Part shown: piece by piece, positions 1-64,000 of the stretch | How positions within the stretch are numbered: the stretch's first letter is position 1 | Layout of the letters: every line of letters starts with the position of its first letter | Assembly (NCBI RefSeq): GCF_030815485.1 | Contig: NZ_JAUSWV010000002.1 | Span: 5,828,001 to 5,892,000, forward strand | Source of the DNA: Streptomyces rishiriensis | GTDB taxonomy: Bacteria > Actinomycetota > Actinomycetes > Streptomycetales > Streptomycetaceae | Reading direction: 5' to 3' | Length of the DNA stretch: 64,000 nucleotides | The notes under the pieces: model-generated | Seen by the model: the letters and a program-made list of their open reading frames with translations, nothing else | What the model was told of the DNA's origin: nothing | Databases searched by the model: none | Program-made: the position numbers and the translations under genes

Positions 1-605
1 CCCGTGCGCACGTCGACCTGCCACTCGCCGGACCGGGCGGTGTCCACGCTCCAGACCGTGGCGCGCTCGTCGTCGTCCAGGTCGACGTCGGTCACCTCGC
101 CCTTGGCGGCGACGGCCAGCGCGGCCTCGTGGGCGTCGACGCTCGCGCCCTTCAGCGCGGCGAGGTCCTCGCGGGCGTCGTCGGCGTCGTCACGCTTGTC
201 GTCGGCGCGGTCGGCGTCGTCATCGGCGTCGGCGTCGGCGTCGTCATCGGTGTCCCGTTGGACGTGGACGGCCTTGCCGGTGTCGGGGGAGACGGTGACG
301 GTCCGCTCGACGCCGTCGGCCCCGACGACGTCCACCTGCCAGGTGCCCGCGTCGGCTCCGTCGTCCTCCCGGTCCGCGCCGACGGCGGTGCCCGGCGTGT
401 GCTTCAGGGCGGCCGTGATCACCTCGGCGGCGGTGGCCTTCGAGGACTTCGCCGTGCTCTCCTCGGCCCGGTCGGCGGCCACCGGCTGGGCGGCCCGCAC
501 CTCGGCCGAGCCGGTTCGCGCCTCGTCGTCGGCGAAGGCGACCGCCGTACCCCCGCCGATCACGACGGACGCGGCGACGGCTGCGATGACGAGCTTGCGC
601 TTCAT
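1..605 (-). CDS. PepSY-domain secreted protein, cut at its C-terminus by the window edge
   Basis: The reading starts at an ATG read from 605 down, behind a strong AGGAGG ribosome site, with a signal peptide (MKRKLVIAAVAASVVIGGG...). Two PepSY-like repeats follow: one around residues 55-120 (TAAEVITAALKHTPGTA... WQVDVVGADG... VSPDTGKAV) and a second that runs off the window (ALAAKGEVTDVDLDD... WQVDV). They are joined by an acidic D/A-rich linker. PepSY domains are extracytoplasmic and often inhibit or modulate proteases or sensors. The gene is divergent from a two-component system across 131 bp that carries CTGAAG repeats, so it is probably a target or accessory sensor of that system (inference). 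Confidence 0.85.
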   Translation of the reverse strand, partial: MKRKLVIAAVAASVVIGGGTAVAFADDEARTGSAEVRAAQPVAADRAEESTAKSSKATAAEVITAALKHTPGTAVGADREDDGADAGTWQVDVVGADGVERTVTVSPDTGKAVHVQRDTDDDADADADDDADRADDKRDDADDAREDLAALKGASVDAHEAALAVAAKGEVTDVDLDDDERATVWSVDTARSGEWQVDVRT

Positions 606-676
606 GATGGTTCCTCCTGGATGCTTTGGTTTCGGCCTGCTTCGGCTTCGACGACAACCAAGCTGCCCGAACGCAC

Positions 677-713
677 CTGAAGGCACGCTGAAGCAACCTG
701 AAGATCACTTCAG
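677..713. promoter_or_regulatory. Spaced CTGAAG repeats, probable response-regulator binding array
   Basis: CTGAAG occurs at 677, 688 and 698, followed by the inverse CTTCAG at 708. The spacing is 11, 10 and 10 bp, about one helical turn. Such same-face hexamer repeats are typical of OmpR/PhoB-class regulators. The array sits between the divergent PepSY gene and the response-regulator gene. Binding by the adjacent regulator is inferred. Confidence 0.6.
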
Positions 714-736
714 GATCGGTTTGGGACCCTGGTGCC

Positions 737-1429
737 ATGCGGCTGTTGATCGTGGAGGACGAGAAGCGACTGGCCCGGTCGCTTGCGGGCGGCCTGACCG
801 CCGAGGGCTATGCCGTGGACGTGGTCCACGACGGGATCGAGGGACTGCACCGGGCGAGCGAGGCGCCGTACGACCTGATCGTCCTCGACGTCATGCTGCC
901 CGGCATGAACGGCTACCGGGTCTGCTCCACCCTGCGCGCAGCCGGCAACGACGTCCCGATCCTCATGCTCACCGCCAAGGACGGCGAGTACGACGAGGCG
1001 GAGGGCCTGGACACCGGCGCGGACGACTACCTCACCAAGCCGTTCTCGTACGTCGTCCTCGTCGCCCGCGTCAAGGCGCTGCTGCGCCGGCGCGGACAGG
1101 GCGCCGGGGCCGCTGCGGTGCACGTCCTGGGTGATCTCAGGGTCGACACCGCCGCGCGGCGCGTCTTCCTGCGCCAGGACGGCGGCACCGAGGCCGAAGC
1201 CGCCCTCACGGCCAAGGAGTTCGCCGTCCTGGAGCAACTGGTCGTGCGGGCCGGCGAGGTGGTGTCCAAGACCGAGATCCTCGACCACGTCTGGGACTTC
1301 GCCTACGACGGCGACCCCAACATCGTCGAGGTGTACGTCAGCGCGCTGCGCCGCAAGCTGGGCGCGGGGCTCATCCGGACGGTGCGCGGCGCCGGCTACC
1401 GGCTGGAGCGGCCGGAGGCGGCGCGATGA
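737..1429 (+). CDS. OmpR/PhoB-family two-component response regulator
   Basis: This is a 230-residue DNA-binding response regulator. The receiver domain covers residues 1-115, with acidic residues E7/D8, phospho-acceptor D51 (LIVLDVMLPGMNG) and K101 (DDYLTKPF). A winged-helix trans_reg_C domain covers about 130-226 (LTAKEFAVLEQL... VEVYVSALRRKLG... IRTVRGAGYRL). The length is normal for the family. The ATG at 737 follows an AT-poor leader with weak ribosome-site resemblance. Its stop overlaps the start of the sensor kinase, so the two are translationally coupled. The upstream CTGAAG array suggests autoregulation and control of the divergent PepSY gene. Confidence 0.95.
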   Translation: MRLLIVEDEKRLARSLAGGLTAEGYAVDVVHDGIEGLHRASEAPYDLIVLDVMLPGMNGYRVCSTLRAAGNDVPILMLTAKDGEYDEAEGLDTGADDYLTKPFSYVVLVARVKALLRRRGQGAGAAAVHVLGDLRVDTAARRVFLRQDGGTEAEAALTAKEFAVLEQLVVRAGEVVSKTEILDHVWDFAYDGDPNIVEVYVSALRRKLGAGLIRTVRGAGYRLERPEAAR

Positions 1430-2967
1430 GCCGACGGTCCGGCTCCCGGTTCGGGTCCGTGCGGGCCCGGGCGACGCTCGGCGCCACGCTCGTGGTCGCC
1501 GTGGCGCTCCTCGCGGCGGGGACGGCCGTGCTGCTGTCCCTGCGGTCCAGTCTGACCGGCCAGGCCGGCGGACAGGCGGAGCGCTCCGCGCGGACCGTCG
1601 CCGCCCAACTGGCCCTCGGCACGCCGTACGACATGCTCTCCTCGCTGGACGACGACGACCGGGTCGTCCAGGTCGTCGACGCGAACGGCGGGCAGACCGC
1701 CGCCACCGAGGACCTGGAGCGGATCAGCGGCGCCGGCACGAGCGCGGTGCGGGCGGAGGAGGACGCCGGGGAGGACGCGGGAGACGACGGCGGCGTGGGC
1801 GGGGTGACCGGGGCGAACGGCGAGAGCGGCGGCTTCGACGACGACTCCTCCCCCGACTCGCTCGACCCCGGTGAGGTCGGTGACGACACCCGCTTCAGTG
1901 CGGGTTCCGCCACCGTCGACGGCGACACGGCCGACTACCGTTTCGCCGCCGTGGACGTCCGGGACCCGAACAAGGGACGGCTCACCGTGTACGCGGGTGC
2001 GTCCCTGGCGGCTGAACAGAGCGCGGTGCGGACCGCCCTCACCGTCATGCTGATCGGCCTTCCCCTGCTGCTCGCCGTGGTCGCCGCAGTGACCTGGCTG
2101 GTCACCCGGCGGGCGCTGCGTCCGGTCGAGGGCATCCGGCGGGAGATGGCCGCGATCACCGCCGCCGCCGATCTGACCCGCCGGGTGCCCGAGCCGGACA
2201 CCCATGACGAGGTCGCCCGGCTGGCCCGCACGACGAACGAGACGCTGGCCGCGCTGGAGACCTCGGTGGAACGCCAGCGCCGGTTCGTCGCCGACGCCTC
2301 GCACGAGCTGCGCAGCCCCATCGCCTCGCTGCGCACCCAGCTCGAAGTGGGCGTCGCGCACCCGGCGCTGCTGGATGTGCCGGGCGCGGTCGAGGACACC
2401 GTACGGCTCCAGCGGCTGGCCGCCGACCTGCTGCTGCTCGCTCGGCTGGACGCGGGGGAGGGGCCGGTGGCCGGCGCGCGGGTGGATCTGGCGGCGCTGG
2501 TCCGGGAGGAGGCGGCCGGGCGGCCGGGCGTGGTCGTGCGGGCGAAACCCGCGGAGCCGGAGCCCGTGGAACCGGAGCCCGTGGAGCCGGAGCCCGTGGA
2601 GGTGGCCGGATCGCGGGGGCAGCTGGGGCGGGTGCTGGCCAACTTGCTCGACAACGCGCACCGGCACGCCCGTTCGGCCGTCACCGTGACCGTGCGCAGG
2701 GCCGGCGGGCAGGCCCTCGTCGAGGTCGCCGACGACGGGGAAGGCGTGCCCGAGGCGGACCGGGAGCGGATCTTCGAGCGGTTCGTACGGCTCGACGACG
2801 CCCGCGGCCGTGACGACGGCGGGGCGGGCCTCGGCCTGGCGATCGCCCGCGACGTGGCCGTCCGGCACGGTGGCACGCTCACGGTCCGGGAGACGCCGGC
2901 AGGCGGAGCCCTGTTCGAGCTCCGCCTGCCGATCGCCCGGACCGATCGCCCGGACCACCCCGTCTAG
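1426..2967 (+). CDS. Membrane sensor histidine kinase, partner of the preceding regulator
   Basis: A 513-residue sensor kinase starting at ATG 1426, overlapping the regulator stop by 4 bases. The first membrane helix is at about residues 19-39. An extracytoplasmic part (about 40-200) contains an acidic, Gly-rich disordered stretch (110-155). The second helix is at about 203-227, followed by HAMP. The H-box has H293 (ADASHELRSPIASL), then come the N-box (NLLDNAHRHA) and G-boxes (DDGEGVP, GAGLGLAIARD). Three exact-phase EPEPV repeats sit between the phospho-acceptor helices and the ATPase domain. The signal sensed cannot be read from the sequence; the neighbouring PepSY protein suggests an envelope cue. 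Confidence 0.94.
   Translation: MSRRSGSRFGSVRARATLGATLVVAVALLAAGTAVLLSLRSSLTGQAGGQAERSARTVAAQLALGTPYDMLSSLDDDDRVVQVVDANGGQTAATEDLERISGAGTSAVRAEEDAGEDAGDDGGVGGVTGANGESGGFDDDSSPDSLDPGEVGDDTRFSAGSATVDGDTADYRFAAVDVRDPNKGRLTVYAGASLAAEQSAVRTALTVMLIGLPLLLAVVAAVTWLVTRRALRPVEGIRREMAAITAAADLTRRVPEPDTHDEVARLARTTNETLAALETSVERQRRFVADASHELRSPIASLRTQLEVGVAHPALLDVPGAVEDTVRLQRLAADLLLLARLDAGEGPVAGARVDLAALVREEAAGRPGVVVRAKPAEPEPVEPEPVEPEPVEVAGSRGQLGRVLANLLDNAHRHARSAVTVTVRRAGGQALVEVADDGEGVPEADRERIFERFVRLDDARGRDDGGAGLGLAIARDVAVRHGGTLTVRETPAGGALFELRLPIARTDRPDHPV
2554..2598 (+). repeat. Three tandem 15-bp units encoding EPEPV
   Basis: Units at 2554, 2569 and 2584 read GAGCCGGAGCCCGTG with one base change in the middle copy (GAACCG...). 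They lie in frame inside the kinase gene, in the linker just before the N-box, so copy-number change would lengthen the linker without a frameshift. Confidence 0.9.
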
Positions 2968-2977
2968 CGGGAGTCCC

Positions 2978-3454
2978 TCACGGGCGTCCCCGCTGCCCGC
3001 GGAGGTGTTCCGCGACGGGCTTCAGGGCCTTGGACAGTTCCGTAGTGGCCTCGGGGGAGAGGAGGTCGACGAAGTGCCGCCGCACGGATTCCACGTGATG
3101 AGGGGCGACCTTCTGCATCGTCTCCATGCCGTGCTCGGTCAGGACCGCGTACAGGCCGCGCCGGTCGGACTCGCAATTCTCACGGCGCACCAGGTTGGCG
3201 CTCTCCATACGGGTGATCTGGTGCGAGAGACGGCTCTTGGACTGGAGGGTGGCGGACGCGAGGTCGCTCATCCGCATCCGGACGCCCTCCGACTCGGAGA
3301 GATTCACCAGGATCTCGTAGTCGTTCATGGTCAGGCCGAACGGTTGGAGATCCTTTTCGAGCTGGTACGTCAACAGCCTGTTGACCTCCAGGTGGGTGCG
3401 CCAGGCGCACTGCTCCGCATCGGTCAGCCAGCGCGTGGCCGTTTCGGTCTCCAT
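2978..3454 (-). CDS. absC: MarR-family regulator, AbsC-like
   Basis: A 158-residue MarR protein. The winged helix-turn-helix covers about residues 45-105 (MNDYEILVNLSE, RMSDLASATLQSKSRLSHQITRME), with the wing at CESDRRGLYAVLT and flanking dimerisation helices. Its length, sequence and position after a two-component pair match the AbsC regulator I know from S. coelicolor, which controls zinc-dependent antibiotic production. That identity is from memory. The gene is convergent with the sensor kinase, with only 10 bp between stops. The ATG at 3454 is followed upstream by an unusually AT-rich 40 bases (AATTGAAGTCTACC..., AAATGTTGAA) containing two TTGAA words, a plausible autoregulatory promoter. 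Confidence 0.8.
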   Translation of the reverse strand: METETATRWLTDAEQCAWRTHLEVNRLLTYQLEKDLQPFGLTMNDYEILVNLSESEGVRMRMSDLASATLQSKSRLSHQITRMESANLVRRENCESDRRGLYAVLTEHGMETMQKVAPHHVESVRRHFVDLLSPEATTELSKALKPVAEHLRGQRGRP

Positions 3455-3546
3455 AATTGAAGTCTACCTAAAATGTTGAAAGGCGAACTAGTGAGGGCGG
3501 TGTGACGGTGCGCATGCGTTCGATGTCACACTCCGCAGACTACCGC

Positions 3547-4359
3547 TCACAGCCCGAAGCGACGCTGGAGGTCCCCCAGCTGTCCGGGAAGGCGCGGTGC
3601 GCCGGTTTGCCCTCCGTGGCCACCGTGCCCACCAGGTCCGGCGCCGCCGCCGGGCACTCCCGGCTCGTGCGGAACCGCCCCCGTCGCCTGCTCGGCCATG
3701 AGCAGCTCGGTCGACTGGAGCAGCACCGTCCCGGCCCCCACGAACTCGAACTGGTGCTCCTCCCCGGAAGCCCCTCCGAGCCCTGTCAGCGCACGTAGAC
3801 CGCCCATCAGCCCGGTCATGTACCCATGGTCGTAGTGATGGCACGGGGAGGGGCAGTCGGCCCAGCCGACGAGCGCCTGCGGGTCGACCCGGATCGGGGG
3901 TTCCATGAACACCACCGGGCCGTTAGATGCCGCGACGAACTTGCCGGTTCCGATCAGCGTGAGAAATCCCGGCACGATCGACTGCTTGAGCGACAGAGTT
4001 GGCTGAAAAGCGAGCAGATTGCCCGAGCGAATGGTCAGGTTGCCGTCGTCCAGGTCGTACGAATTCACGTCGAAGGCCCGGTCGGCGAGGAGCATCTTGC
4101 CCGAACCCTCCGCCACGACCCAGTCGCTTGCGTGCAGTGGCGAATGGAACGAAGTCCGCACCAGGCGGTCCAGACGGCCGTGTCCGATGCCGTTGAAGTC
4201 GATCGACCCGTAGTAGGCGATCATCTTCCCCTTCTGGAGGAACCACTGGCTCCCCTTGAGCTCCACGCAGAAGGTGTAGCTGTTCACGTTGTCGTCGACC
4301 GGCAAGGTCATCGGGTCGTGCACCGCCGGGCCGCCGCCCGGAGCCCCGTACATGCTCAC
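3547..4359 (-). CDS. AIM24-family protein, third of three in an operon
   Basis: A 270-residue protein, the longest of three AIM24 paralogs. The beta-rich core (YTFCVELKGSQWFLQKGKMIAYYGSIDF... GSGKMLLADRAFDVNSYDL... VPGFLTLIGTGKFVAASNGPVVFMEPPIRVDPQALVGW) spans about residues 25-190 and has the repeated GxG and RVDP motifs of the family. A disordered Gly-rich tail follows (about 225-270, PGVPGGGAGPGGHGGHGG...). The start overlaps the stop of the middle paralog by 4 bases. The biochemical role of bacterial AIM24 proteins is unknown; the yeast namesake is a mitochondrial inner-membrane protein. Cellular location cannot be deduced, since there is no signal peptide or membrane helix. Confidence 0.88.
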   Translation of the reverse strand: MSMYGAPGGGPAVHDPMTLPVDDNVNSYTFCVELKGSQWFLQKGKMIAYYGSIDFNGIGHGRLDRLVRTSFHSPLHASDWVVAEGSGKMLLADRAFDVNSYDLDDGNLTIRSGNLLAFQPTLSLKQSIVPGFLTLIGTGKFVAASNGPVVFMEPPIRVDPQALVGWADCPSPCHHYDHGYMTGLMGGLRALTGLGGASGEEHQFEFVGAGTVLLQSTELLMAEQATGAVPHEPGVPGGGAGPGGHGGHGGQTGAPRLPGQLGDLQRRFGL

Positions 4360-5015
4360 AGCTTCTCCTCCGACGCCTGGACGAACACCGCACCGCTGCC
4401 GCTCAGCTCCAGCTGGAACGCCTCGCCGGAGCCCCGCCCCACCATGTCCCGCCAGCCCAGCGCCGTCGACAGCTTGTTGCGGACATCGCCGTGGTGGGCG
4501 ACATAGGCCTGGGGGTCGACATGGACCGGGCGCTGGGGGGTGATCGGGACCTCGAAGACCCCGCCGTGGGCCATCACGGCGACGGCTCCGTGCCCCTTCA
4601 GGGTGGTGGTGAACAGACCCTGCCCGCTGACCTGGCCGCGGACCATGCCCATGACCCCGCCCTGCGAGCCCAGGAACATCGTGCCCTGCTGGAGGGTGCC
4701 CTCGAAGGCGAGCAGGCGGTCCGCCTCGACGTACAGGGTGTCGCCGGTGAGCCGGATGACCTGGACGTGGTGGCCGCCGTGACCGAAGAGGACCGTGCCG
4801 CTGCCCTCGACGGTCATCAGGGGGGTGTCCTCGTTGGCGAGCCGCCGCCCGATCATGGACATCACCCCGCCCTGCCCGCCCTGGACGTTGGGGGTGAAGG
4901 CCACCTCGCCGCGGTAGGCGAGCATGGCGCCGCGCTGGCTGAAGAGCCGCTGGCCGGGGACGACGGTCGCCTCGACCATCTTGGAGTTGATCTCGCGGAA
5001 GGTCATCTCACACAT
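4356..5015 (-). CDS. AIM24-family protein, middle gene
   Basis: A 219-residue AIM24 protein starting MCEMTFREINSKMVEATVVPGQRLFSQRG. Family signatures are MLAYRGEVAF (about 30-40), GSGTVLFGHGGHHVQVIRL, GQGLFTTTLKGHGAVAVMAHG and HVDPQAYVAHHGDV. It overlaps the upstream paralog by 8 bases and the downstream one by 4, indicating tight translational coupling. Function is unknown. Three diverged but parallel folds could form a hetero-oligomer (inference). Confidence 0.88.
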   Translation of the reverse strand: MCEMTFREINSKMVEATVVPGQRLFSQRGAMLAYRGEVAFTPNVQGGQGGVMSMIGRRLANEDTPLMTVEGSGTVLFGHGGHHVQVIRLTGDTLYVEADRLLAFEGTLQQGTMFLGSQGGVMGMVRGQVSGQGLFTTTLKGHGAVAVMAHGGVFEVPITPQRPVHVDPQAYVAHHGDVRNKLSTALGWRDMVGRGSGEAFQLELSGSGAVFVQASEEKL

Positions 5016-5640
5016 CCCCCGCGATCGTGTTGCGCTCGCTCGGCTGGACGTACACCAGGCCGTCCCCCTCGAACCGGATCTGGAAGGCCTCGCCGCCGCC
5101 CTCGCCCATGAACGTGCGGAAGGTCACACCGGACTGGAAGGTCTGCCGGACGTTGCCCTGGTGCGCGACATAGGCGCCGGGGTCGACCGTCAGCGGGTAC
5201 TGCGGACTGACGCGCAGCACCACGGCCGGCCCGTCCGAGGTGATGGCCGCCTGGCCGGTGCCCTCGACGGTCGTCGTGAACAGTCCGTTGCCCTGGGTCG
5301 CGCCGCGCAGTCCGGTGAAGCTCGTCCCGGTCCTGAGGCCTGCGTCGGTCGCGAGCAGGTTGCTCGACTCGACGTAGAGCTTGTCCCCGTGGAGCTGGAC
5401 GAGGTTGATCTCGGAGGCGCGATCGGCCAGCCAGCAGGTGCCCTGCCCCCTCACCTCCATCATGGTCATCTGCTCGCCGGTGAGCCTGCGGGTGACCATC
5501 CCCCGGATGCCCTCACCGCCGCCGCTGAGCTTCTTGAACGCCATCTGCCCGTCGTACGCGACCATCGAGCCGTTCTTGGCCTTCACGGCGTCCCCGGTCA
5601 CGTCGACGGCCAGCACCTTGCTGCCTTGAAGTCGAAACAT
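5008..5640 (-). CDS. AIM24-family protein, first gene of the operon
   Basis: A 210-residue paralog starting MFRLQGSKVLAVDVTGDAVKAKNGSMVAYDGQMAFKK. The only in-frame ATG that fits the family start is at 5640; an in-frame GTG at 5646 (reading VAMFRL) would add two residues, and the ribosome site is weak for both. The core motifs GQGTCWLADRASEINLVQL, GNGLFTTTVEGTGQAAI and TVDPGAYVAHQGNV match its two downstream neighbours. As promoter-proximal gene it probably sets expression of all three. The divergent DUF3817 gene lies 167 bp away. Confidence 0.87.
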   Translation of the reverse strand: MFRLQGSKVLAVDVTGDAVKAKNGSMVAYDGQMAFKKLSGGGEGIRGMVTRRLTGEQMTMMEVRGQGTCWLADRASEINLVQLHGDKLYVESSNLLATDAGLRTGTSFTGLRGATQGNGLFTTTVEGTGQAAITSDGPAVVLRVSPQYPLTVDPGAYVAHQGNVRQTFQSGVTFRTFMGEGGGEAFQIRFEGDGLVYVQPSERNTIAGDV

Positions 5641-5807
5641 CGCCACGCCGTGAAGGTATCCGCCGGACGGGTGTGCCGAACAGCACCCGGGGGTGGAGAA
5701 CGACCCTGAACGCACCCTTAGGTGGACCGTTTGCCACAATGGACGAACGCTTGTGCGTGCATTCACAAACCGCCTGTTCGTCGCCGTACCTCCCCCGAAG
5801 GTGTCCC

Positions 5808-6152
5808 GTGGACCTGAAGACAGCCTCCGCCCTCCGCCGCCTGCGCCTGGTCTCCGCCCCCGAGGCCGTGTCCTTCCTTCTCCTGCTGGTCTGCTCGGTG
5901 CTGAAGCGGACCACGGACTTCAACGCGGTGCCCGTGATGGGCATGGTCCACGGCGTGCTGTTCGTCCTGTACGTGCTCTTCTGGGCGGATGCCTGGAACC
6001 GCGCGAAGTGGCCCTTCGGGACCGCGGCCCTCTACTTCGTCCTTTCGTTCCTGCCGACCGGCGGTTTCTTCGCCGAGCGCAAGCTGCGCCGGGAGGCCGA
6101 GGACGCGGTCATCGCCTCCCGCGCCCGCCGGGAATCGGCGGCGAAGGCATGA
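5808..6152 (+). CDS. DUF3817 small integral membrane protein
   Basis: A 114-residue protein with three membrane spans (about 14-34 [17 protein letters not shown], 44-63 [17 protein letters not shown], 72-92 [21 protein letters not shown]). It has the DUF3817 hallmarks GxxHGxLFxxY and the C-terminal [13 protein letters not shown] 5808 is chosen because GAAGGTG lies 5-6 bases upstream and it gives the usual family length. The stop overlaps the next ATG. A paralog lies at 8788-9126. Function is unknown. Confidence 0.85.
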
Positions 6153-6451
6153 TCGTCGCGTTCTCGGTCACGCCGCTGGGTGTCGGCGAGGACGTCGGTG
6201 ACTACGTCGCCGACGCCGTCCGGGTCGTCCGGGCGTCCGGTCTCCCGAACCGCACCGACGCCATGTTCACCTCCGTCGAGGGCGAATGGGACGAGGTCAT
6301 GGACGTCGTCAAGCGTGCCGTGGCCGCCGTCGAGGAACGGGCCCCACGTGTCTCCCTGGTCCTCAAGGCCGACATCCGCCCCGGTGTGACGGACGGCCTG
6401 ACCTCCAAGGTGGAGACGGTGGAACGGCATCTGGGGGAGCGTTCGGAGTAG
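6149..6451 (+). CDS. MTH1187/YkoF-type thiamine-binding family protein
   Basis: A 100-residue ferredoxin-like-fold protein ([27 protein letters not shown]... [14 protein letters not shown]... [25 protein letters not shown]). The family often binds thiamine pyrimidine-like ligands, but the physiological role in actinomycetes is not established. ATG 6149 overlaps the DUF3817 stop (ATGA), so the two genes form an operon. A stem-loop follows at 6473. Confidence 0.82.
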
Positions 6452-6472
6452 AGGCCGGGCCCTGCGACGGAA

Positions 6473-6502
6473 CACCCGTTCCAGCGGTCGCTCGAACGGG
6501 TG
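6473..6502 (+). terminator. Stem-loop after the DUF3817 operon
   Basis: CACCCGTTC (6473-6481) pairs with GAACGGGTG (6494-6502) across a 12-base loop. There is no clear T-run, so termination is likely but not certain. Confidence 0.5.
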
Positions 6503-6598
6503 GCATCTGCGGGGGTTTTCGGTCGGTGCCGCCTGGCTAATGTCTCCCGAGGCCGATCAGGTTCCGCGCGACGGCGTGGCATCGAAGGGGAGTGTGCG

Positions 6599-7588
6599 GT
6601 GGCAGGGCGGCGCGGACCGGGACCGGTCGGCAGGATGGTCACGGCGTTCCTGGTGGCGGCATCGCTGTCGGTGGTCTGCGTGGGGGAGGCGCCCCGGCCG
6701 CCCGCCTGCGCACTCGTCGGGGGCGAGCTGACCGTGGACGACCTGCCCGCCGGCTCGTCCGTGCTCGACTGTCTCGCGGTCGGCCGGGTGGTCACCCACG
6801 AGGGCGCCGGAGTGGCGGTGCCCGAACCCGGCACGACGGTCAGCGTCGACGCGCTCACGGTGGACGGCTCGGCGCACGGTTTCACCCTGACGGTCGCCGC
6901 CGACGGAACGGTCTCCTACACCTACGAGGCGGCCCACACGGCGGCCCACACGGCGGCCGCCGCCGGCCGGGCCCGCGCCGACGCGCCCGCCCCCTGCGCC
7001 GACGGCGCCTACTCCACCGCGGGGCGCAAGGAGTACGGCACCTACGAGTGGTTCATCGGCGACGGCCCCCTGCCCGGCCGGCTGTCCCGCGCCGGAGGCC
7101 GACGCGCCTTCGAGGACGCCATCGCCACCATCACCACGAGCCGCAACGACTGCGGCTACGACGACACCGTCACGGCGAGGGCCAGGTTCCTGTCGTCGAC
7201 AGGCAACGAGGCCGGCATCGACCGCGCGGCCCGCTGCACCCGCCGGGACGGTCTGAGCGTGTGGGACGCGGGCGACATCGGCGCCGAGGCCGTCGCGACG
7301 ACCTGCTCCTGGAGCCGGCCGGTGCCCGACGGCCCCGAGGAACTGCTCGAGGCCGACGTCCGCTTCAACACCCACGACTTCCCGTTCACGAACCGCCCGT
7401 CCGGCGGCTGCACGCACGCGTACGACATCCGCAGCGTCGCCACGCACGAGGCCGGGCACGTCTTCGGCCTCGGCCACTCCGGCGCCGGACACGAGAACCT
7501 CACCATGTACGCGGACTCGTTCGCCTGCTCCACGGACGCCCGCACGCTCGGCAAGGGCGACGTGCTCGGCCTGCGCAGCCTCTACTGA
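6599..7588 (+). CDS. Secreted metzincin-type (matrixin-like) zinc metalloprotease
   Basis: A 329-residue protein starting at GTG 6599, six bases after AAGGGGAG. A hydrophobic export segment lies at about residues 12-29 (MVTAFLVAASLSVVCVG). The zinc site HEAGHVFGLGH (H283, E284, H287, H293) is a textbook HExxHxxGxxH. M303 (NLTMYADS) could be the Met-turn. The region before it (150-270) carries several Cys that could form disulfides. A repeated AAHTAAHTAA stretch lies near 111. The substrate is unknown and the N-terminal 130 residues match no domain I recognise. The gene ends inside the remnant of an ArsR gene on the other strand. Confidence 0.8.
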   Translation: MAGRRGPGPVGRMVTAFLVAASLSVVCVGEAPRPPACALVGGELTVDDLPAGSSVLDCLAVGRVVTHEGAGVAVPEPGTTVSVDALTVDGSAHGFTLTVAADGTVSYTYEAAHTAAHTAAAAGRARADAPAPCADGAYSTAGRKEYGTYEWFIGDGPLPGRLSRAGGRRAFEDAIATITTSRNDCGYDDTVTARARFLSSTGNEAGIDRAARCTRRDGLSVWDAGDIGAEAVATTCSWSRPVPDGPEELLEADVRFNTHDFPFTNRPSGGCTHAYDIRSVATHEAGHVFGLGHSGAGHENLTMYADSFACSTDARTLGKGDVLGLRSLY

Positions 7589-7671
7589 GCGCCGCCCGAC
7601 ACCAGCGCCATCCCCAGCGGCGTCCGCTCGTACAGCACCTGGTGGCCGTGGCGCCGGGACACCAGCAGCCC
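7582..7671 (-). pseudogene. C-terminal remnant of an ArsR-family regulator
   Basis: Reading the minus strand from 7671 gives GLLVSRRHGHQVLYERTPLG followed by MALVSGGAQ and a TAG at 7582-7584. This is the wing and C-terminus typical of ArsR winged-helix repressors (xGLLxSRRxGxxVLYxRTPLG). The recognition helix, N-terminus and start are gone. The remnant ends against the MFS remnant on the other strand, so this looks like the surviving tail of a divergent regulator-transporter pair. Confidence 0.6.
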
Positions 7672-8182
7672 GGAGGCGCTGTCCGCGCCCTACGCCGACG
7701 GCGTCGGCTCCACCGGACTGGGCCTGCTGATGTGCGCCCTGCCGGTCGGCGCGATCGCCGGCGAGCTGTGGGCAGGCTCCCGGCTGCGTCCGGTCACCCG
7801 CGAGCGCGTCGCGCTGCCGCTCGTCTGTGTGACGCTGCTGCCCTGTCTCGGCTACGCGCTCCACCCCGGCCTCGCCGTCTCGCTGCTCCTGCTGGTCGTC
7901 TCGGGCGCGGGGTCGGCGTACACCCTCGGCCTCGACCAGTGGATCGTCCGGGACGTGCCCGAGGAACTGCGCGGCCGGGCCATGACGCTGCTCACCGCCG
8001 GGCTCATGACGTTCCAGGGCGTCGGCATGGCTCTCGCCGGGGTGGCCGCGGAGCTGCTGGGGGTGGCGGCCGCGGTCACCGGGGCCGGTGTGCTGGGGAC
8101 GGTCGCCTGCGTACTGACGGCCCTGGAGGTCCGGCGGACCGAGGGCCGAGACGGGGCTGACCACGATATGACCGGCCGGTAA
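7667..8182 (+). pseudogene. Truncated MFS transporter, C-terminal half only
   Basis: The open frame from about 7667 reads SPEALSAPYADGVGSTG then LGLLMCALPVGAIAGELW, and continues through about five hydrophobic spans to a stop at 8182 (VALPLVCVTLLPCLGYAL, LAVSLLLLVVSGAGSAYTL, AMTLLTAGLMTFQGVGMALAGVAAELLGV, AAAVTGAGVLGTVACVLTAL). The phrase PEALSAPYA and the later RDVPEELRGRAM are typical of the second half of drug-efflux-type MFS carriers. Helices 1-6 are absent. An internal ATG at 7730 could give a 150-residue product, but that would not be a complete transporter. Confidence 0.7.
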
Positions 8183-8193
8183 GGTCTGGAGGC

Positions 8194-8703
8194 GTGCCGA
8201 AACCGCCCAGTCTTCCCTTCGACCCCATCGCCCGCGCCGACGAGCTCTGGAAGCAGCGCTGGGGGAACACGCCGTCCATGGCCGCGATCACCTCGATCAT
8301 GCGCGCGCACCAGATCCTGCTCGCCGAGGTCGACGCCGTGGTCAAGCCGTACGGCCTGACCTTCGCTCGCTTCGAGGCGCTGGTGCTGCTCACCTTCTCC
8401 AAGGAGGGCGAGCTGACCATGTCGAAGATCGGCGAGCGGCTCCAGGTGCACCCCACCTCGGTGACGAACACCGTCGACCGCCTGGTGAGGTCGGGCCTGG
8501 TCGCCCGGCGCCCCAACCCCAACGACGGCCGCGGCACCCTCGCCGTCATCACCGACAAGGGCCGGGAGGTCGTCGAGGAGGCCACCCGCGACCTGATGGC
8601 GATGGACTTCGGCCTCGGGGTGTACGACGCGGAGGAGTGCGGGGAGATCTTCGCGATGCTCAGGCCGCTGCGGGTCGCCGCGCACGACTTCGACGAGGAG
8701 TGA
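8194..8703 (+). CDS. MarR-family transcriptional regulator
   Basis: A 169-residue MarR protein starting at GTG 8194. The winged helix is at about residues 57-120 (TFARFEALVLLTFSKEGELTMSKIGERLQVHPTSVTNTVDRLV, wing RRPNPNDGRGTLAVIT). The N-terminus (FDPIARADELWKQRWGN) is typical of a Streptomyces MarR subgroup. It lies 85 bp upstream of a DUF3817 gene on the same strand, possibly one transcript. The ligand is unknown. Confidence 0.9.
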   Translation: MPKPPSLPFDPIARADELWKQRWGNTPSMAAITSIMRAHQILLAEVDAVVKPYGLTFARFEALVLLTFSKEGELTMSKIGERLQVHPTSVTNTVDRLVRSGLVARRPNPNDGRGTLAVITDKGREVVEEATRDLMAMDFGLGVYDAEECGEIFAMLRPLRVAAHDFDEE

Positions 8704-8787
8704 CCCGGAACCGGGGGAAGCTGCCCCGCCTCCCGCAGGAGTGACCCGGGGCAAGATCTCCCGGAACGGGTCGTTACGCTCGTCGGC

Positions 8788-9126
8788 ATGAAGAAGAGCG
8801 TGCTGACCCGCTACCGCGTCCTGGCCTATGTCACCGGTGTGCTGCTGGTCCTGCTGTGCCTGGGCATGATCGCCAAGTACGGCCTGGACGTCGACGGGGC
8901 CGCGGACTTCACCCGCGTCGTCGCCATCGCGCACGGCTGGCTCTACGTCCTCTACCTGGTCTTCGCCTTCGACCTGGGATCCAAGGCGAAGTGGCCGGTG
9001 GGCAAGCAGCTGTGGGTGCTGCTGGCCGGCACCGTCCCGACGGCCGCCTTCTTCGTGGAGCGCAGGATCAGCCGGGAGCTGGCGGGCCGGATCGCCGACG
9101 AGGCGCCCGTGGCCGCGAAGGCCTAG
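8788..9126 (+). CDS. DUF3817 small membrane protein (second copy)
   Basis: A 112-residue paralog of the 5808-6152 product, with the same three-helix layout (VLAYVTGVLLVLLCLGMIAKY, VVAIAHGWLYVLYLVFAFDLG, LWVLLAGTVPTAAFFVE) and the C-terminal FFVERRISREL. The ATG at 8788 is the only sensible start. It follows a MarR gene, whereas the first copy precedes a thiamine-binding-type gene. Function is unknown. Confidence 0.85.
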   Translation: MKKSVLTRYRVLAYVTGVLLVLLCLGMIAKYGLDVDGAADFTRVVAIAHGWLYVLYLVFAFDLGSKAKWPVGKQLWVLLAGTVPTAAFFVERRISRELAGRIADEAPVAAKA

Positions 9127-9237
9127 GTCAGGCCCCTGTTCCGGCGCCGATCCGGCCGCCGTACCCGTGCCGCACGCGCGCGTGTACGGCGGCCGGACAC
9201 GCGCAGTCACCACGGAGCCCCACCGATAGCCATCGAC

Positions 9238-9263
9238 ATTTACTTGGACGTCCTAGTAAATTT
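9238..9263. promoter_or_regulatory. Near-perfect palindrome at the icmA start, probable operator
   Basis: ATTTACTTGGAC and GTCCTAGTAAAT are inverted copies with a single mismatched pair, centred on GACGTC. The palindrome ends within about 8 bases of the icmA ATG (9269), and no proper ribosome site fits between. Either the transcript is leaderless or nearly so, with the palindrome overlapping the -10 region, or the start lies elsewhere. The binding protein is unknown. Confidence 0.65.
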
Positions 9264-9268
9264 GAGGC

Positions 9269-10969
9269 ATGGACGCTGACGCCATCGAGGAGGGCCGCCG
9301 TCGCTGGCAGGCCCGGTACGACGCTTCGCGCAAGCGTGAGGCCGACTTCACCACACTCTCCGGGGATCCCGTGGAGCCGGCGTACGGGCCCCGGCCCGGT
9401 GACACGTACGACGGCTTCGAGCGGATCGGCTGGCCCGGGGAGTACCCCTTCACGCGCGGGCTGTACCCGACCGGCTACCGGGGGCGCACCTGGACCATCC
9501 GGCAGTTCGCCGGGTTCGGCAACGCCGAGCAGACCAACGAGCGCTACAAGATGATCCTCGCCAACGGCGGCGGAGGTCTGTCCGTCGCCTTCGACATGCC
9601 CACGCTGATGGGCCGCGACTCCGACGACCGGCACGCGCTGGGCGAGGTCGGGCACTGCGGGGTCGCCATCGACTCGGCCGCCGACATGGAGGTCCTGTTC
9701 AAGGACATCCCGCTGGGTGACGTCACCACCTCCATGACGATCAGCGGTCCGGCCGTCCCCGTCTTCTGCATGTACCTCGTCGCCGCCGAACGGCAGGGCG
9801 TCGACCCGGGCGTCCTCAACGGCACGCTCCAGACGGACATCTTCAAGGAGTACATCGCCCAGAAGGAATGGCTCTTCCAGCCCGAGCCGCATCTGCGCCT
9901 CATCGGCGACCTGATGGAGTACTGCGCGTCCGGCATCCCCGCCTACAAGCCGCTGTCCGTCTCCGGCTACCACATCCGCGAGGCCGGGGCGACGGCCGCG
10001 CAGGAGCTGGCGTACACGCTGGCGGACGGCTTCGGATACGTGGAACTGGGGCTCAGCCGCGGTCTCGACGTGGACGTGTTCGCGCCCGGACTGTCCTTCT
10101 TCTTCGACGCGCACGTGGACTTCTTCGAGGAGATCGCCAAGTTCCGCGCGGCGCGCAGGATCTGGGCCCGCTGGATGCGGGACGTCTACGGGGCGCGGTC
10201 CGAGAAGGCGCAGTGGCTGCGCTTCCACACCCAGACCGCCGGGGTCTCGCTGACCGCCCAGCAGCCGTACAACAACGTGGTGCGTACGGCCGTGGAGGCG
10301 CTCGCGGCGGTGCTCGGCGGGACCAACTCGCTGCACACCAACGCCCTGGACGAGACCCTCGCGCTGCCGAGCGAGCAGGCGGCGGAGATCGCGCTGCGCA
10401 CCCAGCAGGTGCTGATGGAGGAGACCGGCGTCGCCAACGTCGCCGACCCGCTGGGCGGTTCCTGGTACGTCGAGCAGCTGACGGACCGGATCGAGGCCGA
10501 CGCCGAGAAGATCTTCGAGCAGATCCGGGAGCGCGGGCTGCGGGCCCACCCCGACGGACGGCACCCGATCGGGCCGATCACCTCGGGGATCCTGCGCGGG
10601 ATCGAGGACGGCTGGTTCACCGGGGAGATCGCGGAGTCGGCGTTCCGGTACCAGCAGTCCGTGGAGAAGGGCGAGAAGCGGGTCGTCGGCGTCAACGCGC
10701 ACACCGGGTCGGTGACCGGGGACCTGGAGATCCTGCGGGTCAGCCACGAGGTCGAGCGGGAGCAGGTGCGCGTCCTCGCGGAGCGGAAGTCGGGGCGGGA
10801 CGAGACGGCCGTGCGGGCCGGCCTCGACGCCATGCTGGCCGCCGCCCGTGACGGGTCCAACATGATCGGGCCGATGCTGGACGCCGTGCGGGCCGAGGCG
10901 ACGCTGGGCGAGATCTGCGACGTGCTACGGGAGGAGTGGGGCGTCTACACCGAGCCCGCGGGGTTCTAG
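9269..10969 (+). CDS. icmA: Isobutyryl-CoA mutase large subunit
   Basis: A 566-residue B12-dependent acyl-CoA mutase catalytic subunit. It interconverts isobutyryl-CoA and n-butyryl-CoA, linking valine and butyrate catabolism to polyketide precursors. It contains the TIM-barrel substrate domain but no C-terminal cobalamin domain; that is carried by the separate IcmB, which is not in this window. F80 ([16 protein letters not shown]) and Q198 (EYIAQKEW) are the residues that distinguish isobutyryl-CoA mutase from methylmalonyl-CoA mutase (Tyr and Arg there). Other family motifs are [16 protein letters not shown] and [13 protein letters not shown]. The ATG at 9269 gives exactly the known family length. 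Confidence 0.95.
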
Positions 10970-10986
10970 GGGCGCCGGTGGGGCGG

Positions 10987-11016
10987 GGGGCGGGGGCGAG
11001 CGGGTGCCCCCGCCCC
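10987..11016. terminator. Bidirectional terminator between icmA and the TetR gene
   Basis: GGGGCGGGGGC (10987-10997) pairs perfectly with GCCCCCGCCCC (11006-11016) over an 8-base loop. It lies between two convergent stop codons. Confidence 0.7.
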
Positions 11017-11667
11017 TCAGACGTGTTCTCCGGGCAGGTCGCCGGACGGGCCGGTGGACGCGGTCAGGCCCAGGAGCAGGACCCGCGTGAAGCTGCGGAC
11101 CCACTCCTCGTCCGCGGGTTCCGCGCTGACCAGGGTGCGGTGGACCACCGCACCCGCCACGACGTCGAAGATGAGGTCCACCGTGCGGGCGGCCTCGGCC
11201 GGGTCGGTCTGCGGGGGGAGCTCACCGCGCGCCTGGGCGCGGGCGCGGCCCTCCAGGACCAGGTCCTTCTGCGGATCGACGATGGAGGCCCGGATGCGCT
11301 CGCGCAGGGCGTCGTCGCGGGTGGACTCGGCGACGGCCGCCATCAGACCGCTCTTGGCCTCGGGCCGGGCCAGGATCGCCGCGAACTGGAGGACCACGCC
11401 CTCGATGTCGGCGGCGAGGCTGCCCCGGTCGGGGAGTTCGAGTTCACCGAAGAGTTCCGCGACCGCGTCGACGACCAGTTCGTTCTTGCCGGCCCAGCGG
11501 CGGTAGAGGGTCGTCTTGGCGACTCCGGCGCGCGTCGCCACATCCCCCAGCGTCAGCTTGGACCAGCCCAGCTCGACCAGCGCCTCCCGGGTCGCGGCCA
11601 GGATCGCGGTGTCCGCCGCGGCGCTGCGCGGACGGCCCGTGCGACAGGCGGGGGTGCGGATCTGCAT
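11017..11667 (-). CDS. TetR-family transcriptional regulator
   Basis: A 216-residue TetR protein. The N-terminal helix-turn-helix is at about residues 20-65 (ILAATREALVELGWSKLTLGDVATRAGVAKTTLYRRWAGKNELV). The C-terminal ligand domain (about 75-205) is TetR_C-like. It is divergent from the thioredoxin-TPR gene and a perfect dyad lies in the shared promoter region (11751-11773), the usual TetR autoregulatory arrangement. The ligand is unknown. The alternative of regulating icmA is possible but that gene is convergent. Confidence 0.92.
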   Translation of the reverse strand: MQIRTPACRTGRPRSAAADTAILAATREALVELGWSKLTLGDVATRAGVAKTTLYRRWAGKNELVVDAVAELFGELELPDRGSLAADIEGVVLQFAAILARPEAKSGLMAAVAESTRDDALRERIRASIVDPQKDLVLEGRARAQARGELPPQTDPAEAARTVDLIFDVVAGAVVHRTLVSAEPADEEWVRSFTRVLLLGLTASTGPSGDLPGEHV

Positions 11668-11750
11668 TCCCCGACCATAACCGGCGGTTTGTCATGGGCT
11701 TCCGTGAGGGAGATCACTGAGGCGTGGTGTTGCGGAGGCACCCGGTGCCA

Positions 11751-11773
11751 TTACGCTACGACTCGTAGCGAAA
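11751..11773. promoter_or_regulatory. TetR-type operator dyad
   Basis: CGCTACGACTCGTAGCG is a perfect 17-bp dyad with one central base (11754-11770). It extends by TT/AA matches on both sides after one mismatch. It sits in the 238-bp divergent promoter region between the TetR gene and the thioredoxin-TPR gene. Confidence 0.75.
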
Positions 11774-11905
11774 GCTCGCGCGGGACGTGCGCGGGCCGGT
11801 GGCCCGGCGGGGTGCGGGGTGGGGACCCCGGTGCTCAGGTCCGGGATGTTCGGAAGTATTCGGAACGCTTTTCACGCAGGCGCGCGGACGGGGGAGGATA
11901 GACGC

Positions 11906-12886
11906 ATGCAGCCACGGAACATGTCCATGAGCGGAGTCGTCGACCTCGCCGCGGTGAAGGCGGCCCAGGAGGCCAAGGCGAAGGCGGAGCAGACGCGCGC
12001 CGAAACGGCACGGCAGGGCGGCGCGGGGGCCGTTTCCCCGGCCGATCTCGTCATCGACGTCGATGAGGCGGGCTTCGAGCAGGAGGTCCTCCAGCGGTCC
12101 GCCGAGGTGCCCGTCGTCATCGACTTCTGGGCCGAGTGGTGTCAGCCCTGCAAGCAGCTGAGCCCCGTCCTCGAGCGGCTCGCCGTCGAGTACAACGGCC
12201 GCTTCCTGCTCGCCAAGATCGACGTCGACGCCAACCAGATGCTGATGCAGCAGTTCGGGGTGCAGGGCATCCCGGCCGTCTTCGCGGTCGTCGCCGGGCA
12301 GGCACTGCCGCTCTTCCAGGGGGCCGCCGGCGAGGCCCAGATCCGGCAGACCCTCGACCAGTTGGTGCAGGTCGCCGAGCAGCGGTTCGGGCTCACCGGC
12401 CTGACCGTCGACGCCGACGCCGACGCCGGGCCGGGTGCCGTGGAGGCGGCCGAGGCCGAGCCCGTCGGACCCCACGACACGCTGCTCGAAGCCGCCGTAC
12501 AGGCGCTGGACGCGGGCGACTTCGGCGGCGCCGTGCAGGCCTACCGCAACGTGCTCGCCGACGACCCGGGCAACAGCGAGGCCAAGCTCGGGCTCGCCCA
12601 GGCCGAGTTGCTCCAGCGGGTGGGCGGGATGGATCCGCAGCAGGTGCGCAAGGACGCCGCCGACAAGCCCGAGAACCCCGAGGCGCAGATCGCCGCGGCC
12701 GACCTGGACCTGGTGGGCGGTCACGTCGAGGACGCGTTCGGACGGCTCATCGACACCGTGCGGCGCACGGCCGGTGACGACCGGGACGCCGTACGGCTGC
12801 GGCTGCTCGAACTGTTCGAGGTGGTCGGACCGGACGACCCCCGGGTGGCGGCGGCCCGGCGGGCGCTGGCGCGCGCCCTGTTCTGA
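11906..12886 (+). CDS. Thioredoxin-TPR co-chaperone-like protein (YbbN/CnoX type)
   Basis: A 326-residue protein. An Ala/Lys/Gln-rich coiled N-terminus (residues 14-36) precedes a thioredoxin domain at about 47-155, whose active site is W78-C79-Q80-P81-C82 (FWAEWCQPCKQ) rather than WCGPC. A C-terminal TPR-like helical region follows (about 190-326, LLEAAVQALDAGDFGGAVQAY... SEAKLGLAQAEL). This order matches the tetratricopeptide thioredoxin family that protects clients under oxidative stress. The ATG at 11906 follows GGGGAGGA at a good distance. It is probably controlled by the divergent TetR regulator. Confidence 0.88.
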   Translation: MQPRNMSMSGVVDLAAVKAAQEAKAKAEQTRAETARQGGAGAVSPADLVIDVDEAGFEQEVLQRSAEVPVVIDFWAEWCQPCKQLSPVLERLAVEYNGRFLLAKIDVDANQMLMQQFGVQGIPAVFAVVAGQALPLFQGAAGEAQIRQTLDQLVQVAEQRFGLTGLTVDADADAGPGAVEAAEAEPVGPHDTLLEAAVQALDAGDFGGAVQAYRNVLADDPGNSEAKLGLAQAELLQRVGGMDPQQVRKDAADKPENPEAQIAAADLDLVGGHVEDAFGRLIDTVRRTAGDDRDAVRLRLLELFEVVGPDDPRVAAARRALARALF

Positions 12887-12970
12887 TCCGCCGCGCGCCG
12901 TGTTCTGACCAGTCACTAAACGTCAGAGCGCGTGGCGCCGCGGTGAAAGTTCTGCCGATGTGGTTCCCCA

Positions 12971-13008
12971 GCGGCCGCGTTTTACCAAATCTTGGTAATC
13001 GCGGCCGC
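12971..13008. terminator. Long stem-loop after the thioredoxin-TPR gene
   Basis: GCGGCCGCG (12971-12979) pairs with CGCGGCCGC (13000-13008), and the inner TTACCAA pairs with TTGGTAA around ATC, leaving a small TT/A bulge. It could end the upstream transcript or act as a palindromic control element. There is no T-run. Confidence 0.55.
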
Positions 13009-13010
13009 TG

Positions 13011-13154
13011 TTACTGCAAGTAAGACTTGGGCGTTGTTCTGTCGGATTCTGTCCAGCGATCAACAGCTTTGTCCCGGGCGTTGCTGACACCCTGCGTTGC
13101 CGCCCGAGACCTATGGGTCGTTGTTCGGTTATCCGGCCGTTACTAGCGAGTAAC
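13011..13154. promoter_or_regulatory. Two TTACT...AGTAA dyads 128 bp apart
   Basis: TTACTGCAAGTAA (13011-13023) has 5-bp arms and a 3-base spacer. GTTACTAGCGAGTAAC (13139-13154) has 6-bp arms and a 4-base spacer. The shared half-site suggests one dimeric repressor, possibly looping DNA upstream of the DUF6230 gene (inference). Confidence 0.5.
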
Positions 13155-13530
13155 GAACCCCCTTGTGCGGGCGGCGAGAATGCACCACGATCGGCCACGC
13201 TCGGTCCAATCCCGTACCCCGACAGCCGGTTGGGTCAACGGGTTTTCCTGGGTCCCCACCGAGCAGAGCCGACAGCAGTGCAGTCGGCTCTCGGACAGGG
13301 GGGTCTTCGCTGCGGTGAAGCCTGTCCAGCAAGGTTGTGCGTGATGCGTGTCAGGCGCGACCAGTGGTTGTCGCTCGGGGGTGATCGCCGGTGATCGGTG
13401 CGCGGTTCGCGCCTCCGAGACAGGCGCTCCCCTTCCCGAGGACGTAGCACTTCTCCCATCCCTGCCCGGCTGAGCCGCCGTCCGAGGGGGCGGCCGGGAT
13501 CAGGAGATGTACGTCCGAGAAGGAGGAAAT

Positions 13531-14163
13531 ATGGAGTCCCAGGTGCGTGGCGGGACCAGATGGAAGCGCTTCGCTGTGGTCATGGTGCCCAGCGTCGCCG
13601 CTACGGCATGTATAGGTGTCGCCCTCGCGCAGGGTGCACTGGCCGCGTCGTTCAGCGTGTCCGGTCAGTCGTTCAAGGTGACGGCCGACAAGCTGGAAGG
13701 CACGGGTTTCTCGCAGTACGGCGCGATCGACTCGGGTTACACCCTCGACGGCAAGAAGACGGCTCACGCCGTTGCCGTCTCGGCGTTCAAGAGCGCCTCG
13801 ATCACGAACATGTGCCAGTCCGTGGTCACCCCGAACATCCCGCTGCTCGGTTCCGTCAGCCTCACGCTGAAGGCCGGCGGCGGCGGTACGCCGGTCGAGG
13901 CGGAGAACCTGTACATCGACGTCGAGGACCTGAGCGCGGACGCCGTGTTCAAGGGCATCGACATCGGTGTGGCCGCCAAGGACGCCAGCAAGGGTCCGGG
14001 CCTCAAGAGCGGTGACACGGCCAACCCGTACGGGTTCGCCCAGCAGGCGGACTCCGCCACGCTGACCGACGTGAAGCAGACGGCGTGGGCCACCACCGCC
14101 GGAACCTTCAAGCTCAGCGGCCTGAAGATGTCGCTGTCGACGGGTGTCAAGGAGTGCTACTAA
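13531..14163 (+). CDS. DUF6230 exported protein
   Basis: A 210-residue protein starting at ATG 13531, five to six bases after GAAGGAGG. A single N-terminal hydrophobic segment (about 14-38, FAVVMVPSVAATACIGVALAQGALA) acts as signal peptide or anchor. The rest is beta-rich (FSVSGQSFKVTADKLEGTGF... LYIDVEDLSADAVFKGIDIG... FKLSGLKMSLSTGVKECY) with two Cys outside the membrane segment (in NMCQSV and the penultimate residue), which may form a disulfide. Related proteins are sometimes labelled cholesterol esterase without support; no Ser hydrolase motif is visible here. It is the first of three linked genes. Function is unknown. Confidence 0.82.
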   Translation: MESQVRGGTRWKRFAVVMVPSVAATACIGVALAQGALAASFSVSGQSFKVTADKLEGTGFSQYGAIDSGYTLDGKKTAHAVAVSAFKSASITNMCQSVVTPNIPLLGSVSLTLKAGGGGTPVEAENLYIDVEDLSADAVFKGIDIGVAAKDASKGPGLKSGDTANPYGFAQQADSATLTDVKQTAWATTAGTFKLSGLKMSLSTGVKECY

Positions 14164-14172
14164 GCACTCTCT

Positions 14173-14229
14173 GACGGGCGGGGGGGCCGGTGGCGCCCCC
14201 GCCCGTCCAGTCTGAAGCCCCTGGCTTCA
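14173..14229. terminator. Two consecutive hairpins between DUF6230 and DUF6114 genes
   Basis: GACGGGCGGGGG (14173-14184) pairs with CCCCCGCCCGTC (14196-14207). A second stem, TGAAGCC (14213-14219) with GGCTTCA (14223-14229), follows at once. They probably attenuate or stabilise the transcript so the first gene is made in excess of the next two. Confidence 0.55.
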
Positions 14230-14281
14230 CCAGCACTTCGACTCACCACCACAGAAACGCCGCACCAGGGAGCTGTTTTCC

Positions 14282-14920
14282 ATGAGCGCCGAGACCCCTG
14301 TCGCCTCCGGTCAGTTCACCCACCGGAGGGAGCAGTTCCGCGCCTGGCGGGGCACGAGGCCGTTCTGGGCGGGCCTGTTCGTCCTGATCGCCGGCTTCCC
14401 CATCGCGTACTTCCCTTACGCGCACCTCCAGGTGGGCCACCTCACTCTGGCGATGGCCACGACGGCGGGCGCGGGATCGCTGATCATCGGCGTGCTGCTG
14501 GGCGTCCTGGGCATCAGTCTGTGGTTCCAGAAGCACGTACAGGTCTTCGCCGGAGTCGCGGCGATCCTGCTCGGCCTGGTGTCCATCCCGGTGTCGAACC
14601 TCGGCGGCTTCCTCATCGGCTTCCTGTTCGCGCTGATCGGCGGGGCGATGGCCGTGTCCTGGGTGCCGGGCACACCGCCGGCCCCGGCGCCGGCTCCCGA
14701 AGCCGGCGCGACCGCCGGCGGCAACCCCGAGGGCGCGTTCCCCGCAAGTCCCGCCGACGCGGGCGACCTCACCGCGAACCCGTACAGCACGGGCCCGGCC
14801 CCGACCGGGAAGCCGTCCTTCACGAAGGACGACCACGGGGCGGGCGAGCCGCACGATCTGCACGATCTGTCAGGAACGAGCCCGGCCAACGGGGCGAACG
14901 GGAGGCACAGTGCCGGCTGA
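14282..14920 (+). CDS. DUF6114 integral membrane protein
   Basis: A 212-residue protein with four membrane helices in the first 130 residues (about 29-47 FWAGLFVLIAGFPIAYFPY, 55-85 LTLAMATTAGAGSLIIGVLLGVLGISLWF, 88-107 VQVFAGVAAILLGLVSIPV, 110-130 LGGFLIGFLFALIGGAMAVSW). A disordered Pro/Ala/Gly cytoplasmic or exterior tail (134-212) follows. No transport motif is visible. It overlaps the next gene's GTG start by 11 bases. It recurs beside DUF6230 genes in Streptomyces as I recall, which suggests one functional unit. Confidence 0.82.
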   Translation: MSAETPVASGQFTHRREQFRAWRGTRPFWAGLFVLIAGFPIAYFPYAHLQVGHLTLAMATTAGAGSLIIGVLLGVLGISLWFQKHVQVFAGVAAILLGLVSIPVSNLGGFLIGFLFALIGGAMAVSWVPGTPPAPAPAPEAGATAGGNPEGAFPASPADAGDLTANPYSTGPAPTGKPSFTKDDHGAGEPHDLHDLSGTSPANGANGRHSAG

Positions 14921-16289
14921 CGAGGTTTCCACCGGGAGCGATGTGGACGCTGCCCGCGTGAGAACCACCGGGCCGCGGCACGCGGCACCCAAGAAGCCGC
15001 TGTTCACCAGGCTCCACATGCCGGCCGGCAAGGCGATAGCCCTGGCGGCCATGCCGACGGCGGTCCTCATGGGAATGGGGTTCACCCCGACGCTCGCCAA
15101 CGCCGAGGACCAGCCGGCGTCCAAGAGCCTCACCATCGACGAGTACAAGGACTGCGTGGCGGCGCTGGAAGGCGCGGACGCCTCCGCGTCGGCCTCCCCG
15201 TCACCGTCCGCCTCGGCGAGCGCGAGCGAGTCGGCCGACGACTCGAAGGACGAGTCCGGCTCGGACGGTTCGGCGGACGACTCGAAGGACACGTCGGGCG
15301 GTTCGGGCGGCACGGGTGACTCCGGTTCGTCGGATTCAGGTTCCGACGACACGGCCGAGCCCGCTCCCGCGGCGTCCTCCGCGGCCGCCGAACCCGAGAA
15401 GTCGTCGGCGTCCGGCGACACCGCGACGGCGAGCCCGTCGGACTCCGAGACGAGCAAGAGCGTCCTGGAGACCGTCGGCGACGCCATCACGGACCTCTTC
15501 GACGGCAACGGCGGCGACACGACGGCCGGTTCGAGCCCGTCCCCGTCGGCCTCGGCGTCGGCTTCGGCCGGCGACTCGTCGTCGGACTCCGGCTCGGGCT
15601 CCTCGGACACCTCCGGTTCCTCCGGCACCGGCTCCTCCGGCAAGGACTCCTCCGGCACCTCCAAGGACTCCACCGACGCCGTCACCGACACGGCGAAGGA
15701 CACCGTCGAGGACACCGCCGACGGGGCCGAGGACGCGACGAAGGACACCGAGGAGGCCGCCGACGACGCCACGGCCTCGCCGAGCCCCTCGGAGAGCGCC
15801 GGTACGGACGCCGACGACTGCCCCGCCGCCACGGACGAGGAGGGCGGCATCGACAACAAGATCAGGCTGCCCGACGACCCGTGGTACCTGAACGCCAGTT
15901 CGCTGCTCCTCAAGGGCGCCGACTACCAGGGCATCGTCAAGGTGAAGACCGCCAACGGCACGGTCAAGGAGGTGCTGAAGTACGTCATCTCCGACGGCAC
16001 CGACATAGGCGACCTGCACCAGACGGTGGACGACAAGCAGTCCGGCAAGACCTACCACGTGCAGGCGGGCAAGGGCACCACGTCCACCATCCGTGACGGC
16101 GACACGATCATGTACACGGAGAGCATCTCCGGCAACCTGTTCGGCCTGATACCCATCACGTTCACCCCGAAGAGCCCGCCGCCGCTGAACATCCCGCTGA
16201 TCTACTTCACCAACGTGAAGGTCCAGCAGGCGGGCCAGCTCGGCGGCACGCTGACCGTCCCCGGTCTGCACCAGTACACGACCGGCTGA
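14910..16289 (+). CDS. Exported protein with long Ser/Asp/Ala-rich stalk, function unknown
   Basis: A 459-residue protein starting at GTG 14910 inside the previous gene. A basic leader precedes a signal-like segment at about 42-66 (AIALAAMPTAVLMGMGFTPTLANA). After a short folded part (SLTIDEYKDCVAALEG) comes about 220 residues of low-complexity S/D/A/T/E/P sequence (70-310). A compact C-terminal domain follows (about 315-459, IRLPDDPWYLNASSLLLKGADY... VLKYVISDGTDIGDLHQTVDDK... FTPKSPPPLNIPLIYFTNVKVQQAGQLGG). It may be a surface protein with a flexible stalk that carries its C-terminal domain through the cell wall. No LPXTG is seen. Confidence 0.8.
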   Translation: MPADEVSTGSDVDAARVRTTGPRHAAPKKPLFTRLHMPAGKAIALAAMPTAVLMGMGFTPTLANAEDQPASKSLTIDEYKDCVAALEGADASASASPSPSASASASESADDSKDESGSDGSADDSKDTSGGSGGTGDSGSSDSGSDDTAEPAPAASSAAAEPEKSSASGDTATASPSDSETSKSVLETVGDAITDLFDGNGGDTTAGSSPSPSASASASAGDSSSDSGSGSSDTSGSSGTGSSGKDSSGTSKDSTDAVTDTAKDTVEDTADGAEDATKDTEEAADDATASPSPSESAGTDADDCPAATDEEGGIDNKIRLPDDPWYLNASSLLLKGADYQGIVKVKTANGTVKEVLKYVISDGTDIGDLHQTVDDKQSGKTYHVQAGKGTTSTIRDGDTIMYTESISGNLFGLIPITFTPKSPPPLNIPLIYFTNVKVQQAGQLGGTLTVPGLHQYTTG

Positions 16290-16338
16290 GCGGTACCGGC
16301 CGATCGTCCCAGAGCCCGTTCCGGGAGCCGCGACAAAT

Positions 16339-16374
16339 GCTGAGGGCGCCCCCTTCCCAGGGGGCGCCCTCAGC
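16339..16374. terminator. Strong bidirectional terminator
   Basis: GCTGAGGGCGCCCCC (16339-16353) pairs perfectly with GGGGGCGCCCTCAGC (16360-16374) over a 6-base loop. It separates the convergent stalk-protein gene and pyk. Confidence 0.85.
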
Positions 16375-16405
16375 GCCGTACCGGCCCCTTCGCGGGGCCG
16401 CCGGA

Positions 16406-17836
16406 TCAGTCGCGGGAGCCGCCACCGAGGTGGTGGACGCGCAGCATGTTGGTGGTGCCGGGCACACCGGGAGGCGAGCCGGCGGTGATGATGACGATCT
16501 CGCCCGGGCTGAAGCGGTTGATCTTGGCGATCTGCTGGTCGACCATGTCGACCATCTCGTCGGTGCTGTTCACGAACGGCACGATGTGCGACTCGACGCC
16601 CCAGCTGAGCGCCAGCTGGTTGCGGGTGCCCTCGTCGGTGGTGAACGCGATGATCGGCTGGGCCGCACGGTAACGGGAGAGCCGCCGGGCGGTGTCGCCG
16701 GACTGGGTGAAGGCCACCAGGCCCCGGCCGCCCAGGAAGTCGGAGATCTCGCACGCCGCGCGCGCGATCGAACCACCCTGGGTGCGCGGCTTCTTGCCCG
16801 GCACCAGCGGCTGGAGACCCTTGCTGAGCAGCTCCTGCTCGGCCGCGGTGACGATCTTCGACATCGTCTTCACGGTTTCGATCGGGTACGCGCCCACGCT
16901 CGACTCGGCGGACAGCATGACCGCGTCCGCGCCGTCCAGGATCGCGTTGGCCACGTCGGAGGCCTCGGCGCGGGTGGGACGGGAGTTGGTGATCATCGAC
17001 TCCATCATCTGGGTCGCCACGATCACCGGCTTGGCGTTGCGACGGCACAGCTCGATGAGGCGCTTCTGCACCATGGGGACCTTCTCGAGCGGGTACTCGA
17101 CGGCCAGGTCGCCACGGGCGACCATGACGGCGTCGAACGCCGCGACGACGTCCTCCATGTTCTCCACCGCCTGCGGCTTCTCCACCTTGGCGATGACGGG
17201 GACCCGGCGGCCCTCCTCGTCCATCACCCGGTGGACGTCGGCCACGTCCTTGGCGTCCCGCACGAAGGACAGCGCGACCAGGTCGGCGCCCATGCGCAGC
17301 GCGAACCGCAGGTCGTCGATGTCCTTCTCGCTGAGCGCGGGCACGTTGACGGCCGTGCCGGGCAGGTTGATGCCCTTGTGGTCGGAGATGACACCGCCCT
17401 CGATGACGATGGTCTTCACCCGGGGGCCCTCGACGTCCAGGACCTTCAGCTCGACGTTGCCGTCGTTGATGAGGATCTGGTCGCCGCGCGAGACGTCGCC
17501 CGGCAGGCCCTTGTACGTCGTGCCGCAGATCGTCTTGTCGCCGGGGACGTCGTCGGTGGTGATGGTGAACTCGTCACCGCGCACCAGCTCGACCGGACCC
17601 TCGGCGAAGGTCTCGAGGCGGATCTTCGGGCCCTGGAGGTCGGCGAGGACGCCGATGGCCCGGCCGGTCTCCTTGGCGGCGGCCCGGACCCGGTCGTAAC
17701 GGCCCTGGTGCTCGGCGTGGGAGCCGTGGCTGAAGTTGAAGCGGGCCACGTTCATGCCGGCTTCGATCAGCGACACGAGCATTTCGTGGGAGTCGACCGC
17801 GGGGCCGAGAGTACAGACGATTTTCGAACGGCGCAT
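16406..17836 (-). CDS. pyk: Pyruvate kinase
   Basis: A 476-residue enzyme converting phosphoenolpyruvate and ADP to pyruvate and ATP, the last glycolytic step. Family features are the N-terminal MRRSKIVCTLGPAVDS, ARFNFSHG, VMVARGDLAVEYP with the metal/K+ site, and ATQMMESMITNSRPTRAEASDVANAILDGADAVMLSAES. A C-terminal regulatory domain covers about 350-476. The ATG at 17836 is the canonical start. It has its own promoter region of 118 bp with a perfect palindrome and a direct repeat. ackA and pta lie upstream on the same strand and glycolytic pfkA lies nearby. Confidence 0.97.
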   Translation of the reverse strand: MRRSKIVCTLGPAVDSHEMLVSLIEAGMNVARFNFSHGSHAEHQGRYDRVRAAAKETGRAIGVLADLQGPKIRLETFAEGPVELVRGDEFTITTDDVPGDKTICGTTYKGLPGDVSRGDQILINDGNVELKVLDVEGPRVKTIVIEGGVISDHKGINLPGTAVNVPALSEKDIDDLRFALRMGADLVALSFVRDAKDVADVHRVMDEEGRRVPVIAKVEKPQAVENMEDVVAAFDAVMVARGDLAVEYPLEKVPMVQKRLIELCRRNAKPVIVATQMMESMITNSRPTRAEASDVANAILDGADAVMLSAESSVGAYPIETVKTMSKIVTAAEQELLSKGLQPLVPGKKPRTQGGSIARAACEISDFLGGRGLVAFTQSGDTARRLSRYRAAQPIIAFTTDEGTRNQLALSWGVESHIVPFVNSTDEMVDMVDQQIAKINRFSPGEIVIITAGSPPGVPGTTNMLRVHHLGGGSRD

Positions 17837-17863
17837 GAGGCGATCCTATCGGTTTGTTTCGCT

Positions 17864-17877
17864 ACGGAATATTCCGT
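17864..17877. promoter_or_regulatory. Perfect palindrome ahead of pyk
   Basis: ACGGAATATTCCGT is a perfect 14-bp palindrome 27 bases before the pyk ATG, in an AT-rich patch (TTTGTTTCGCTACGG...). It could be an operator overlapping the promoter. Confidence 0.6.
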
Positions 17878-17906
17878 CTGGTGGAAGATACAAATGAGAG
17901 GGGTTG

Positions 17907-17933
17907 TGCTCAGTTGCTTTCCTGCTCAGTTGC
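17907..17933. repeat. Direct repeat TGCTCAGTTGC x2 upstream of pyk
   Basis: Identical 11-bp words at 17907-17917 and 17923-17933, with a 16-bp period. They lie 30-56 bp beyond the palindrome in the ackA-pyk gap. Confidence 0.75.
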
Positions 17934-17954
17934 CCGCGGCGGAGCCGCGAATGA

Positions 17955-19160
17955 TTACCGCTTCACCAGTGCGTAGGTCTGTGTGGCGATCTCCAGTTCC
18001 TCGTCCGTCGGCACCACGGCGACCGCCACCCGCGCGCCGGCGGGCGAGATCAACCGCGGCTCGTCACCGCGTACCGCGTTCAGCCCGTCGTCCACCGCCA
18101 GGCCCAGGGAGCCCAGGCCCGCCATGGCCGCCTCCCGCACCGGTGCCGCGTTCTCCCCGACCCCGGCGGTGAACGCGACCGCGTCCACGTGCCCGAGGAC
18201 GGCGTAATACGCGCCGATGTACTTCTTCAGCCGGTGAATGTAGATGTCGAAGGCGAGCTTCGCCCGCTCGTCGCCCTCGTCGATCCTGCGCCGGATCTCC
18301 CGCATGTCGTTGTCACCGCACAGTCCGACGAGCCCGCTCTTCTTGTTGAGAAGAGTGTCGATTTCATCGATGGACATTTCACCAACACGCGCCAAATGGA
18401 AGATGACGGCCGGATCGGTGTCCCCGGAGCGCGTACCCATCACGAGCCCCTCCAAGGGCGTCAGCCCCATCGAGGTGTCCACGCACCGCCCCTTCTCGAC
18501 GGCCGAGGCGGACGCCCCGTTGCCGAGGTGCAGCACGATGACGTTCACCTCTTCGGGGGCCTTGCCCAGCAGCTTCGCCGTCGCCCGGGAGACGTACGCG
18601 TGCGAGGTCCCGTGAAAGCCGTAGCGCCGTACGCGGTGCGCGTCGGCGGTCTCGACGTCGATCGCGTAGCGGGCCGCCGCCTCCGGCATCGTCGTGTGGA
18701 ACGCGGTGTCGAAGACGGCGACCTGGGGCAGGTCGGGGCGCAGGGCCGTCGCGGTACGGATCCCGGTGAGGTTGGCCGGGTTGTGCAGCGGGGCGACCGG
18801 GATCAGCCGCTCGATCTCGGCGAGCACGGCGCCGTCGATCACGGTCGGCTGGGTGAAGTGCTTGCCGCCGTGCACGACACGGTGCCCGATGGCGGCGAGT
18901 TCGGGGGAGTCGAGACCGAGGCCGTCCTTCGCGAGCTCCTCCGCCACGGCCTTGAGCGCGGCGTCGTGGTCCGCGATCGGCCCGGTCCGCTCACGGCTCT
19001 CCCCGCCGGTGGCGAGGGGCGTGTGCTTGAGCCGGGAGGACTGCTCACCGATCCGCTCGACGAGCCCGTTCGCGAGCCGGCTGCTGTCCCGCATGTCGAG
19101 CAGCTGGTACTTCACCGACGAGGAGCCGGAGTTGAGGACGAGGACACGGGTCGCGGTCAC
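17955..19160 (-). CDS. ackA: Acetate kinase
   Basis: A 401-residue enzyme for acetyl-phosphate + ADP to acetate + ATP. The N-terminal phosphate-binding motif is VLVLNSGSSSVKYQLLD, with later motifs HRVVHGGKHFTQPTVID, YGFHGTSHAYVSRATA, VIVLHLGNGASASAVEKGRCVDTSMG and GDTDPAVIF. GTG 19160 is chosen because it gives the canonical N-terminus and overlaps the pta stop. With pta it makes the Pta-AckA overflow route from acetyl-CoA. Carbon and energy status probably govern it, but no operator is obvious. Confidence 0.97.
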   Translation of the reverse strand: MTATRVLVLNSGSSSVKYQLLDMRDSSRLANGLVERIGEQSSRLKHTPLATGGESRERTGPIADHDAALKAVAEELAKDGLGLDSPELAAIGHRVVHGGKHFTQPTVIDGAVLAEIERLIPVAPLHNPANLTGIRTATALRPDLPQVAVFDTAFHTTMPEAAARYAIDVETADAHRVRRYGFHGTSHAYVSRATAKLLGKAPEEVNVIVLHLGNGASASAVEKGRCVDTSMGLTPLEGLVMGTRSGDTDPAVIFHLARVGEMSIDEIDTLLNKKSGLVGLCGDNDMREIRRRIDEGDERAKLAFDIYIHRLKKYIGAYYAVLGHVDAVAFTAGVGENAAPVREAAMAGLGSLGLAVDDGLNAVRGDEPRLISPAGARVAVAVVPTDEELEIATQTYALVKR

Positions 19161-21247
19161 TGCTGGGAAGCCTTCTCGTTCGGGGTCTGGGCCTGGATCG
19201 CCGTGATGGCCACGGTGTTGACGATGTCCTGGACCAGGGCGCCCCGGGACAGGTCGTTGACCGGCTTGCGCAGACCCTGGAGCACCGGCCCGACCGCGAT
19301 CGCGCCGGCCGAACGCTGCACGGCCTTGTAGGTGTTGTTGCCGGTGTTGAGGTCCGGAAAGATCAACACGCTGGCCTGTCCGGCGACTTCGGAGCCCGGC
19401 AGCTTGGTCGCGGCGACGGTCGGTTCCACGGCGGCGTCGTACTGGATCGGCCCCTCGATCTTCAGGTCGGGGCGCCGCTCGCGGACGAGCTTCGTCGCCT
19501 CCCGCACCTTGTCGACGTCGGCGCCCGAGCCGGACGTACCGGTGGAGTACGACAGCATCGCGATCCGCGGCTCCACGCCGAACTGGGCGGCGGTCGCGGC
19601 CGCCTGGATGGCGATGTCGGCGAGTTGCTCGGCGTTCGGGTCCGGGTTCACGGCGCAGTCGCCGTACACGAGGACCTTGTCGGCGAGGCACATGAAGAAG
19701 ACGGACGAGACGATGTCGGCGTCCGGCTTCGTCTTGATGATCTCGAAAGCGGGCCGGATGGTGGCGGCCGTGGAGTGCACCGACCCGGAGACCATGCCGT
19801 CGGCGAGGCCCTCCTGGACCATGAGCGTCCCGAAGTAGTTCACGTCCGAGACGACGTCGTACGCCAGCTCCACCGTGACGCCCTTGTGGGCCCGCAGCCG
19901 GGCGTACTTCTCGGCGAAGGAGTCGCGCAGCTCGGAGGTGGCCGGGTCGATCAGCGAGCAGTCGCCGAGGTCGATGCCGAGGTCGGCGGCCTTCTTGCGG
20001 ATCAGGTCGACGGGCCCGAGCAGGGTGAGGTCGCAGACGCCCCGGCGCAGCAGCACCTCGGCCGCGTGCAGCACCCGCTCCTCGGTCCCCTCCGGCAGGA
20101 CGACCCGGCGCCTGTCGACGCGGGCCCGCTCGAGGAGCTTGTGCTCGAACATCATGGGGGTGAGGCGGTCGCTGCTCGGCGCGGAGACGCGGCTGAGCAG
20201 ACCGGCCGTGTCCACGTGCCGCTCGAACAGCCCCAGGGCGGTCTCGGCCTTGCGCGGGGTGGCCGCGTTCAGCTTGCCCTCGAGGGAGAACAGCTGCTCG
20301 GCGGTGAGGAAGCTGTTGCCGGGCACCGAGACGACGGGCGTGCCGGGGGCGAGACGGGCGGCGAGCGTGAGGATCTCGTCGCTCGGCACCTCGTCGAGGG
20401 TGAGCAGCAGACCGGCGATCGGCGGGGTGCCGGCGCTGTGCGCGGCCAGCGAGCCGATGACCAGGTCGGCGCGGTCCCCGGGGGTGACGACCAGGCAGCC
20501 CGGGGTCAGCGCGTTGAGGAAGTTCGGCAGCATCGCCCCGCCGAAGACGAAGTCGAGCGCGTCACGGGCCAGCCCGGAGTCGTCGCCGAGCAGCACCCTC
20601 GCGCCCAGCGCGTGACTGATCTGCGCGACGGTCGGCGCGGCGAGGGCGGGCTCGTCGGGCAGCACGTAACAGGGCACGGGCAGCCGGGTCGCCAGCCGGG
20701 CGGCGATCTCCTCCCGGTCGTCCGGGGCCACCCGGTTGGTCACCATGGCGAGGACGTCGCAGCCGAGGACCTCGTACGCCCGGTAGGCGTTGCGGGTCTC
20801 CGCGAACACGGACTCCACCGACTGCCTGCGTCCGCCGACGACCGGGATCACGGACGCGCCGAACTCGTTCGCGAGGCGCGCGTTGAGGGCGAGTTCGTCC
20901 GGGAACTGGGTGTCGGCGTAGTCCGTTCCCAGGACGAGGACGACGTCGTAGTCGCGGGCGACGCGGTGGAACCGCTCGACGAGGGTGGAGACCAGTTCGT
21001 CCGTCCCCTGTTCCGCCTGGAGGGCGGACGCCTCGTGGTAGTCCATGCCGTAGACGGTGGCCGGATCCTGCGCCAGCCGGTAGCGCGCACGCAGCAGCTC
21101 GAAGAGCCGGTCGGGCCCGTCGTGGACGAGTGGACGGAACACGCCCACCCGGTCGACCTGCCGGGTCAGGAGCTCCATGACTCCCAGCTCGACGACCTGA
21201 CGGCCGTCGCCGCGGTCGATTCCGGTCACGTACACGCTGCGGGTCAC
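19157..21247 (-). CDS. pta: Phosphate acetyltransferase, long (Pta2-type) form
   Basis: A 696-residue enzyme converting acetyl-CoA + Pi to acetyl-phosphate + CoA. It has three parts: an N-terminal P-loop-like AAA_26 domain (about 1-190) in which the phosphate-binding loop is degenerate (VTGIDRGDGRQVVELG lacks GK[ST]); a DRTGG domain (about 210-330, GDRADLVIGSLAAH); and the C-terminal PTA/PTB catalytic domain (about 370-690, ERARVDRRRVVLPEGTEERVL... MVSGSVHSTAATIRPAFEIIKT... VLIFPDLNTGNNTYKAVQR). The start is GTG 21247. It is the first gene of pta-ackA and is divergent from pfkA. Confidence 0.96.
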   Translation of the reverse strand: MTRSVYVTGIDRGDGRQVVELGVMELLTRQVDRVGVFRPLVHDGPDRLFELLRARYRLAQDPATVYGMDYHEASALQAEQGTDELVSTLVERFHRVARDYDVVLVLGTDYADTQFPDELALNARLANEFGASVIPVVGGRRQSVESVFAETRNAYRAYEVLGCDVLAMVTNRVAPDDREEIAARLATRLPVPCYVLPDEPALAAPTVAQISHALGARVLLGDDSGLARDALDFVFGGAMLPNFLNALTPGCLVVTPGDRADLVIGSLAAHSAGTPPIAGLLLTLDEVPSDEILTLAARLAPGTPVVSVPGNSFLTAEQLFSLEGKLNAATPRKAETALGLFERHVDTAGLLSRVSAPSSDRLTPMMFEHKLLERARVDRRRVVLPEGTEERVLHAAEVLLRRGVCDLTLLGPVDLIRKKAADLGIDLGDCSLIDPATSELRDSFAEKYARLRAHKGVTVELAYDVVSDVNYFGTLMVQEGLADGMVSGSVHSTAATIRPAFEIIKTKPDADIVSSVFFMCLADKVLVYGDCAVNPDPNAEQLADIAIQAAATAAQFGVEPRIAMLSYSTGTSGSGADVDKVREATKLVRERRPDLKIEGPIQYDAAVEPTVAATKLPGSEVAGQASVLIFPDLNTGNNTYKAVQRSAGAIAVGPVLQGLRKPVNDLSRGALVQDIVNTVAITAIQAQTPNEKASQQ

Positions 21248-21435
21248 GCGAGCTCTCCGTCTCTACGGGGGCACGAGGGCACGGGGCACAAAAATCGCCC
21301 ACCTAGGTGAGCAGATCCCTCTTGACAATACCTCCGGCCGTAGTTAAGGCGCCCGTCAAGAGACAGCCCGCTCGGCGGCGTGAAACAATCGAATCTGGCT
21401 CACCGGTACCAACAGCGAGCAGGAGACACAGCACG
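21248..21435. promoter_or_regulatory. Divergent pta/pfkA promoter region
   Basis: The 188-bp gap contains a perfect decamer palindrome CACCTAGGTG (21300-21309). It also has a consensus -35-like TTGACA (about 21323) followed by TAGTTAA, although the spacing is short for a vegetative promoter. A ribosome site AGGAG precedes the pfkA ATG. Control of both genes from here is inferred. Confidence 0.4.
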
Positions 21436-22461
21436 ATGCGCATCGGAGTTCTCACCGCAGGTGGCGACTGCCCCGGCCTGAACGCAGTGATCCGGTCGGT
21501 CGTGCACCGCGCCGTCGACAACTACGGCGACGAGGTGATCGGCTTCGAGGACGGCTACGCGGGTCTGCTGGACGGCCGTTACCGCAGCCTCGACCTGAAC
21601 GCGGTGAGCGGCATCCTGGCCCGCGGCGGCACCATCCTCGGCTCGTCACGTCTGGAGCGCGACCGGCTGCGCGAGGCCTGCGAGAGCGCCTCCGACATGA
21701 TCCACGACTTCGGCATCGACGCGCTGATCCCGATCGGCGGCGAGGGCACGCTCACGGCGGCGCGGATGCTGTCCGACGCCGGCCTGCCGGTGGTGGGCGT
21801 CCCGAAGACGATCGACAACGACATCTCGTCGACGGACCGCACGTTCGGCTTCGACACGGCGGTGGGCGTCGCGACGGAGGCGATGGACCGTCTGAAGACC
21901 ACGGCGGAGTCCCACCAGCGGGTGATGGTGGTCGAGGTCATGGGCCGCCACGCGGGCTGGATCGCGCTGGAGTCCGGCATGGCCGCGGGCGCGCACGGCA
22001 TCTGCCTTCCTGAGCGGCCCTTCGACCCCGCCGACCTGGTGAAGATGGTCGAGGAGCGGTTCGCCCGCGGCAAGAAGTTCGCGGTGATCTGCGTCGCGGA
22101 GGGCGCCCACCCGGCCGACGGCACCATGGATTACAGCAAGGGCGCGATCGACCAGTTCGGTCACGAGCGCTTCCAGGGCATCGGCACGGCGCTGGCCTAC
22201 GAGCTGGAGAAGCGGCTCGGCAAGGAGGCCCGGCCGGTGATCCTCGGCCACGTCCAGCGTGGCGGTGTCCCGACGGCGTACGACCGTGTCCTCGCGACCC
22301 GCTTCGGCTGGCACGCGGTGGAGGCGGCGCACCGGGGCCAGTTCGGGCGGATGACGGCGCTGCGCGGGACGGACGTGGTGATGGTTCCGCTGGCGGAGGC
22401 CGTGACCGAGTTGAAGACGGTTCCGAAGGACCGGATCGTCGAAGCGGAGTCGGTCTTCTAG
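21436..22461 (+). CDS. pfkA: 6-phosphofructokinase
   Basis: A 341-residue enzyme phosphorylating fructose-6-phosphate. Motifs are LTAGGDCPGLNAVIRS (nucleotide site), GFEDGYAGLLDG, IPIGGEGTLTAA, PKTIDNDISSTDRTFGFDTA (catalytic Asp), EVMGRHAGWIALESG and VILGHVQRGGVPTAYDR. GGEGT in place of the PPi-type GGDD fits an ATP-dependent actinobacterial enzyme. The ATG at 21436 follows AGGAG. Grouping with pyk and pta-ackA gives a compact glycolysis/overflow block. Confidence 0.96.
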   Translation: MRIGVLTAGGDCPGLNAVIRSVVHRAVDNYGDEVIGFEDGYAGLLDGRYRSLDLNAVSGILARGGTILGSSRLERDRLREACESASDMIHDFGIDALIPIGGEGTLTAARMLSDAGLPVVGVPKTIDNDISSTDRTFGFDTAVGVATEAMDRLKTTAESHQRVMVVEVMGRHAGWIALESGMAAGAHGICLPERPFDPADLVKMVEERFARGKKFAVICVAEGAHPADGTMDYSKGAIDQFGHERFQGIGTALAYELEKRLGKEARPVILGHVQRGGVPTAYDRVLATRFGWHAVEAAHRGQFGRMTALRGTDVVMVPLAEAVTELKTVPKDRIVEAESVF

Positions 22462-22905
22462 CCGCCCCGACTCCGCAGACGGCCCGACCTCCCGGAGGCC
22501 CGGTCTCCCGGGCGGTCCAGGCTGCCGGGCGGCGCGGTCTCCCGGACGGTCCAGCCTCCATGGAGCCTGTTCTCGGGAGGCTTCCGGCCTTCTGGCGGCC
22601 CGGTCTCCGGATGGTCCGGCCTCCGGACGGTCCCGTCTCGGGATCGTCCGGACTCCGGCGGTCCGGCCTTCTGACGGTCCGGTCTCCGGATGTCCGGGCT
22701 CGGGGAGCTTCGGCCTCCGGACCGGTCCGGCCGTCTGACGCTCCGGTCTCCGGACGGTCCTGGCGGGACGCTCTGGTTTCCGGGTGGTGCCGGCTCGGGA
22801 CGCTCCGGACGCTCCGGGCCTCCGACGGTCCTGGCCCCGACGCTCCCCGTGCCGACGGTCCTGGCCCCGGCGCTCCCCGTGCCGACGGTCCCGTCCTCCG
22901 GACGG
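22462..22905. repeat. Degenerate GC-rich minisatellite downstream of pfkA
   Basis: This 444-bp gene-free stretch is made of variants of CGGTCTCCGGACGGTCC and shorter CGGTCC/TCCGGA words. Its end has two nearly identical 30-bp units (about 22822-22882: CGACGGTCCTGGCCCC then GACGCTCCCCGTGC). Open frames cross it on both strands but translate to low-complexity R/G/P/S sequence and vary in frame. I read it as non-coding repeat between a convergent gene pair. Confidence 0.75.
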
Positions 22906-23679
22906 TCATCTCGGCTGGGCGGTCCGGTTCTCGAGGCTGGTCCAGAAGGTGTCGACGATCCGGTCGAGGAAGTCCCGGCCGGCGTCGCTCGCCTCCCCGG
23001 CCGCGCCGCCGTCACCCCAGCTGAGCGTGGCGACCATGCGCCCCTGGTAGTCCTGGTGCAGCTCCTGGAGGGTCTCCTCCAGGAGACGCCGGTCCACGGG
23101 CACGATCCTGCCCACGGGTCTGACGTACGCCTGCCAGCGCGTGCGGGCGGCGGTGCGCAGCAGGTCCGCCAGCCTGGCCTCGAGGCCGGTCACGGTGACC
23201 AGGTCGGGCAGCGAGAGGTCGAGCAGCTCGGCCAGGGCGGCGGACTGCCGGTCCGTGCCGCGCCACTGCCCGCTCTCCTCCATCCGCGTGTACGCCGGGA
23301 ACTCGTGCCCCACGGCCCGGGCGACGTCCTCGGGGGCGAAGCCCTGGGCGACGCGGTGTTCGCGCAGGGTGCGCGGCCTGCCGATCAGCTCACCCGGGGA
23401 ACACCACAACACGCCTGCCAGAGCGGTGAGTTCGGGATGGGTGGGGGTGAGTGTCCCGCGTTCCCAGGCGATGACGAGATCGGGGCCGGCGTGCGGGAGG
23501 GCGTAAGAGGCGCGCAGCCCGTGGGCGACGTGCTCCGGGGTCATGCCGAGGGCGGCCCGGAGCCTTCGGGCGGCGGGAGCGTCGAAGGGCGGACCCGGCT
23601 GACGGGTGTGGGCTGGAGGTCTGGGCACGGGGACAAGGTAGGGGCCGCGGGATGCGGTGACTACGGGCTGTTCGGACAT
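22906..23679 (-). CDS. Double XRE-type helix-turn-helix regulator
   Basis: A 257-residue protein. Two XRE-like helix-turn-helix units are visible: residues about 25-88 (RRLRAALGMTPEHVAHGLRASY... IAWERGTLTPTHPELTALAGVL) and about 92-155 (TLREHRVAQGFAPEDVARAVGHEFPAYTRMEESGQWRG... AALAELLDLSLPDLV). The C-terminal 90 residues are helical and match nothing I know. ATG 23679 is preferred, with GTG 23685 the alternative; neither has a good ribosome site, so the transcript may be leaderless. A GTAGGAACCTAC dyad lies just upstream. Confidence 0.78.
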   Translation of the reverse strand: MSEQPVVTASRGPYLVPVPRPPAHTRQPGPPFDAPAARRLRAALGMTPEHVAHGLRASYALPHAGPDLVIAWERGTLTPTHPELTALAGVLWCSPGELIGRPRTLREHRVAQGFAPEDVARAVGHEFPAYTRMEESGQWRGTDRQSAALAELLDLSLPDLVTVTGLEARLADLLRTAARTRWQAYVRPVGRIVPVDRRLLEETLQELHQDYQGRMVATLSWGDGGAAGEASDAGRDFLDRIVDTFWTSLENRTAQPR

Positions 23680-23690
23680 AGTCACCGGTT

Positions 23691-23702
23691 GTAGGAACCT
23701 AC
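23691..23702. promoter_or_regulatory. Dyad upstream of the double-XRE gene
   Basis: GTAGG-AA-CCTAC is a perfect dyad, flanked by imperfectly inverted CCGGTT and GGTGGT. It sits 12 bases before the ATG and could be the regulator's own operator. Confidence 0.45.
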
Positions 23703-23743
23703 GGTGGTGACCGGTCGGTCAGTTGCGACCGAGGAGGGCGCGG

Positions 23744-24439
23744 TCACTTGCCGCGTGTCGTCCGCACCCAGCGGTAGACCAGTTCCGGCCTCCCCACCTG
23801 CCCGTACAGCGGCTTGCGTTCGGTTCTCCCGGCCTCCACCAGATGCTCCAGGTACCGGCGGGCCGTGATGCGTGAGATGCCCACCGCCTCGGCGACCCCC
23901 GCGGCGGTGAGCCCGCCCTCCGCCTCCCGTACGGCCTCCGTCACCCGCTCCAGCGTGGGCCCGCTCAGCCCCTTGGGCAGCGCGGCGGGCCCCGGCGCGC
24001 GCAGGGTCGCCAGCGCCCGGTCGACCTCGTCCTGACCGCTCGCCTCGCCCGCGGCCCCCCGGAACTCGGCGTACCGCACCAGCCGGTCCCGAAGCGTGGC
24101 GAAGGTGAAGGGTTTCAGTACGTACTGCACGACTCCGAGCGAGACGCCCTCCCGTACCACCGTCAGGTCCCGCGCCGACGTCACCGCTATCACGTCCGCG
24201 TGATACCCCGCCGCCCGCAGTGAGCGGGCCAGCTGGAGTCCGTGCGCGTCGGGCAGGTGCAGGTCCAGCAGCAGCAGGTCGACCGGCGTGCGGTCCAGCA
24301 ACCGCCGGGCCTCCGCGCCGGTGTGCGCCTTGCCCACCGCGACGAACCCCGGCACCCGGCCCACGTACATCACATGGGCGTCCGCGGCGACCGGGTCGTC
24401 CTCCACGACCAGCACTCTGATCGGCTCTTCGCTCGTCAT
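23744..24439 (-). CDS. CitB/DcuR-family response regulator
   Basis: A 231-residue regulator. The receiver domain (1-125) has E13/D14/D15 and phospho-acceptor D59 (VDLLLLDLHLPDAHG), with the conserved Lys in VLKPFTFATLRDRLVRY. A C-terminal helix-turn-helix of the citrate/malate regulator type covers about 165-215 (TLERVTEAVREAEGGLTAAGVAEAVGISRITARRYLEHLV). It overlaps the sensor-kinase gene by 4 bases. Position beside dctA suggests it activates C4-dicarboxylate uptake. Confidence 0.93.
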   Translation of the reverse strand: MTSEEPIRVLVVEDDPVAADAHVMYVGRVPGFVAVGKAHTGAEARRLLDRTPVDLLLLDLHLPDAHGLQLARSLRAAGYHADVIAVTSARDLTVVREGVSLGVVQYVLKPFTFATLRDRLVRYAEFRGAAGEASGQDEVDRALATLRAPGPAALPKGLSGPTLERVTEAVREAEGGLTAAGVAEAVGISRITARRYLEHLVEAGRTERKPLYGQVGRPELVYRWVRTTRGK

Positions 24440-26097
24440 CCCAGGTCTCCAGACGCCGACAGGGGCCCGGTGGCACCGGGCCCGGTGGCACCGGTGGCCG
24501 CCGTCACCGGCAGCGGCAGGCGGACCAGGAACTCCGCCCCGCCGCCCGCGGCCTCCGCCACCGACAGGGTCCCCTCGTGCCGCTGCACCGCCTGCCGGAC
24601 CAGTGCCAGCCCGAGGCCCCGCCCGCCCGGCCCGGCCGGCTTCGTCGAGAAACCGCGTTCGAAAACCAAAGAGGCGTGCGCCGGGTCCACTCCCGCTCCC
24701 GTGTCCGCCACCCGCATCAGCAGCTCGGCACCCTCGGTGGCTGCGGTCACCGTCACCTGCGCCCGGGTGCTCCCCTGGGCCGCGTCCACCGCGTTGTCGA
24801 TGAGGTTGCCCAGGATCGTCACCAGGTCCCGGGCGGGGAGCGACTCCGGCAGCAGGCCGTCGTCCACCGTGCTCTCCCGCGACACCACCAGCTCCACGCC
24901 CCGCTCGTTCGCCTGGGCCGTCTTGCCCAGCAGCAGGGCCGCCAGGACCGGTTCGGCGACGGCCGCGACCACCTGGTCCGTCAGTGCCTGGGCCAGTTCC
25001 AGTTCCGCCGTCGCGAAGTCCACCGCCTCCTCCGCCCGGCCCAGTTCGATCAGCGACACCACGGTGTGCAGCCGGTTCGCCGCCTCGTGGGCCTGTGAGC
25101 GCAGCGCCTGCGTGAAGCCGCGCTCGGAGTCCAACTCACCCATCACGGACTGGAGTTCGGTCACATCGCGCAGGGTGACCACAGCGCCTCTGCGCTCGCC
25201 GCCCGACACCGGGGAGGTGTTCACCACGAGCACCCGGTCCGCCGTCAGATGCACCTCGTCCACCCGGGGCTCGGAGGAGAGCAGCGCACCTGTCAGCGGA
25301 GCCGGCAGGCCCAGTTCCGCCACCGACATGCCCACCACCTCCCCCGAGACGCCCAGCAGCTCCCGGCCCCCGTCGTTGATCAGCGCCACCTTGTACTGTC
25401 CGTCCAGCATCAGCAACCCCTCCCGCACCGCGTGCAGCGCGGCCTGGTGGTAGTCGTGCATGCGGCTCAGCTCGGTCGCGTTCATGCCGTGGGTGTGGCG
25501 GCGCAGGGACGCGTTGATGAGGTACGTACCGATCGCGCCGAGGGCGAGCGCGCCGACGGCCACCGCGAACAGGGCCGTCACCTGGTCCTGCACCCGCTTG
25601 CTGATCGACTCGACCTTGATGCCCGCGCTGACCAGACCGATGATCGTGCCGTCGTCCTCGATCGGGGTGACCGCGCGGACGGACGCGCCGAGGGTGCCGG
25701 TGTAGGTCTCGGTGAAGGTCTCGCCCTTCAGGGCCTTCGCCGTGTTGCCGCGGAAGCGCTGGCCGATCTGGGTCTTGTCCGGATGCGTCCAGCGGATGCC
25801 CTCCGGGTTCATGATCGTGACGAAGTCGACCTCCGTGTCCCTCATGACGCGCAGGGCGTACGGCTGGAGCTCGGCGGTGGGCTTCGCGGTCCGGATCGCC
25901 GCCCGCACGGAGGGCGAGTCGGCGACCGAGCGGGCCACGGCCGTGGCTTGGCGGCCCGCCGCCTCCTCGGCCTGGGTGCGGTCGCTGACGTACGTGAACA
26001 GCGCGTATCCCGCGACGAGCACCGCTATCAGCACCGCCTGCATGGCGAAGAGCTGGCCGGCCAGGCTGCGGGGTCTCGGCAGAGCGGGGATGCGCAT
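24436..26097 (-). CDS. DcuS/CitA-type sensor histidine kinase
   Basis: A 553-residue kinase starting at ATG 26097. It has a first helix at about 15-37, an extracytoplasmic single-Cache sensor domain (40-172, including IMNPEGIRWTHPD and the ligand-loop RAVTPIEDDGTIIGLVSAG), a second helix at 175-195 and a PAS domain at about 212-310. The H-box has H337 (SQAHEAANRLHTVVSL), as in CitA/DcuS, followed by a HATPase domain (NLIDNAVDAAQG, DTGAGVD, GGRGLGLALVRQAV). The family senses citrate, malate, fumarate or succinate outside the cell. The divergent dicarboxylate carrier supports this ligand class (inference). Confidence 0.94.
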   Translation of the reverse strand: MRIPALPRPRSLAGQLFAMQAVLIAVLVAGYALFTYVSDRTQAEEAAGRQATAVARSVADSPSVRAAIRTAKPTAELQPYALRVMRDTEVDFVTIMNPEGIRWTHPDKTQIGQRFRGNTAKALKGETFTETYTGTLGASVRAVTPIEDDGTIIGLVSAGIKVESISKRVQDQVTALFAVAVGALALGAIGTYLINASLRRHTHGMNATELSRMHDYHQAALHAVREGLLMLDGQYKVALINDGGRELLGVSGEVVGMSVAELGLPAPLTGALLSSEPRVDEVHLTADRVLVVNTSPVSGGERRGAVVTLRDVTELQSVMGELDSERGFTQALRSQAHEAANRLHTVVSLIELGRAEEAVDFATAELELAQALTDQVVAAVAEPVLAALLLGKTAQANERGVELVVSRESTVDDGLLPESLPARDLVTILGNLIDNAVDAAQGSTRAQVTVTAATEGAELLMRVADTGAGVDPAHASLVFERGFSTKPAGPGGRGLGLALVRQAVQRHEGTLSVAEAAGGGAEFLVRLPLPVTAATGATGPGATGPLSASGDLG

Positions 26098-26249
26098 GTC
26101 GTCAGTGTGCCCCCGGCGGTAAGCGTGAACTAAATGAACGGAAGGGTGACCGCCCTCACAGGCCGGGAGATAGTCGCGGCAATCCCCCATACACCCCGGA
26201 CGTGAGCCGCACGCCGGTGATGCCGACGAAGACGTCAAGGAGGGCAGCC

Positions 26250-27671
26250 GTGGCCGCCAGCAGCACCCCCGATACGGCACCTGCCGCACCCGCTGTCAAG
26301 CGGGACCGCACCCACTACCTGTACATCGCGGTGATCGTCGCGGTCGCCATCGGCATCGCCGTGGGGCTCGCCGCTCCCGACTTCGCCGTCGAGCTGAAGC
26401 CCATCGGGACCGGCTTCGTCAACCTGATCAAGATGATGATCTCGCCGATCATCTTCTGCACGATCGTGCTGGGCATCGGCTCCGTACGGAAGGCCGCCAA
26501 GGTCGGCGCCGTCGGCGGTATCGCCCTCGGCTACTTCATGGTCATGTCGATGGTCGCCCTCGGTATCGGCCTCGTGGTCGGCAACATCCTGGAGCCGGGC
26601 ACGGGTCTCGCCATCACGGACGCCGTGAAGGAGACCGGGCAGGCGCAGGTCTCGCCGGAGGCCAAGGACACCACCGAGTTCCTGCTCGGCATCATCCCCA
26701 CCACGATCGTCTCCGCCTTCACCGAGGGCGAGGTCCTCCAGACCCTGCTCATCGCCCTGCTCTGCGGCTTCGCGCTCCAGGCCATGGGCAAGGCCGGCCG
26801 GCCGGTGCTGCGCGGTGTCGAGCACATCCAGCGCCTGGTCTTCCGCGTCCTCGCGATGGTGATGTGGGCCGCTCCGATCGGTGCCTTCGGCGCCATGGCC
26901 GCGGTCGTCGGCTCCTCGGGCGTGGACGCGCTCAAGAGCCTGGCCGTACTGATGCTCGGCTTCTACGCCACCTGTTTCCTCTTCGTCTTCATCGTGCTGG
27001 GCGCGCTGCTGAGGATCGTCTCTGGTCTGAACATCCTCTCCCTGTTCAAGTACCTGGCCCGGGAGTTCCTGCTGATCCTGTCCACCTCCTCCTCCGAGTC
27101 CGCGCTGCCGCGGCTCATCGCGAAGATGGAGCACCTGGGTGTCAGCAAGCCCGTCGTCGGCATCACCGTCCCGACCGGCTACTCCTTCAACCTCGACGGC
27201 ACCATGATCTACATGACCATGGCGTCCCTGTTCATCGCCGACGCGATGGGCACGCCGATGTCGGTCGGCGAGCAGATCCCGCTGCTGCTCTTCCTGTTCG
27301 TCGCCTCCAAGGGCGCGGCGGGTGTCACCGGCGCCGGCATGGCGACCCTGGCCGGCGGTCTCCAGTCGCACAAGCCCGCCCTGGTGGACGGCATCGGCCT
27401 CATCGTCGGCATCGACCGCTTCATGAGCGAGGCCCGCGCCCTCACCAACTTCGCGGGCAACGCCGTCGCCACCGTCCTGATCGGCACCTGGACGAAGGAG
27501 ATCGACAAGGCGCGCGTCCGGGTGGTGCTCGCCGGCGGGCTGCCCTTCGACGAGAAGACCCTGCTCGACCAGGACCAGGACCAGGACCAGGACGGGGACG
27601 GCCTCGAGACCGCCCCGGTGGACGTGCCCGAGCAGCGCGAGGGCGGCGAGAAGGAACTCGCCAAGGCGTAG
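26250..27671 (+). CDS. dctA: C4-dicarboxylate:cation symporter (DctA/DAACS family)
   Basis: A 473-residue carrier starting at GTG 26250, five bases after AAGGAGGG; this trims a 16-residue upstream extension. It has eight predicted membrane helices plus two re-entrant loops. Signature motifs are the serine-rich STSSSESALPRLI, VTIPTGYSFNLDGT-like ITVPTGYSFNLDGTMIY and KGAAGVTGAGMATLAGGL, close to E. coli DctA. It takes up succinate, fumarate or malate. The C-terminus carries a DQDQDQDQDGDG run encoded by GACCAG repeats. It is divergent from the CitA/CitB-like pair that probably induces it. Confidence 0.9.
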   Translation: MAASSTPDTAPAAPAVKRDRTHYLYIAVIVAVAIGIAVGLAAPDFAVELKPIGTGFVNLIKMMISPIIFCTIVLGIGSVRKAAKVGAVGGIALGYFMVMSMVALGIGLVVGNILEPGTGLAITDAVKETGQAQVSPEAKDTTEFLLGIIPTTIVSAFTEGEVLQTLLIALLCGFALQAMGKAGRPVLRGVEHIQRLVFRVLAMVMWAAPIGAFGAMAAVVGSSGVDALKSLAVLMLGFYATCFLFVFIVLGALLRIVSGLNILSLFKYLAREFLLILSTSSSESALPRLIAKMEHLGVSKPVVGITVPTGYSFNLDGTMIYMTMASLFIADAMGTPMSVGEQIPLLLFLFVASKGAAGVTGAGMATLAGGLQSHKPALVDGIGLIVGIDRFMSEARALTNFAGNAVATVLIGTWTKEIDKARVRVVLAGGLPFDEKTLLDQDQDQDQDGDGLETAPVDVPEQREGGEKELAKA

Positions 27672-27703
27672 GTCGTGTCCGCACGGTCCCGCCCTCCACG
27701 ACT

Positions 27704-27744
27704 CCGGGTGTCCGGCCCCGCCTGAACCGGCGCCGGACACCCGG
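27704..27744 (+). terminator. Stem-loop after dctA
   Basis: CCGGGTGTCCGGC (27704-27716) pairs perfectly with GCCGGACACCCGG (27732-27744). There is no T-run. Confidence 0.7.
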
Positions 27745-27921
27745 GCACCGCCCCACCGCCCCGGGACGCCCGCGACCCCACGTCCCGGGCGTCCACCACC
27801 CCACCGTCTCCGGGCGGCCGAGCACTCCCCCGTGGCCCGGCCGCCCGGTCCGCGTTCTCCAAGGTTCCTGGCCTTCTTCCGGCCCGTTCCGCCCGGCAAC
27901 GCCCCGCCACGCGGGGCGTTG

Positions 27922-28818
27922 TCATCGCCGTCGCGCCGCCTCGTTCAGGTGGTCGACTTCCTCCTCGGTCAGGGGCAGGTCGGCTGCCGAGGCCGAGTTC
28001 CGGATCGACTCGGGGCGGCTCGCGCCGGGGATCGGGATCACCGTGGGGGAGCGGGTCAGGAGCCAGGCCAGACAGAGCTGCTGGGGGCTGACGCCTCGCT
28101 CCCGGGCGAGGTCGTGAAAGGCGCCGAGCGTGTCGGAAAGCCGCTCGCCGGGCCCGTCGAGGGAGCTGCGGGAGATGCCGCCCAAGGGGCTCCACGGCAG
28201 GAACGCCAGCCCCAGCTCGGCCGCCAGCCGCAGTTCGGGCTCGCTGTCGCGCACGGCGGGGGAGTAGCGGTTCTGGACCGACACCAGCCGGTCGCCGAGG
28301 ATCGCCCGGGCCCCGCGGATCTGGTCCGTGTCCGCGTTGGAGACGCCGGCCAGCCTGATCTTCCCCTCGTCGAGCAGATCCCGCAGCGCGCCCACGGACT
28401 CCTCGAACGGGATCGCCGGGTCGGGCTTGTGGAGCTGGTACAGCCCGATCGCCTCGACGCCGAGCCGCCGCAGGGAGCCCTCCGCGGCCGTCTTCAGATG
28501 GCGGGGATCGCCGTTCACCGTCCAGTCCGCCGCGCCGCCGCCCGGTCTGCCCCGGCCGCCCTTCGTCGCGACGAGCACGTCCGAGGTGTCACCGCCGTAC
28601 GTGGCGAGCGCGTGGGCCACGAGCCGCTCGTTGTGACCGGGCTCCGCGCCCGGCAGATGGTAGGAGTCGGCCGTGTCCAGCAGGGTCACGCCCGCGTCCA
28701 GCGCCGCGTGGACGGTGGCCAGGGCGCGGTCCCGGCCGGGGCGGCCCTCGACGGACAGCGGCATCGCGCCGAGCCCGATCGCGCTGACGCGCAGGTCACC
28801 AAGGATGCGGTGGCGCAC
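27922..28818 (-). CDS. Aldo/keto reductase
   Basis: A 298-residue NADPH-dependent reductase. Visible catalytic residues are Asp/Tyr in DTADSYHLPG, Lys in VLVATKGGRGR and His in IGLYQLHKPD. The NADP-binding C-terminus has IPGASRPESIRNSASAADL. The length is normal. The start is ATG 28818, one base beyond the stop of the upstream reductase gene, so the two are an operon. The substrate is not deducible. Confidence 0.92.
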   Translation of the reverse strand: MRHRILGDLRVSAIGLGAMPLSVEGRPGRDRALATVHAALDAGVTLLDTADSYHLPGAEPGHNERLVAHALATYGGDTSDVLVATKGGRGRPGGGAADWTVNGDPRHLKTAAEGSLRRLGVEAIGLYQLHKPDPAIPFEESVGALRDLLDEGKIRLAGVSNADTDQIRGARAILGDRLVSVQNRYSPAVRDSEPELRLAAELGLAFLPWSPLGGISRSSLDGPGERLSDTLGAFHDLARERGVSPQQLCLAWLLTRSPTVIPIPGASRPESIRNSASAADLPLTEEEVDHLNEAARRR

Positions 28819-28819
28819 G

Positions 28820-29797
28820 TCAGTTCACCTTCCCCAGCGTCTCCTCGGCCGCGCGCCGCAGCCACTGCCGGCTGTTGCCGAAGGTGAACCCGAGCCGGGT
28901 GGCGCGGGTGTTGTCCATGCCGTAGAAGCGGCGGAAGGAGAGCGGGGACACCTCACCGACCTCGACCTCCTGGAACACCGCCCGGCCGGCGGGTATCCGC
29001 GCCGCCACCGCCTCGCACAGATCCTGCGTGGTCAGCGTCCCGTGCGAGGCCGCGTTGACCGGGCCGGTGAAGTCCTGGCCCACCGTCCAGAACAGGAAGT
29101 CGGCGATCTCCTCGACGTGGATGTACGTCGCCGGACGGTTCGCCGTCGGCACGGTGATCGGCTCACCGGCGCGGATGCGGGAGGCGTAGTGCTCCAGCCG
29201 TCCCGTGAAGTCGTCGTCACCGCCCAGCACATGGGCGACGCGGACGGCCACGTGGGGGAACGCCGGCTCCGCCGCGAACACCGCCTCCGCCTGCCGCTTG
29301 CCCTCGCCGTAGTGGGCGTCGAGGAACTCCGGCCGGTCCCAGGGAAGTTCCGGATCGACCCGGACGTCCCGCGGATCGACGTCCTGCTCCCGCACGAAGG
29401 CGACGGAGTCCTCGTACTCGTACACCTCGACCGTCGACGTCAGGACGTACCGCCGGGTGCGGCCGGCGAACACCCGGCGGGCGATCGCCGCCTGGCGGGG
29501 GGTGTAGCAGACCTGGTCGACGACGACGTCGAAGGTGCGCGAACCGAGCGCGGCGTTCAGCGCGTTCTCGTCGTCGCGGTCGGCGATCAGGTGCGTCGCG
29601 CCCGGAGGCGGCGCGGACGAACCGCGGTTCAGTACCGTCACCCGGTCCCCGGCGGCCAGCAGGCGCGCGATCAGCCGCTTGCCGAAATAGCGGTTTCCAC
29701 CGATGACCAGGACCTCACGCTCATTTCCCTGCCGGGCCGCCGCCTGTCCGGCGGCCCCTTCCCGGGCCTTTACCTCCTGCGCTGTTTCCATGACCAT
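28820..29797 (-). CDS. NAD-dependent epimerase/dehydratase-like reductase
   Basis: A 325-residue extended SDR protein. The nucleotide motif is VLVIGGNRYFGKRLIARLL (GGNRFxG type), the Asp-Arg pair is ADRDDENAL and the catalytic Tyr-Lys is HYGEGKRQAE. The GGNRYFG motif is shared with plant chloroplast RNA-binding SDRs and reductases such as CSP41-like proteins, so a sugar-nucleotide substrate is not certain. ATG 29797 is preferred (GGGAG upstream); ATG 29791 is possible. It is divergent from the Lrp gene by 39 bp, which makes Lrp a likely regulator. Confidence 0.85.
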   Translation of the reverse strand: MVMETAQEVKAREGAAGQAAARQGNEREVLVIGGNRYFGKRLIARLLAAGDRVTVLNRGSSAPPPGATHLIADRDDENALNAALGSRTFDVVVDQVCYTPRQAAIARRVFAGRTRRYVLTSTVEVYEYEDSVAFVREQDVDPRDVRVDPELPWDRPEFLDAHYGEGKRQAEAVFAAEPAFPHVAVRVAHVLGGDDDFTGRLEHYASRIRAGEPITVPTANRPATYIHVEEIADFLFWTVGQDFTGPVNAASHGTLTTQDLCEAVAARIPAGRAVFQEVEVGEVSPLSFRRFYGMDNTRATRLGFTFGNSRQWLRRAAEETLGKVN

Positions 29798-29836
29798 GAT
29801 TCTCCCGGCGTACACGCCTGTCCTGAAGGGGTAACC

Positions 29837-30346
29837 ATGGGAGTTCCGGCCGTCGTACCGAAAGAACCTCGGCATTCGCGAGGCGTGGCCGACGAAACCT
29901 CGGTGGCCTTCGACGCACTGGACCGGCAGATCCTGGAGTTGCTCCAGACCGACGGCCGGATCAAGCTCAGCGAGCTGGGCCGCCGGGTGCGGCTGAGTCC
30001 GGCGGCGGTGACGGAACGGGTGCGGCGGCTGGAGGCGGCGGGGGTGATCAGCGGCTACGGCGCGCACGTCAGCCCGGCCCGGCTCGGCTACGGCATCCAG
30101 GCGTTCATCCGGGTCGATCCGCACGGCGGCTACACCCTGAAGCACCCCAGGACCCTCGAGCTGATCGGGCGCCCCGAGATCACCGAGGTCCACCACGTGG
30201 TGGGCGAGGACTGCTGGATCCTCAAGGTCGCCGTCCGGGACACCGTCCACCTGGAGGACGTCCTCGAGGCGGTCTCCGCTCTCGGGCGCACCACGACGTC
30301 GATCGTGCTCACCTCGCCGGTGGAGCGGAAACCGCTCTTGCCTTGA
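29837..30346 (+). CDS. Lrp/AsnC-family regulator
   Basis: A 169-residue regulator. The N-terminal helix-turn-helix is at about 28-75 (LDRQILELLQTDGRIKLSELGRRVRLSPAAVTERVRRLEAAGVI) and the RAM/AsnC ligand domain at about 85-160 (AFIRVDPHGG... EVHHVVGEDCWILKVAVRDTVHLEDVL). ATG 29837 follows GAAGGGG; GTG 29885 would remove a short unstructured leader. The end overlaps the MerR operator. Amino-acid effector is expected for the family, identity unknown. Confidence 0.92.
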   Translation: MGVPAVVPKEPRHSRGVADETSVAFDALDRQILELLQTDGRIKLSELGRRVRLSPAAVTERVRRLEAAGVISGYGAHVSPARLGYGIQAFIRVDPHGGYTLKHPRTLELIGRPEITEVHHVVGEDCWILKVAVRDTVHLEDVLEAVSALGRTTTSIVLTSPVERKPLLP

Positions 30347-30359
30347 CGTGGGCGTCAAG
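30342..30359. promoter_or_regulatory. MerR-type operator/promoter, CTTGACG-N4-CGTCAAG
   Basis: A perfect 7-bp inverted repeat with a 4-base spacer. Its left arm contains the -35-like TTGACG and overlaps the Lrp stop codon. It ends 15 bp before the MerR ATG, the standard placement for MerR-family self-regulated promoters. Confidence 0.75.
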
Positions 30360-30374
30360 CCTTACGTTCGTGGC

Positions 30375-30803
30375 ATGCGCATCGGCGAGCTGGCCGCACG
30401 GGCCGGGACCACCACCCGGACGCTGCGGTACTACGAGTCGCGCGGGCTGCTGCCCGCGCGGCGCGGCGACAACGGGTACCGGACGTACGACGAGACCGAT
30501 CTGCGGCTGTTGCGGCAGATCAGGACGTTGCAGGACTTCGGGTTCGAGCTGGAGGAGACCCGGCCCTTCGTGGAGTGTCTGCGGGCCGGGCACCCGGAGG
30601 GCGACTCCTGCCCGGCGTCGCTCGCGGTCTACCGGCGCAAGCTGGACGAGCTGGACGCGCTCATCGGGGAGCTGCGGGTGGTGCGGGAGACCGTCGCCGG
30701 GGAGCTCGTGCGGGCCGAACAGGCGCGCGACGAGCTGGCCGCCGAGGCGCTGGTTCCGGGGGGTCCGGAGCCCGAGTGCGAACTGGGAGGGCAGGAACGG
30801 TGA
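30375..30803 (+). CDS. MerR-family transcriptional regulator
   Basis: A 142-residue MerR protein. The winged helix is at residues 1-70 (MRIGELAARAGTTTRTLRYYESRGLLPARRGDNGYRTYDETDLRLL), then a dimer coiled coil to about 130. Cys residues occur in FVECLRAGH, GDSCPASL and ECELGG. There is no SoxR-type iron-sulfur Cys cluster. It overlaps the thioredoxin start by 4 bases (GTGA), so a redox or metal signal controlling a thioredoxin is plausible. Start chosen because it begins the MerR domain exactly. Confidence 0.92.
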   Translation: MRIGELAARAGTTTRTLRYYESRGLLPARRGDNGYRTYDETDLRLLRQIRTLQDFGFELEETRPFVECLRAGHPEGDSCPASLAVYRRKLDELDALIGELRVVRETVAGELVRAEQARDELAAEALVPGGPEPECELGGQER

Positions 30804-31132
30804 TCAAGGCGGACGGGGTGGCCGAGGTGACGGACGCGGACTTCGGGGCGGCGGTGCTGGGGGCGGACCTGCCGGTGCTGGTGGAGTTCACCGCCGACTG
30901 GTGTCCGCCGTGCCGGCAGATGGGCCCGGTGCTCAGCGCGCTCGCCGCGGAGGAGGGCGAGCGGCTGAAGGTGGTGCAGCTGGACGTGGACACCAATCCG
31001 GAGACCACCCAGGCGTACCGGGTCCTGTCGATGCCGACCTTCATCGTGTTCCGGGCCGGTGAGCCCGTGAAGTCGATGGTGGGGGCACGGCCCAAGCGCC
31101 GGCTGCTGGCGGAGCTGGACGAGGTCCTGTGA
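30800..31132 (+). CDS. Thioredoxin, WCPPC active site
   Basis: A 110-residue thioredoxin from GTG 30800. The active site is W34-C35-P36-P37-C38 (FTADWCPPCRQM), unlike the usual WCGPC, and the cis-Pro loop is VLSMPTFIVF. The Pro-Pro pair raises redox potential in other thioredoxin-fold proteins, so it may act as a different thiol exchange protein. It is the second gene of the MerR operon and is followed by a hairpin. Confidence 0.93.
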   Translation: MIKADGVAEVTDADFGAAVLGADLPVLVEFTADWCPPCRQMGPVLSALAAEEGERLKVVQLDVDTNPETTQAYRVLSMPTFIVFRAGEPVKSMVGARPKRRLLAELDEVL

Positions 31133-31173
31133 GCGGGCGATGAGCTGACCGGCGGGAGGTCTTCGCCGCATAA

Positions 31174-31209
31174 AGAAATCCCCCGAGCAATTGCGCTCGG
31201 GGGATTTCT
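31174..31209. terminator. Perfect 15-bp stem-loop between thioredoxin and helD
   Basis: AGAAATCCCCCGAGC (31174-31188) pairs with GCTCGGGGGATTTCT (31195-31209) around AATTGC. It is a good terminator for the thioredoxin operon and overlaps the likely helD promoter. Confidence 0.75.
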
Positions 31210-31220
31210 CTGCGTATATT
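31191..31220 (+). promoter_or_regulatory. Candidate helD promoter
   Basis: TTGCGC (31191-31196) and TATATT (31215-31220), 18 bp apart, resemble a vegetative promoter in a locally AT-rich stretch. The -35 lies in the loop and right arm of the hairpin. Confidence 0.4.
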
Positions 31221-31294
31221 CGATGGTTCGCGACTTCACTGAATGGAGTCGCAAAGAAGCTCACTGAGCACAGTATATGCGGGCGGGAGTGGAA

Positions 31295-33559
31295 TTGTCA
31301 AACGCCGACTTTCCGGATAGTGAATTGCAGTGCGAGCAGGAATTCATCGACGGCCTGTACGCGCGCGTGGACGCCCTGCGCGGCGACACCGAGGGCGCCG
31401 TCACCGACGCGCTGGCCCAGGGCAACACGCCCATGCAGGCCCGGCTCGAGCGGGACATCCTCGTCGCCGAGCGCTCCGGGCTGCTCGCCGCGCTGAACGC
31501 GGTGGACGGCTCCCTCTGCTTCGGCCGCATCGATCTCACCTCAGGTACCAACCACCACATCGGACGTATCGGCCTGCGCGCCGAGGACGCCGAGCGCACG
31601 CCGGTCCTCATCGACTGGCGTGCCGACGTCGCCCGCCCCTTCTACCTGGCCACCGGCCACACCCCGATGGGGCTGCGCCGGCGTCGGCACCTCACCACCG
31701 AGGGCCGCCGGGTCACCGCCCTGCACGACGAGATCCTCGACATCGGCGACGCCACCCGCACCGGCCACGAGGACCCGACCGGCGACGCCGTGCTGCTCGC
31801 CGCGATCGACTCCGCGCGCACCGGCCGGATGAGCGACATCGTGCAGACCATCCAGGCCGAGCAGGACGAGATCATCCGGGCGCCCCACCGAGGGGTCCTG
31901 GTGGTCGAGGGCGGCCCCGGCACCGGCAAGACGGCCGTCGCCCTGCACCGCGCCGCCTTCCTCCTCTACGAACACCGGGAGCTGCTCGCCAAGCGGGCCG
32001 TCCTGATCGTCGGCCCCAACCCCGCCTTCCTCGGCTACATCGGCGAGGTGCTGCCCTCGCTGGGCGAGACCGGTGTGCTGCTCGCGACGGTCGGCGAACT
32101 CTTCCCCGGCGTGAAGGCGACGGCGACCGAAACCCGCGCGGCGGCGGCCGTGAAGGGCCGCGCCGACATGGCGGACGTCCTCGCCGACGTCGTACGCGAC
32201 TGGCAGGCGCTGCCCGATCCGGTGATCGCGATCGGGCACGACCGCGAGATCCTGATGCTGGACGACGGTCTGGTGAGCGTGGCCCGCGAGCGCACCCGGG
32301 CCGCTCGGCTGCCGCACAACGCGGCCCGCGAGATCTTCGAGGGCCACATCCTCAACACGCTCACCGACATGGTCGCCGAACGCATCGGCACGGACCCCTA
32401 CGACGGCTCGAACCTCCTCGACCCGAGCGACATCACCCAGATCCGCGACGAGCTCGCCGAGAACCCCGAGGTCTGGGCCGCCATCGACCAGTTGTGGCCG
32501 CGGCTGACCCCGCAGCGCCTGGTCGCCGACTTCCTCGCCGACCCCGTGGGCTACGTCTCCGACGACGACGCGTCCGCCCTTCGCCGCCCGGTGACCCGGG
32601 CGTGGACCGTGGCGGACGTACCACTGCTCGACGAGGCGGCCGAGCTGCTCGGCGAGGACGACCGGGTGGCGCGGGCCCGCGCGGACCGCGCGCGGGCGAC
32701 CCAGGTCGCCTACGCCCAGGGCGTCCTGGACGTCTCGTACGCCTCCCGGACCTACGAGTTCGAGGACAAGCACGAGGAGGACTCGGAGGTCCTGTCCGCG
32801 CACGACATCATCGACGCCGAACGCTTCGCCGAACGCCACGAGGAGGACGACCACCGCAGCGCCGCCGAACGCGCGGCCGCGGACCGTACCTGGGCCTTCG
32901 GGCACATCATCGTCGACGAGGCGCAGGAACTGTCGCCGATGGCCTGGCGGCTGCTGATGCGGCGCAGCCCGACCCGCTCGATGACCCTGGTCGGCGACCC
33001 GGCGCAGACCGCCGAGGCGGCAGGCGTCGGCTCCTGGGACAGGATCCTCCAGCCGTATGTCGAGGACCGCTGGGAGCACACCAGGCTCGGCGTGAACTAC
33101 CGCACCCCGGCCGAGATCATGGAGGTGGCCGCGGCGGTGGTCCGCGCGGAACAACCCGGCTTCGAGCCGCCGAGTTCGGTGCGGTCGACCGGCGTACGTC
33201 CGTGGGCCCGCGCCACCGACGACCTGCCCGGCGCGGTCGCCGAGGCGGTCGGCGAGCTCACCCCCACCGAGGGCCGGCTCGCCGTCATCGCCCCGCGCGA
33301 CCTGCACCGCAAGCTGGCGGCCCGGCTGGACGGGGTGACGGCGGGCGCCGAGCCGGACCTCACCCGGAGCGTCGTACTGCTCGACCCGCGCCAGTCCAAG
33401 GGCCTGGAGTTCGACTCCGTGCTGGTGGTGGAGCCTTCGCGGTACGGCACCAGCGACCTGTACGTGGCGCTGACCCGGGCGACGCAGCGGCTGGGCGTGC
33501 TGCACAGCAGGACCCTCCCGAAGGCGCTGGCCGCGGCCCTCGCGGAGCACCCGGCGTAG
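31295..33559 (+). CDS. HelD-family RNA polymerase-associated ATPase
   Basis: A 754-residue (or 760 from ATG 31277) superfamily-1 ATPase. Walker A is in VVEGGPGTGKTAVALHR (about residue 210), Walker B in IIVDEAQELSPMAW, and other SF1 motifs are TLVGDPAQTAEAAG, LGVNYRTPAEIMEVA and SKGLEFDSVLVVEP. The N-terminal acidic helical hairpin (EQEFIDGLYARVDAL...) is the arm that enters the RNA polymerase secondary channel in HelD. Homologs release stalled polymerase and some (HelR) give rifamycin resistance; which applies here is unknown. TTG 31295 is chosen for its GGGAG ribosome site five bases upstream. Confidence 0.88.
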   Translation: MSNADFPDSELQCEQEFIDGLYARVDALRGDTEGAVTDALAQGNTPMQARLERDILVAERSGLLAALNAVDGSLCFGRIDLTSGTNHHIGRIGLRAEDAERTPVLIDWRADVARPFYLATGHTPMGLRRRRHLTTEGRRVTALHDEILDIGDATRTGHEDPTGDAVLLAAIDSARTGRMSDIVQTIQAEQDEIIRAPHRGVLVVEGGPGTGKTAVALHRAAFLLYEHRELLAKRAVLIVGPNPAFLGYIGEVLPSLGETGVLLATVGELFPGVKATATETRAAAAVKGRADMADVLADVVRDWQALPDPVIAIGHDREILMLDDGLVSVARERTRAARLPHNAAREIFEGHILNTLTDMVAERIGTDPYDGSNLLDPSDITQIRDELAENPEVWAAIDQLWPRLTPQRLVADFLADPVGYVSDDDASALRRPVTRAWTVADVPLLDEAAELLGEDDRVARARADRARATQVAYAQGVLDVSYASRTYEFEDKHEEDSEVLSAHDIIDAERFAERHEEDDHRSAAERAAADRTWAFGHIIVDEAQELSPMAWRLLMRRSPTRSMTLVGDPAQTAEAAGVGSWDRILQPYVEDRWEHTRLGVNYRTPAEIMEVAAAVVRAEQPGFEPPSSVRSTGVRPWARATDDLPGAVAEAVGELTPTEGRLAVIAPRDLHRKLAARLDGVTAGAEPDLTRSVVLLDPRQSKGLEFDSVLVVEPSRYGTSDLYVALTRATQRLGVLHSRTLPKALAAALAEHPA

Positions 33560-33722
33560 CCGGGGACGTCAGGCGTACCGGCCGGCGTCGTGATCACCGC
33601 GGTGCACGGCCGGTGTGACGGCGAGCGGGCGGGCAGGCCCCACCGCACACCGCCGCACCGGCCGGCAGCCCGCACCCGGATCGCGGATCGCGGACCGCGG
33701 ACCGGGACACCCGGGACAAGGT

Positions 33723-36308
33723 TCAGGCAGGCCGCAGCCACACCGTCGCCAGCGGCGGCAGCGTCAGCCGGACGCTCGCAGGCCGACCGTGAAGGCCCTG
33801 CGGCTCCGGCTTGACCGGGTCGGGATGGGCGACACCGCTGCCGCCGTACCCGGCCGCGTCGGTGTTGAGGACCTCGTGCCAGGCCGGGACGTCGTCGGGC
33901 GCGCCGAGGCGGTAGTCGTGGCGGACGAGTGGGGAGAGGTTGGAGACGGACAGCAGCGGGACGCCCTCGGCGTCGTAACGCAGGAAGGCGAAGACGTTGT
34001 CCTCGGCCGCGTCCCCCACCACCCACTGGAAACCGGCGGGGTCGGTGTCCAGCTGCCAGAGCGCCGGGGCCGCGCGGTAGACGGTGTTCAGGTCGCGGAC
34101 CAGGTCCCGGACACCCCGGTGGTCGGCCTCGGCGCCGTACGCCGGATCCAGCAGCCACCAGTCGGGACCGTGCGCCTCGGACCACTCCGCGCCCTGGGCG
34201 AACTCCTGCCCCATGAAGAGCAGTTGCTTGCCCGGATGGGCCCACATGAACGCCAGATACGCGCGCAGGGCGGCGCGCTGCTGCCACCAGTCGCCAGGCA
34301 TCTTCGACACCAGCGAGCGCTTGCCGTGCACGACCTCGTCGTGGGAGAGGGGCAGCACGTAGTTCTCGCTCCAGGCGTACACCAGCGAGAAGGTCATCTC
34401 GTGGTGGTGGTACTTGCGGTGCACCGGCTCGTGACTCATGTACTCCAGCGAGTCGTGCATCCAGCCCATGTTCCACTTCAGCCCGAAGCCGAGCCCGCCG
34501 AAGCCGCTCGGACCCGGATGGTGCGTGGCCCGGGTGACACCGTCCCAGGCCGTGGACTCCTCCGCGATCGTGACGACCCCGGGGCTGCGGCGGTAGACCG
34601 TCGCGTTCATCTCCTGGAGGAACGCCACCGCGTCCAGGTTCTCCCGGCCCCCGTGCTCGTTCGGGGTCCACTGGCCCGCCTCGCGGGAGTAGTCGAGGTA
34701 CAGCATCGAGGCGACGGCGTCCACGCGGAGGCCGTCGATGTGGAACTCCTCGCACCAGTACACCGCGTTGGCCACCAGGAAGTTGCGCACCTCGCGGCGG
34801 CCGTAGTCGAACTCCAGCGTCCCCCAGTCGGGGTGCGCGGCCCGCAGCGGGTCCTCGTGCTCGTACAGCGGACGCCCGTCGAACTCCGCGAGGGCCCATT
34901 CGTCGCGCGGGAAGTGCGCCGGCACCCAGTCCATCAGGACGCCGATGCCGGCCCGGTGCAGCGCGTCCACCAGGTACTTGAAGTCGTCGGGTGTGCCGAG
35001 GCGGGCGGTGGGGGCGTAGAACCCGGTGACCTGGTAGCCCCACGAGCCGCCGAAGGGGTGCTCGGCGACCGGCATCAGCTCGACATGGGTGAAGCCCAGG
35101 GCCCGGACGTACGCGGGCAGCTGCTCGGCGAGCTGACGGTACGTCAGGCCCGGTCGCCAGGAGGCCAGATGGACTTCGTAGACGGAGAACGGCGCCTCGT
35201 GCACGGGTATCTCGGCCCGCCGGGCCAGCCACTCCTCGTCGCCCCACTCGTAGTGCGAGGCGTGCACGATCGACGAGGTCGCCGGCGGCACCTCGGTGCG
35301 CCTGGCCAGCGGGTCGGCGCGCAGGGTGTGCGAACCGTCGGGGCGGGTGATGTCGAACTTGTACAGTTCGCCCTCGCCGATGCCGGGCACGAACAGCTCC
35401 CAGACCCCGGACGAGCCCAGTGACCGCATCGGATACCCCGTGCCGTCCCAGAAGTTGAAGGTGCCGGCCACTCGCACCCCGCGCGCGTTCGGCGCCCACA
35501 CGGAGAAGGCGGTGCCGCTCACACCCTGGTGGGTCGTCGGACGCGCACCGAGCACCGTCCACAACTGCTCGTGCCGGCCCTCGCCGATCAGGTGCAGGTC
35601 CAGATCGCCGAGCGTCGGCAGGAATCGGTAGGCGTCCTCGGTCTCCAGGACGGTGTCCTCGTAGGTGACGAGGAGCCGGTGGACCGGGACCTCGCCGAGC
35701 GGCAGCAGGCCGGAGAAGAAGCCGTCGCCGTCGTCGTGGAGTTCTGCGCGCAGGTCCCCCGCCAGCACCGTGACCGACCGCGCGTACGGGCGCAGCGCCC
35801 GGAAGACGACCCCGCCGGGCACCGCGTGCGCGCCGAGCACGGCGTGCGGGTCGTGATGGGTGCCGTGCAGCAGGCGTTCACGGTCGACGGGCCCGATGGC
35901 GGGGTCGATGACGGGGACGGGGCCGGGAACGGTGTCGGCCTCGGGGACCCCGGGGCCGGGAACGGTGTCGGCCTCAGAAAGGGCGTCGGCCTCGGGGACG
36001 GTGTCCATGGGGTCCTTCACCGGCTCGTTCGCGGCGACCCCGTCGATCGGCGCCGGCACTGCGGCGGGCGCTGCCGTCTCGGGCTTCGCGGTAGCGGCGG
36101 CCGCCACCCCGTCCGGCGTACCCGCCACCGGCGCTTCCGGCGTACCCGCCACCGGCGTCTCCTCGGCCCGCTTGCTCGCCGGGTTGTCGACCGCCGTGTT
36201 CTCGGACGCCGCCTTCCTGCCCGTCGTCTTCCTGCTCGCCGCCTTCTTGGCCGCCGCCTTCTCGGTCACTGCTTTCTTCGCGGTGGCCTTCTTCTTCGGG
36301 GGAGTCAC
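33723..36308 (-). CDS. glgB: 1,4-alpha-glucan branching enzyme with Lys/Ala-rich N-terminal tail
   Basis: An 861-residue GH13 branching enzyme that introduces alpha-1,6 branches into the GlgE-made glucan. GTG 36308 follows GAGGAGG at eight bases. Residues 1-45 are Lys/Ala-rich ([15 protein letters not shown]...), like a histone-H1-type tail, and about 45-135 are Pro/Ala/acidic linker. After that come the N1/CBM48 domains and the barrel. Catalytic Asp is in [16 protein letters not shown], Glu in [12 protein letters not shown] and the transition-state Asp in [12 protein letters not shown]. The family is usually about 730-750 residues, so the tail is additional. It is the last gene of the glgE-treS-pep2-glgB operon. 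Confidence 0.95.
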
Positions 36309-36321
36309 GTACGGAGCCTCC

Positions 36322-37710
36322 TCAAGGCAGGTCGGGTGCGGCGAGGCGGTGTATCGCGGACAGGGGTACGGGGAGCCAGTCGGGGCGGTGCCGGGCCTCG
36401 TAGACGACCTCGTAGACCGCCTTGTCCGTCTCATGGGCCCGCAGCAGCACGGGGTCGGTGCGCGGGTCGACGCCCGCCACCTCGGCGTAGCCGGAACAGT
36501 AGGCCGCCCGGCAGGCGTGTGCCCAGGCCGGGGAGGGAGGGTCCGCCGAGTGGGCGGCGTAGTCGAAGGAGCGCAGCATGCCCGCCACGTCCCGCACGGT
36601 CGGCTGGGGCATCCGCCGCTCGGCCAGCGGCCTGGCGGGCTCCCCCTCGAAGTCGATCAGCGACCACTCCCCGGAGGCGGAGCGCAGGCACTGACCGAGG
36701 TGCAGATCGCCGTGGACGCGCTGGGCGGTCCAGGTGTGGCCCTCGGCCGCGAGGTCCGCCAGCGCGGTGAAGGCGGTGCGCAGCGCCGGCGCGTAGGGAC
36801 GCAGCGCGGGCACCGCCTGCGCGGCGGCGTCCAGCCGCTCGGTCATGCCGTCCACCATCGGACGTATCTGCGCCTGTCCCAGGGTGGCCGTGGGCAACGC
36901 CCGGGCCAGCGCGCCGTGCACCTCGGCGGTGGCCCGCCCCAGGGCCCGGGCCTCGGTGGCGAAGTCCTCGCCCTTGGCCAGTTCCCGCAGCGCCAGTTCC
37001 CAGCCGTCCGCCGCGCCCTGCACATACGGCTGGAGCACGGCCAGGACGTACGGCTCGCCCTCGTCCTCACCCGGGTCGCCGTACATCCAGGCGGTCGGCG
37101 CGGGCACCCGGGCGCAGCCCTCACGGGCCAGCGCCAGCGGCAGCTCCAGGTCGGGGTTGACGCCCGGTACGACCCGGCGGAGCAGCTTGAGAATGAACGT
37201 ATCTCCATAGATGACGGACGAGTTCGACTGCTCGCCCGTCAGCCGGCGCGGCACCAGGCCCGACCGGATCTCCTGACCTGGGTCCCGCTCGCAGCGCAGT
37301 CCGCCGATCCGGGCCCCGGTGCGCAGGGCCTCCAGCAGCACCTCGGCGGGCCGGGTGTCGTACAGGGCGTCGAACACCGTCCGCCCGGCCAGCGGACCCT
37401 GGGTCACATGCCCGATCAGCGCGGGCGCCAGCCGGGGCGGCAGGGCCTCGCGGGTGCCGATCAGCAGCTGGTAGCAGTCGCCGGGCCCCGCCGGCTGATG
37501 GGCGCGCACCAGCAGGTGGTACAGCCCCAGTCTGGTGTGGGCCGGCAGCAGCTCGGTGGCCGCCACCAGCGAGAAGCCGGTGACCGGACGGCCCTTGCCG
37601 GCGAACCAGCGCTGCCGGGGCAGCCACTCCCGCAGCAGGGGGTCGAGCGAAGCGAGAAGGCCGGGGTCGGTCCGGCCGGAAAGTGTGACAGTCGCCGCCA
37701 TAGGTGTCAC
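36322..37710 (-). CDS. pep2: Maltokinase
   Basis: A 462-residue kinase that makes maltose-1-phosphate from maltose and ATP for GlgE. Kinase-like motifs are the N-terminal cap ([12 protein letters not shown]), the Lys motif FILKLLRRV, the catalytic loop [11 protein letters not shown] and the metal loop [17 protein letters not shown]. The start is uncertain: GTG 37710 (MTPMAAT) or ATG 37701 (MAAT). It stands 13 bp before glgB and 82 bp after treS, with a hairpin in the latter gap. In some actinobacteria treS and pep2 are fused; here they are separate. Confidence 0.94.
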
Positions 37711-37755
37711 ATTCCTTTCCCCGGGGGGCGGGGTCGGGGCGTTACTGTTGCGTGC

Positions 37756-37789
37756 CCCGGGCGGGGCGGTGGAAACCGCCCCGCCCGGG
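37756..37789. terminator. Perfect 15-bp hairpin between treS and pep2
   Basis: CCCGGGCGGGGCGGT (37756-37770), loop GGAA, then ACCGCCCCGCCCGGG (37775-37789). There is no T-run on the transcribed side. Since pep2 and glgB lie beyond it on the same strand, it may attenuate or serve as an RNA-processing/stability element. Confidence 0.6.
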
Positions 37790-37792
37790 CTT

Positions 37793-39507
<1,715 letters not shown>

Positions 39508-39511
<4 letters not shown>

Positions 39512-41700
39512 GATGTGGGTGACCCTCCGATCTGCGGGTTGGACGGTCGCAGGACGGTGAGTACGTGCGCGGGCCGGGTGCCCGGTTCGAGGCGCACGTA
39601 GTTGGCCCTGCCCCAGTGGTAGGTCTCGCCGGTGAGCTCGTCGCGCACCGGCACCGACTCGTGCCAGTCCAGGCCGAGTTGCGGCATGTCCAACGACACC
39701 GTCGCCTCCTGGGTGTGGTGGGGGTCGAGGTTGACGACCACCAGAACCGTGTTCGAACCGCTCTTCTTCGAGCTCCTCTTCGAGTAGGCGATCACCGCTT
39801 CCTTGTCGGTGGGATGGAAGTGCAGATCGCGGAGTTGGTGCAGGGCCGGGTTCGCCCGCCGGATCTCGTTGAGCCGGGTCAGCAGCGGGGCGATGCTGCG
39901 GCCCTCCCGTTCGGCCGCCGCCCAGTCACGGGGCTTGAGCTGGTACTTCTCCGAATCGAGGTATTCCTCGCCGCCTTCCTTCAGCGCCGTGTTCTCGCAG
40001 AGTTCGTAGCCGCTGTAGACGCCCCAGGTCGGCGAGAGGGTCGCGGCCAGGACGGCGCGGATCTCGAAGGCGGGGCGGCCGCCCTGCTGGAGATAGGCGT
40101 GCAGGATGTCGGGGGTGTTGGCGAACAGATTGGGCCGCATGTAGGAGGCCGCGTCCCCCGAGAGTTCGGTGAGGTACTCCGTCAGTTCCTGCTTGGTGTT
40201 GCGCCAGGTGAAGTAGGTGTACGACTGCTGGAAGCCGATCTGGCCGAGAGTGTGCATCATCGCGGGGCGGGTGAAGGCCTCGGCGAGGAAGATCACGTCG
40301 GGGTCGGTGCGGTTGACGTCCGCGATGACCCGTTCCCAGAACACGACCGGCTTGGTGTGCGGGTTGTCCACCCGGAAGATCCGCACCCCGTACGACATCC
40401 AGTGCCGCAGGACCCGCACGGTCTCGGCGACGAGACCGTCCAGGTCGGCGTCGAAGGCGATCGGGTAGATGTCCTGGTACTTCTTCGGCGGGTTCTCGGC
40501 GTAGGCGATGGTCCCGTCGGGCCGGTGATGGAACCACTCGGGGTGTTTCTGCACCCAGGGGTGGTCGGGGGAGCACTGCAGGGCGAAGTCGAGGGCGATC
40601 TCCAGACCGAGCTCGCCCGCCCGCTCCACGAACCAGGCGAAGTCCTCGATGGTCCCCAGCTCCGGGTGGACGGCGTCGTGGCCGCCCTCCGGTGAGCCGA
40701 TCGCCCAGGGCACGCCGACATCGTCCGGGCCGGGATCGAGGGTGTTGTTGCGGCCCTTGCGGAACGTCGTGCCGATGGGGTGGACGGGCGGGAGGTAGAC
40801 GACGTCGAAGCCCATCGCGGCGATGGCGGGGAGCCTGCGCGCGGCGGTGCGGAAGGTGCCGTGCGGGCGCTCGGGGGTGCCCTCGGAGCGGGGGAAGAAC
40901 TCGTACCAGGCGCCGTACAGGGCGCGTTCGCGCTCCACCAGCAGCGGCAGCGGCTCCGACGCGGTGACCAGCTCCCGCAGCGGATACCGGCCGAGCACGG
41001 CGTCGACCTGCGGCGTCAGCGCCGCCGCCAGCCGGGCGAAGGCCGGGCGGGTCTCGTCGCGCAGTGCTTCGGCCGCCGTCAGCACCACGGCGCGTTCGGG
41101 GCCCTCCGGCACTCCTGCGGCGGCGCGTCCGTACAGTCGCGCGCCCTCTTCCAGGACCAGCTCGGTGTCCATCCCGGCGGGGATCTTGATGCGGGCGTGG
41201 TGGCGCCAGGTGGCGACCGGGTCGCTCCAGGCCTCCACGGCGTACGTCCAGCGGCCCGTGGCGTCCGGTGTGACGTCCGCGCCCCAGCGGTCGGTGCCCG
41301 GGACGAGTTCACGCATCGGTGTCCAGGGGCCCGGGTTGCCGTCCGGATCCCGCAGGACGACGTTGGCGGCGACGGCGTCGTGTCCTTCCCGGAACACGGT
41401 CGCCGAGACCTGGAACGTCTCACCCGTGACCGCCTTGGCGGGCCGGCGACCCTGCTGGACGAGCGGGCGGACGTCCAGGACGGGTATGCGCCCGACGACG
41501 GTCGCGTCGCCGCCCGAGGAGGATCGCTCCGGGGCCGGCGGACCGGGTGCGGGCGTGAGCACCGGCACGGGCGCTTCCTTTTCCGGGCCGTCGCGGCCGT
41601 CGGGGACGTCGGCGCTGCCGGTGCTCTTGCCGTTCTTGCTGTTCTTGTTGTTCTTGGTGCGAGGCGTCGGGGGTGATGACGGGTGGTGCCTTGCTGGCAT
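39508..41700 (-). CDS. glgE: Maltose-1-phosphate maltosyltransferase
   Basis: A 730-residue GH13_3 enzyme adding maltosyl units from alpha-maltose-1-phosphate to glucan. ATG 41700 follows AGGAG. Residues about 1-60 are disordered ([13 protein letters not shown]...), then an N-terminal beta domain starts at [24 protein letters not shown]. Catalytic Asp nucleophile in [18 protein letters not shown], Glu in [14 protein letters not shown] and Asn-rich acceptor region [14 protein letters not shown]. It begins the glgE-treS-pep2-glgB operon. The pathway makes alpha-glucan from trehalose without ADP-glucose, often developmentally regulated in Streptomyces. Confidence 0.96.
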
Positions 41701-41844
41701 GACCGCTCCTGTCCGCATCAACGGGGGGTAGGCGGATGGATGTGGTGGGGAGGGGGTCCTGCGAAGGAGTACCGGAGGAGCCTTCCACCCTATTCGGGTG
41801 AGCAATCCGGCACGTTGTTAACTCCTCGTGCCGTTGTTGGTGCA

Positions 41845-41878
41845 CAAAACCGGCCCCGTTCGAGGGGAACGGAGCCGG
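41845..41878 (-). terminator. Intrinsic terminator of the S8 remnant gene
   Basis: CCGGCCCCGTTC (41850-41861) pairs with GAACGGAGCCGG (41867-41878) with one mismatch. On the minus strand it is followed by TTTTG. It separates the remnant from glgE. Confidence 0.7.
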
Positions 41879-41891
41879 CCTCGGAACTCCG

Positions 41892-42281
41892 TCAGGTGGA
41901 CGGTGGGACCTGGAGCAGTTTGTTCGGCGCACCGGTTTTCCGGCCGGAAACCTTGCCGTTCGCCGCCCCCGTGACGAGCGCCCGCGCGATCTGAGCGGGC
42001 GTGGTGTTCGAGTGGTCGGCGAGATGGAGCGCGGCCGCGCCCGCCGCGTGCGGCGCCGCCATGGACGTACCGGAGCGGGTCACCCGGCCGGTGTCGCTCG
42101 TGTACGACGCGGAGATGATCGGCAGATGGCTTCCGCCGACGGAACCGGGCAGACCGGCGCCGACTGTCTTCCCCTCCGGTGCGGCGTGCGCGGGCAGGGT
42201 GCCGGCCGAAAGGACCACGCTCGTGACGACCGCGGTCAGGCCCCCCACCCGGCGCAGACGCCGTGTTCGCGTCCGTGCCAT
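41892..42281 (-). pseudogene. Internally deleted S8 (subtilisin-type) secreted protease
   Basis: A 129-residue frame with an intact signal peptide (MARTRTRRLRRVGGLTAVVT, then SVVLSAGTLPAHA) runs directly into the C-terminal end of an S8 protease: SASYTSDTGRVTR, the Ser motif SGTSMAAPHAAGAAALHLAD and a tail NKLLQVPPS. The Asp and His catalytic blocks, the pro-domain and about 250-300 residues are absent. The junction lies near residues 48-58. No frameshift is seen, so an in-frame deletion product may still be made and secreted, but it cannot be a protease. It is divergent from glgP. Confidence 0.75.
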
Positions 42282-42559
42282 GGTTCGAGTTCCCCTCCTC
42301 GACTCGGCGTACGACGGCTCCGCCGACTTGTCCGACTTCACCGGGTACGCCACTGGGCAGCCTCTCGTGCGGGGCGAAGGGCCACAAGGTGGCCTACCGG
42401 GACGGAACAGGTTTCGGCCCGTTGTCGCGGGTCGGGCCGAAAAGCGTGGGGCCGCGGGCGGCCAGCCATCAGCGGGCCCCGGGTCGGCGCCGGTACCTTC
42501 GTAGACGACGTGGACGCACACCGCCGTGCGTCTCTTCCTCACGCACGCCGAGGTGGAAT

Positions 42560-45184
42560 GTGAAGGCGATCCGTCGATTCACCGTCCGACCCCTCCTCCC
42601 CGAACCCCTGCGGCCACTCAGCGATCTGGCCCGCAACCTGCGCTGGTCCTGGCACGCGGAGACCCGCGACCTCTTCCAGTCCGTCGACCCCGAGCGCTGG
42701 GCCGTCTCGGACGGCGACCCGGTGCGACTCCTAGGCGGCGTGCGCCCGGCACGCCTGACCGAGCTCGCCGGGGACCGCCGGTTCCTGCGCAGGCTGAGTG
42801 CCGCCGCCGACGACCTGCACGACTACCTGACCGGCGACCGCTGGTACCAGGCGCAGCCGGGTACCGCCGGGCTGCCCGCCGCCGTCGCCTACTTCTCACC
42901 CGAGTTCGGCGTCGCGGCCGCCCTGCCCCAGTACTCCGGTGGCCTCGGCATCCTGGCCGGCGACCATCTGAAGGCGGCCAGCGACCTGGGCGTCCCGCTG
43001 ATCGGCGTGGGGCTGCTCTACCGGCACGGATACTTCCGTCAGACGCTCTCCCGGGACGGCTGGCAGCAGGAGCACTATCCGGTCCTCGACCCCAACGAGC
43101 TGCCGTTGACCCTTCTGAAGGAGGACGACGGCACCCCCGCGCAGGTCTCGCTCGCCCTCCCCGCGGGCAAACAGCTGCACGCCCGGGTCTGGCTGGCCCA
43201 GGTCGGCCGGGTCCCGCTCCTCATGCTCGACTCGGACGTCGAGGAGAACGACCTCGGCGAACGCGGGGTGACCGACCGGCTCTACGGCGGCGGCAGCGAG
43301 CACCGGCTCCTCCAGGAGATGCTGCTGGGCATAGGAGGTGTCCGGGCGGTACGCACGTACTGCCGGCTGACCGGCCACCCCCCGCCCGAGGTCTTCCACA
43401 CCAACGAGGGCCACGCCGGCTTCCTCGGCCTGGAACGGATCGCCGAACTCTGCGACGAAGGGGTGGAGTTCGACGCCGGACTCGAGGCGGTCCGCGCCGG
43501 CACGGTCTTCACCACCCACACCCCCGTCCCGGCCGGCATCGACCGCTTCGACCGTGAGCTGGTGGCCCGCCACTTCGGCCCCCAGGCCGAACTCCCGCGC
43601 ATGGACGTCGACCGCATCCTGCGGCTGGGCATGGAGACCTACCCCGGCGGTGAGCCGAACCTCTTCAACATGGCCGTGATGGGTTTGCGGCTGGCGCAGC
43701 GTGCGAACGGCGTGTCGCTGCTGCACGGCCAGGTGAGCAGGGAGATGTTCTCCGGCCTGTGGCCCGGCTTCGACCCGGACGAGGTGCCGATCACCTCCGT
43801 CACCAACGGTGTGCACGCTCCGACCTGGGTGGCCCCGGAGGTGCTGCGGCTCGGCGCCCGCCAGTTCGGCTCCGGACGCGCCGAGGACGCCCTGAGCGTC
43901 GGCGGCTCCGACCGCTGGGACGCCGTCGCCGACATCGCCGACCAGGACATCTGGGAGCTGCGCCGCGAACTGCGCGAGCAACTGGTGGTGGAGGTGCGGG
44001 AGCGGCTGCGCGCCTCCTGGCGCCAACGGGGCGCGGGCACCGCCGAACTCGGCTGGATCGACGGCGTCCTGGACCCGGACGTCCTCACCATCGGCTTCGC
44101 GCGCCGCGTCCCCTCGTACAAACGTCTGACCCTGATGCTGAGGGACCGAGACCGTCTGATGGATCTCCTCCTGCACGCGGAACGGCCGATCCAGATCGTC
44201 GTCGCGGGCAAGGCGCATCCGGCGGACGACGGCGGCAAACGCCTGGTCCAGGAACTGGTCCGGTTCGCCGACGACCCGCGCGTGCGGCACCGCCTCGTCT
44301 TCCTGCCCGACTACGGCATGGCGATGGCGCAGAAGCTCTACCCCGGCTGCGACATCTGGCTGAACAACCCACTGCGCCCCCTGGAGGCCTGCGGCACGTC
44401 CGGCATGAAGGCGGCGCTCAACGGCTGTCTCAACCTCTCCGTGCTGGACGGCTGGTGGGACGAGTGGTTCCAGCCCGACTTCGGCTGGTCGATCCCCACC
44501 GCGGACGGCATCGGCACCGACCCCGACCACCGCGACGACATCGAGGCGGCGGCCCTCTACGACCTCCTCGAACAGCGCATCACCCCCCGCTTCTACGAAC
44601 GCGGGCAGGCGGGCCTGCCCGACCGCTGGATCGAGATGGTCCGCCAGACCCTCACCCTGCTCGGTCCGAAGGTGCTGGCGGGACGCATGGTCCGTGAGTA
44701 CGTCGAGCGGCTCTACACGCCGGCCGCCCACGCCCACCGGACGATGACGCCCGACACCGCGCGCGAACTCGCCGTCTGGAAACAGCGGGTGCGCTCGGCC
44801 TGGCACGCCGTGCAGGTGGACCATGTCGAGACGTCGGTGGCCACCACCACCGCCGAACTCGGCACGACCCTCGCGCTGCGGGTCCGCGTCGGCCTCGGCG
44901 ACCTCACCCCCGACGACGTCGAGGTGCAGGCCGTCTCGGGCCGGGTCGACGAGGAGGACCGCATCACGGACGCGACGAAGGTCCCCCTGAAGCCGGCCGG
45001 CGGCCCCGACCTGGAGGGCCGCTGGCTGTACGAGGGCCCCCTGTCCCTGGACCGCACGGGCCCCTACGGCTACACGGTCCGCATCCTCCCCGCCCACCGC
45101 CTCCTCGCCTCGGGCGCGGAGTTGGGCCTGGTGGAGGTTCCGTCCGAGGAGGCGGTGGAGGGGGCGGGAGTCATCCTGCGGTAA
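42560..45184 (+). CDS. glgP: Alpha-glucan (glycogen) phosphorylase
   Basis: An 874-residue GT35 enzyme degrading glucan to glucose-1-phosphate. GTG 42560 is chosen because the family N-terminus (MKAIRRFTVRPLLPEPLRPLSDLARNLRWSWHAET, DUF3417) starts there, behind GAGGTGGA. Upstream in-frame sequence is not homologous. The PLP site is in ACGTSGMKAALNGCLNLS (Lys); other motifs are YFSPEFGVAAALPQYSGGLGILAGDHLKAASDLG and HTNEGHAGF. The divergent position next to the glgE operon puts synthesis and breakdown side by side. Confidence 0.95.
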   Translation: MKAIRRFTVRPLLPEPLRPLSDLARNLRWSWHAETRDLFQSVDPERWAVSDGDPVRLLGGVRPARLTELAGDRRFLRRLSAAADDLHDYLTGDRWYQAQPGTAGLPAAVAYFSPEFGVAAALPQYSGGLGILAGDHLKAASDLGVPLIGVGLLYRHGYFRQTLSRDGWQQEHYPVLDPNELPLTLLKEDDGTPAQVSLALPAGKQLHARVWLAQVGRVPLLMLDSDVEENDLGERGVTDRLYGGGSEHRLLQEMLLGIGGVRAVRTYCRLTGHPPPEVFHTNEGHAGFLGLERIAELCDEGVEFDAGLEAVRAGTVFTTHTPVPAGIDRFDRELVARHFGPQAELPRMDVDRILRLGMETYPGGEPNLFNMAVMGLRLAQRANGVSLLHGQVSREMFSGLWPGFDPDEVPITSVTNGVHAPTWVAPEVLRLGARQFGSGRAEDALSVGGSDRWDAVADIADQDIWELRRELREQLVVEVRERLRASWRQRGAGTAELGWIDGVLDPDVLTIGFARRVPSYKRLTLMLRDRDRLMDLLLHAERPIQIVVAGKAHPADDGGKRLVQELVRFADDPRVRHRLVFLPDYGMAMAQKLYPGCDIWLNNPLRPLEACGTSGMKAALNGCLNLSVLDGWWDEWFQPDFGWSIPTADGIGTDPDHRDDIEAAALYDLLEQRITPRFYERGQAGLPDRWIEMVRQTLTLLGPKVLAGRMVREYVERLYTPAAHAHRTMTPDTARELAVWKQRVRSAWHAVQVDHVETSVATTTAELGTTLALRVRVGLGDLTPDDVEVQAVSGRVDEEDRITDATKVPLKPAGGPDLEGRWLYEGPLSLDRTGPYGYTVRILPAHRLLASGAELGLVEVPSEEAVEGAGVILR

Positions 45185-45206
45185 CCGCCCGCCGCCGACC
45201 GCCCGC

Positions 45207-45240
45207 CCGAGGCGCCGACGTGATGACGTCGGCGCCTCGG
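45207..45240 (+). terminator. Terminator after glgP
   Basis: CCGAGGCGCCGACGT (45207-45221), loop GATG, then ACGTCGGCGCCTCGG (45226-45240). A perfect 15-bp stem. Confidence 0.8.
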
Positions 45241-45437
45241 TGCCGTCGTCGGTTCCGGGCGAGGGACGCCGACGCGCTCGTCGGCCGTTGCCGCGGTTCC
45301 CGGACGGCGGGCGGGGCTGACGCGATGGGGCGGGGGATAACCGGTAGGCGGATCGCGGGGTGCGGGCTATGCTCCCCCGCGATGACTACTTCTTCTGTAG
45401 ACAGATCGGGGGACTCGTCCGCGCAAGGTGAGTGCTG

Positions 45438-46898
45438 ATGCTCACTCGGATCGCGAACGAGGATTCCCGACTTTCCTTCTGGCTGCGCGTGCGCGAGTTC
45501 GCCGTGCCGGCCTCCATGATCGAGACCGCGACCGTCCGCCGCAGTGCCGGGGACTGGGCGGGGGCCTGTGCCGCCGCGGGTATCGACGTCGATCTCGACC
45601 TTCGTGCCGTCGCGCGTGCGTACGGTCGCGAGTTCGTTTCCCGGCTCCGGGCCGATCTCCGTCATCTGGCGCCTGACCTGCTGCGATGGCATATGCCCAG
45701 GGTCGCTCCCGACGGGCTGCTGCGACCGGGGCTGACCGTCTCCCTGGCTCGGTACGACGTCGATGTCGGCGTCGCCGGGCGGGACGACACCCGGTGGCCG
45801 GTGCACCTGGTGGTGCGGACACCGCCCGCCTGGGCGGACGCCGGCCAGCGGTTCAGCCTCGGGCTGTGGGACGGGTCCTCCGGCGATCGTGCGCATCCGC
45901 ATCCGCATCCTCGTCCCAGTCGGCGGTTCCGGTTCGACCTGCACCGTCACCTCTGGGACGCGCGTCGCGCGGACGAGCTGCGGACCCGGGCCGGCGACGG
46001 GGTGGGTGACACCCTGCTCGGAGACGGACTTCCCGTGCCCGACGGGCGTCGCTGTGCCGCCGACCGGTGGGCGGACGAGGCCGCGATCCTGCTCCGCGCC
46101 GACGGGGCGACCGGCTCCGAGGGAACAGTTCTTGTGCGGCTCGGAGGACGGCATCGCCTGGTTCTCGGGCTCGGACTCCAACCCGGCGTCGGCGGCGAGC
46201 CGTCCGCGTCGTGGATCACCGCCGTGTCCACCCGCGCCGGTGGCGGGACCGTGCTGCCGGTGCTTCCCGACGCCGCCACCTGGGTCGCGCCCGACCTCGA
46301 GTTGATCCGCTCCGGCGCGATCGACGTCGGCCTGCTGCATCCGCTCGTCGCCTCGGCGCTCCTGCCGGATCCGGCGCCGCCCCCCGGCCCGTCCTCGGCC
46401 CCGTCCTTGTCCCCGGCTGCGTCCTCGTCCGGGGACGTCGCCGGGAAGCGGGGCGGCGGGCAGCCGCATCTCGTGGAGTGCCGGGGGGAGCAGCATCGGA
46501 TCGGGCTGGTCGACGGGGTGCTGGCCGCGCTCGACCACGGACCGGACGAGGTGCGGCGGGAGGAGTTGCTGGTCGCGCTGACCGGTACTCCGCTGCCCTG
46601 CCTGCAGGCCATCGATGACGCTCACCGGCGTCCGGACTGCCTGACCGGGGTGCGCGACCGACTCGTCCATGGAGACGTCACCGGTGCGCTGGCCGTCGTC
46701 GAGGAGCTGCTCGGCCCCGACGCGATCCTGCGCGAGGGTGCGTTGCGGGACGAGTTGCAGGCGGCCGCGCGGCGGCGCATCACCTACGGGCTGTTCCGGG
46801 CCGGACTGGCGGGGCCCGGGCCCGGCCGCGTCCTTCCCGGGCCGGCCCGTACCACCGCCCACCGGTCACACCCCCGCCACACCTTCGCCGCGCGCTGA
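45438..46898 (+). CDS. Unknown protein upstream of a MoxR/VWA pair
   Basis: A 486-residue protein from ATG 45438 (GTG 45432 would add two residues; AAGGTGAG lies upstream). I recognise no domain. Visible: an N-terminal helical part (SRLSFWLRVREFAVPASMIETATVRRSAGDWAGACAAAG), a middle beta-rich part with an HPHPHPRP tract near 150, a Pro/Ser linker (about 310-335) and a conserved-looking C-terminal helical part (HLVECRGEQHRIGLVDGVLAALDHGPDEVRREELLVALTG). It precedes the AAA ATPase gene by 74 bp on the same strand, so it is likely a client, adaptor or regulated effector of that machine (inference). Confidence 0.75.
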   Translation: MLTRIANEDSRLSFWLRVREFAVPASMIETATVRRSAGDWAGACAAAGIDVDLDLRAVARAYGREFVSRLRADLRHLAPDLLRWHMPRVAPDGLLRPGLTVSLARYDVDVGVAGRDDTRWPVHLVVRTPPAWADAGQRFSLGLWDGSSGDRAHPHPHPRPSRRFRFDLHRHLWDARRADELRTRAGDGVGDTLLGDGLPVPDGRRCAADRWADEAAILLRADGATGSEGTVLVRLGGRHRLVLGLGLQPGVGGEPSASWITAVSTRAGGGTVLPVLPDAATWVAPDLELIRSGAIDVGLLHPLVASALLPDPAPPPGPSSAPSLSPAASSSGDVAGKRGGGQPHLVECRGEQHRIGLVDGVLAALDHGPDEVRREELLVALTGTPLPCLQAIDDAHRRPDCLTGVRDRLVHGDVTGALAVVEELLGPDAILREGALRDELQAAARRRITYGLFRAGLAGPGPGRVLPGPARTTAHRSHPRHTFAAR

Positions 46899-46972
46899 AC
46901 CCCGCGCACCCCACAGCCACGCCCCGGCAACGCCCAGCCCCGCCAACCCCCGAACCCCAAAGGTGATCACCC

Positions 46973-48286
46973 ATGCCCACATGCGCCCCGCTCACCCTCG
47001 TCGACACACCCGCCGACCCCTTCGCACCCGAATCCGCACCCGGCTCCGCAGCCGGCACCGAGACAGCGCAACTGGACGTCGCCGGCGACCTGTTGACGCT
47101 TCTTCGGCACTCGACCACCGAACCCCGGCCCGACGACCAGCTCGAGGCCCTCACCCTGGCCGTGGCCGCCGATCTGCCCGTGCTGCTCTGGGGTGAACCG
47201 GGCATCGGCAAGACCGCCGCCCTCACCCAGCTCGCCGCTTCACTCGACCTGCCGCTGACCACCGTCATCGCGAGCGTGCACGAGCCGTCCGACTTCTCGG
47301 GGCTGCCCGTCGTCGGGGACGATCCCGCCGAGCAGGGGGTTCCGATGGCCCCGCCGGACTGGGCGGTACGGCTGGTACGGGCCGGGAAGGGGCTGCTGTT
47401 CCTCGACGAGTTGTCCACCGCGCCGCCCGCCGTGCAGGCCGCGTTGCTGCGCCTGGTGCTCGAGCGCCGGATCGGGTCGCTGCAACTGCCGCGGGGGGTA
47501 CGGATCGTGGCCGCCGCCAACCCGCGGGGCTCGGCGGCCGACGGCTGGGAGCTGAGCCCGCCGCTGGCCAACCGGTTCGTGCACCTCCAGTGGGTCCACG
47601 ACCACGAGGTCGTCGTCCGCGGACTCGGCGGGACCTGGCCCCGGGCCACCATGCCCCGGCTCGACCCGGAGCGGCTGCCGGAGGCCGTGGACTTCGCCCG
47701 GCGCGCGGTGTGCGGGCTGCTGGCCGCCAGGCCCACGCTCGTGCACCGGCTGCCCAGCGGGGAGACGCGCCGGGGCGGTCCCTGGCCGTCCCCGCGCAGC
47801 TGGGACATGACGCTGACTCTGATCGCCTTCGCCACCGCGGCCGGCTCCTCCCGGGACGTGCTGTCCCAGCTGGTCAGGGGCACGGTCGGGGACGGTCCGG
47901 GGCTGGAGCTGCTCGCGAGCCTGGACCGGCTGGACCTTCCGGACCCGGAGACGCTGCTCGCCGACCCGGCGGGCGCCGAACTGCCCGAGCGGGGCGACCT
48001 GCGCCAGGCCGTTCTGGACGGTGTGGTGGCGGCGGTGCGCGCCCGGCCGGAGCGGTCCCGTTGGGACGCGGCGTGGGAGCTGCTGGTCAAGGCGGTGGAG
48101 ACCGGGGCCCCGGACCTGGTGGTGGTCCCCGCGACCACTCTCGCGACCCTTCGGCAGGAGGACTGGGACGTCCCCGCCTCGATCGAGAGCCTCGCGGGCG
48201 CCGTCGGACTGTCCCGGCGGGCGGACCAGGCGGCGGAGCGGACGGCGGCACGGCTCGCCGAGGCGGCGGCGAGGGCCGGCCGGTGA
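46973..48286 (+). CDS. MoxR-type AAA+ ATPase
   Basis: A 437-residue ATPase. Walker A is W-GEPGIGKT at 74-81 (LLWGEPGIGKTAALTQLAAS), Walker B LLFLDE at 142-147, followed by STAPPAVQAALLRLVLERRIG (pore-loop/sensor region), sensor 1 IVAAANPRGSAADGWEL and a helical lid to about 340. The C-terminal 100 residues are helical. MoxR AAA+ proteins act with VWA proteins as chaperone/metal-insertion machines. The next gene encodes such a protein and overlaps by 4 bases (GTGA). Start ATG 46973 follows AAAGGTGAT. Confidence 0.88.
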   Translation: MPTCAPLTLVDTPADPFAPESAPGSAAGTETAQLDVAGDLLTLLRHSTTEPRPDDQLEALTLAVAADLPVLLWGEPGIGKTAALTQLAASLDLPLTTVIASVHEPSDFSGLPVVGDDPAEQGVPMAPPDWAVRLVRAGKGLLFLDELSTAPPAVQAALLRLVLERRIGSLQLPRGVRIVAAANPRGSAADGWELSPPLANRFVHLQWVHDHEVVVRGLGGTWPRATMPRLDPERLPEAVDFARRAVCGLLAARPTLVHRLPSGETRRGGPWPSPRSWDMTLTLIAFATAAGSSRDVLSQLVRGTVGDGPGLELLASLDRLDLPDPETLLADPAGAELPERGDLRQAVLDGVVAAVRARPERSRWDAAWELLVKAVETGAPDLVVVPATTLATLRQEDWDVPASIESLAGAVGLSRRADQAAERTAARLAEAAARAGR

Positions 48287-49563
48287 CCGCGCACTCGACG
48301 GCCGAGACGTCCGACCCGGAGCCGGGTCCGGGGCTGGACCTCGACAAGCTCCTCGCCGCCCGGCTGCACGCCGCCCGGGCCCGGCCCTATCTGGCCACGG
48401 CGCTGTTCGCCCTGCACGTCGTGGTGTCTCGGCAGGTACCGACGATGGCCGTGGACCGGTACTGGCGGTGCTACGTCTCGCCCGCGTTCGTGGACGGGAT
48501 GCCGCTGGAGGAGCTGGCCGCCGTATGGGTGCACGAGGTGTCGCATCTGCTGCGCGACCATCACGGGCGCAGTGACCGGTACGCCCGGCAGCACGGGCTG
48601 ACCGGGCCGGGGGAGCGGCTGCGGATGAACATCGCCGCCGACTGCGAGATCAACGACGACGCGTACGGCGACGGGCTGGTCCGTCCCGAAAGCGCGGTCA
48701 GACCCGCGTCGTTGGGACTGCCCGATGGCAAGCTGATGGAGGAGTACCTGAGCCGGTTCCGGCTGGGGGCGCACACGGACGGTCTTTCCTGGCTGGACTG
48801 CGGCAGCGGCGCCGACGGACTCGGCCGGGAGTGGGAGCTGGGTCCCGACGGCGCGCACGGGCTCAGCAAGGAGGAGCGGGACGCGGTCCGGTTCCGGGTG
48901 GCGCAGGGCATCAACGGCAGGCCGGGCTCCGCTCCGCAGAAGTGGAAGCGCTGGGCGGAGGAGGCGTTCCATCCGCCGCAGCCGTGGCGGGAGTTGCTGG
49001 GCGCGGCCGTCCGCTCGGCGGCCTCCGGGCCGGGCGCGGGCGAGGACTACACCTACGGCCGCCCGGCGCGCCGCTCGGCCGGTCTGCCCGGGGTCGTCCT
49101 GCCGAGCCTGCGCCGCAGACCGCCCCGGGTCTGCGTCGTCATCGACACCTCCGGGTCGGTCAGCGACGCGGAACTGGGCAGTGCCCTGCTCGAGGTCGCC
49201 GCGATCTCCCGTGCCGTGGGCGGCCGTCGGGACCTGGTCACCGTGGTGCCGTGCGACGCTTCGGCCGGGTTCGTGCACTCGCTGTGCCGAGGCGAGGGGA
49301 TCCCCCTGCTGGGCGGCGGCGGAACGGACCTGCGCGCCGGCTTCGCCAAGGCGCTGCGGACGACACCCCGGCCCGACGCGGTGGTGATCCTCACCGATGG
49401 CCAGACCCCCTGGCCGGAAGCCCGCCCGGCCTGCCGGACGGTGGTGGGCCTGTTTCCCCGGGGCCGGAGCAGGCACGACGAGAACAACCCCGACTACGTA
49501 CCGGACACCCCGCCCGCCTGGGCCCGCGTGGTGGAGATCGGATCGGTGGGGGCAGGGTGCTGA
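48283..49563 (+). CDS. DUF2201-type putative metallopeptidase with VWA-like domain
   Basis: A 426-residue protein from GTG 48283. The N-terminal domain has a zinc-peptidase motif H84-E85-VS-H88 (AAVWVHEVSHLLRDHHGR) and a family block NIAADCEINDD (115-126). The C-terminal half holds a VWA-like fold with a MIDAS D288-T-S290-G-S292 (CVVIDTSGSVSD) and the GGGGTDL and VVILTDGQTPW motifs. No signal peptide. Coupled to the AAA+ gene, it is the expected VWA partner: metal-dependent binding through MIDAS plus possible proteolysis. Substrate unknown. Confidence 0.87.
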   Translation: MTAHSTAETSDPEPGPGLDLDKLLAARLHAARARPYLATALFALHVVVSRQVPTMAVDRYWRCYVSPAFVDGMPLEELAAVWVHEVSHLLRDHHGRSDRYARQHGLTGPGERLRMNIAADCEINDDAYGDGLVRPESAVRPASLGLPDGKLMEEYLSRFRLGAHTDGLSWLDCGSGADGLGREWELGPDGAHGLSKEERDAVRFRVAQGINGRPGSAPQKWKRWAEEAFHPPQPWRELLGAAVRSAASGPGAGEDYTYGRPARRSAGLPGVVLPSLRRRPPRVCVVIDTSGSVSDAELGSALLEVAAISRAVGGRRDLVTVVPCDASAGFVHSLCRGEGIPLLGGGGTDLRAGFAKALRTTPRPDAVVILTDGQTPWPEARPACRTVVGLFPRGRSRHDENNPDYVPDTPPAWARVVEIGSVGAGC

Positions 49564-49900
49564 GGGCGCGGTGACCGCGTCGCCACGCCCTCGCCGTCGA
49601 GGACCGCGGCCCCGCGGGCGACGAAGGACTCGTCGACGGATGGGGGCAACGGCTCCGGCGGGTCGAGCGGTTCCGGTTCGATGGGGAGCGGGTCGGGCAG
49701 CTCGGGTTCCGTCGCCGCAGAATCCCCACCGTGGCTCGGATCCGCCGCCCGCGCCGCCTCGTCCGGCGCCCACGCCGGAGTGGAGTTCCGAGGAGTGGCA
49801 GCCCGGTGATCCGGTCGAGACCACACCTCTCGCCGCCCCTGAGCAGGGCTGACATAGGCTGTGCCGCCCGGTGATCGACACACAGAGAGGCCGACGGCAC
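49564..49900. other. 337-bp gap with no firmly supported gene
   Basis: Frames on both strands run through this G/C-rich stretch. A minus-strand frame gives acidic Pro-rich EPELPDPLPIEPEPLDPPEP then DESFVARGAAVLDGEGVA. A plus-strand frame ends PEWSSEEWQPGDPVETTPLA. Neither has a good start, and both could be remnants. It also holds the promoter of the next gene. Confidence 0.5.
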
Positions 49901-51088
49901 GTGTCCGACAGACCGTCTGAAGAGCACAGATCCGGTTCGGAAAAGGGGGAGGGGAACGGCAGCTCCATATCCGACCAGGAATGGGCGGAGTTCGTCCGGG
50001 AAAGCGAACGCGCGATACCTGACTCCGCGCCGAAGGAGCCGTCCGCGCGGGCCCGCGAGGTCACGGATCGGCTGCGGCGGCAGGAGGCGCGCGGAGCGAC
50101 GCCCACGCGGTGGCGTACCGTCGCGGATCTTCAGCAGACGCACGAGCGGGCGTCTCGGCGCAGGCGGCGGCTGTGGGCGTTCCTCGGGGTGCCCGTCGCG
50201 ATCGCTCTGGGCGTCGTGGCGATGCGGCCCTCGCTGCTGCCGGGGAACCCGTTCCGTACCGGCGTGCCCTCATCCGCCGCGGCCGCCTCGCCGCTGCCGG
50301 CGGAGACCGCTGCCCCGACCGCCGCGCCCGGCGCGGCGGGCGTCGCGCTCCCCACGATCGAGCGGCCGTTCGCGGGCTCCCCGGCGCTGCAGTGGGCCGA
50401 CGGCGCGGCCGGCATCGTGCCGCCGAAGGCGACCCGGATCGGATCGCTGTCCAAGGCCCAGGTGGAACAGGCGCTTCAGCAGACCAGGAAGCTGCTGATC
50501 GACGCGAACCTCGATCCGGCGACCCTGCGCGGCGGACGTCCCGAAACGGCGCTCTCCGTGCTCGAGCCACGGCAGAAGGAAATGCTGGACCTGCTGAACA
50601 CCTCGCTCAGCAAGCCGGACGAGGAGCACGATCCGCTGCTGATGTTCAGCCGCTTCGACCCCGCCGAACTGCGCCTGGCCGGTGACGTGGTCAAGACGCG
50701 GGGACGGATGACGTTCGAGGCGGGCGAGAGTGCCTCCGTCGTCGTGCACGCCGACTACACCTTCGTCTACCCGCTGGTGCGCGTCGACGAGGACGCCCCG
50801 ACCGAGGTGCAGCGCACCATCGTGCGTCGGGTCGTCGACGTCGAGCTCTTCGATCCCGACAAGTGGATCGTCACCCCGGGGAAGATCACCGTCACCCGGT
50901 ACGACCAGGAGATCGGCAACTCCGCCTGCGACGTCTACGACGGTTACCTGCATCCCCAGTTCTCGACGGCGGCGGCCGAGCAGCCGACGGGTGCGCCTGC
51001 GACCGGCCCGACGACGGACCCGTACGACCGCAGCCAGGACATCGCCCATGTCGTCGAGGAGGGGTGCGGAGTGGTGTCCCGTACCTGA
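49901..51088 (+). CDS. Single-pass membrane protein of unknown function
   Basis: A 395-residue protein from GTG 49901 (GTGTCCGACAGACCG). A hydrophilic, charged cytoplasmic part (1-90, including SISDQEWAEFVRESERAIP) precedes one membrane helix at 91-108 after the RRRRR stop-transfer-like cluster. An Ala/Pro-rich stalk (112-145) and an external globular domain (about 150-395; TLRGGRPETALSVLEPRQKEMLDLL, FVYPLVRVDEDAPTEVQRTIVRRVVDVEL) with two Cys follow. It matches a widespread Streptomyces membrane protein type that I cannot name. It lies downstream of the MoxR/VWA genes on the same strand, perhaps functionally linked. Confidence 0.8.
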   Translation: MSDRPSEEHRSGSEKGEGNGSSISDQEWAEFVRESERAIPDSAPKEPSARAREVTDRLRRQEARGATPTRWRTVADLQQTHERASRRRRRLWAFLGVPVAIALGVVAMRPSLLPGNPFRTGVPSSAAAASPLPAETAAPTAAPGAAGVALPTIERPFAGSPALQWADGAAGIVPPKATRIGSLSKAQVEQALQQTRKLLIDANLDPATLRGGRPETALSVLEPRQKEMLDLLNTSLSKPDEEHDPLLMFSRFDPAELRLAGDVVKTRGRMTFEAGESASVVVHADYTFVYPLVRVDEDAPTEVQRTIVRRVVDVELFDPDKWIVTPGKITVTRYDQEIGNSACDVYDGYLHPQFSTAAAEQPTGAPATGPTTDPYDRSQDIAHVVEEGCGVVSRT

Positions 51089-51114
51089 GGGACGTCACCC
51101 ACTCGTCAGGGACG

Positions 51115-51633
51115 TCACGACTTGTCGCCCTCGGACAGTTCGCGCAGCACCACCCCGCACCGCCGTGCGTACGCCTGCTGCAGGCCGCGGGTCGCCGGGC
51201 CGGCGGCCCTCGCGTACCACTTGGCACCCCGGCTGAAGGCGGAGACCGTCAGCCAGACCGTGCCGTCTCCGGTGCGGTCGACGACGAAGGCCTCCTCGCC
51301 GCATTCGGGGTGGCCGGGGAGGGTGCCGTACGCCCAGCCGGCCCGCCGGTGTTCGTCCACCGTCCAGACCACCCGGCAGGGGGCTTTGATGAGGCCGGCC
51401 AGGGTGACGGTGACGTCGACGCCGGGGGCGGCCCGGTCCGCGGTGGTGTCCATGCCCACCCCCAGGGTGCGGTGCATCTCCCAGGTCAGGACCGCTTCGG
51501 CGGCCCGGCGGAAGACGTCGTGACCCTCACCGAGGCGGGTGCGGACGTGGAGGGAGTGGAAGCCCGCGGGGCAGTGGCCGGGGCGGTCGCGGGTCGCGCC
51601 GACATCGTCGTACGTGAAGTCCTTCGAAGACAT
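51115..51633 (-). CDS. DUF1990-family protein
   Basis: A 172-residue protein with DUF1990 features (FTYDDVGATRD, GFHSLHVRTRLGEGHDVFRRAAEAVLTWEMHR, RVVWTVDEHRRAGWAYGTLPGHPECGEEAFVV, SRGAKWYARAAGPATRGLQQAYARRCG). ATG 51633 lacks a recognisable ribosome site. The fold may bind a hydrophobic ligand, since related StAR-like proteins do, but the function is unknown. It lies downstream of the protease gene on the same strand, separated by a terminator. Confidence 0.85.
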   Translation of the reverse strand: MSSKDFTYDDVGATRDRPGHCPAGFHSLHVRTRLGEGHDVFRRAAEAVLTWEMHRTLGVGMDTTADRAAPGVDVTVTLAGLIKAPCRVVWTVDEHRRAGWAYGTLPGHPECGEEAFVVDRTGDGTVWLTVSAFSRGAKWYARAAGPATRGLQQAYARRCGVVLRELSEGDKS

Positions 51634-51647
51634 GGGAGCCAAGAGTA

Positions 51648-51686
51648 AGGCGGTACCCGGGGATGCCTTCGTCCCGGGTACCGCCT
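51648..51686 (-). terminator. Terminator of the first M4 protease gene
   Basis: AGGCGGTACCCGGG (51648-51661) pairs perfectly with CCCGGGTACCGCCT (51673-51686); the minus-strand exit reads TTACTCTT. Confidence 0.8.
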
Positions 51687-51705
51687 CAGCTCGAACGCTC
51701 GGTCG

Positions 51706-53370
51706 TCAGGCGACGTTGACGGCCGTCCAGGCGGCCGCGACCGCCTTGTACTCGGTGCTGGTCGAGCCGTACAGCGCCGACGCCGCGCTCAGGGTCGCCG
51801 TGCGGGCGCCCGAGTAGGTGGTCGTCGAGGTCATGTAGGTCGTCAGCGCCTTGTACCAGATCTGGACGGCCTTGGCGCGTCCGATGCCGGTGAGGGTGGA
51901 GCTGTTGTACGTCGGGGAGTTGTAGCTCACCCCGTTGATGGTCCGGCTGCCGCTGCCCTCGCTCAGCAGGAAGAAGAAGTGGTTCGCCGGGCCGGACGAG
52001 TAGTGCACGTCCAGGTTCTTCAGCGAGGACGACCAGTAGTTGGCCGAGCCGCCGTCCTTGCTCGGCTGGTCCATGTAGCGCAGCGGTGTGCCGTCGCCGT
52101 TGATGTTGATCTTCTCGCCGATGAGGTAGTCGCCGACGTCGGAGGAGTTCGCCGCGTAGAACTCGACGGCGGTGCCGAAGATGTCGGAGGTCGCCTCGTT
52201 GAGGCCGCCGGACTCGCCCGAGTAGTTCAGACCCGCCGTGTTGGAGGTGACGCCGTGGGTCATCTCGTGGCCGGCCACGTCCAGGGAGGTCAGCGGGTGG
52301 GTGTTGCCCGAGCCGTCGCCGTAGGTCATGCAGAAGCAGCTGTCGTCCCAGAAGGCGTTCACGTACGCGTTGCCGTAGTGGACGCGGGAGTACGCGGCGA
52401 CGCCGTTGTTCTTGATGCCGCTGCGGCCGAACGTCGACTTGTAGAAGTCCCACGTCGCCTGCGCGCCGTAGGCGGCGTCGACGGCGGCCGTCTGGTCCGT
52501 GGTCGAGCTGGAGGCTGCGCCGGTGCCCCACGTGTCGTCCGCGTCGGTGAACAGGGTGCCCGCCGAGGAAGTGGTGGCGTGCGCCTTGTTGTACGTCTTG
52601 TGGCCGCCGCGGGTGCCGTCGGTCAGCTGGTACGTCGAGCCCGAGAGGGTCGTGCCGAGGGTCACCGTGCCCGAGTAGAGGCTCTTGCCGGTGCCGGTCT
52701 CGATGCCCTGGTACTCGTACAGCTTCTTGCCGGTGGCCGCGTCGGTGATGACGTGCAGCTCGTTCGGGGTGCCGTCGTCCTGGAGACCGCCGACGACCGT
52801 CTCGTAGGCGAGGACCGGCTTGCTGCCGTTGCCGGCCCAGATCACCTTGCGGGGCGCGTCGCTGGCCTCGGTGCTGGCGGAGCCGGCGTCCTTGGCGAGC
52901 GTCAGGGCCTGCTTCTCGGCCTTGGCGGCGGTGACGACGGGGGTGAGCGAGGCGACCTTGATGGTGGTGTTCGTCGCCTTGGTGACGCCCTTGCTCGCGC
53001 CCGCGGCCGACTCGTGGACGACCAGGTCGCCGCCGAGGACCGGCAGACCCGCGTAGGTCCGCTCGTAGCGCGTGTGGACCGTGCCGTCCGCGTCCTTGAC
53101 GACGTCGCGCACGACCAGCTTCTCCTTGACGCCCAGGCCTATCTCCTGCGCCGTCTCGGGCGCGTCGGCCTGCTTGTCCTGGATCAGGGCGGTGCGGGCG
53201 GCCGGGGCCAGCGCGGTGGGCACGGCGAGCGGCGTCGTACTGGTGGCGTCCGCCGGAGTCTGGGCGGCTGCCGTACCGGCGGTCAGGCCGGTGGTGACCA
53301 GGGCTCCGGCCGCGACGGCGGTGGCGATGGCCAGAGAGGTGCGCTTGTGACGCGCGTAGAGGGAGGTCAC
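51706..53370 (-). CDS. Secreted M4 (thermolysin-like) zinc metalloprotease
   Basis: A 554-residue preproenzyme. GTG 53370 follows AAGGAG at five bases. Signal peptide about 1-36; pro-region about 37-225 with FTP and PepSY inhibitor segments; mature catalytic domain from about 227. Zinc site H368-E369-MT-H372 with E392 (GGLNEATSDIFG) and the active-site block SSGPANHFFFLLSEG. Length and order are normal for Streptomyces neutral proteases. A close paralog lies immediately upstream. It has no P-domain. Confidence 0.95.
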   Translation of the reverse strand: MTSLYARHKRTSLAIATAVAAGALVTTGLTAGTAAAQTPADATSTTPLAVPTALAPAARTALIQDKQADAPETAQEIGLGVKEKLVVRDVVKDADGTVHTRYERTYAGLPVLGGDLVVHESAAGASKGVTKATNTTIKVASLTPVVTAAKAEKQALTLAKDAGSASTEASDAPRKVIWAGNGSKPVLAYETVVGGLQDDGTPNELHVITDAATGKKLYEYQGIETGTGKSLYSGTVTLGTTLSGSTYQLTDGTRGGHKTYNKAHATTSSAGTLFTDADDTWGTGAASSSTTDQTAAVDAAYGAQATWDFYKSTFGRSGIKNNGVAAYSRVHYGNAYVNAFWDDSCFCMTYGDGSGNTHPLTSLDVAGHEMTHGVTSNTAGLNYSGESGGLNEATSDIFGTAVEFYAANSSDVGDYLIGEKININGDGTPLRYMDQPSKDGGSANYWSSSLKNLDVHYSSGPANHFFFLLSEGSGSRTINGVSYNSPTYNSSTLTGIGRAKAVQIWYKALTTYMTSTTTYSGARTATLSAASALYGSTSTEYKAVAAAWTAVNVA

Positions 53371-53690
53371 ACAAGCTCCTTGGATGTGGGGGTGCCCGGG
53401 CGGCGTGGGGTGGCTGTCCGTGGCTGCTGTGAAGTTGTGCGGCGGGTGACAGGAAGACTGGCATCAAGGCGCGTACATGTCAGGACCCCGAAGTGATGTT
53501 GGCTGAAAATCAACTGTCGGGTGAACATTGCGGGAATGTAAACGGACTTGACCTGGGTAAAAGGCCAACAGGGCCTGGGTAAGGCAGGGGCAAAAAGCGG
53601 ACGCCGCCCCGGAGGAGTCGAAACTCCGGGACGGCGTCCTGTGCGCTGCCTCTCGGCCGGCCGTAACACGGCCCCTGAGGGGCCTGTGGC
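53371..53690. other. Gap between the two M4 genes: promoter and terminator
   Basis: A 320-bp stretch without a gene. GGACGCCGCCCCGGAG (53599-53614) pairs with CTCCGGGACGGCGTCC (53624-53639) with one mismatch and is followed on the minus strand by GCTTTTT, an intrinsic terminator for the upstream protease gene. A small dyad ACATT-GCGGG-AATGT (53525-53539) lies in the AT-richer promoter region of the downstream protease gene. Confidence 0.75.
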
Positions 53691-55742
53691 CTACGGGAAG
53701 GTCAGCTTCCAGCTGTTGATGTAGCCGGTGTCCTGGGCCGCGTTGTCCTGGACCCGCAACTTCCAGACGCCGTTGGCGACCTCGGAGGAGGCGTTCACGG
53801 TGTACGTGGTGTTGATGTTGTCCGTGCTACCGCCGGTGCCGTATGCCTTCAGCGTGTACGCCGTGCCGTCGGGAGCGAGCAACTGCACCTGGAGGTCGCC
53901 GATGTAGGTGTGGACGATGTCGACCGCCACCGCGAGGTTCGTGGGCGCGTTGCCGGTCCGGCCGGAGACCGTGACCGAGGAGGTGACCGCCGCTCCGTTG
54001 TCCGGAATCGATACGTCGGCGGTGTTCTCGAAGGAGGTGCCGCCGCCGCCCCCGCCGCCGGAACGGGCGCCGACCGCGACGCCGGCCCACGCGTCCTGCA
54101 CCGCCTTGTACTCGGTGGAGGTCGTGCCGTACAGCTCACCGGCCGCCGCCAGCGTGCCGGTGCGGGCCGCCGCGTAGTTGGTGGTCGTGGTGAACTTCGT
54201 GGTCAGCGCGCGGAACCAGATCTTCTCGGCCTTGTCGCGGCCGATTCCGGTGACCGGAAGGCCGTCCGCGGTGGCCGAGTTGTAGGTGACACCGTTGATG
54301 GTCTTGGTGCCGCTGCCCTCCGACAGGAGGTAGAAGAAGTGGTTGGCCGGGCCGGACGAGTAGTGGACGTCGACCGATCCGATCCCCGAGTACCAGCTGT
54401 CCTTCGACGCGCCGTCCTTGCTCGGCTTGTCCATGTACCGCAGCGGCGAGCCGTCGCCGTTGATGTCGATCTCCTCGCCGATGAGGTAGTCGCCGACGTC
54501 GGAGGCGTTCTGGGCGTAGAACTCGACCGAGGTGCCGAAGATGTCCGAGGTCGCCTCGTTGAGGCCGCCGGACTCCCCGCTGTAGTTGAGACCCGCGGTG
54601 TTGGAGGTGACGCCGTGGGTCATCTCGTGACCGGCCACGTCGATGGAGGTCAGCGGGTGGGTGTTGCCCGAGCCGTCGCCGTACGTCATGCAGAAGCAGC
54701 TGTCGGACCAGAACGCGTTGACGTACGCGTTGCCGTAGTGCACGCGGGAGTACGCGCCGACCCCGTCGCCCCTGATGCCGCTGCGACCGTGCACGTTCTT
54801 GTAGTAGTCCCAGGTCAGGGCCGCGCCGTAGTGGGCGTCGGCGCCCGCGGTCTCCAGGTTGGACGCGGCGCCGGTGCCCCAGACGTCGTCGGAGCCCGAG
54901 AAGAGGGTGCCGGTGCCGGACGTGCCCCGGTTGAGGTTGTACGTCTTGTGGCCGCCGCGCGCCCCGTCGGTCAGGTTGTACGTCGACCCCGACTGGGTGG
55001 TGCCGAGGGTCACCTGGCCGCTGTACATGGTGTTGCCGGTGCCGGTCTCGATGCCCTGGTACTCGTACAGCTTCGCGCCGGTGGTGGCGTCGGTGACGAC
55101 GTGCAGCTCGTTCGGGGTGCCGTCCTCCTGGAGACCGCCGACGACCGTCTCGTACGCCAGGACCGGGGTGCCGTTCGCCGCCCAGATCACCTTGCGCGGA
55201 GCGCGGTCGGTGTCCGCCTTCTCGGCGCCGGCGGCCGTGGCGAGGCTGAGCGCCTGCTTCTCCGCCTTGGCCGCGCTGACGGCGGGCGCGAGCGAGGCGA
55301 CCTTGATGGCGGCCCTGGTGGCCTTGGTGACGCTCTCGGTGGCGCCGGACCTCGCGGTCTCGACGACCAGGTCGCCGCCGAGGACCGGGAGGCCGCCGTA
55401 GGTGCGCTCGTAGCGGGTGTGCAGGGTGCCGTCGGCGTCCTTGACGACGTCACGGACGACGAGCGCCTCCTTGGCGTCGAGGCCCAACTCCTTGGCGGTG
55501 GCCGCCTTGCCGGCGTCCGCCTCGCGTATCAGCGCGGCGCGCTGGGCGGGGGTGAGGCGCACCGACTCGGCGCCCGGGTTGGCCTGGCCCGCCGCCTGCG
55601 GTGCCTTCACCGGGGCGGCGGTCGCGGCGCCGGACTGCACGGCGGCGGCGATGAGCGCGGAGACGCCGACGAGGGCGACGGCCGCGGCACGGCGGGAGGT
55701 GCTGTGGGGGGTGCGTCTGCGAGAGGGGCTGCTGCTCAACAC
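53691..55742 (-). CDS. Secreted M4 metalloprotease with C-terminal P-domain
   Basis: A 683-residue preproenzyme. The start is uncertain: GTG 55742, TTG 55739 (six bases after AAGGAG) or GTG 55763. The signal peptide ends near VQSGAATAAP. Pro-region with FTP/PepSY motifs is followed by the catalytic domain with zinc motif HEMTH (H372) and GGLNEATSDIFG. A Gly-run linker (GARSGGGGGGG) leads to a proprotein-convertase P-domain (about 585-683, ADVSIPDNGAAVTSSVTVSG... VDIVHTYIGDLQVQLLAPDGT). The P-domain likely binds substrate or cell-surface polymer. Confidence 0.93.
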   Translation of the reverse strand: MLSSSPSRRRTPHSTSRRAAAVALVGVSALIAAAVQSGAATAAPVKAPQAAGQANPGAESVRLTPAQRAALIREADAGKAATAKELGLDAKEALVVRDVVKDADGTLHTRYERTYGGLPVLGGDLVVETARSGATESVTKATRAAIKVASLAPAVSAAKAEKQALSLATAAGAEKADTDRAPRKVIWAANGTPVLAYETVVGGLQEDGTPNELHVVTDATTGAKLYEYQGIETGTGNTMYSGQVTLGTTQSGSTYNLTDGARGGHKTYNLNRGTSGTGTLFSGSDDVWGTGAASNLETAGADAHYGAALTWDYYKNVHGRSGIRGDGVGAYSRVHYGNAYVNAFWSDSCFCMTYGDGSGNTHPLTSIDVAGHEMTHGVTSNTAGLNYSGESGGLNEATSDIFGTSVEFYAQNASDVGDYLIGEEIDINGDGSPLRYMDKPSKDGASKDSWYSGIGSVDVHYSSGPANHFFYLLSEGSGTKTINGVTYNSATADGLPVTGIGRDKAEKIWFRALTTKFTTTTNYAAARTGTLAAAGELYGTTSTEYKAVQDAWAGVAVGARSGGGGGGGTSFENTADVSIPDNGAAVTSSVTVSGRTGNAPTNLAVAVDIVHTYIGDLQVQLLAPDGTAYTLKAYGTGGSTDNINTTYTVNASSEVANGVWKLRVQDNAAQDTGYINSWKLTFP

Positions 55743-55813
55743 TGACTCCTTCTGCGCGGCCACGGGTCACGCGGCCAGGGGAGACCCGACGGCGGGTGAG
55801 CCGTGCGGGCACG

Positions 55814-55845
55814 ACAAAGGCGGTACGCAGAACAAAGGCGGTACG
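55814..55845. repeat. Direct repeat ACAAAGGCGGTACG x2
   Basis: Two identical 14-bp words at 55814-55827 and 55832-55845 (period 18) in the 290-bp gap upstream of the P-domain protease gene. They could be activator sites. Confidence 0.7.
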
Positions 55846-56032
55846 TGGAGCGGGCTTAGCTGTGGGGTTGCTGTGAACCAGCAGTGGGAAGAGTGGCAGT
55901 GGATTGCGCTATCTGTCAGGAGCGCGTCAGGAAGTTGGCCGGAAACGGTTCGTTGTCCGGTAGTTCATGTTCGGTATGCGGATCCGTGGGCTCCCCGGCG
56001 ACCCGGAAGGGCGGCTCGGAGGGGCGCGGGGC

Positions 56033-57853
56033 CTACGGGGTCCGATCCCTCCCGGTTTCCCGTCCCGCACCGGGCAGGGCCCGGCCGTTCCCGGCCCGCT
56101 CGCCGTGCCACGTCCGCCAGAGCGCCGCGTACGCCCCGCCCGCCGTCACCAACGCGTCGTGCGTGCCGAGTTCGGTGAGACGGCCGTCCTGCATCACCGC
56201 GACCCGGTCCGCGTCGTGCGCGGTGTGCAGACGGTGGGCGATGGCGATGACCGTCCGGCCCCGGAGCACGGCCGCCAGCGCCCGCTCGGTGTGCCGGGCG
56301 GTCGCCGGGTCCAGCAGGGCCGTCGCCTCGTCCAGGATCAGCGTGTGCGGATCGGCCAGCACCACCCGGGCCAGGGCCAGTTGCTGGGCCTGGGAACCGT
56401 CCGTACGGGTGCCGCCGCCGAGTACGGCGTCGAGGCCGCCGGGCAGCTCCCGGACCCAGTCGGCGGCGCCGACCGCGGTCAGCGCCGCCCACAACTGCGT
56501 CTCGTCCGCGGCCGGTTCGGCGATCAGCAGGTTGTCGCGGACCGTGCCGAGGAAGACATGGTGCTCCTGGGTGACGAGCACGACCTGCCGGCGCAGCGTC
56601 TCGGGCGCCAGCTCCGCGACCGGCACTCCGCCCACCGTCACCGTGCCCGCGCTCGGCGCGTCCACGCCCGCGAGCAGCCTGCTCAGCGTGGTCTTGCCCG
56701 CGCCCGACGGGCCGACGACCGCGAGCCGCTCGCCGGGCCGCACCGTCAGATCCACCCCGCGCAGCACCTCGCCGCCGCGTTCGTAGGCGTAGCGCACGCC
56801 CGTCACGTCGATCCGGTCGTCCGCCGGAGCCGGCGCCTCGCCGTCCGGCTCGGCGCGCGGCGCCCGGGCCACGCCCTCCACCCGGGCGAACGAGGCGCCG
56901 CTGCTCTGGAGTTGCTCGACGCGCAGCAGGATCTGGTCCAGCGGTTCGGTGAACTGCCGCAGATACAGCGCGGCCGCCACCACCGCGCCCAGGCTCATCG
57001 CACCCCGCGCGTGCAGTACGCCGCCCAGCAGCAGCACACCCGCCACCGGCAGCGAGTACGACACCTCGATCACCGGGAAGAACACCGTGCGCAGGTGGAG
57101 GGTCCGAAAGCGGGTGCGGCGCGAGATCTCCAGCGCGTCCCGGCAGGCCGCCGACCGCCGTTCCCGAAGCCGGAACGCCTCGACCGTGCGCGCCCCGGAC
57201 GCGGTGGCGGCGACGATCTCGGCGACCTCGGAGGTGGCCGCGCCCTCGGCGAGGTAGGCCGTACGCGCCCGCCGCAGATACCAGCGCAGCGCGAACCAGA
57301 TCGGGGTCAGCCCCAGCACTCCGATCGCCCCGAGCAGCGGGTCGATCACGAATACCGCGCCGAGCGTGAACAGCGCCTGGACCGTGCAGACCAGCAGCTC
57401 GGGCCCGGCGTCCCGCAGGGTGGTGCCCACGGCCGCCACGTCGGCGGTGCCGCGGGTCGTCAGATCGCCGGTGCCGGCCCGCTCCACCACCGACGCGGGC
57501 AGCGCGAGCGCCCGCCCGACGAACTCCTCCCGCACCCGCGCCAGCGTCCGCTCACCGAAGCGGTGCCCCGCGTACCGGGCCCAGCGGGCCAGCAGCAGCT
57601 GCGCGCACGCGCAGGCCAGAATGGCCGCCGCCAGCCGGTCCACGGCCCCGGTGCCGTGCCCGGCCCGCACCTCGTCGATGATCCGGCCCAGCAGCCATGG
57701 CCCGGCCAGCCCGGCCCCGGCGGCGAGCACGTTCAGGGCGAGCGCACCGGCGAAGGCCCGCCGGTCGGCCCGCAGCAGCCGGACCGCCGCCCGGCGCACG
57801 TCCCCGGGCGCGGCGATCGGCAGACGTCCCGACGCCCCCTCCACCACTGTCAC
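56033..57853 (-). CDS. ABC exporter half-transporter with degenerate signature motif
   Basis: A 606-residue TMD-NBD fusion starting GTG 57853, overlapping the partner's stop. Six membrane helices in about 35-310. The NBD has normal Walker A (GPSGAGKTTL) and Walker B with catalytic Glu (TLILDEATALLD) and H-loop (AHRLH), but the LSGGQ signature is replaced by DGSQAQQ. Its partner (57850-59646) has the opposite defects. Together they form a heterodimer with one working ATP site. Substrate unknown. Confidence 0.93.
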   Translation of the reverse strand: MTVVEGASGRLPIAAPGDVRRAAVRLLRADRRAFAGALALNVLAAGAGLAGPWLLGRIIDEVRAGHGTGAVDRLAAAILACACAQLLLARWARYAGHRFGERTLARVREEFVGRALALPASVVERAGTGDLTTRGTADVAAVGTTLRDAGPELLVCTVQALFTLGAVFVIDPLLGAIGVLGLTPIWFALRWYLRRARTAYLAEGAATSEVAEIVAATASGARTVEAFRLRERRSAACRDALEISRRTRFRTLHLRTVFFPVIEVSYSLPVAGVLLLGGVLHARGAMSLGAVVAAALYLRQFTEPLDQILLRVEQLQSSGASFARVEGVARAPRAEPDGEAPAPADDRIDVTGVRYAYERGGEVLRGVDLTVRPGERLAVVGPSGAGKTTLSRLLAGVDAPSAGTVTVGGVPVAELAPETLRRQVVLVTQEHHVFLGTVRDNLLIAEPAADETQLWAALTAVGAADWVRELPGGLDAVLGGGTRTDGSQAQQLALARVVLADPHTLILDEATALLDPATARHTERALAAVLRGRTVIAIAHRLHTAHDADRVAVMQDGRLTELGTHDALVTAGGAYAALWRTWHGERAGNGRALPGAGRETGRDRTP

Positions 57854-59646
57854 CGCACAACCTCCCCGGCGCCGGCGCCCGTGGCCGAACCCGGGCCCGT
57901 GTCCCCACCCGCGGCAGCGTCACCCGGACCGGGATCGCCGTCCTCGGCCTCCCGGGCCACCAGGGCCCGGTACCCCGGTTCCCGCTCCAGCAGGTCGCGG
58001 TGGCGGCCGGTCGCCGTCACCTTGCCGTCGACCAGGAAGTGGACGGTGTCCGCCTGGGCGAGGAGCAACGGGGAGGTGGTGGTCACCACCGTGGTCCGGC
58101 CGGTGCGGGCCGCGCGCAGTCGCTGGGCGACCGCCGCCTCCGTGTGCGCGTCGAGCGCCGACGTCGGCTCGACGGCCAGCAGCACCCCGGGGTCGGCCAG
58201 CAACGCCCGTACCAGCCGCACCCGTTGCCGCTGGCCCCCGGAAAGACTGCGTCCCTGCGCCGTCACGGGTGACTCCAGCCCCTCCGGCAGGCCCTGCACG
58301 ATGTCGTCGGCCGCCGCCGCCCACACCGCCCGTCCGACGTCCGACGGGGAGGGCGCCCGCCGTCCGCCCACCACCTCGCGCAGACTTCCGGCGAACAGGT
58401 CGGCCTCGTTGTCGGCGACCAGGATCCGCTCCCTGACCTGGTCCAGGGGGACGGCGTCCAGCCGTACCCCGCCCCAGGTGGCGTCCGAGGGGCCGTAGCG
58501 GCCCAGCCGGTCCACGACGGCGGTCACCTCGGCGTGCCGCGCGCCGACCAGCGCGGTCAGCCGGCCCGGGGCCACCCGCACCCCCGACACGGGGTCGTGC
58601 AGCACCGACGGCTCCACGGGCGCGTCGGCGACACCGGCGCCGGGGGCGGTGTCGGGATCCGGCTCCAGGCACAGCAGCCGTACGACGCGCCGGGCCGCCA
58701 CCACACCCCTGCTGAGCTGGTAGCCCATCTCGACGAGGAACGCCACCGGGCCGATCAGGACCGCGACATAGCCGTACACCGACACCAACTCGCCGACCGT
58801 CAGGTCCCCCTGGGCGGCCAGCCGGGCCGCCAGCCAGGTCACCACGGCGAGGAAGAGCGTCGGCAGACCCACGCCCAGCGCCTGCATCCAGCTGGTGACC
58901 GCGCCGACCCGGTAGCCCTGCGCCCGCAGCCGCTGCGAGTCGCGGTCGAAGGAGGCCGCGAACAGCTCCTTGCCGCCGAGCCCGTTGAGCACCCGCAGAC
59001 CGCCCGCGAGATCGCCGATCCGCGCGGTGAGCACTCCCTGCCGCTCGCGGTACTCGGTCTCGGTGCCCTGCAACCGCGCCATCAGCGGTCCGACCAGCAC
59101 CGCGACCACCGGCATCCCCAGCAGCACGATCACCGCCAGCAGCGGCGACACCGACAGCAGCAGCCCGGCGACGAAGACGTAGACGACGACCGAGCCGACG
59201 CCCGGCCCGATCACCGTCAGCGCGCCCGCGATCGTCTGCACGTCGCTCACCCCGATGGTGACGACCTCCGCGGCTCCCGCCTGTCGCGGCAGCGCGGCCC
59301 CGAGCCGTACCGTCTGCGCGAGGACGACCTTGGTGGTGCGGAAGTACGCGTCCATGCGCACCCGGGTCATCGTGCGGTGCCGCATGATGCTCACCCAGGC
59401 GTTGAGCGCACCCACGGCGAACAGGGCCGCCGTCCAGCCGGTGAGCGCCGCCGTGTCACCGGGTTCCAGACCGTCGTCCACCGCCCTGGACAACAGATAC
59501 GGCGCCGTCGCCAGCAGCACCATCCAGACGCTGGCCAGCACCGCCCCGGCCAGCGACCGCCACGGCTGGCAGCGCACCAGCCACGCCAGGTACGCCCAGC
59601 CGCCGCGGCGGTCGGGCGTGCCGGGATCCTCGTACGCGTCGATCAT
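57850..59646 (-). CDS. ABC exporter half-transporter with degenerate Walker motifs
   Basis: A 598-residue TMD-NBD fusion from ATG 59646. The NBD lacks a real Walker A (LVGARHAEVTAVV has no GK[ST]) and its Walker B is LLAVEPTSALD, without the Asp before the catalytic Glu. The signature LSGGQRQR is intact. The H-loop is missing too (TTTSPLLLAQ in place of AHR). It therefore cannot hydrolyse ATP at its own Walker site but supplies the signature to its partner's site. Confidence 0.93.
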   Translation of the reverse strand: MIDAYEDPGTPDRRGGWAYLAWLVRCQPWRSLAGAVLASVWMVLLATAPYLLSRAVDDGLEPGDTAALTGWTAALFAVGALNAWVSIMRHRTMTRVRMDAYFRTTKVVLAQTVRLGAALPRQAGAAEVVTIGVSDVQTIAGALTVIGPGVGSVVVYVFVAGLLLSVSPLLAVIVLLGMPVVAVLVGPLMARLQGTETEYRERQGVLTARIGDLAGGLRVLNGLGGKELFAASFDRDSQRLRAQGYRVGAVTSWMQALGVGLPTLFLAVVTWLAARLAAQGDLTVGELVSVYGYVAVLIGPVAFLVEMGYQLSRGVVAARRVVRLLCLEPDPDTAPGAGVADAPVEPSVLHDPVSGVRVAPGRLTALVGARHAEVTAVVDRLGRYGPSDATWGGVRLDAVPLDQVRERILVADNEADLFAGSLREVVGGRRAPSPSDVGRAVWAAAADDIVQGLPEGLESPVTAQGRSLSGGQRQRVRLVRALLADPGVLLAVEPTSALDAHTEAAVAQRLRAARTGRTTVVTTTSPLLLAQADTVHFLVDGKVTATGRHRDLLEREPGYRALVAREAEDGDPGPGDAAAGGDTGPGSATGAGAGEVVR

Positions 59647-59709
59647 CCGCTCGTCCCTCCGGCCCCCGTGGTCCCCCTGCGTTCCCGGTCCCCCCGCGTT
59701 CCCGGACGT

Positions 59710-61566
59710 TCACGCCAGACTGTCCCGCCAGGCCCGGTGCAGGTCCGCGAACCGGCCGGTGCCCGCGACCAGTGCGGCCGGGCTGCCGTCCTCCACGATC
59801 CGCCCGTGCTCCATGACCAGGACCCGGTCGGCGATCTCCACGGTCGACAGCCGGTGCGCGATCACCACCGCCGTACGGCCCTTCAGCACCGTCGCCATCG
59901 CCGCCTGCACGGCCCGCTCGCCCGGGATGTCGAGCGAGCTGGTCGCCTCGTCGAGGATCAGCACCGCCGGGTCGGCGAGCAACGCCCTTGCGAACGCGAC
60001 GAGTTGACGCTGCCCGGCGGAGATACGGCCACCGCGCTTGCGTACGTCGGTGTCGTAGCCGTCGGGCAGGGCGCTGATGAACTCGTGCGCGCCGATCGCC
60101 TTCGCCGCCCGCTCGATCTCCTCCCGGCTCGCGTCCGGCCGCCCGATGGCGATGTTCTCGGCGACCGTGCCGGAGAACAGGAACGCCTCCTGGGTCACCA
60201 TGACCACCCCGCGCCGCAGCTCGGGCACGGCCAGCTCGCGCAGGTCGACCCCGTCCAGCAGCACCCGACCCTCGGACGGGTCGTAGAAGCGGGCGAGCAG
60301 CTTGGCCAGCGTGGACTTGCCCGCGCCGGTCGAGCCGACCACGGCGACGGTCTGCCCGGCGGGAAGGACCAGGTCGAAGCGGGGCAGGATCTCGCCCCCC
60401 GTGCGGTAACCGAAGGAGACCCCGTCGAAGAGGACCTCCCGGCCGGGCAGTTCGCCCTCGAGCGCCGGGAGTTCCCGCGGCGCCGACGGCTCCGGCACGG
60501 ACGGCGCCTGTGCCAGCAGCCCCGCGATCTTCTCCAGCGAGGCGGCCGCCGACTGGTAGGAGTTGAGGAACATGCCGAGCCGGTCGATCGGGTCGTACAG
60601 CCGCCGCAGGTACAGCACGGCGGCCGCCAGCACCCCCAGCTCCAGCGAGCCGTCGGCCACCCGGGTGGCGCCCCACAGCACGATCACCGCGACCGCCGTG
60701 TTGGCGACCAGCCGCGATCCGACGACGTACCGGGCCATCTCCAGAAGCGCGTTGCCGTTGATCCGTTCGTGCCGCCGGTTCAGGACGCGGAAGTCGGCGT
60801 CGTTGACGTCCTCGCGGCGGAAGGCGCGCACCGGCCGGATGCCGTTCATCGTCTCCACGAACCTCACGATCACGGCCGCGATCGCGGTGGAGCGGGACCG
60901 GAACACCTGCCCGGCGCGCCGCTGGTAGATCCTGACGAGGAGGTACAGCGGCACGAAGGAGGCCACCGCGACGGCTCCGAGGCCCAGGTCCAGCCAGAGC
61001 AGCATCGCCGAGATGTAGAGGAAGGACAGGATCACCGTCACGAGTTCCTGGAGACCTTCGCTGAGCAGCTCGCGCAACGCCTCCACGTCCGTGGTGGAGC
61101 GGGAGATCAGCCGGCCCGAGGTGTAGCGCTCGTGGAAGTCGAGGCTCAGCGCCTGCGCGTGCCGGAAGATCCGGCCGCGCAGATCGAGCAGCGCGTCCTG
61201 GTTGACGCGGGCGGAGGTGATCAGGAACGCGTACTGCAGTCCGCCGGAGGCCAGCGCGCACAGCAGATAGCCGACGCCCACCACGATCAGCGGCCCGTGG
61301 TCGTCGGCCCGCAACGCCGGTACGGCGCGGTCGATGGCGTACGCCACCAGCAGCGGCCCTGCCTGCACGGCAGCCTGCTGGAGCAGCAGCAGGAGCGAGG
61401 TGAACGCGACCCGCGCCCGCATCGGCTCGAGCAGCGAACGCAGCAGCGCGCCCGTGGCGCCGGGCGGGGTGGGCAGGACGTCCTTGTCGAAGGGGTCGTC
61501 GGCGGTCCGCGGGGCGACCTCGCAGGCGTCGTCGGTGACGGGGGAAGCGGTGGTGGGGGCGGTCAT
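59710..61566 (-). CDS. ABC exporter half-transporter (consensus ATP-site donor)
   Basis: A 618-residue TMD-NBD fusion from ATG 61566, overlapping the upstream partner by 4 bases. Walker A GSTGAGKSTL, Walker B VLILDEATSSLD with catalytic Glu, H-loop AHRLS, but signature ISAGQ. Transmembrane part about 50-340 with the coupling region RSTTDVEALRELLSEGLQE. Partner of the 61563-63404 protein. Substrate unknown; the family exports drugs, lipids or peptides. Confidence 0.93.
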   Translation of the reverse strand: MTAPTTASPVTDDACEVAPRTADDPFDKDVLPTPPGATGALLRSLLEPMRARVAFTSLLLLLQQAAVQAGPLLVAYAIDRAVPALRADDHGPLIVVGVGYLLCALASGGLQYAFLITSARVNQDALLDLRGRIFRHAQALSLDFHERYTSGRLISRSTTDVEALRELLSEGLQELVTVILSFLYISAMLLWLDLGLGAVAVASFVPLYLLVRIYQRRAGQVFRSRSTAIAAVIVRFVETMNGIRPVRAFRREDVNDADFRVLNRRHERINGNALLEMARYVVGSRLVANTAVAVIVLWGATRVADGSLELGVLAAAVLYLRRLYDPIDRLGMFLNSYQSAAASLEKIAGLLAQAPSVPEPSAPRELPALEGELPGREVLFDGVSFGYRTGGEILPRFDLVLPAGQTVAVVGSTGAGKSTLAKLLARFYDPSEGRVLLDGVDLRELAVPELRRGVVMVTQEAFLFSGTVAENIAIGRPDASREEIERAAKAIGAHEFISALPDGYDTDVRKRGGRISAGQRQLVAFARALLADPAVLILDEATSSLDIPGERAVQAAMATVLKGRTAVVIAHRLSTVEIADRVLVMEHGRIVEDGSPAALVAGTGRFADLHRAWRDSLA

Positions 61567-63404
61567 CGGCGGTCGGCCTCCTGTTCCCCGAAGCGGGTTC
61601 CGGACGGTGTCCCGGAAGGCTCTGCGGACGGTGATCCGGACGGCTCTCCGGACATGAGGTGGGCGTACTCGGCATTGCTGCGCAGCAGTTCGTGATGGGT
61701 GCCCACGGCGGTGACACGCCCGTCGGACAGCAGGGCGACACGGTCGGCGAGGAGCACGGTGGACGGCCGGTGCGCCACGATCAGCGCGGTGGTGTCGGCG
61801 AGGACCTGCCGCAGCGCGGCCTCCACGGCGGCCTCGGTGTGCACGTCCAGCGCGGACAGCGGGTCGTCCAGGACGAGGAACCCGGGCTGCCCGACGACGG
61901 CTCTGGCCAGCGCGAGACGCTGCCGCTGGCCGCCGGAGAGGCTGAGGCCCTGCTCGCCGACCTGCGTGTCGACACCCTGCGGCAGCGCGTGCGCGAAGTC
62001 CGCCTGTGCCACACCCAGCGCCCGTTCCAGCTCCACGGCGCCCGCACCGTCCGCCGCCCCCATCAGGACGTTGTCCCCGACGCTCGCGGAGAACAGGGTC
62101 GGCTCCTCGAAGGCGACGGCGACCCGTGAGCGCAGCTCCTCGCGGGACATCGCCGTGATGTCCTCACCGTCGAGCGTGATGCGGCCGGCGGTCACCTCGT
62201 GCAGCCGGGGGACGAGCGCCGTGAGCGTGGTCTTCCCGCTGCCGGTCGCCCCGACCAGCGCCATGGACTCGCCGGGCCGGATGTGCAGGTCCACGCCGTC
62301 GAGGGTGGGCGGGGAGTCGGGGGAGGCGTCGGGATAGCGGAAGGTCACGCCGTCGAACCGCAGACCGCCGTCGGCCGCCACGGTCCGCGCACCACGGCCG
62401 TCGGGCTCCTCGGGCGGCTCGTCCATCACCTCGAAGTAGCGCTCGGTCGCCGTCGCCGCCTCCTGGCTCATCGCCAGCAGGAAGCCGATCGAGTCCACCG
62501 GCCACCGCAGCGCGAGCGCCGTGGACAGGAAGGCGACCAGGGTGCCCGCCGACAGCTCGCCGTCCGCCACCTGCACCGAGCCGAGCACCAGCGCGGCGCC
62601 GATCGCCACCTCCGGGAGCGTCACGATGACGGCCCAGATCGTCGCCAGCAGCCGCGCCTTGCGCAGCTCCGTGCCGCGCAGCGTCGACGACAGCTCCCGG
62701 AAGGCCCGCGCCTGGCTCTGGTGCCGCCCGAAGCCCTTGATGATCCTGATCCCGAGGACGCTCTCCTCGACCACCGTCGTCAGGTCCCCGGCCTGGTCCT
62801 GGGCGCGCCGCGCGACGACCGAGTACCGGTTCTCGAAGTACACGCACATCACGACGACGGGGACGGCCGGCCCGAGGATGACCAGCCCGAGCGTCCAGTC
62901 CTGGAGCAGCATGATGACGACGCCGAAGAGGATCGTCACCGAGTTGACCAGCAGGAACGTCAGCGGGAAGGCGAGGAACATGCGCAGCAGCCCCAGATCG
63001 GCCGTCGCCCGGGACAGCAGCTGTCCCGAGGGCCACCGGTCGTGGAAGGCCACCGGCAGCCGCTGGAGCCGCCCGTAGAGATCCGCGCGCATCTCCGCCT
63101 CGACGTGCGACAGCGGACGCGCCACCATCCAGCGCCGCAACCCGAACAGCAGCGCCTCCGCGAACCCGAGCAGCAGCAGGCAGAGCGCGCCCAGCCAGAC
63201 CCCGGCCGTGTCCCGGTCGGCCACGGGGCCGTCCACCATCCACTTCAGGACGAGCGGGATGACCAGCCCCGTACAGGAGGCGACCACGGCGACGAAGGCG
63301 GCCGCGAACAGCCGTATCCGGATGGGACGGACGTACGGCCACAGACGCAGCAGGGAGCGTACGGCGGAGCGGTTTCGGGAAGCGGTTGCAGGTGTCCTGG
63401 GCAT
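61563..63404 (-). CDS. ABC exporter half-transporter with Asp in place of catalytic Glu
   Basis: A 613-residue TMD-NBD fusion. ATG 63404 (MPRTPATASRNRSAVRSLL) is chosen as it gives the usual family length; the longer frame upstream is not protein-like. Walker A GATGSGKTTL, signature LSLSGGQRQR and H-loop AHRPS are intact, but Walker B reads FLVLDDPLSALD, with Asp replacing the catalytic Glu. That is the pattern of the degenerate site in heterodimeric exporters such as TM287/288. First gene of its pair. Confidence 0.93.
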   Translation of the reverse strand: MPRTPATASRNRSAVRSLLRLWPYVRPIRIRLFAAAFVAVVASCTGLVIPLVLKWMVDGPVADRDTAGVWLGALCLLLLGFAEALLFGLRRWMVARPLSHVEAEMRADLYGRLQRLPVAFHDRWPSGQLLSRATADLGLLRMFLAFPLTFLLVNSVTILFGVVIMLLQDWTLGLVILGPAVPVVVMCVYFENRYSVVARRAQDQAGDLTTVVEESVLGIRIIKGFGRHQSQARAFRELSSTLRGTELRKARLLATIWAVIVTLPEVAIGAALVLGSVQVADGELSAGTLVAFLSTALALRWPVDSIGFLLAMSQEAATATERYFEVMDEPPEEPDGRGARTVAADGGLRFDGVTFRYPDASPDSPPTLDGVDLHIRPGESMALVGATGSGKTTLTALVPRLHEVTAGRITLDGEDITAMSREELRSRVAVAFEEPTLFSASVGDNVLMGAADGAGAVELERALGVAQADFAHALPQGVDTQVGEQGLSLSGGQRQRLALARAVVGQPGFLVLDDPLSALDVHTEAAVEAALRQVLADTTALIVAHRPSTVLLADRVALLSDGRVTAVGTHHELLRSNAEYAHLMSGEPSGSPSAEPSGTPSGTRFGEQEADRR

Positions 63405-63726
63405 CACCGCGAGCCTACGGACCGGCGCTGACGACGCCCACCGAGTTTTGGCCGGGCCGGGCTCGGCCGCTGGTCCTACGACCTGCGTGTTCGAGGGGTC
63501 GTACCAGGACAGCGGCGGATCGGCCGACACCCGTTCGGGCGAGCCGGCCGAGGTGCCGGCCGCCGTCTCCCCCGCAGTCGCCGTACGGCGGCGGCCCGGC
63601 GGGCAGCTCCGGCCGGCCGGGGACGAGACCGGCCTGTGCACGGGAGTCGGCGGCCGGATCGCCTACGTGGTCGGTCTTCGGCCTCCTGGGGGTGCCGCGC
63701 GGAGCGCGTGGGCCCGCGACGTCGCC
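63405..63726. other. 322-bp gap, no supported gene
   Basis: GC-rich sequence between two minus-strand genes. Frames exist on both strands but none has a start with a ribosome site or a recognisable motif. One plus frame reads TCVFEGSYQDSGGSADT, which could be a relic. I annotate nothing. Confidence 0.5.
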
Positions 63727-64000
63727 TCACCCCACCACCCGCAGCAGCAGAACCGCCCGCCCGGGCACCGTCACCGGCATCCCCGCCGGATGCGTCACCC
63801 CCGGCGCCTCCGCCTGCTCCTCGCGCGACGTGTCGACGACCACCTCGTACCGCTCCGCCCAGGGCGCCCCCGGCAGGACGAAGTTCACCGGCCGGTCCCC
63901 GGCGTGCAGAACGGCGAGGAAGCTGTCGTCGGTGATCAGGGCCCCCCGCTCGTCCCGGCCGGGAATGTCCCGACCGGACAGGTACATCCCGAGGGTCGCC
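63727..64000 (-). CDS. glgX: Glycogen debranching enzyme, C-terminal end only
   Basis: The last 90 residues of a GlgX/TreX-type isoamylase run in from the right edge: ATLGMYLSGRDIPGRDERG, then DDSFLAVLHAGDRPVNFVLPG, WAERYEVVVDTSREEQAEA and PVTVPGRAVLLLRVV, the C-terminal beta-sandwich. The catalytic barrel lies outside the window, so the enzyme is inferred from this domain alone. It would remove alpha-1,6 branches of the glucan handled by the glg genes at 33-45 kb. Confidence 0.75.
   Translation of the reverse strand, partial: ATLGMYLSGRDIPGRDERGALITDDSFLAVLHAGDRPVNFVLPGAPWAERYEVVVDTSREEQAEAPGVTHPAGMPVTVPGRAVLLLRVVG

Follow-up and report, generated by a model that had tools for sequence, protein, structure and literature searches.

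ABC exporters assembled from two half-transporters often carry one consensus and one degenerate composite ATP site, as in TM287/288, TmrAB, BmrCD and TAP. For such heterodimers, the excerpted text of a review names changes that affect the signature, the H-loop and the Glu of Walker B, and ATP is still bound (PMC7756269). In the fungal PDR exporters, one composite site is altered at almost every motif. In the degenerate site of Pdr5, the Walker A Lys is replaced by Cys, the Glu by Asn and the His by Tyr, and the sequence LNVEQ is present (PMC7756269). Every motif of this site is altered according to the review excerpts (PMC7756269), and all but one according to those of the structure paper (PMC8421411), in which ATP is seen bound to it.

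The need for ATP in both exporter sites and the purpose of degenerate sites are under discussion. Since the degenerate sites keep ATP in the cited work, as far as its excerpts go, the question of a two-site need is confounded. A single catalytic site has been argued to be sufficient for P-glycoprotein (PMC4846820), and one-sided nucleotide density is reported for inward-facing IrtAB (PMC10246721). The half-transporter pair considered here, with subunits A and B, belongs to a family for which no description was found among the papers listed in searches of the open-licence PMC literature.

Gene Pair and Domain Organization

The pair is encoded on the minus strand at positions 56033-59646 of the window (the whole stretch of 64,000 nucleotides that was analysed), exactly where the sequence-only reading had placed it; all features below are on this strand. 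The A subunit (P0001, 56033..57853, 606 aa) and the B subunit (P0002, 57850..59646, 598 aa) are both half-transporters with an N-terminal Pfam ABC_membrane domain (residues 37-305 in A, 43-301 in B) followed by ABC_tran (364-512 in A, 404-496 in B), which is the order of type IV (formerly type I) ABC exporters. ABC_tran spans the full profile on A (1-137 of 137) and is partial on B, covering only profile positions 57-137 of 137 with 30.8 bits against a cut-off of 25.

The stop codon of B and the likely start codon of A share a 4-nt GTGA overlap (57850..57853). In 75 of 77 loci, a start and a stop codon may likewise overlap by 4 nt, in frame with A. B adjoins A in 77 of 80 loci, the remaining three being cut by a contig end, and both partners were present in all 40 further loci. 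In one genome (locus L148), A and B are both truncated across their junction. A second A-type gene lies beside the A/B pair in two genomes, and the genome of the window encodes numerous further exporter halves in which the signature is intact.

Sequence Samples and Cut-Offs

The close-ortholog tables comprise 81 B rows and 78 A rows, excluding L001, L004-L008 and hits below 250 bits; the paralog L002, the A of which is cut, is kept in both. Excluded from the divergent sample were L106, which is the window itself, and two ATPases that are not exporters (L144 7280-8500, L146 1145-3121), along with weak matches; among the latter are three frames of the window's genome that resemble exporters (L100 1473-4484, L101 1653-3908, L105 1844-4264). 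One half each was used from L096 and L104, where long frames seem to hold two halves. Labels A and B were assigned by similarity to P0001 and P0002 or, in the 40 further loci, by the best match among rows so labelled. In L115, A is truncated by the contig; in L174, A departs from the family sequence before the H-loop, and its His was not counted. The short B of L144 was omitted from the tree of transmembrane domains (TMD), and L144 and L148, with incomplete pairs, from the A/B distance correlation. For genome counts, the cut-off was 1e-80 for A (best non-family match in the own genome, 1.4e-77), and 1e-45 and 1e-48 for B (best such match, 5.7e-42).

Motifs of the A Subunit

Walker A of A is intact (GPSGAGKTT, residues 381-389, 56687..56713), and its G381, G384, G386, K387 and T389 are invariant in the 78 ortholog rows. 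The same invariance is found for the Q-loop Gln 429 (56567..56569), for D508 and E509 of the intact Walker B (LILDE, 505-509, 56327..56341), and for the H-loop His 540 (56234..56236; 78/78). In the divergent A subunits, the three Walker A glycines and the Lys, as well as the Q-loop Gln, are kept in 62 of 62.

A has lost its signature, an element on the side of the dead site: TDGSQAQQ (484-491, 56381..56404) stands in place of LSGGQRQR. The replacement is in register, LSGGQ having become TDGSQ with the final Gln kept and AQQ following. SGGQ is absent from all 78 close-ortholog A rows, and an intact signature from all 61 readable divergent A subunits, 52 of which have AQQ after the altered signature. 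The D-loop of A, on the side of the dead site, is still present. The earlier description of A as having good Walker A and B motifs with DGSQAQQ for LSGGQ thus agrees with the motifs as read and with their conservation across orthologs. These motifs suggest that A would supply the ATP-binding and catalytic side of the live site.

Motifs of the B Subunit

The state of B is the converse. Its signature LSGGQRQR (468-475, 58222..58245) is intact, S469-R475 being invariant in 81 rows and SGG being kept in 62/62 divergent B subunits; the D-loop Asp 499 (SALD, 58150..58152) is invariant in the same 81 rows and in 62/62 divergent ones. At the former Walker A (GARHAEVTA, 368-376, 58519..58545), only the first Gly is left, the second and third glycines and the Lys being lost. 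Among divergent B subunits, the first Gly is left in 3 of 62 and the second or third in none. The Lys is absent from all 62 of these and from all 81 ortholog rows, none of which has a P-loop motif. Relocation of the P-loop within B, as opposed to its loss, was rejected, as no G....GK[ST] occurs anywhere in the 62 B sequences.

The Q-loop Gln position is occupied by Asn 413 (58408..58410), and by Asn, His or Pro in 81/81 ortholog rows. The Walker B remnant LLAVE (489-493, 58168..58182; context LLAVEP) has Val for Asp and keeps its Glu: Asp at 492 is found in 0/81 ortholog rows and Glu at 493 in 81/81. Across the divergent B subunits, an acid at the catalytic-Glu position is kept in 62/62; the Walker B Asp is gone in 42 and kept in 20, so that its loss is not family-wide. 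No His is present in the former H-loop (TTTSPLLL, 522-529, 58060..58083), the S525, P526, L527 and L529 of which are invariant in 81 rows; the His is likewise absent in 62/62 divergent B subunits.

The claim that the partner has LSGGQ and lacks the Walker A Lys, the Walker B Asp and the H-loop is confirmed throughout for the B of the window. Beyond these absences, the A-loop stretch and the Q-loop Gln are also missing; a residue aligned at the A-loop Tyr is found in none of the 62 B subunits.

Ortholog conservation of B reaches 0.95 in the Q-loop region, 0.96 at Walker B and 0.91 at the H-loop, the mean of the nucleotide-binding domain (NBD) being 0.82. The former P-loop, which is variable among orthologs, falls below this mean (0.76). 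Nevertheless, position 373 is acidic in all 81 orthologs, and in 73 of them position 370 is Arg and 371 Pro; this constraint suggests that the former P-loop may have some role. To the live site, B may contribute no more than trans elements, namely its signature and D-loop.

The NBD of B is predicted to fold still as an ABC ATPase domain: its model (pLDDT 82.3) superimposes on the ComA NBD over 221 residues with an rmsd of 2.0 (Z 26.4). The best Foldseek match of the B model is TM287/288 (E 1.5e-25, rmsd 7.3, TM-scores 0.63/0.65), and CydDC (Z 27.8 over 545 residues) and TmrAB (Z 27.6 over 549 residues) are matched with an rmsd of about 7. All these models are monomers and have no bearing on the dimer; the A model (pLDDT 75.7, NBD partly under 50) was left out of structural claims.

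Complementarity, Conservation and Ancestry

An A-A pair would lack the signature and a B-B pair the P-loop, so a full site can arise only from A-B. As judged by their motifs, A and B would make exactly one complete composite site, and neither half would make one with itself. The division of Walker A and signature is the same in 62/62 B and 61/61 readable A subunits of the divergent sample. The strict complementarity proposed earlier is real and old, with 62 divergent pairs and the close orthologs in agreement; the proposal that one site is intact and the other lost at every motif stands for most motifs, but B keeps E493 and A keeps its D-loop. Read from the sequences, the pattern is far beyond chance, and the same concordance rules out chance or sequencing error. 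Letters that recur at the dead interface are AQQ on A and, where His-Arg would be expected, Ser-Pro on B.

Each subunit type has a single ancestry: in the TMD-only tree, the 22 A rows form one clade (support 99) and the 21 B rows another (98), and the A and B subclades mostly match. Distances of A and B correlate with r 0.97 over 21 pairs, a value in which paralogs and species are mixed and which is thus no independent proof of A/B contact. Taken with the overlap, the adjacency and the mostly matching trees, this strong correlation suggests a complex of A with B.

Mean B identity is about 41% over 21 of the 62 divergent pairs. Of the 394 genomes that were sampled within the class, 173 have a B-like match (E <= 1e-48), a count that may include a few strangers because the cut-offs are near the best non-family scores and weak matches were mostly uninspected. 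The one-site design appears common to relatives that are spread over many genera of a single bacterial class; these relatives were selected for their likeness to B, a choice that might favour degenerate examples.

Comparison with Other Exporters

The pair probably belongs to the heterodimeric class with one degenerate site, as loss is complementary between two different subunits. It shares the fold and general construction of TM287/288, TmrAB, BmrCD and TAP and differs from them in that the A-loop, P-loop and Q-loop are gone as well. The assertion that degeneration is stronger than in typical heterodimeric exporters holds, but Pdr5 is a published precedent, as described in the parts of PMC7756269 and PMC8421411 that cover it. 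Pdr5 has the reversed NBD-TMD order in one full-length polypeptide, which defines the PDR family and is not found in A/B; A/B is encoded as two polypeptides with the TMD ahead of the NBD, and its degenerate site has no P-loop.

A milder case is located next to the pair. P0003 (59710..61566) has the signature ISAGQ with intact Walker A and B, and its likely partner P0004 (61563..63404, start codon uncertain) has LSGGQ and a Walker B reading LDD. Like A and B, these are adjacent exporter halves, with ISAGQ on one and LDD on the other; unlike them, both keep Walker A, the Walker B Asp and the H-loop His. On motif evidence, the degeneration of A/B exceeds that of such mildly degenerate exporters.

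Proposed Mechanism and Alternative Explanations

A and B are quite probably obligate partners in a heterodimeric type IV exporter that has a single working ATPase site, its second interface being remodelled and probably nucleotide-free. In the live site, Walker A, Walker B, the Q-loop and the H-loop would come from A, and LSGGQ and the D-loop of B would close it. The other interface, where B lacks the A-loop, P-loop, Q-loop and H-loop and A lacks the signature, most likely holds no nucleotide; the two proteins could be in direct contact there and form a hinge. Binding and hydrolysis of one ATP per cycle in the live site would drive inward-outward switching, presumably in the direction of export.

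Motif loss is no proof of an empty site, since the Pdr5 site binds ATP with many changed motifs (PMC8421411, in the part available). The pair could instead be an ordinary asymmetric exporter, in which the degenerate site binds ATP stably, without hydrolysis, via a remodelled pocket. As far as the excerpted papers report, ATP or its analogue is held in the degenerate site of Pdr5 despite the exchange of the Walker A Lys for Cys (PMC7756269, PMC8421411) and in that of CydDC despite Leu for the A-loop Tyr (PMC10374445). Several altered dead-site motifs of A/B are conserved, and the acid retained by B at the Glu position, together with the Walker B Asp of 20/62 B, was counted against an empty site. 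However, the losses at the P-loop and A-loop across the 62 B subunits and the first 56 ABC_tran profile positions, unmatched in the B of the window, speak against such a pocket, and we regard ATP retention as rather unlikely.

Much less probable is a role of B as a pseudo-ATPase for regulation or scaffolding, with A working mainly alone or with another partner. Candidate partners would be available among the intact-signature halves of the genome, and the second A-type genes of two genomes could point the same way; yet A lies next to B wherever the contig permits a judgement, the two genes overlap in nearly all loci, their trees mostly match, and the trans elements missing from A are exactly those that B keeps. 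Decay of the gene pair towards a pseudogene, to which the missing catalytic residues of B and the truncated genes of L148 might be attributed, is scarcely credible: both genes are open, the same motifs are kept and lost in 62 divergent pairs and in close orthologs, and conservation extends across the class.

The broader reading, of a class-wide exporter family that has lost one ATP site for good, admits no nucleotide to it, has remodelled the NBD interface there and works with a single ATP per cycle, appears slightly better supported than its negation. If one site has indeed been given up, two bound nucleotides would not be required for the exporter power stroke. A natural family without the pocket itself, with pairs in many genera, could then give a direct view of what one ATP can do.

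Genomic Neighbourhood and Possible Substrates

Reading the ORFs of 52000-64000 by eye revealed no siderophore gene next to the pair. One deep subclade of the family (L094, L146, L147, L152) adjoins siderophore-type genes, its neighbours including a formyltransferase, an ornithine/lysine oxygenase, NRPS, IucA/IucC and siderophore-import genes. Because some relatives adjoin siderophore and polyketide genes, the substrate of the window pair might be guessed to be a specialised metabolite or a siderophore-like compound. CchGI (SCO0491, SCO0493) of the coelichelin cluster of Streptomyces coelicolor is the presumed coelichelin exporter in the excerpt of PMC12161575; the siderophore-linked subclade may be comparable to CchG and CchI in its genomic setting. 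Exporters of SapB/AmfS-type peptides were also considered as candidates, the AmfS exporter family being listed in the available part of PMC3924187, as were WblC-controlled exporters, among which the corresponding part of PMC7157823 names SCO1147 and SCO5451; the latter is listed as an ABC transporter in the portion of PMC6637917 available.

Motif composition of the half-transporters

The two genes of the putative heterodimeric ABC exporter lie on the minus strand. B (P0002, 57850-59646, 598 aa) is the first gene of the pair and A (P0001, 56033-57853, 606 aa) the second, and their overlap is GTGA. In both subunits, the membrane domain precedes the nucleotide-binding domain (NBD; Pfam ABC_membrane, then ABC_tran). 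The ABC_tran profile matches A in full (1-137), and its match to the NBD of B starts only at position 57 of 137 (30.8 bits at a cut-off of 25).

The sequence-only reading described a strictly complementary degenerate heterodimer with one intact composite site, and its motif assignments are borne out by an in-register comparison. In A, TDGSQ replaces the LSGGQ signature. In B, the Walker A position reads GARHAEVTA with its first Gly retained, the Q-loop Gln is replaced by Asn, the H-loop position reads TTTSP, and the A-loop stretch falls in an alignment gap.

The motifs were tabulated for a divergent set gathered by similarity to B, which comprises 40 loci of the class and an earlier set (62 A and 62 B; the A of L115 is cut by its contig, and that of L174 is also unreadable at the H-loop His). 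The Walker A glycines and Lys of A, as well as its Q-loop Gln, are present in 62/62 subunits, the Walker B Asp and Glu in 61/61 readable ones and the H-loop His in 60/60 readable ones; an intact signature was found in none of the 61 readable A. All 62 B carry the signature SGG and the D-loop Asp. The Walker A Lys, the H-loop His and any residue aligned at the A-loop are absent from every one of these B (0/62 each), as are the second and third P-loop glycines; the first glycine occurs in 3/62 and the Q-loop Gln in 1/62. Loss of the Walker B Asp, as claimed earlier, holds for the B of the window (LLAVEP, Asp gone, Glu retained) but is not family-wide, since this Asp is retained in 20/62 and gone in 42/62. 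Glu or Asp occupies the catalytic position of B in 62/62. As a yardstick, 17/17 other exporter halves have Walker A together with a recognisable signature.

Conservation of the live and dead sites

Close orthologs were represented by the best 80 of 244 relatives in the genome collection, all Streptomyces by record title except one Actinobacteria bacterium OV320. B is present in 80/80 of these loci and A adjoins it in 77/80; in the remaining three, B ends at most 306 bases from the contig end. In 75/77 loci, a candidate A start codon lies in frame within a 4-nt overlap with the stop codon of B.

The live-site residues G381, G384, G386, K387, T389, Q429, D508, E509 and H540 of A are invariant in 78 aligned rows. 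The signature S469-R475, D499 and E493 of B are invariant in 81. SGGQ is absent from all 78 A rows, where only A489 and Q490 are invariant in the signature stretch, and a P-loop motif is absent from all 81 B rows. The former Walker A of B holds no invariant residue in these rows; position 373 is acidic in 81/81, and Arg at 370 and Pro at 371 each occur in 73/81.

Judged by residue conservation, the dead site appears remodelled and not freely drifting. Among orthologs, conservation in B is 0.95 in the Q-loop, 0.96 in Walker B and 0.91 in the H-loop, with 0.76 in the former P-loop versus an NBD mean of 0.82; the signature region of A reaches 0.93 versus 0.91 for its NBD. In the divergent set, AQQ follows the A signature in 52/61, Ser-Pro stands at the B H-loop in 60/62, and Ala takes the Walker A Lys position of B in 42/62.

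Common origin and distribution

A tree was built by a quick method from the membrane domains alone, so it is independent of the motifs in question; several long branches occur among the other exporters. Each subunit type has a single origin: the 22 A rows form one clade (SH-aLRT 99, starred) and the 21 B rows another (98, starred). The A and B subclades mostly match; the position of L139 differs between A and B, without starred support. Distances within A and B correlate at r 0.97 over 21 pairs (0/10000 permutations as high), a value which mixes paralogs and species and therefore shows co-inheritance, not contact.

Genomes were counted at cut-offs near the best non-family scores of the window's own genome, with most weak matches uninspected. 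In the genus, A matches in 118/121 genomes (E <= 1e-80) and B in 108/121 (E <= 1e-45). B matches 173/394 genomes and 62/137 genera of the class sample (E <= 1e-48) and 22/396 genomes of the phylum sample (E <= 1e-55), 10 of the latter in the genus, the window's own genome among them. Other phyla were covered through the plasmid collection, in which ten records match at E <= 1e-30, named as Streptomyces (8), Nonomuraea (1) and Arthrobacter (1). Both subunits are present in 40/40 class loci taken whole, where every B match is 1e-93 or stronger. The window's own genome holds two further pairs of this type (L093, L094).

In one genome of the genus (G246, L148, 3641-5606), matches cover just the first 199 residues of B and roughly the last 463 of A, probably due to a deletion spanning the B/A junction. 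Match coordinates place a second A-like gene directly upstream of the B-A pair (order A'-B-A) in G450 (C1, near 7000000) and G483 (C1, near 548000).

Structure, proposed mechanism and known degenerate sites

The model of B (pLDDT 82.3, pTM 0.67) is a complete exporter half, with TM287/288 as its top Foldseek match. By VIA, it aligns with CydDC and TmrAB over ~545 residues (Z near 28, rmsd ~7) and with the ComA NBD over 221 residues (Z 26.4, rmsd 2.0). From these matches to solved structures, the NBD of B is predicted to retain its fold. The weaker A model (pLDDT 75.7) was excluded from structural claims. The dead-site interface would be free of nucleotide and could act as a hinge, and one ATP would be consumed per transport cycle.

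Degenerate ABC sites as such are already well known. One Pdr5 site is described as changed at every motif (PMC7756269) or at all but one; it is also counted with the most extreme case, and this site was observed with ATP (PMC8421411). Walker A Lys is described as replaced by Arg in ABCG5/G8 (PMC7756269), and A-loop Tyr by Leu in E. coli CydDC, whose degenerate site still holds nucleotide (PMC10374445). With AMP-PNP, IrtAB is described as showing density only in IrtA (PMC10246721), a precedent for one-sided occupancy in itself. Searches of open-access papers found no description of the A/B family, which is weak evidence of novelty.

Neighbouring genes

Directly upstream of A/B lies a mildly degenerate exporter pair, P0003/P0004 (59710-63404; ISAGQ in P0003, LDD in P0004). 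Among the best 80 of 244 relatives, 60/80 loci have P0003 on the same strand <400 bases upstream. It lies at a greater upstream distance in 4 loci, at another place or on the opposite strand in 3, and outside the compared stretch in 13 (2 with short flanks); the two exporter pairs are thus often together yet separable.

Some relatives adjoin siderophore-type genes: IucA/IucC synthetases (L094), formyltransferase, Lys/Orn oxygenase and binding protein (L152), NRPS and binding protein (L147), or FecCD, ABC ATPase and formyltransferase (L146). In this siderophore subclade the A D-loop Asp is replaced by Gly (4/61 A). These four deep-branching loci also have AEAGS at the SALD region of A and HDP for the Walker B DE-P of B. 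The L135 pair adjoins ketosynthase and thioesterase genes; no telling family was found among the one or two neighbours each at L093, L136, L137, L138, L140 and L145. By eye, from C-terminal letters, a guaA-like gene seemingly adjoins the pair in L138 and L145, whose genomes are distantly related (groups f53 and f5).

Downstream of A/B, two tandem genes (51706-55763, minus strand) look by eye like secreted metalloprotease-like precursors with HEMTH motifs, and the second has an additional C-terminal stretch.
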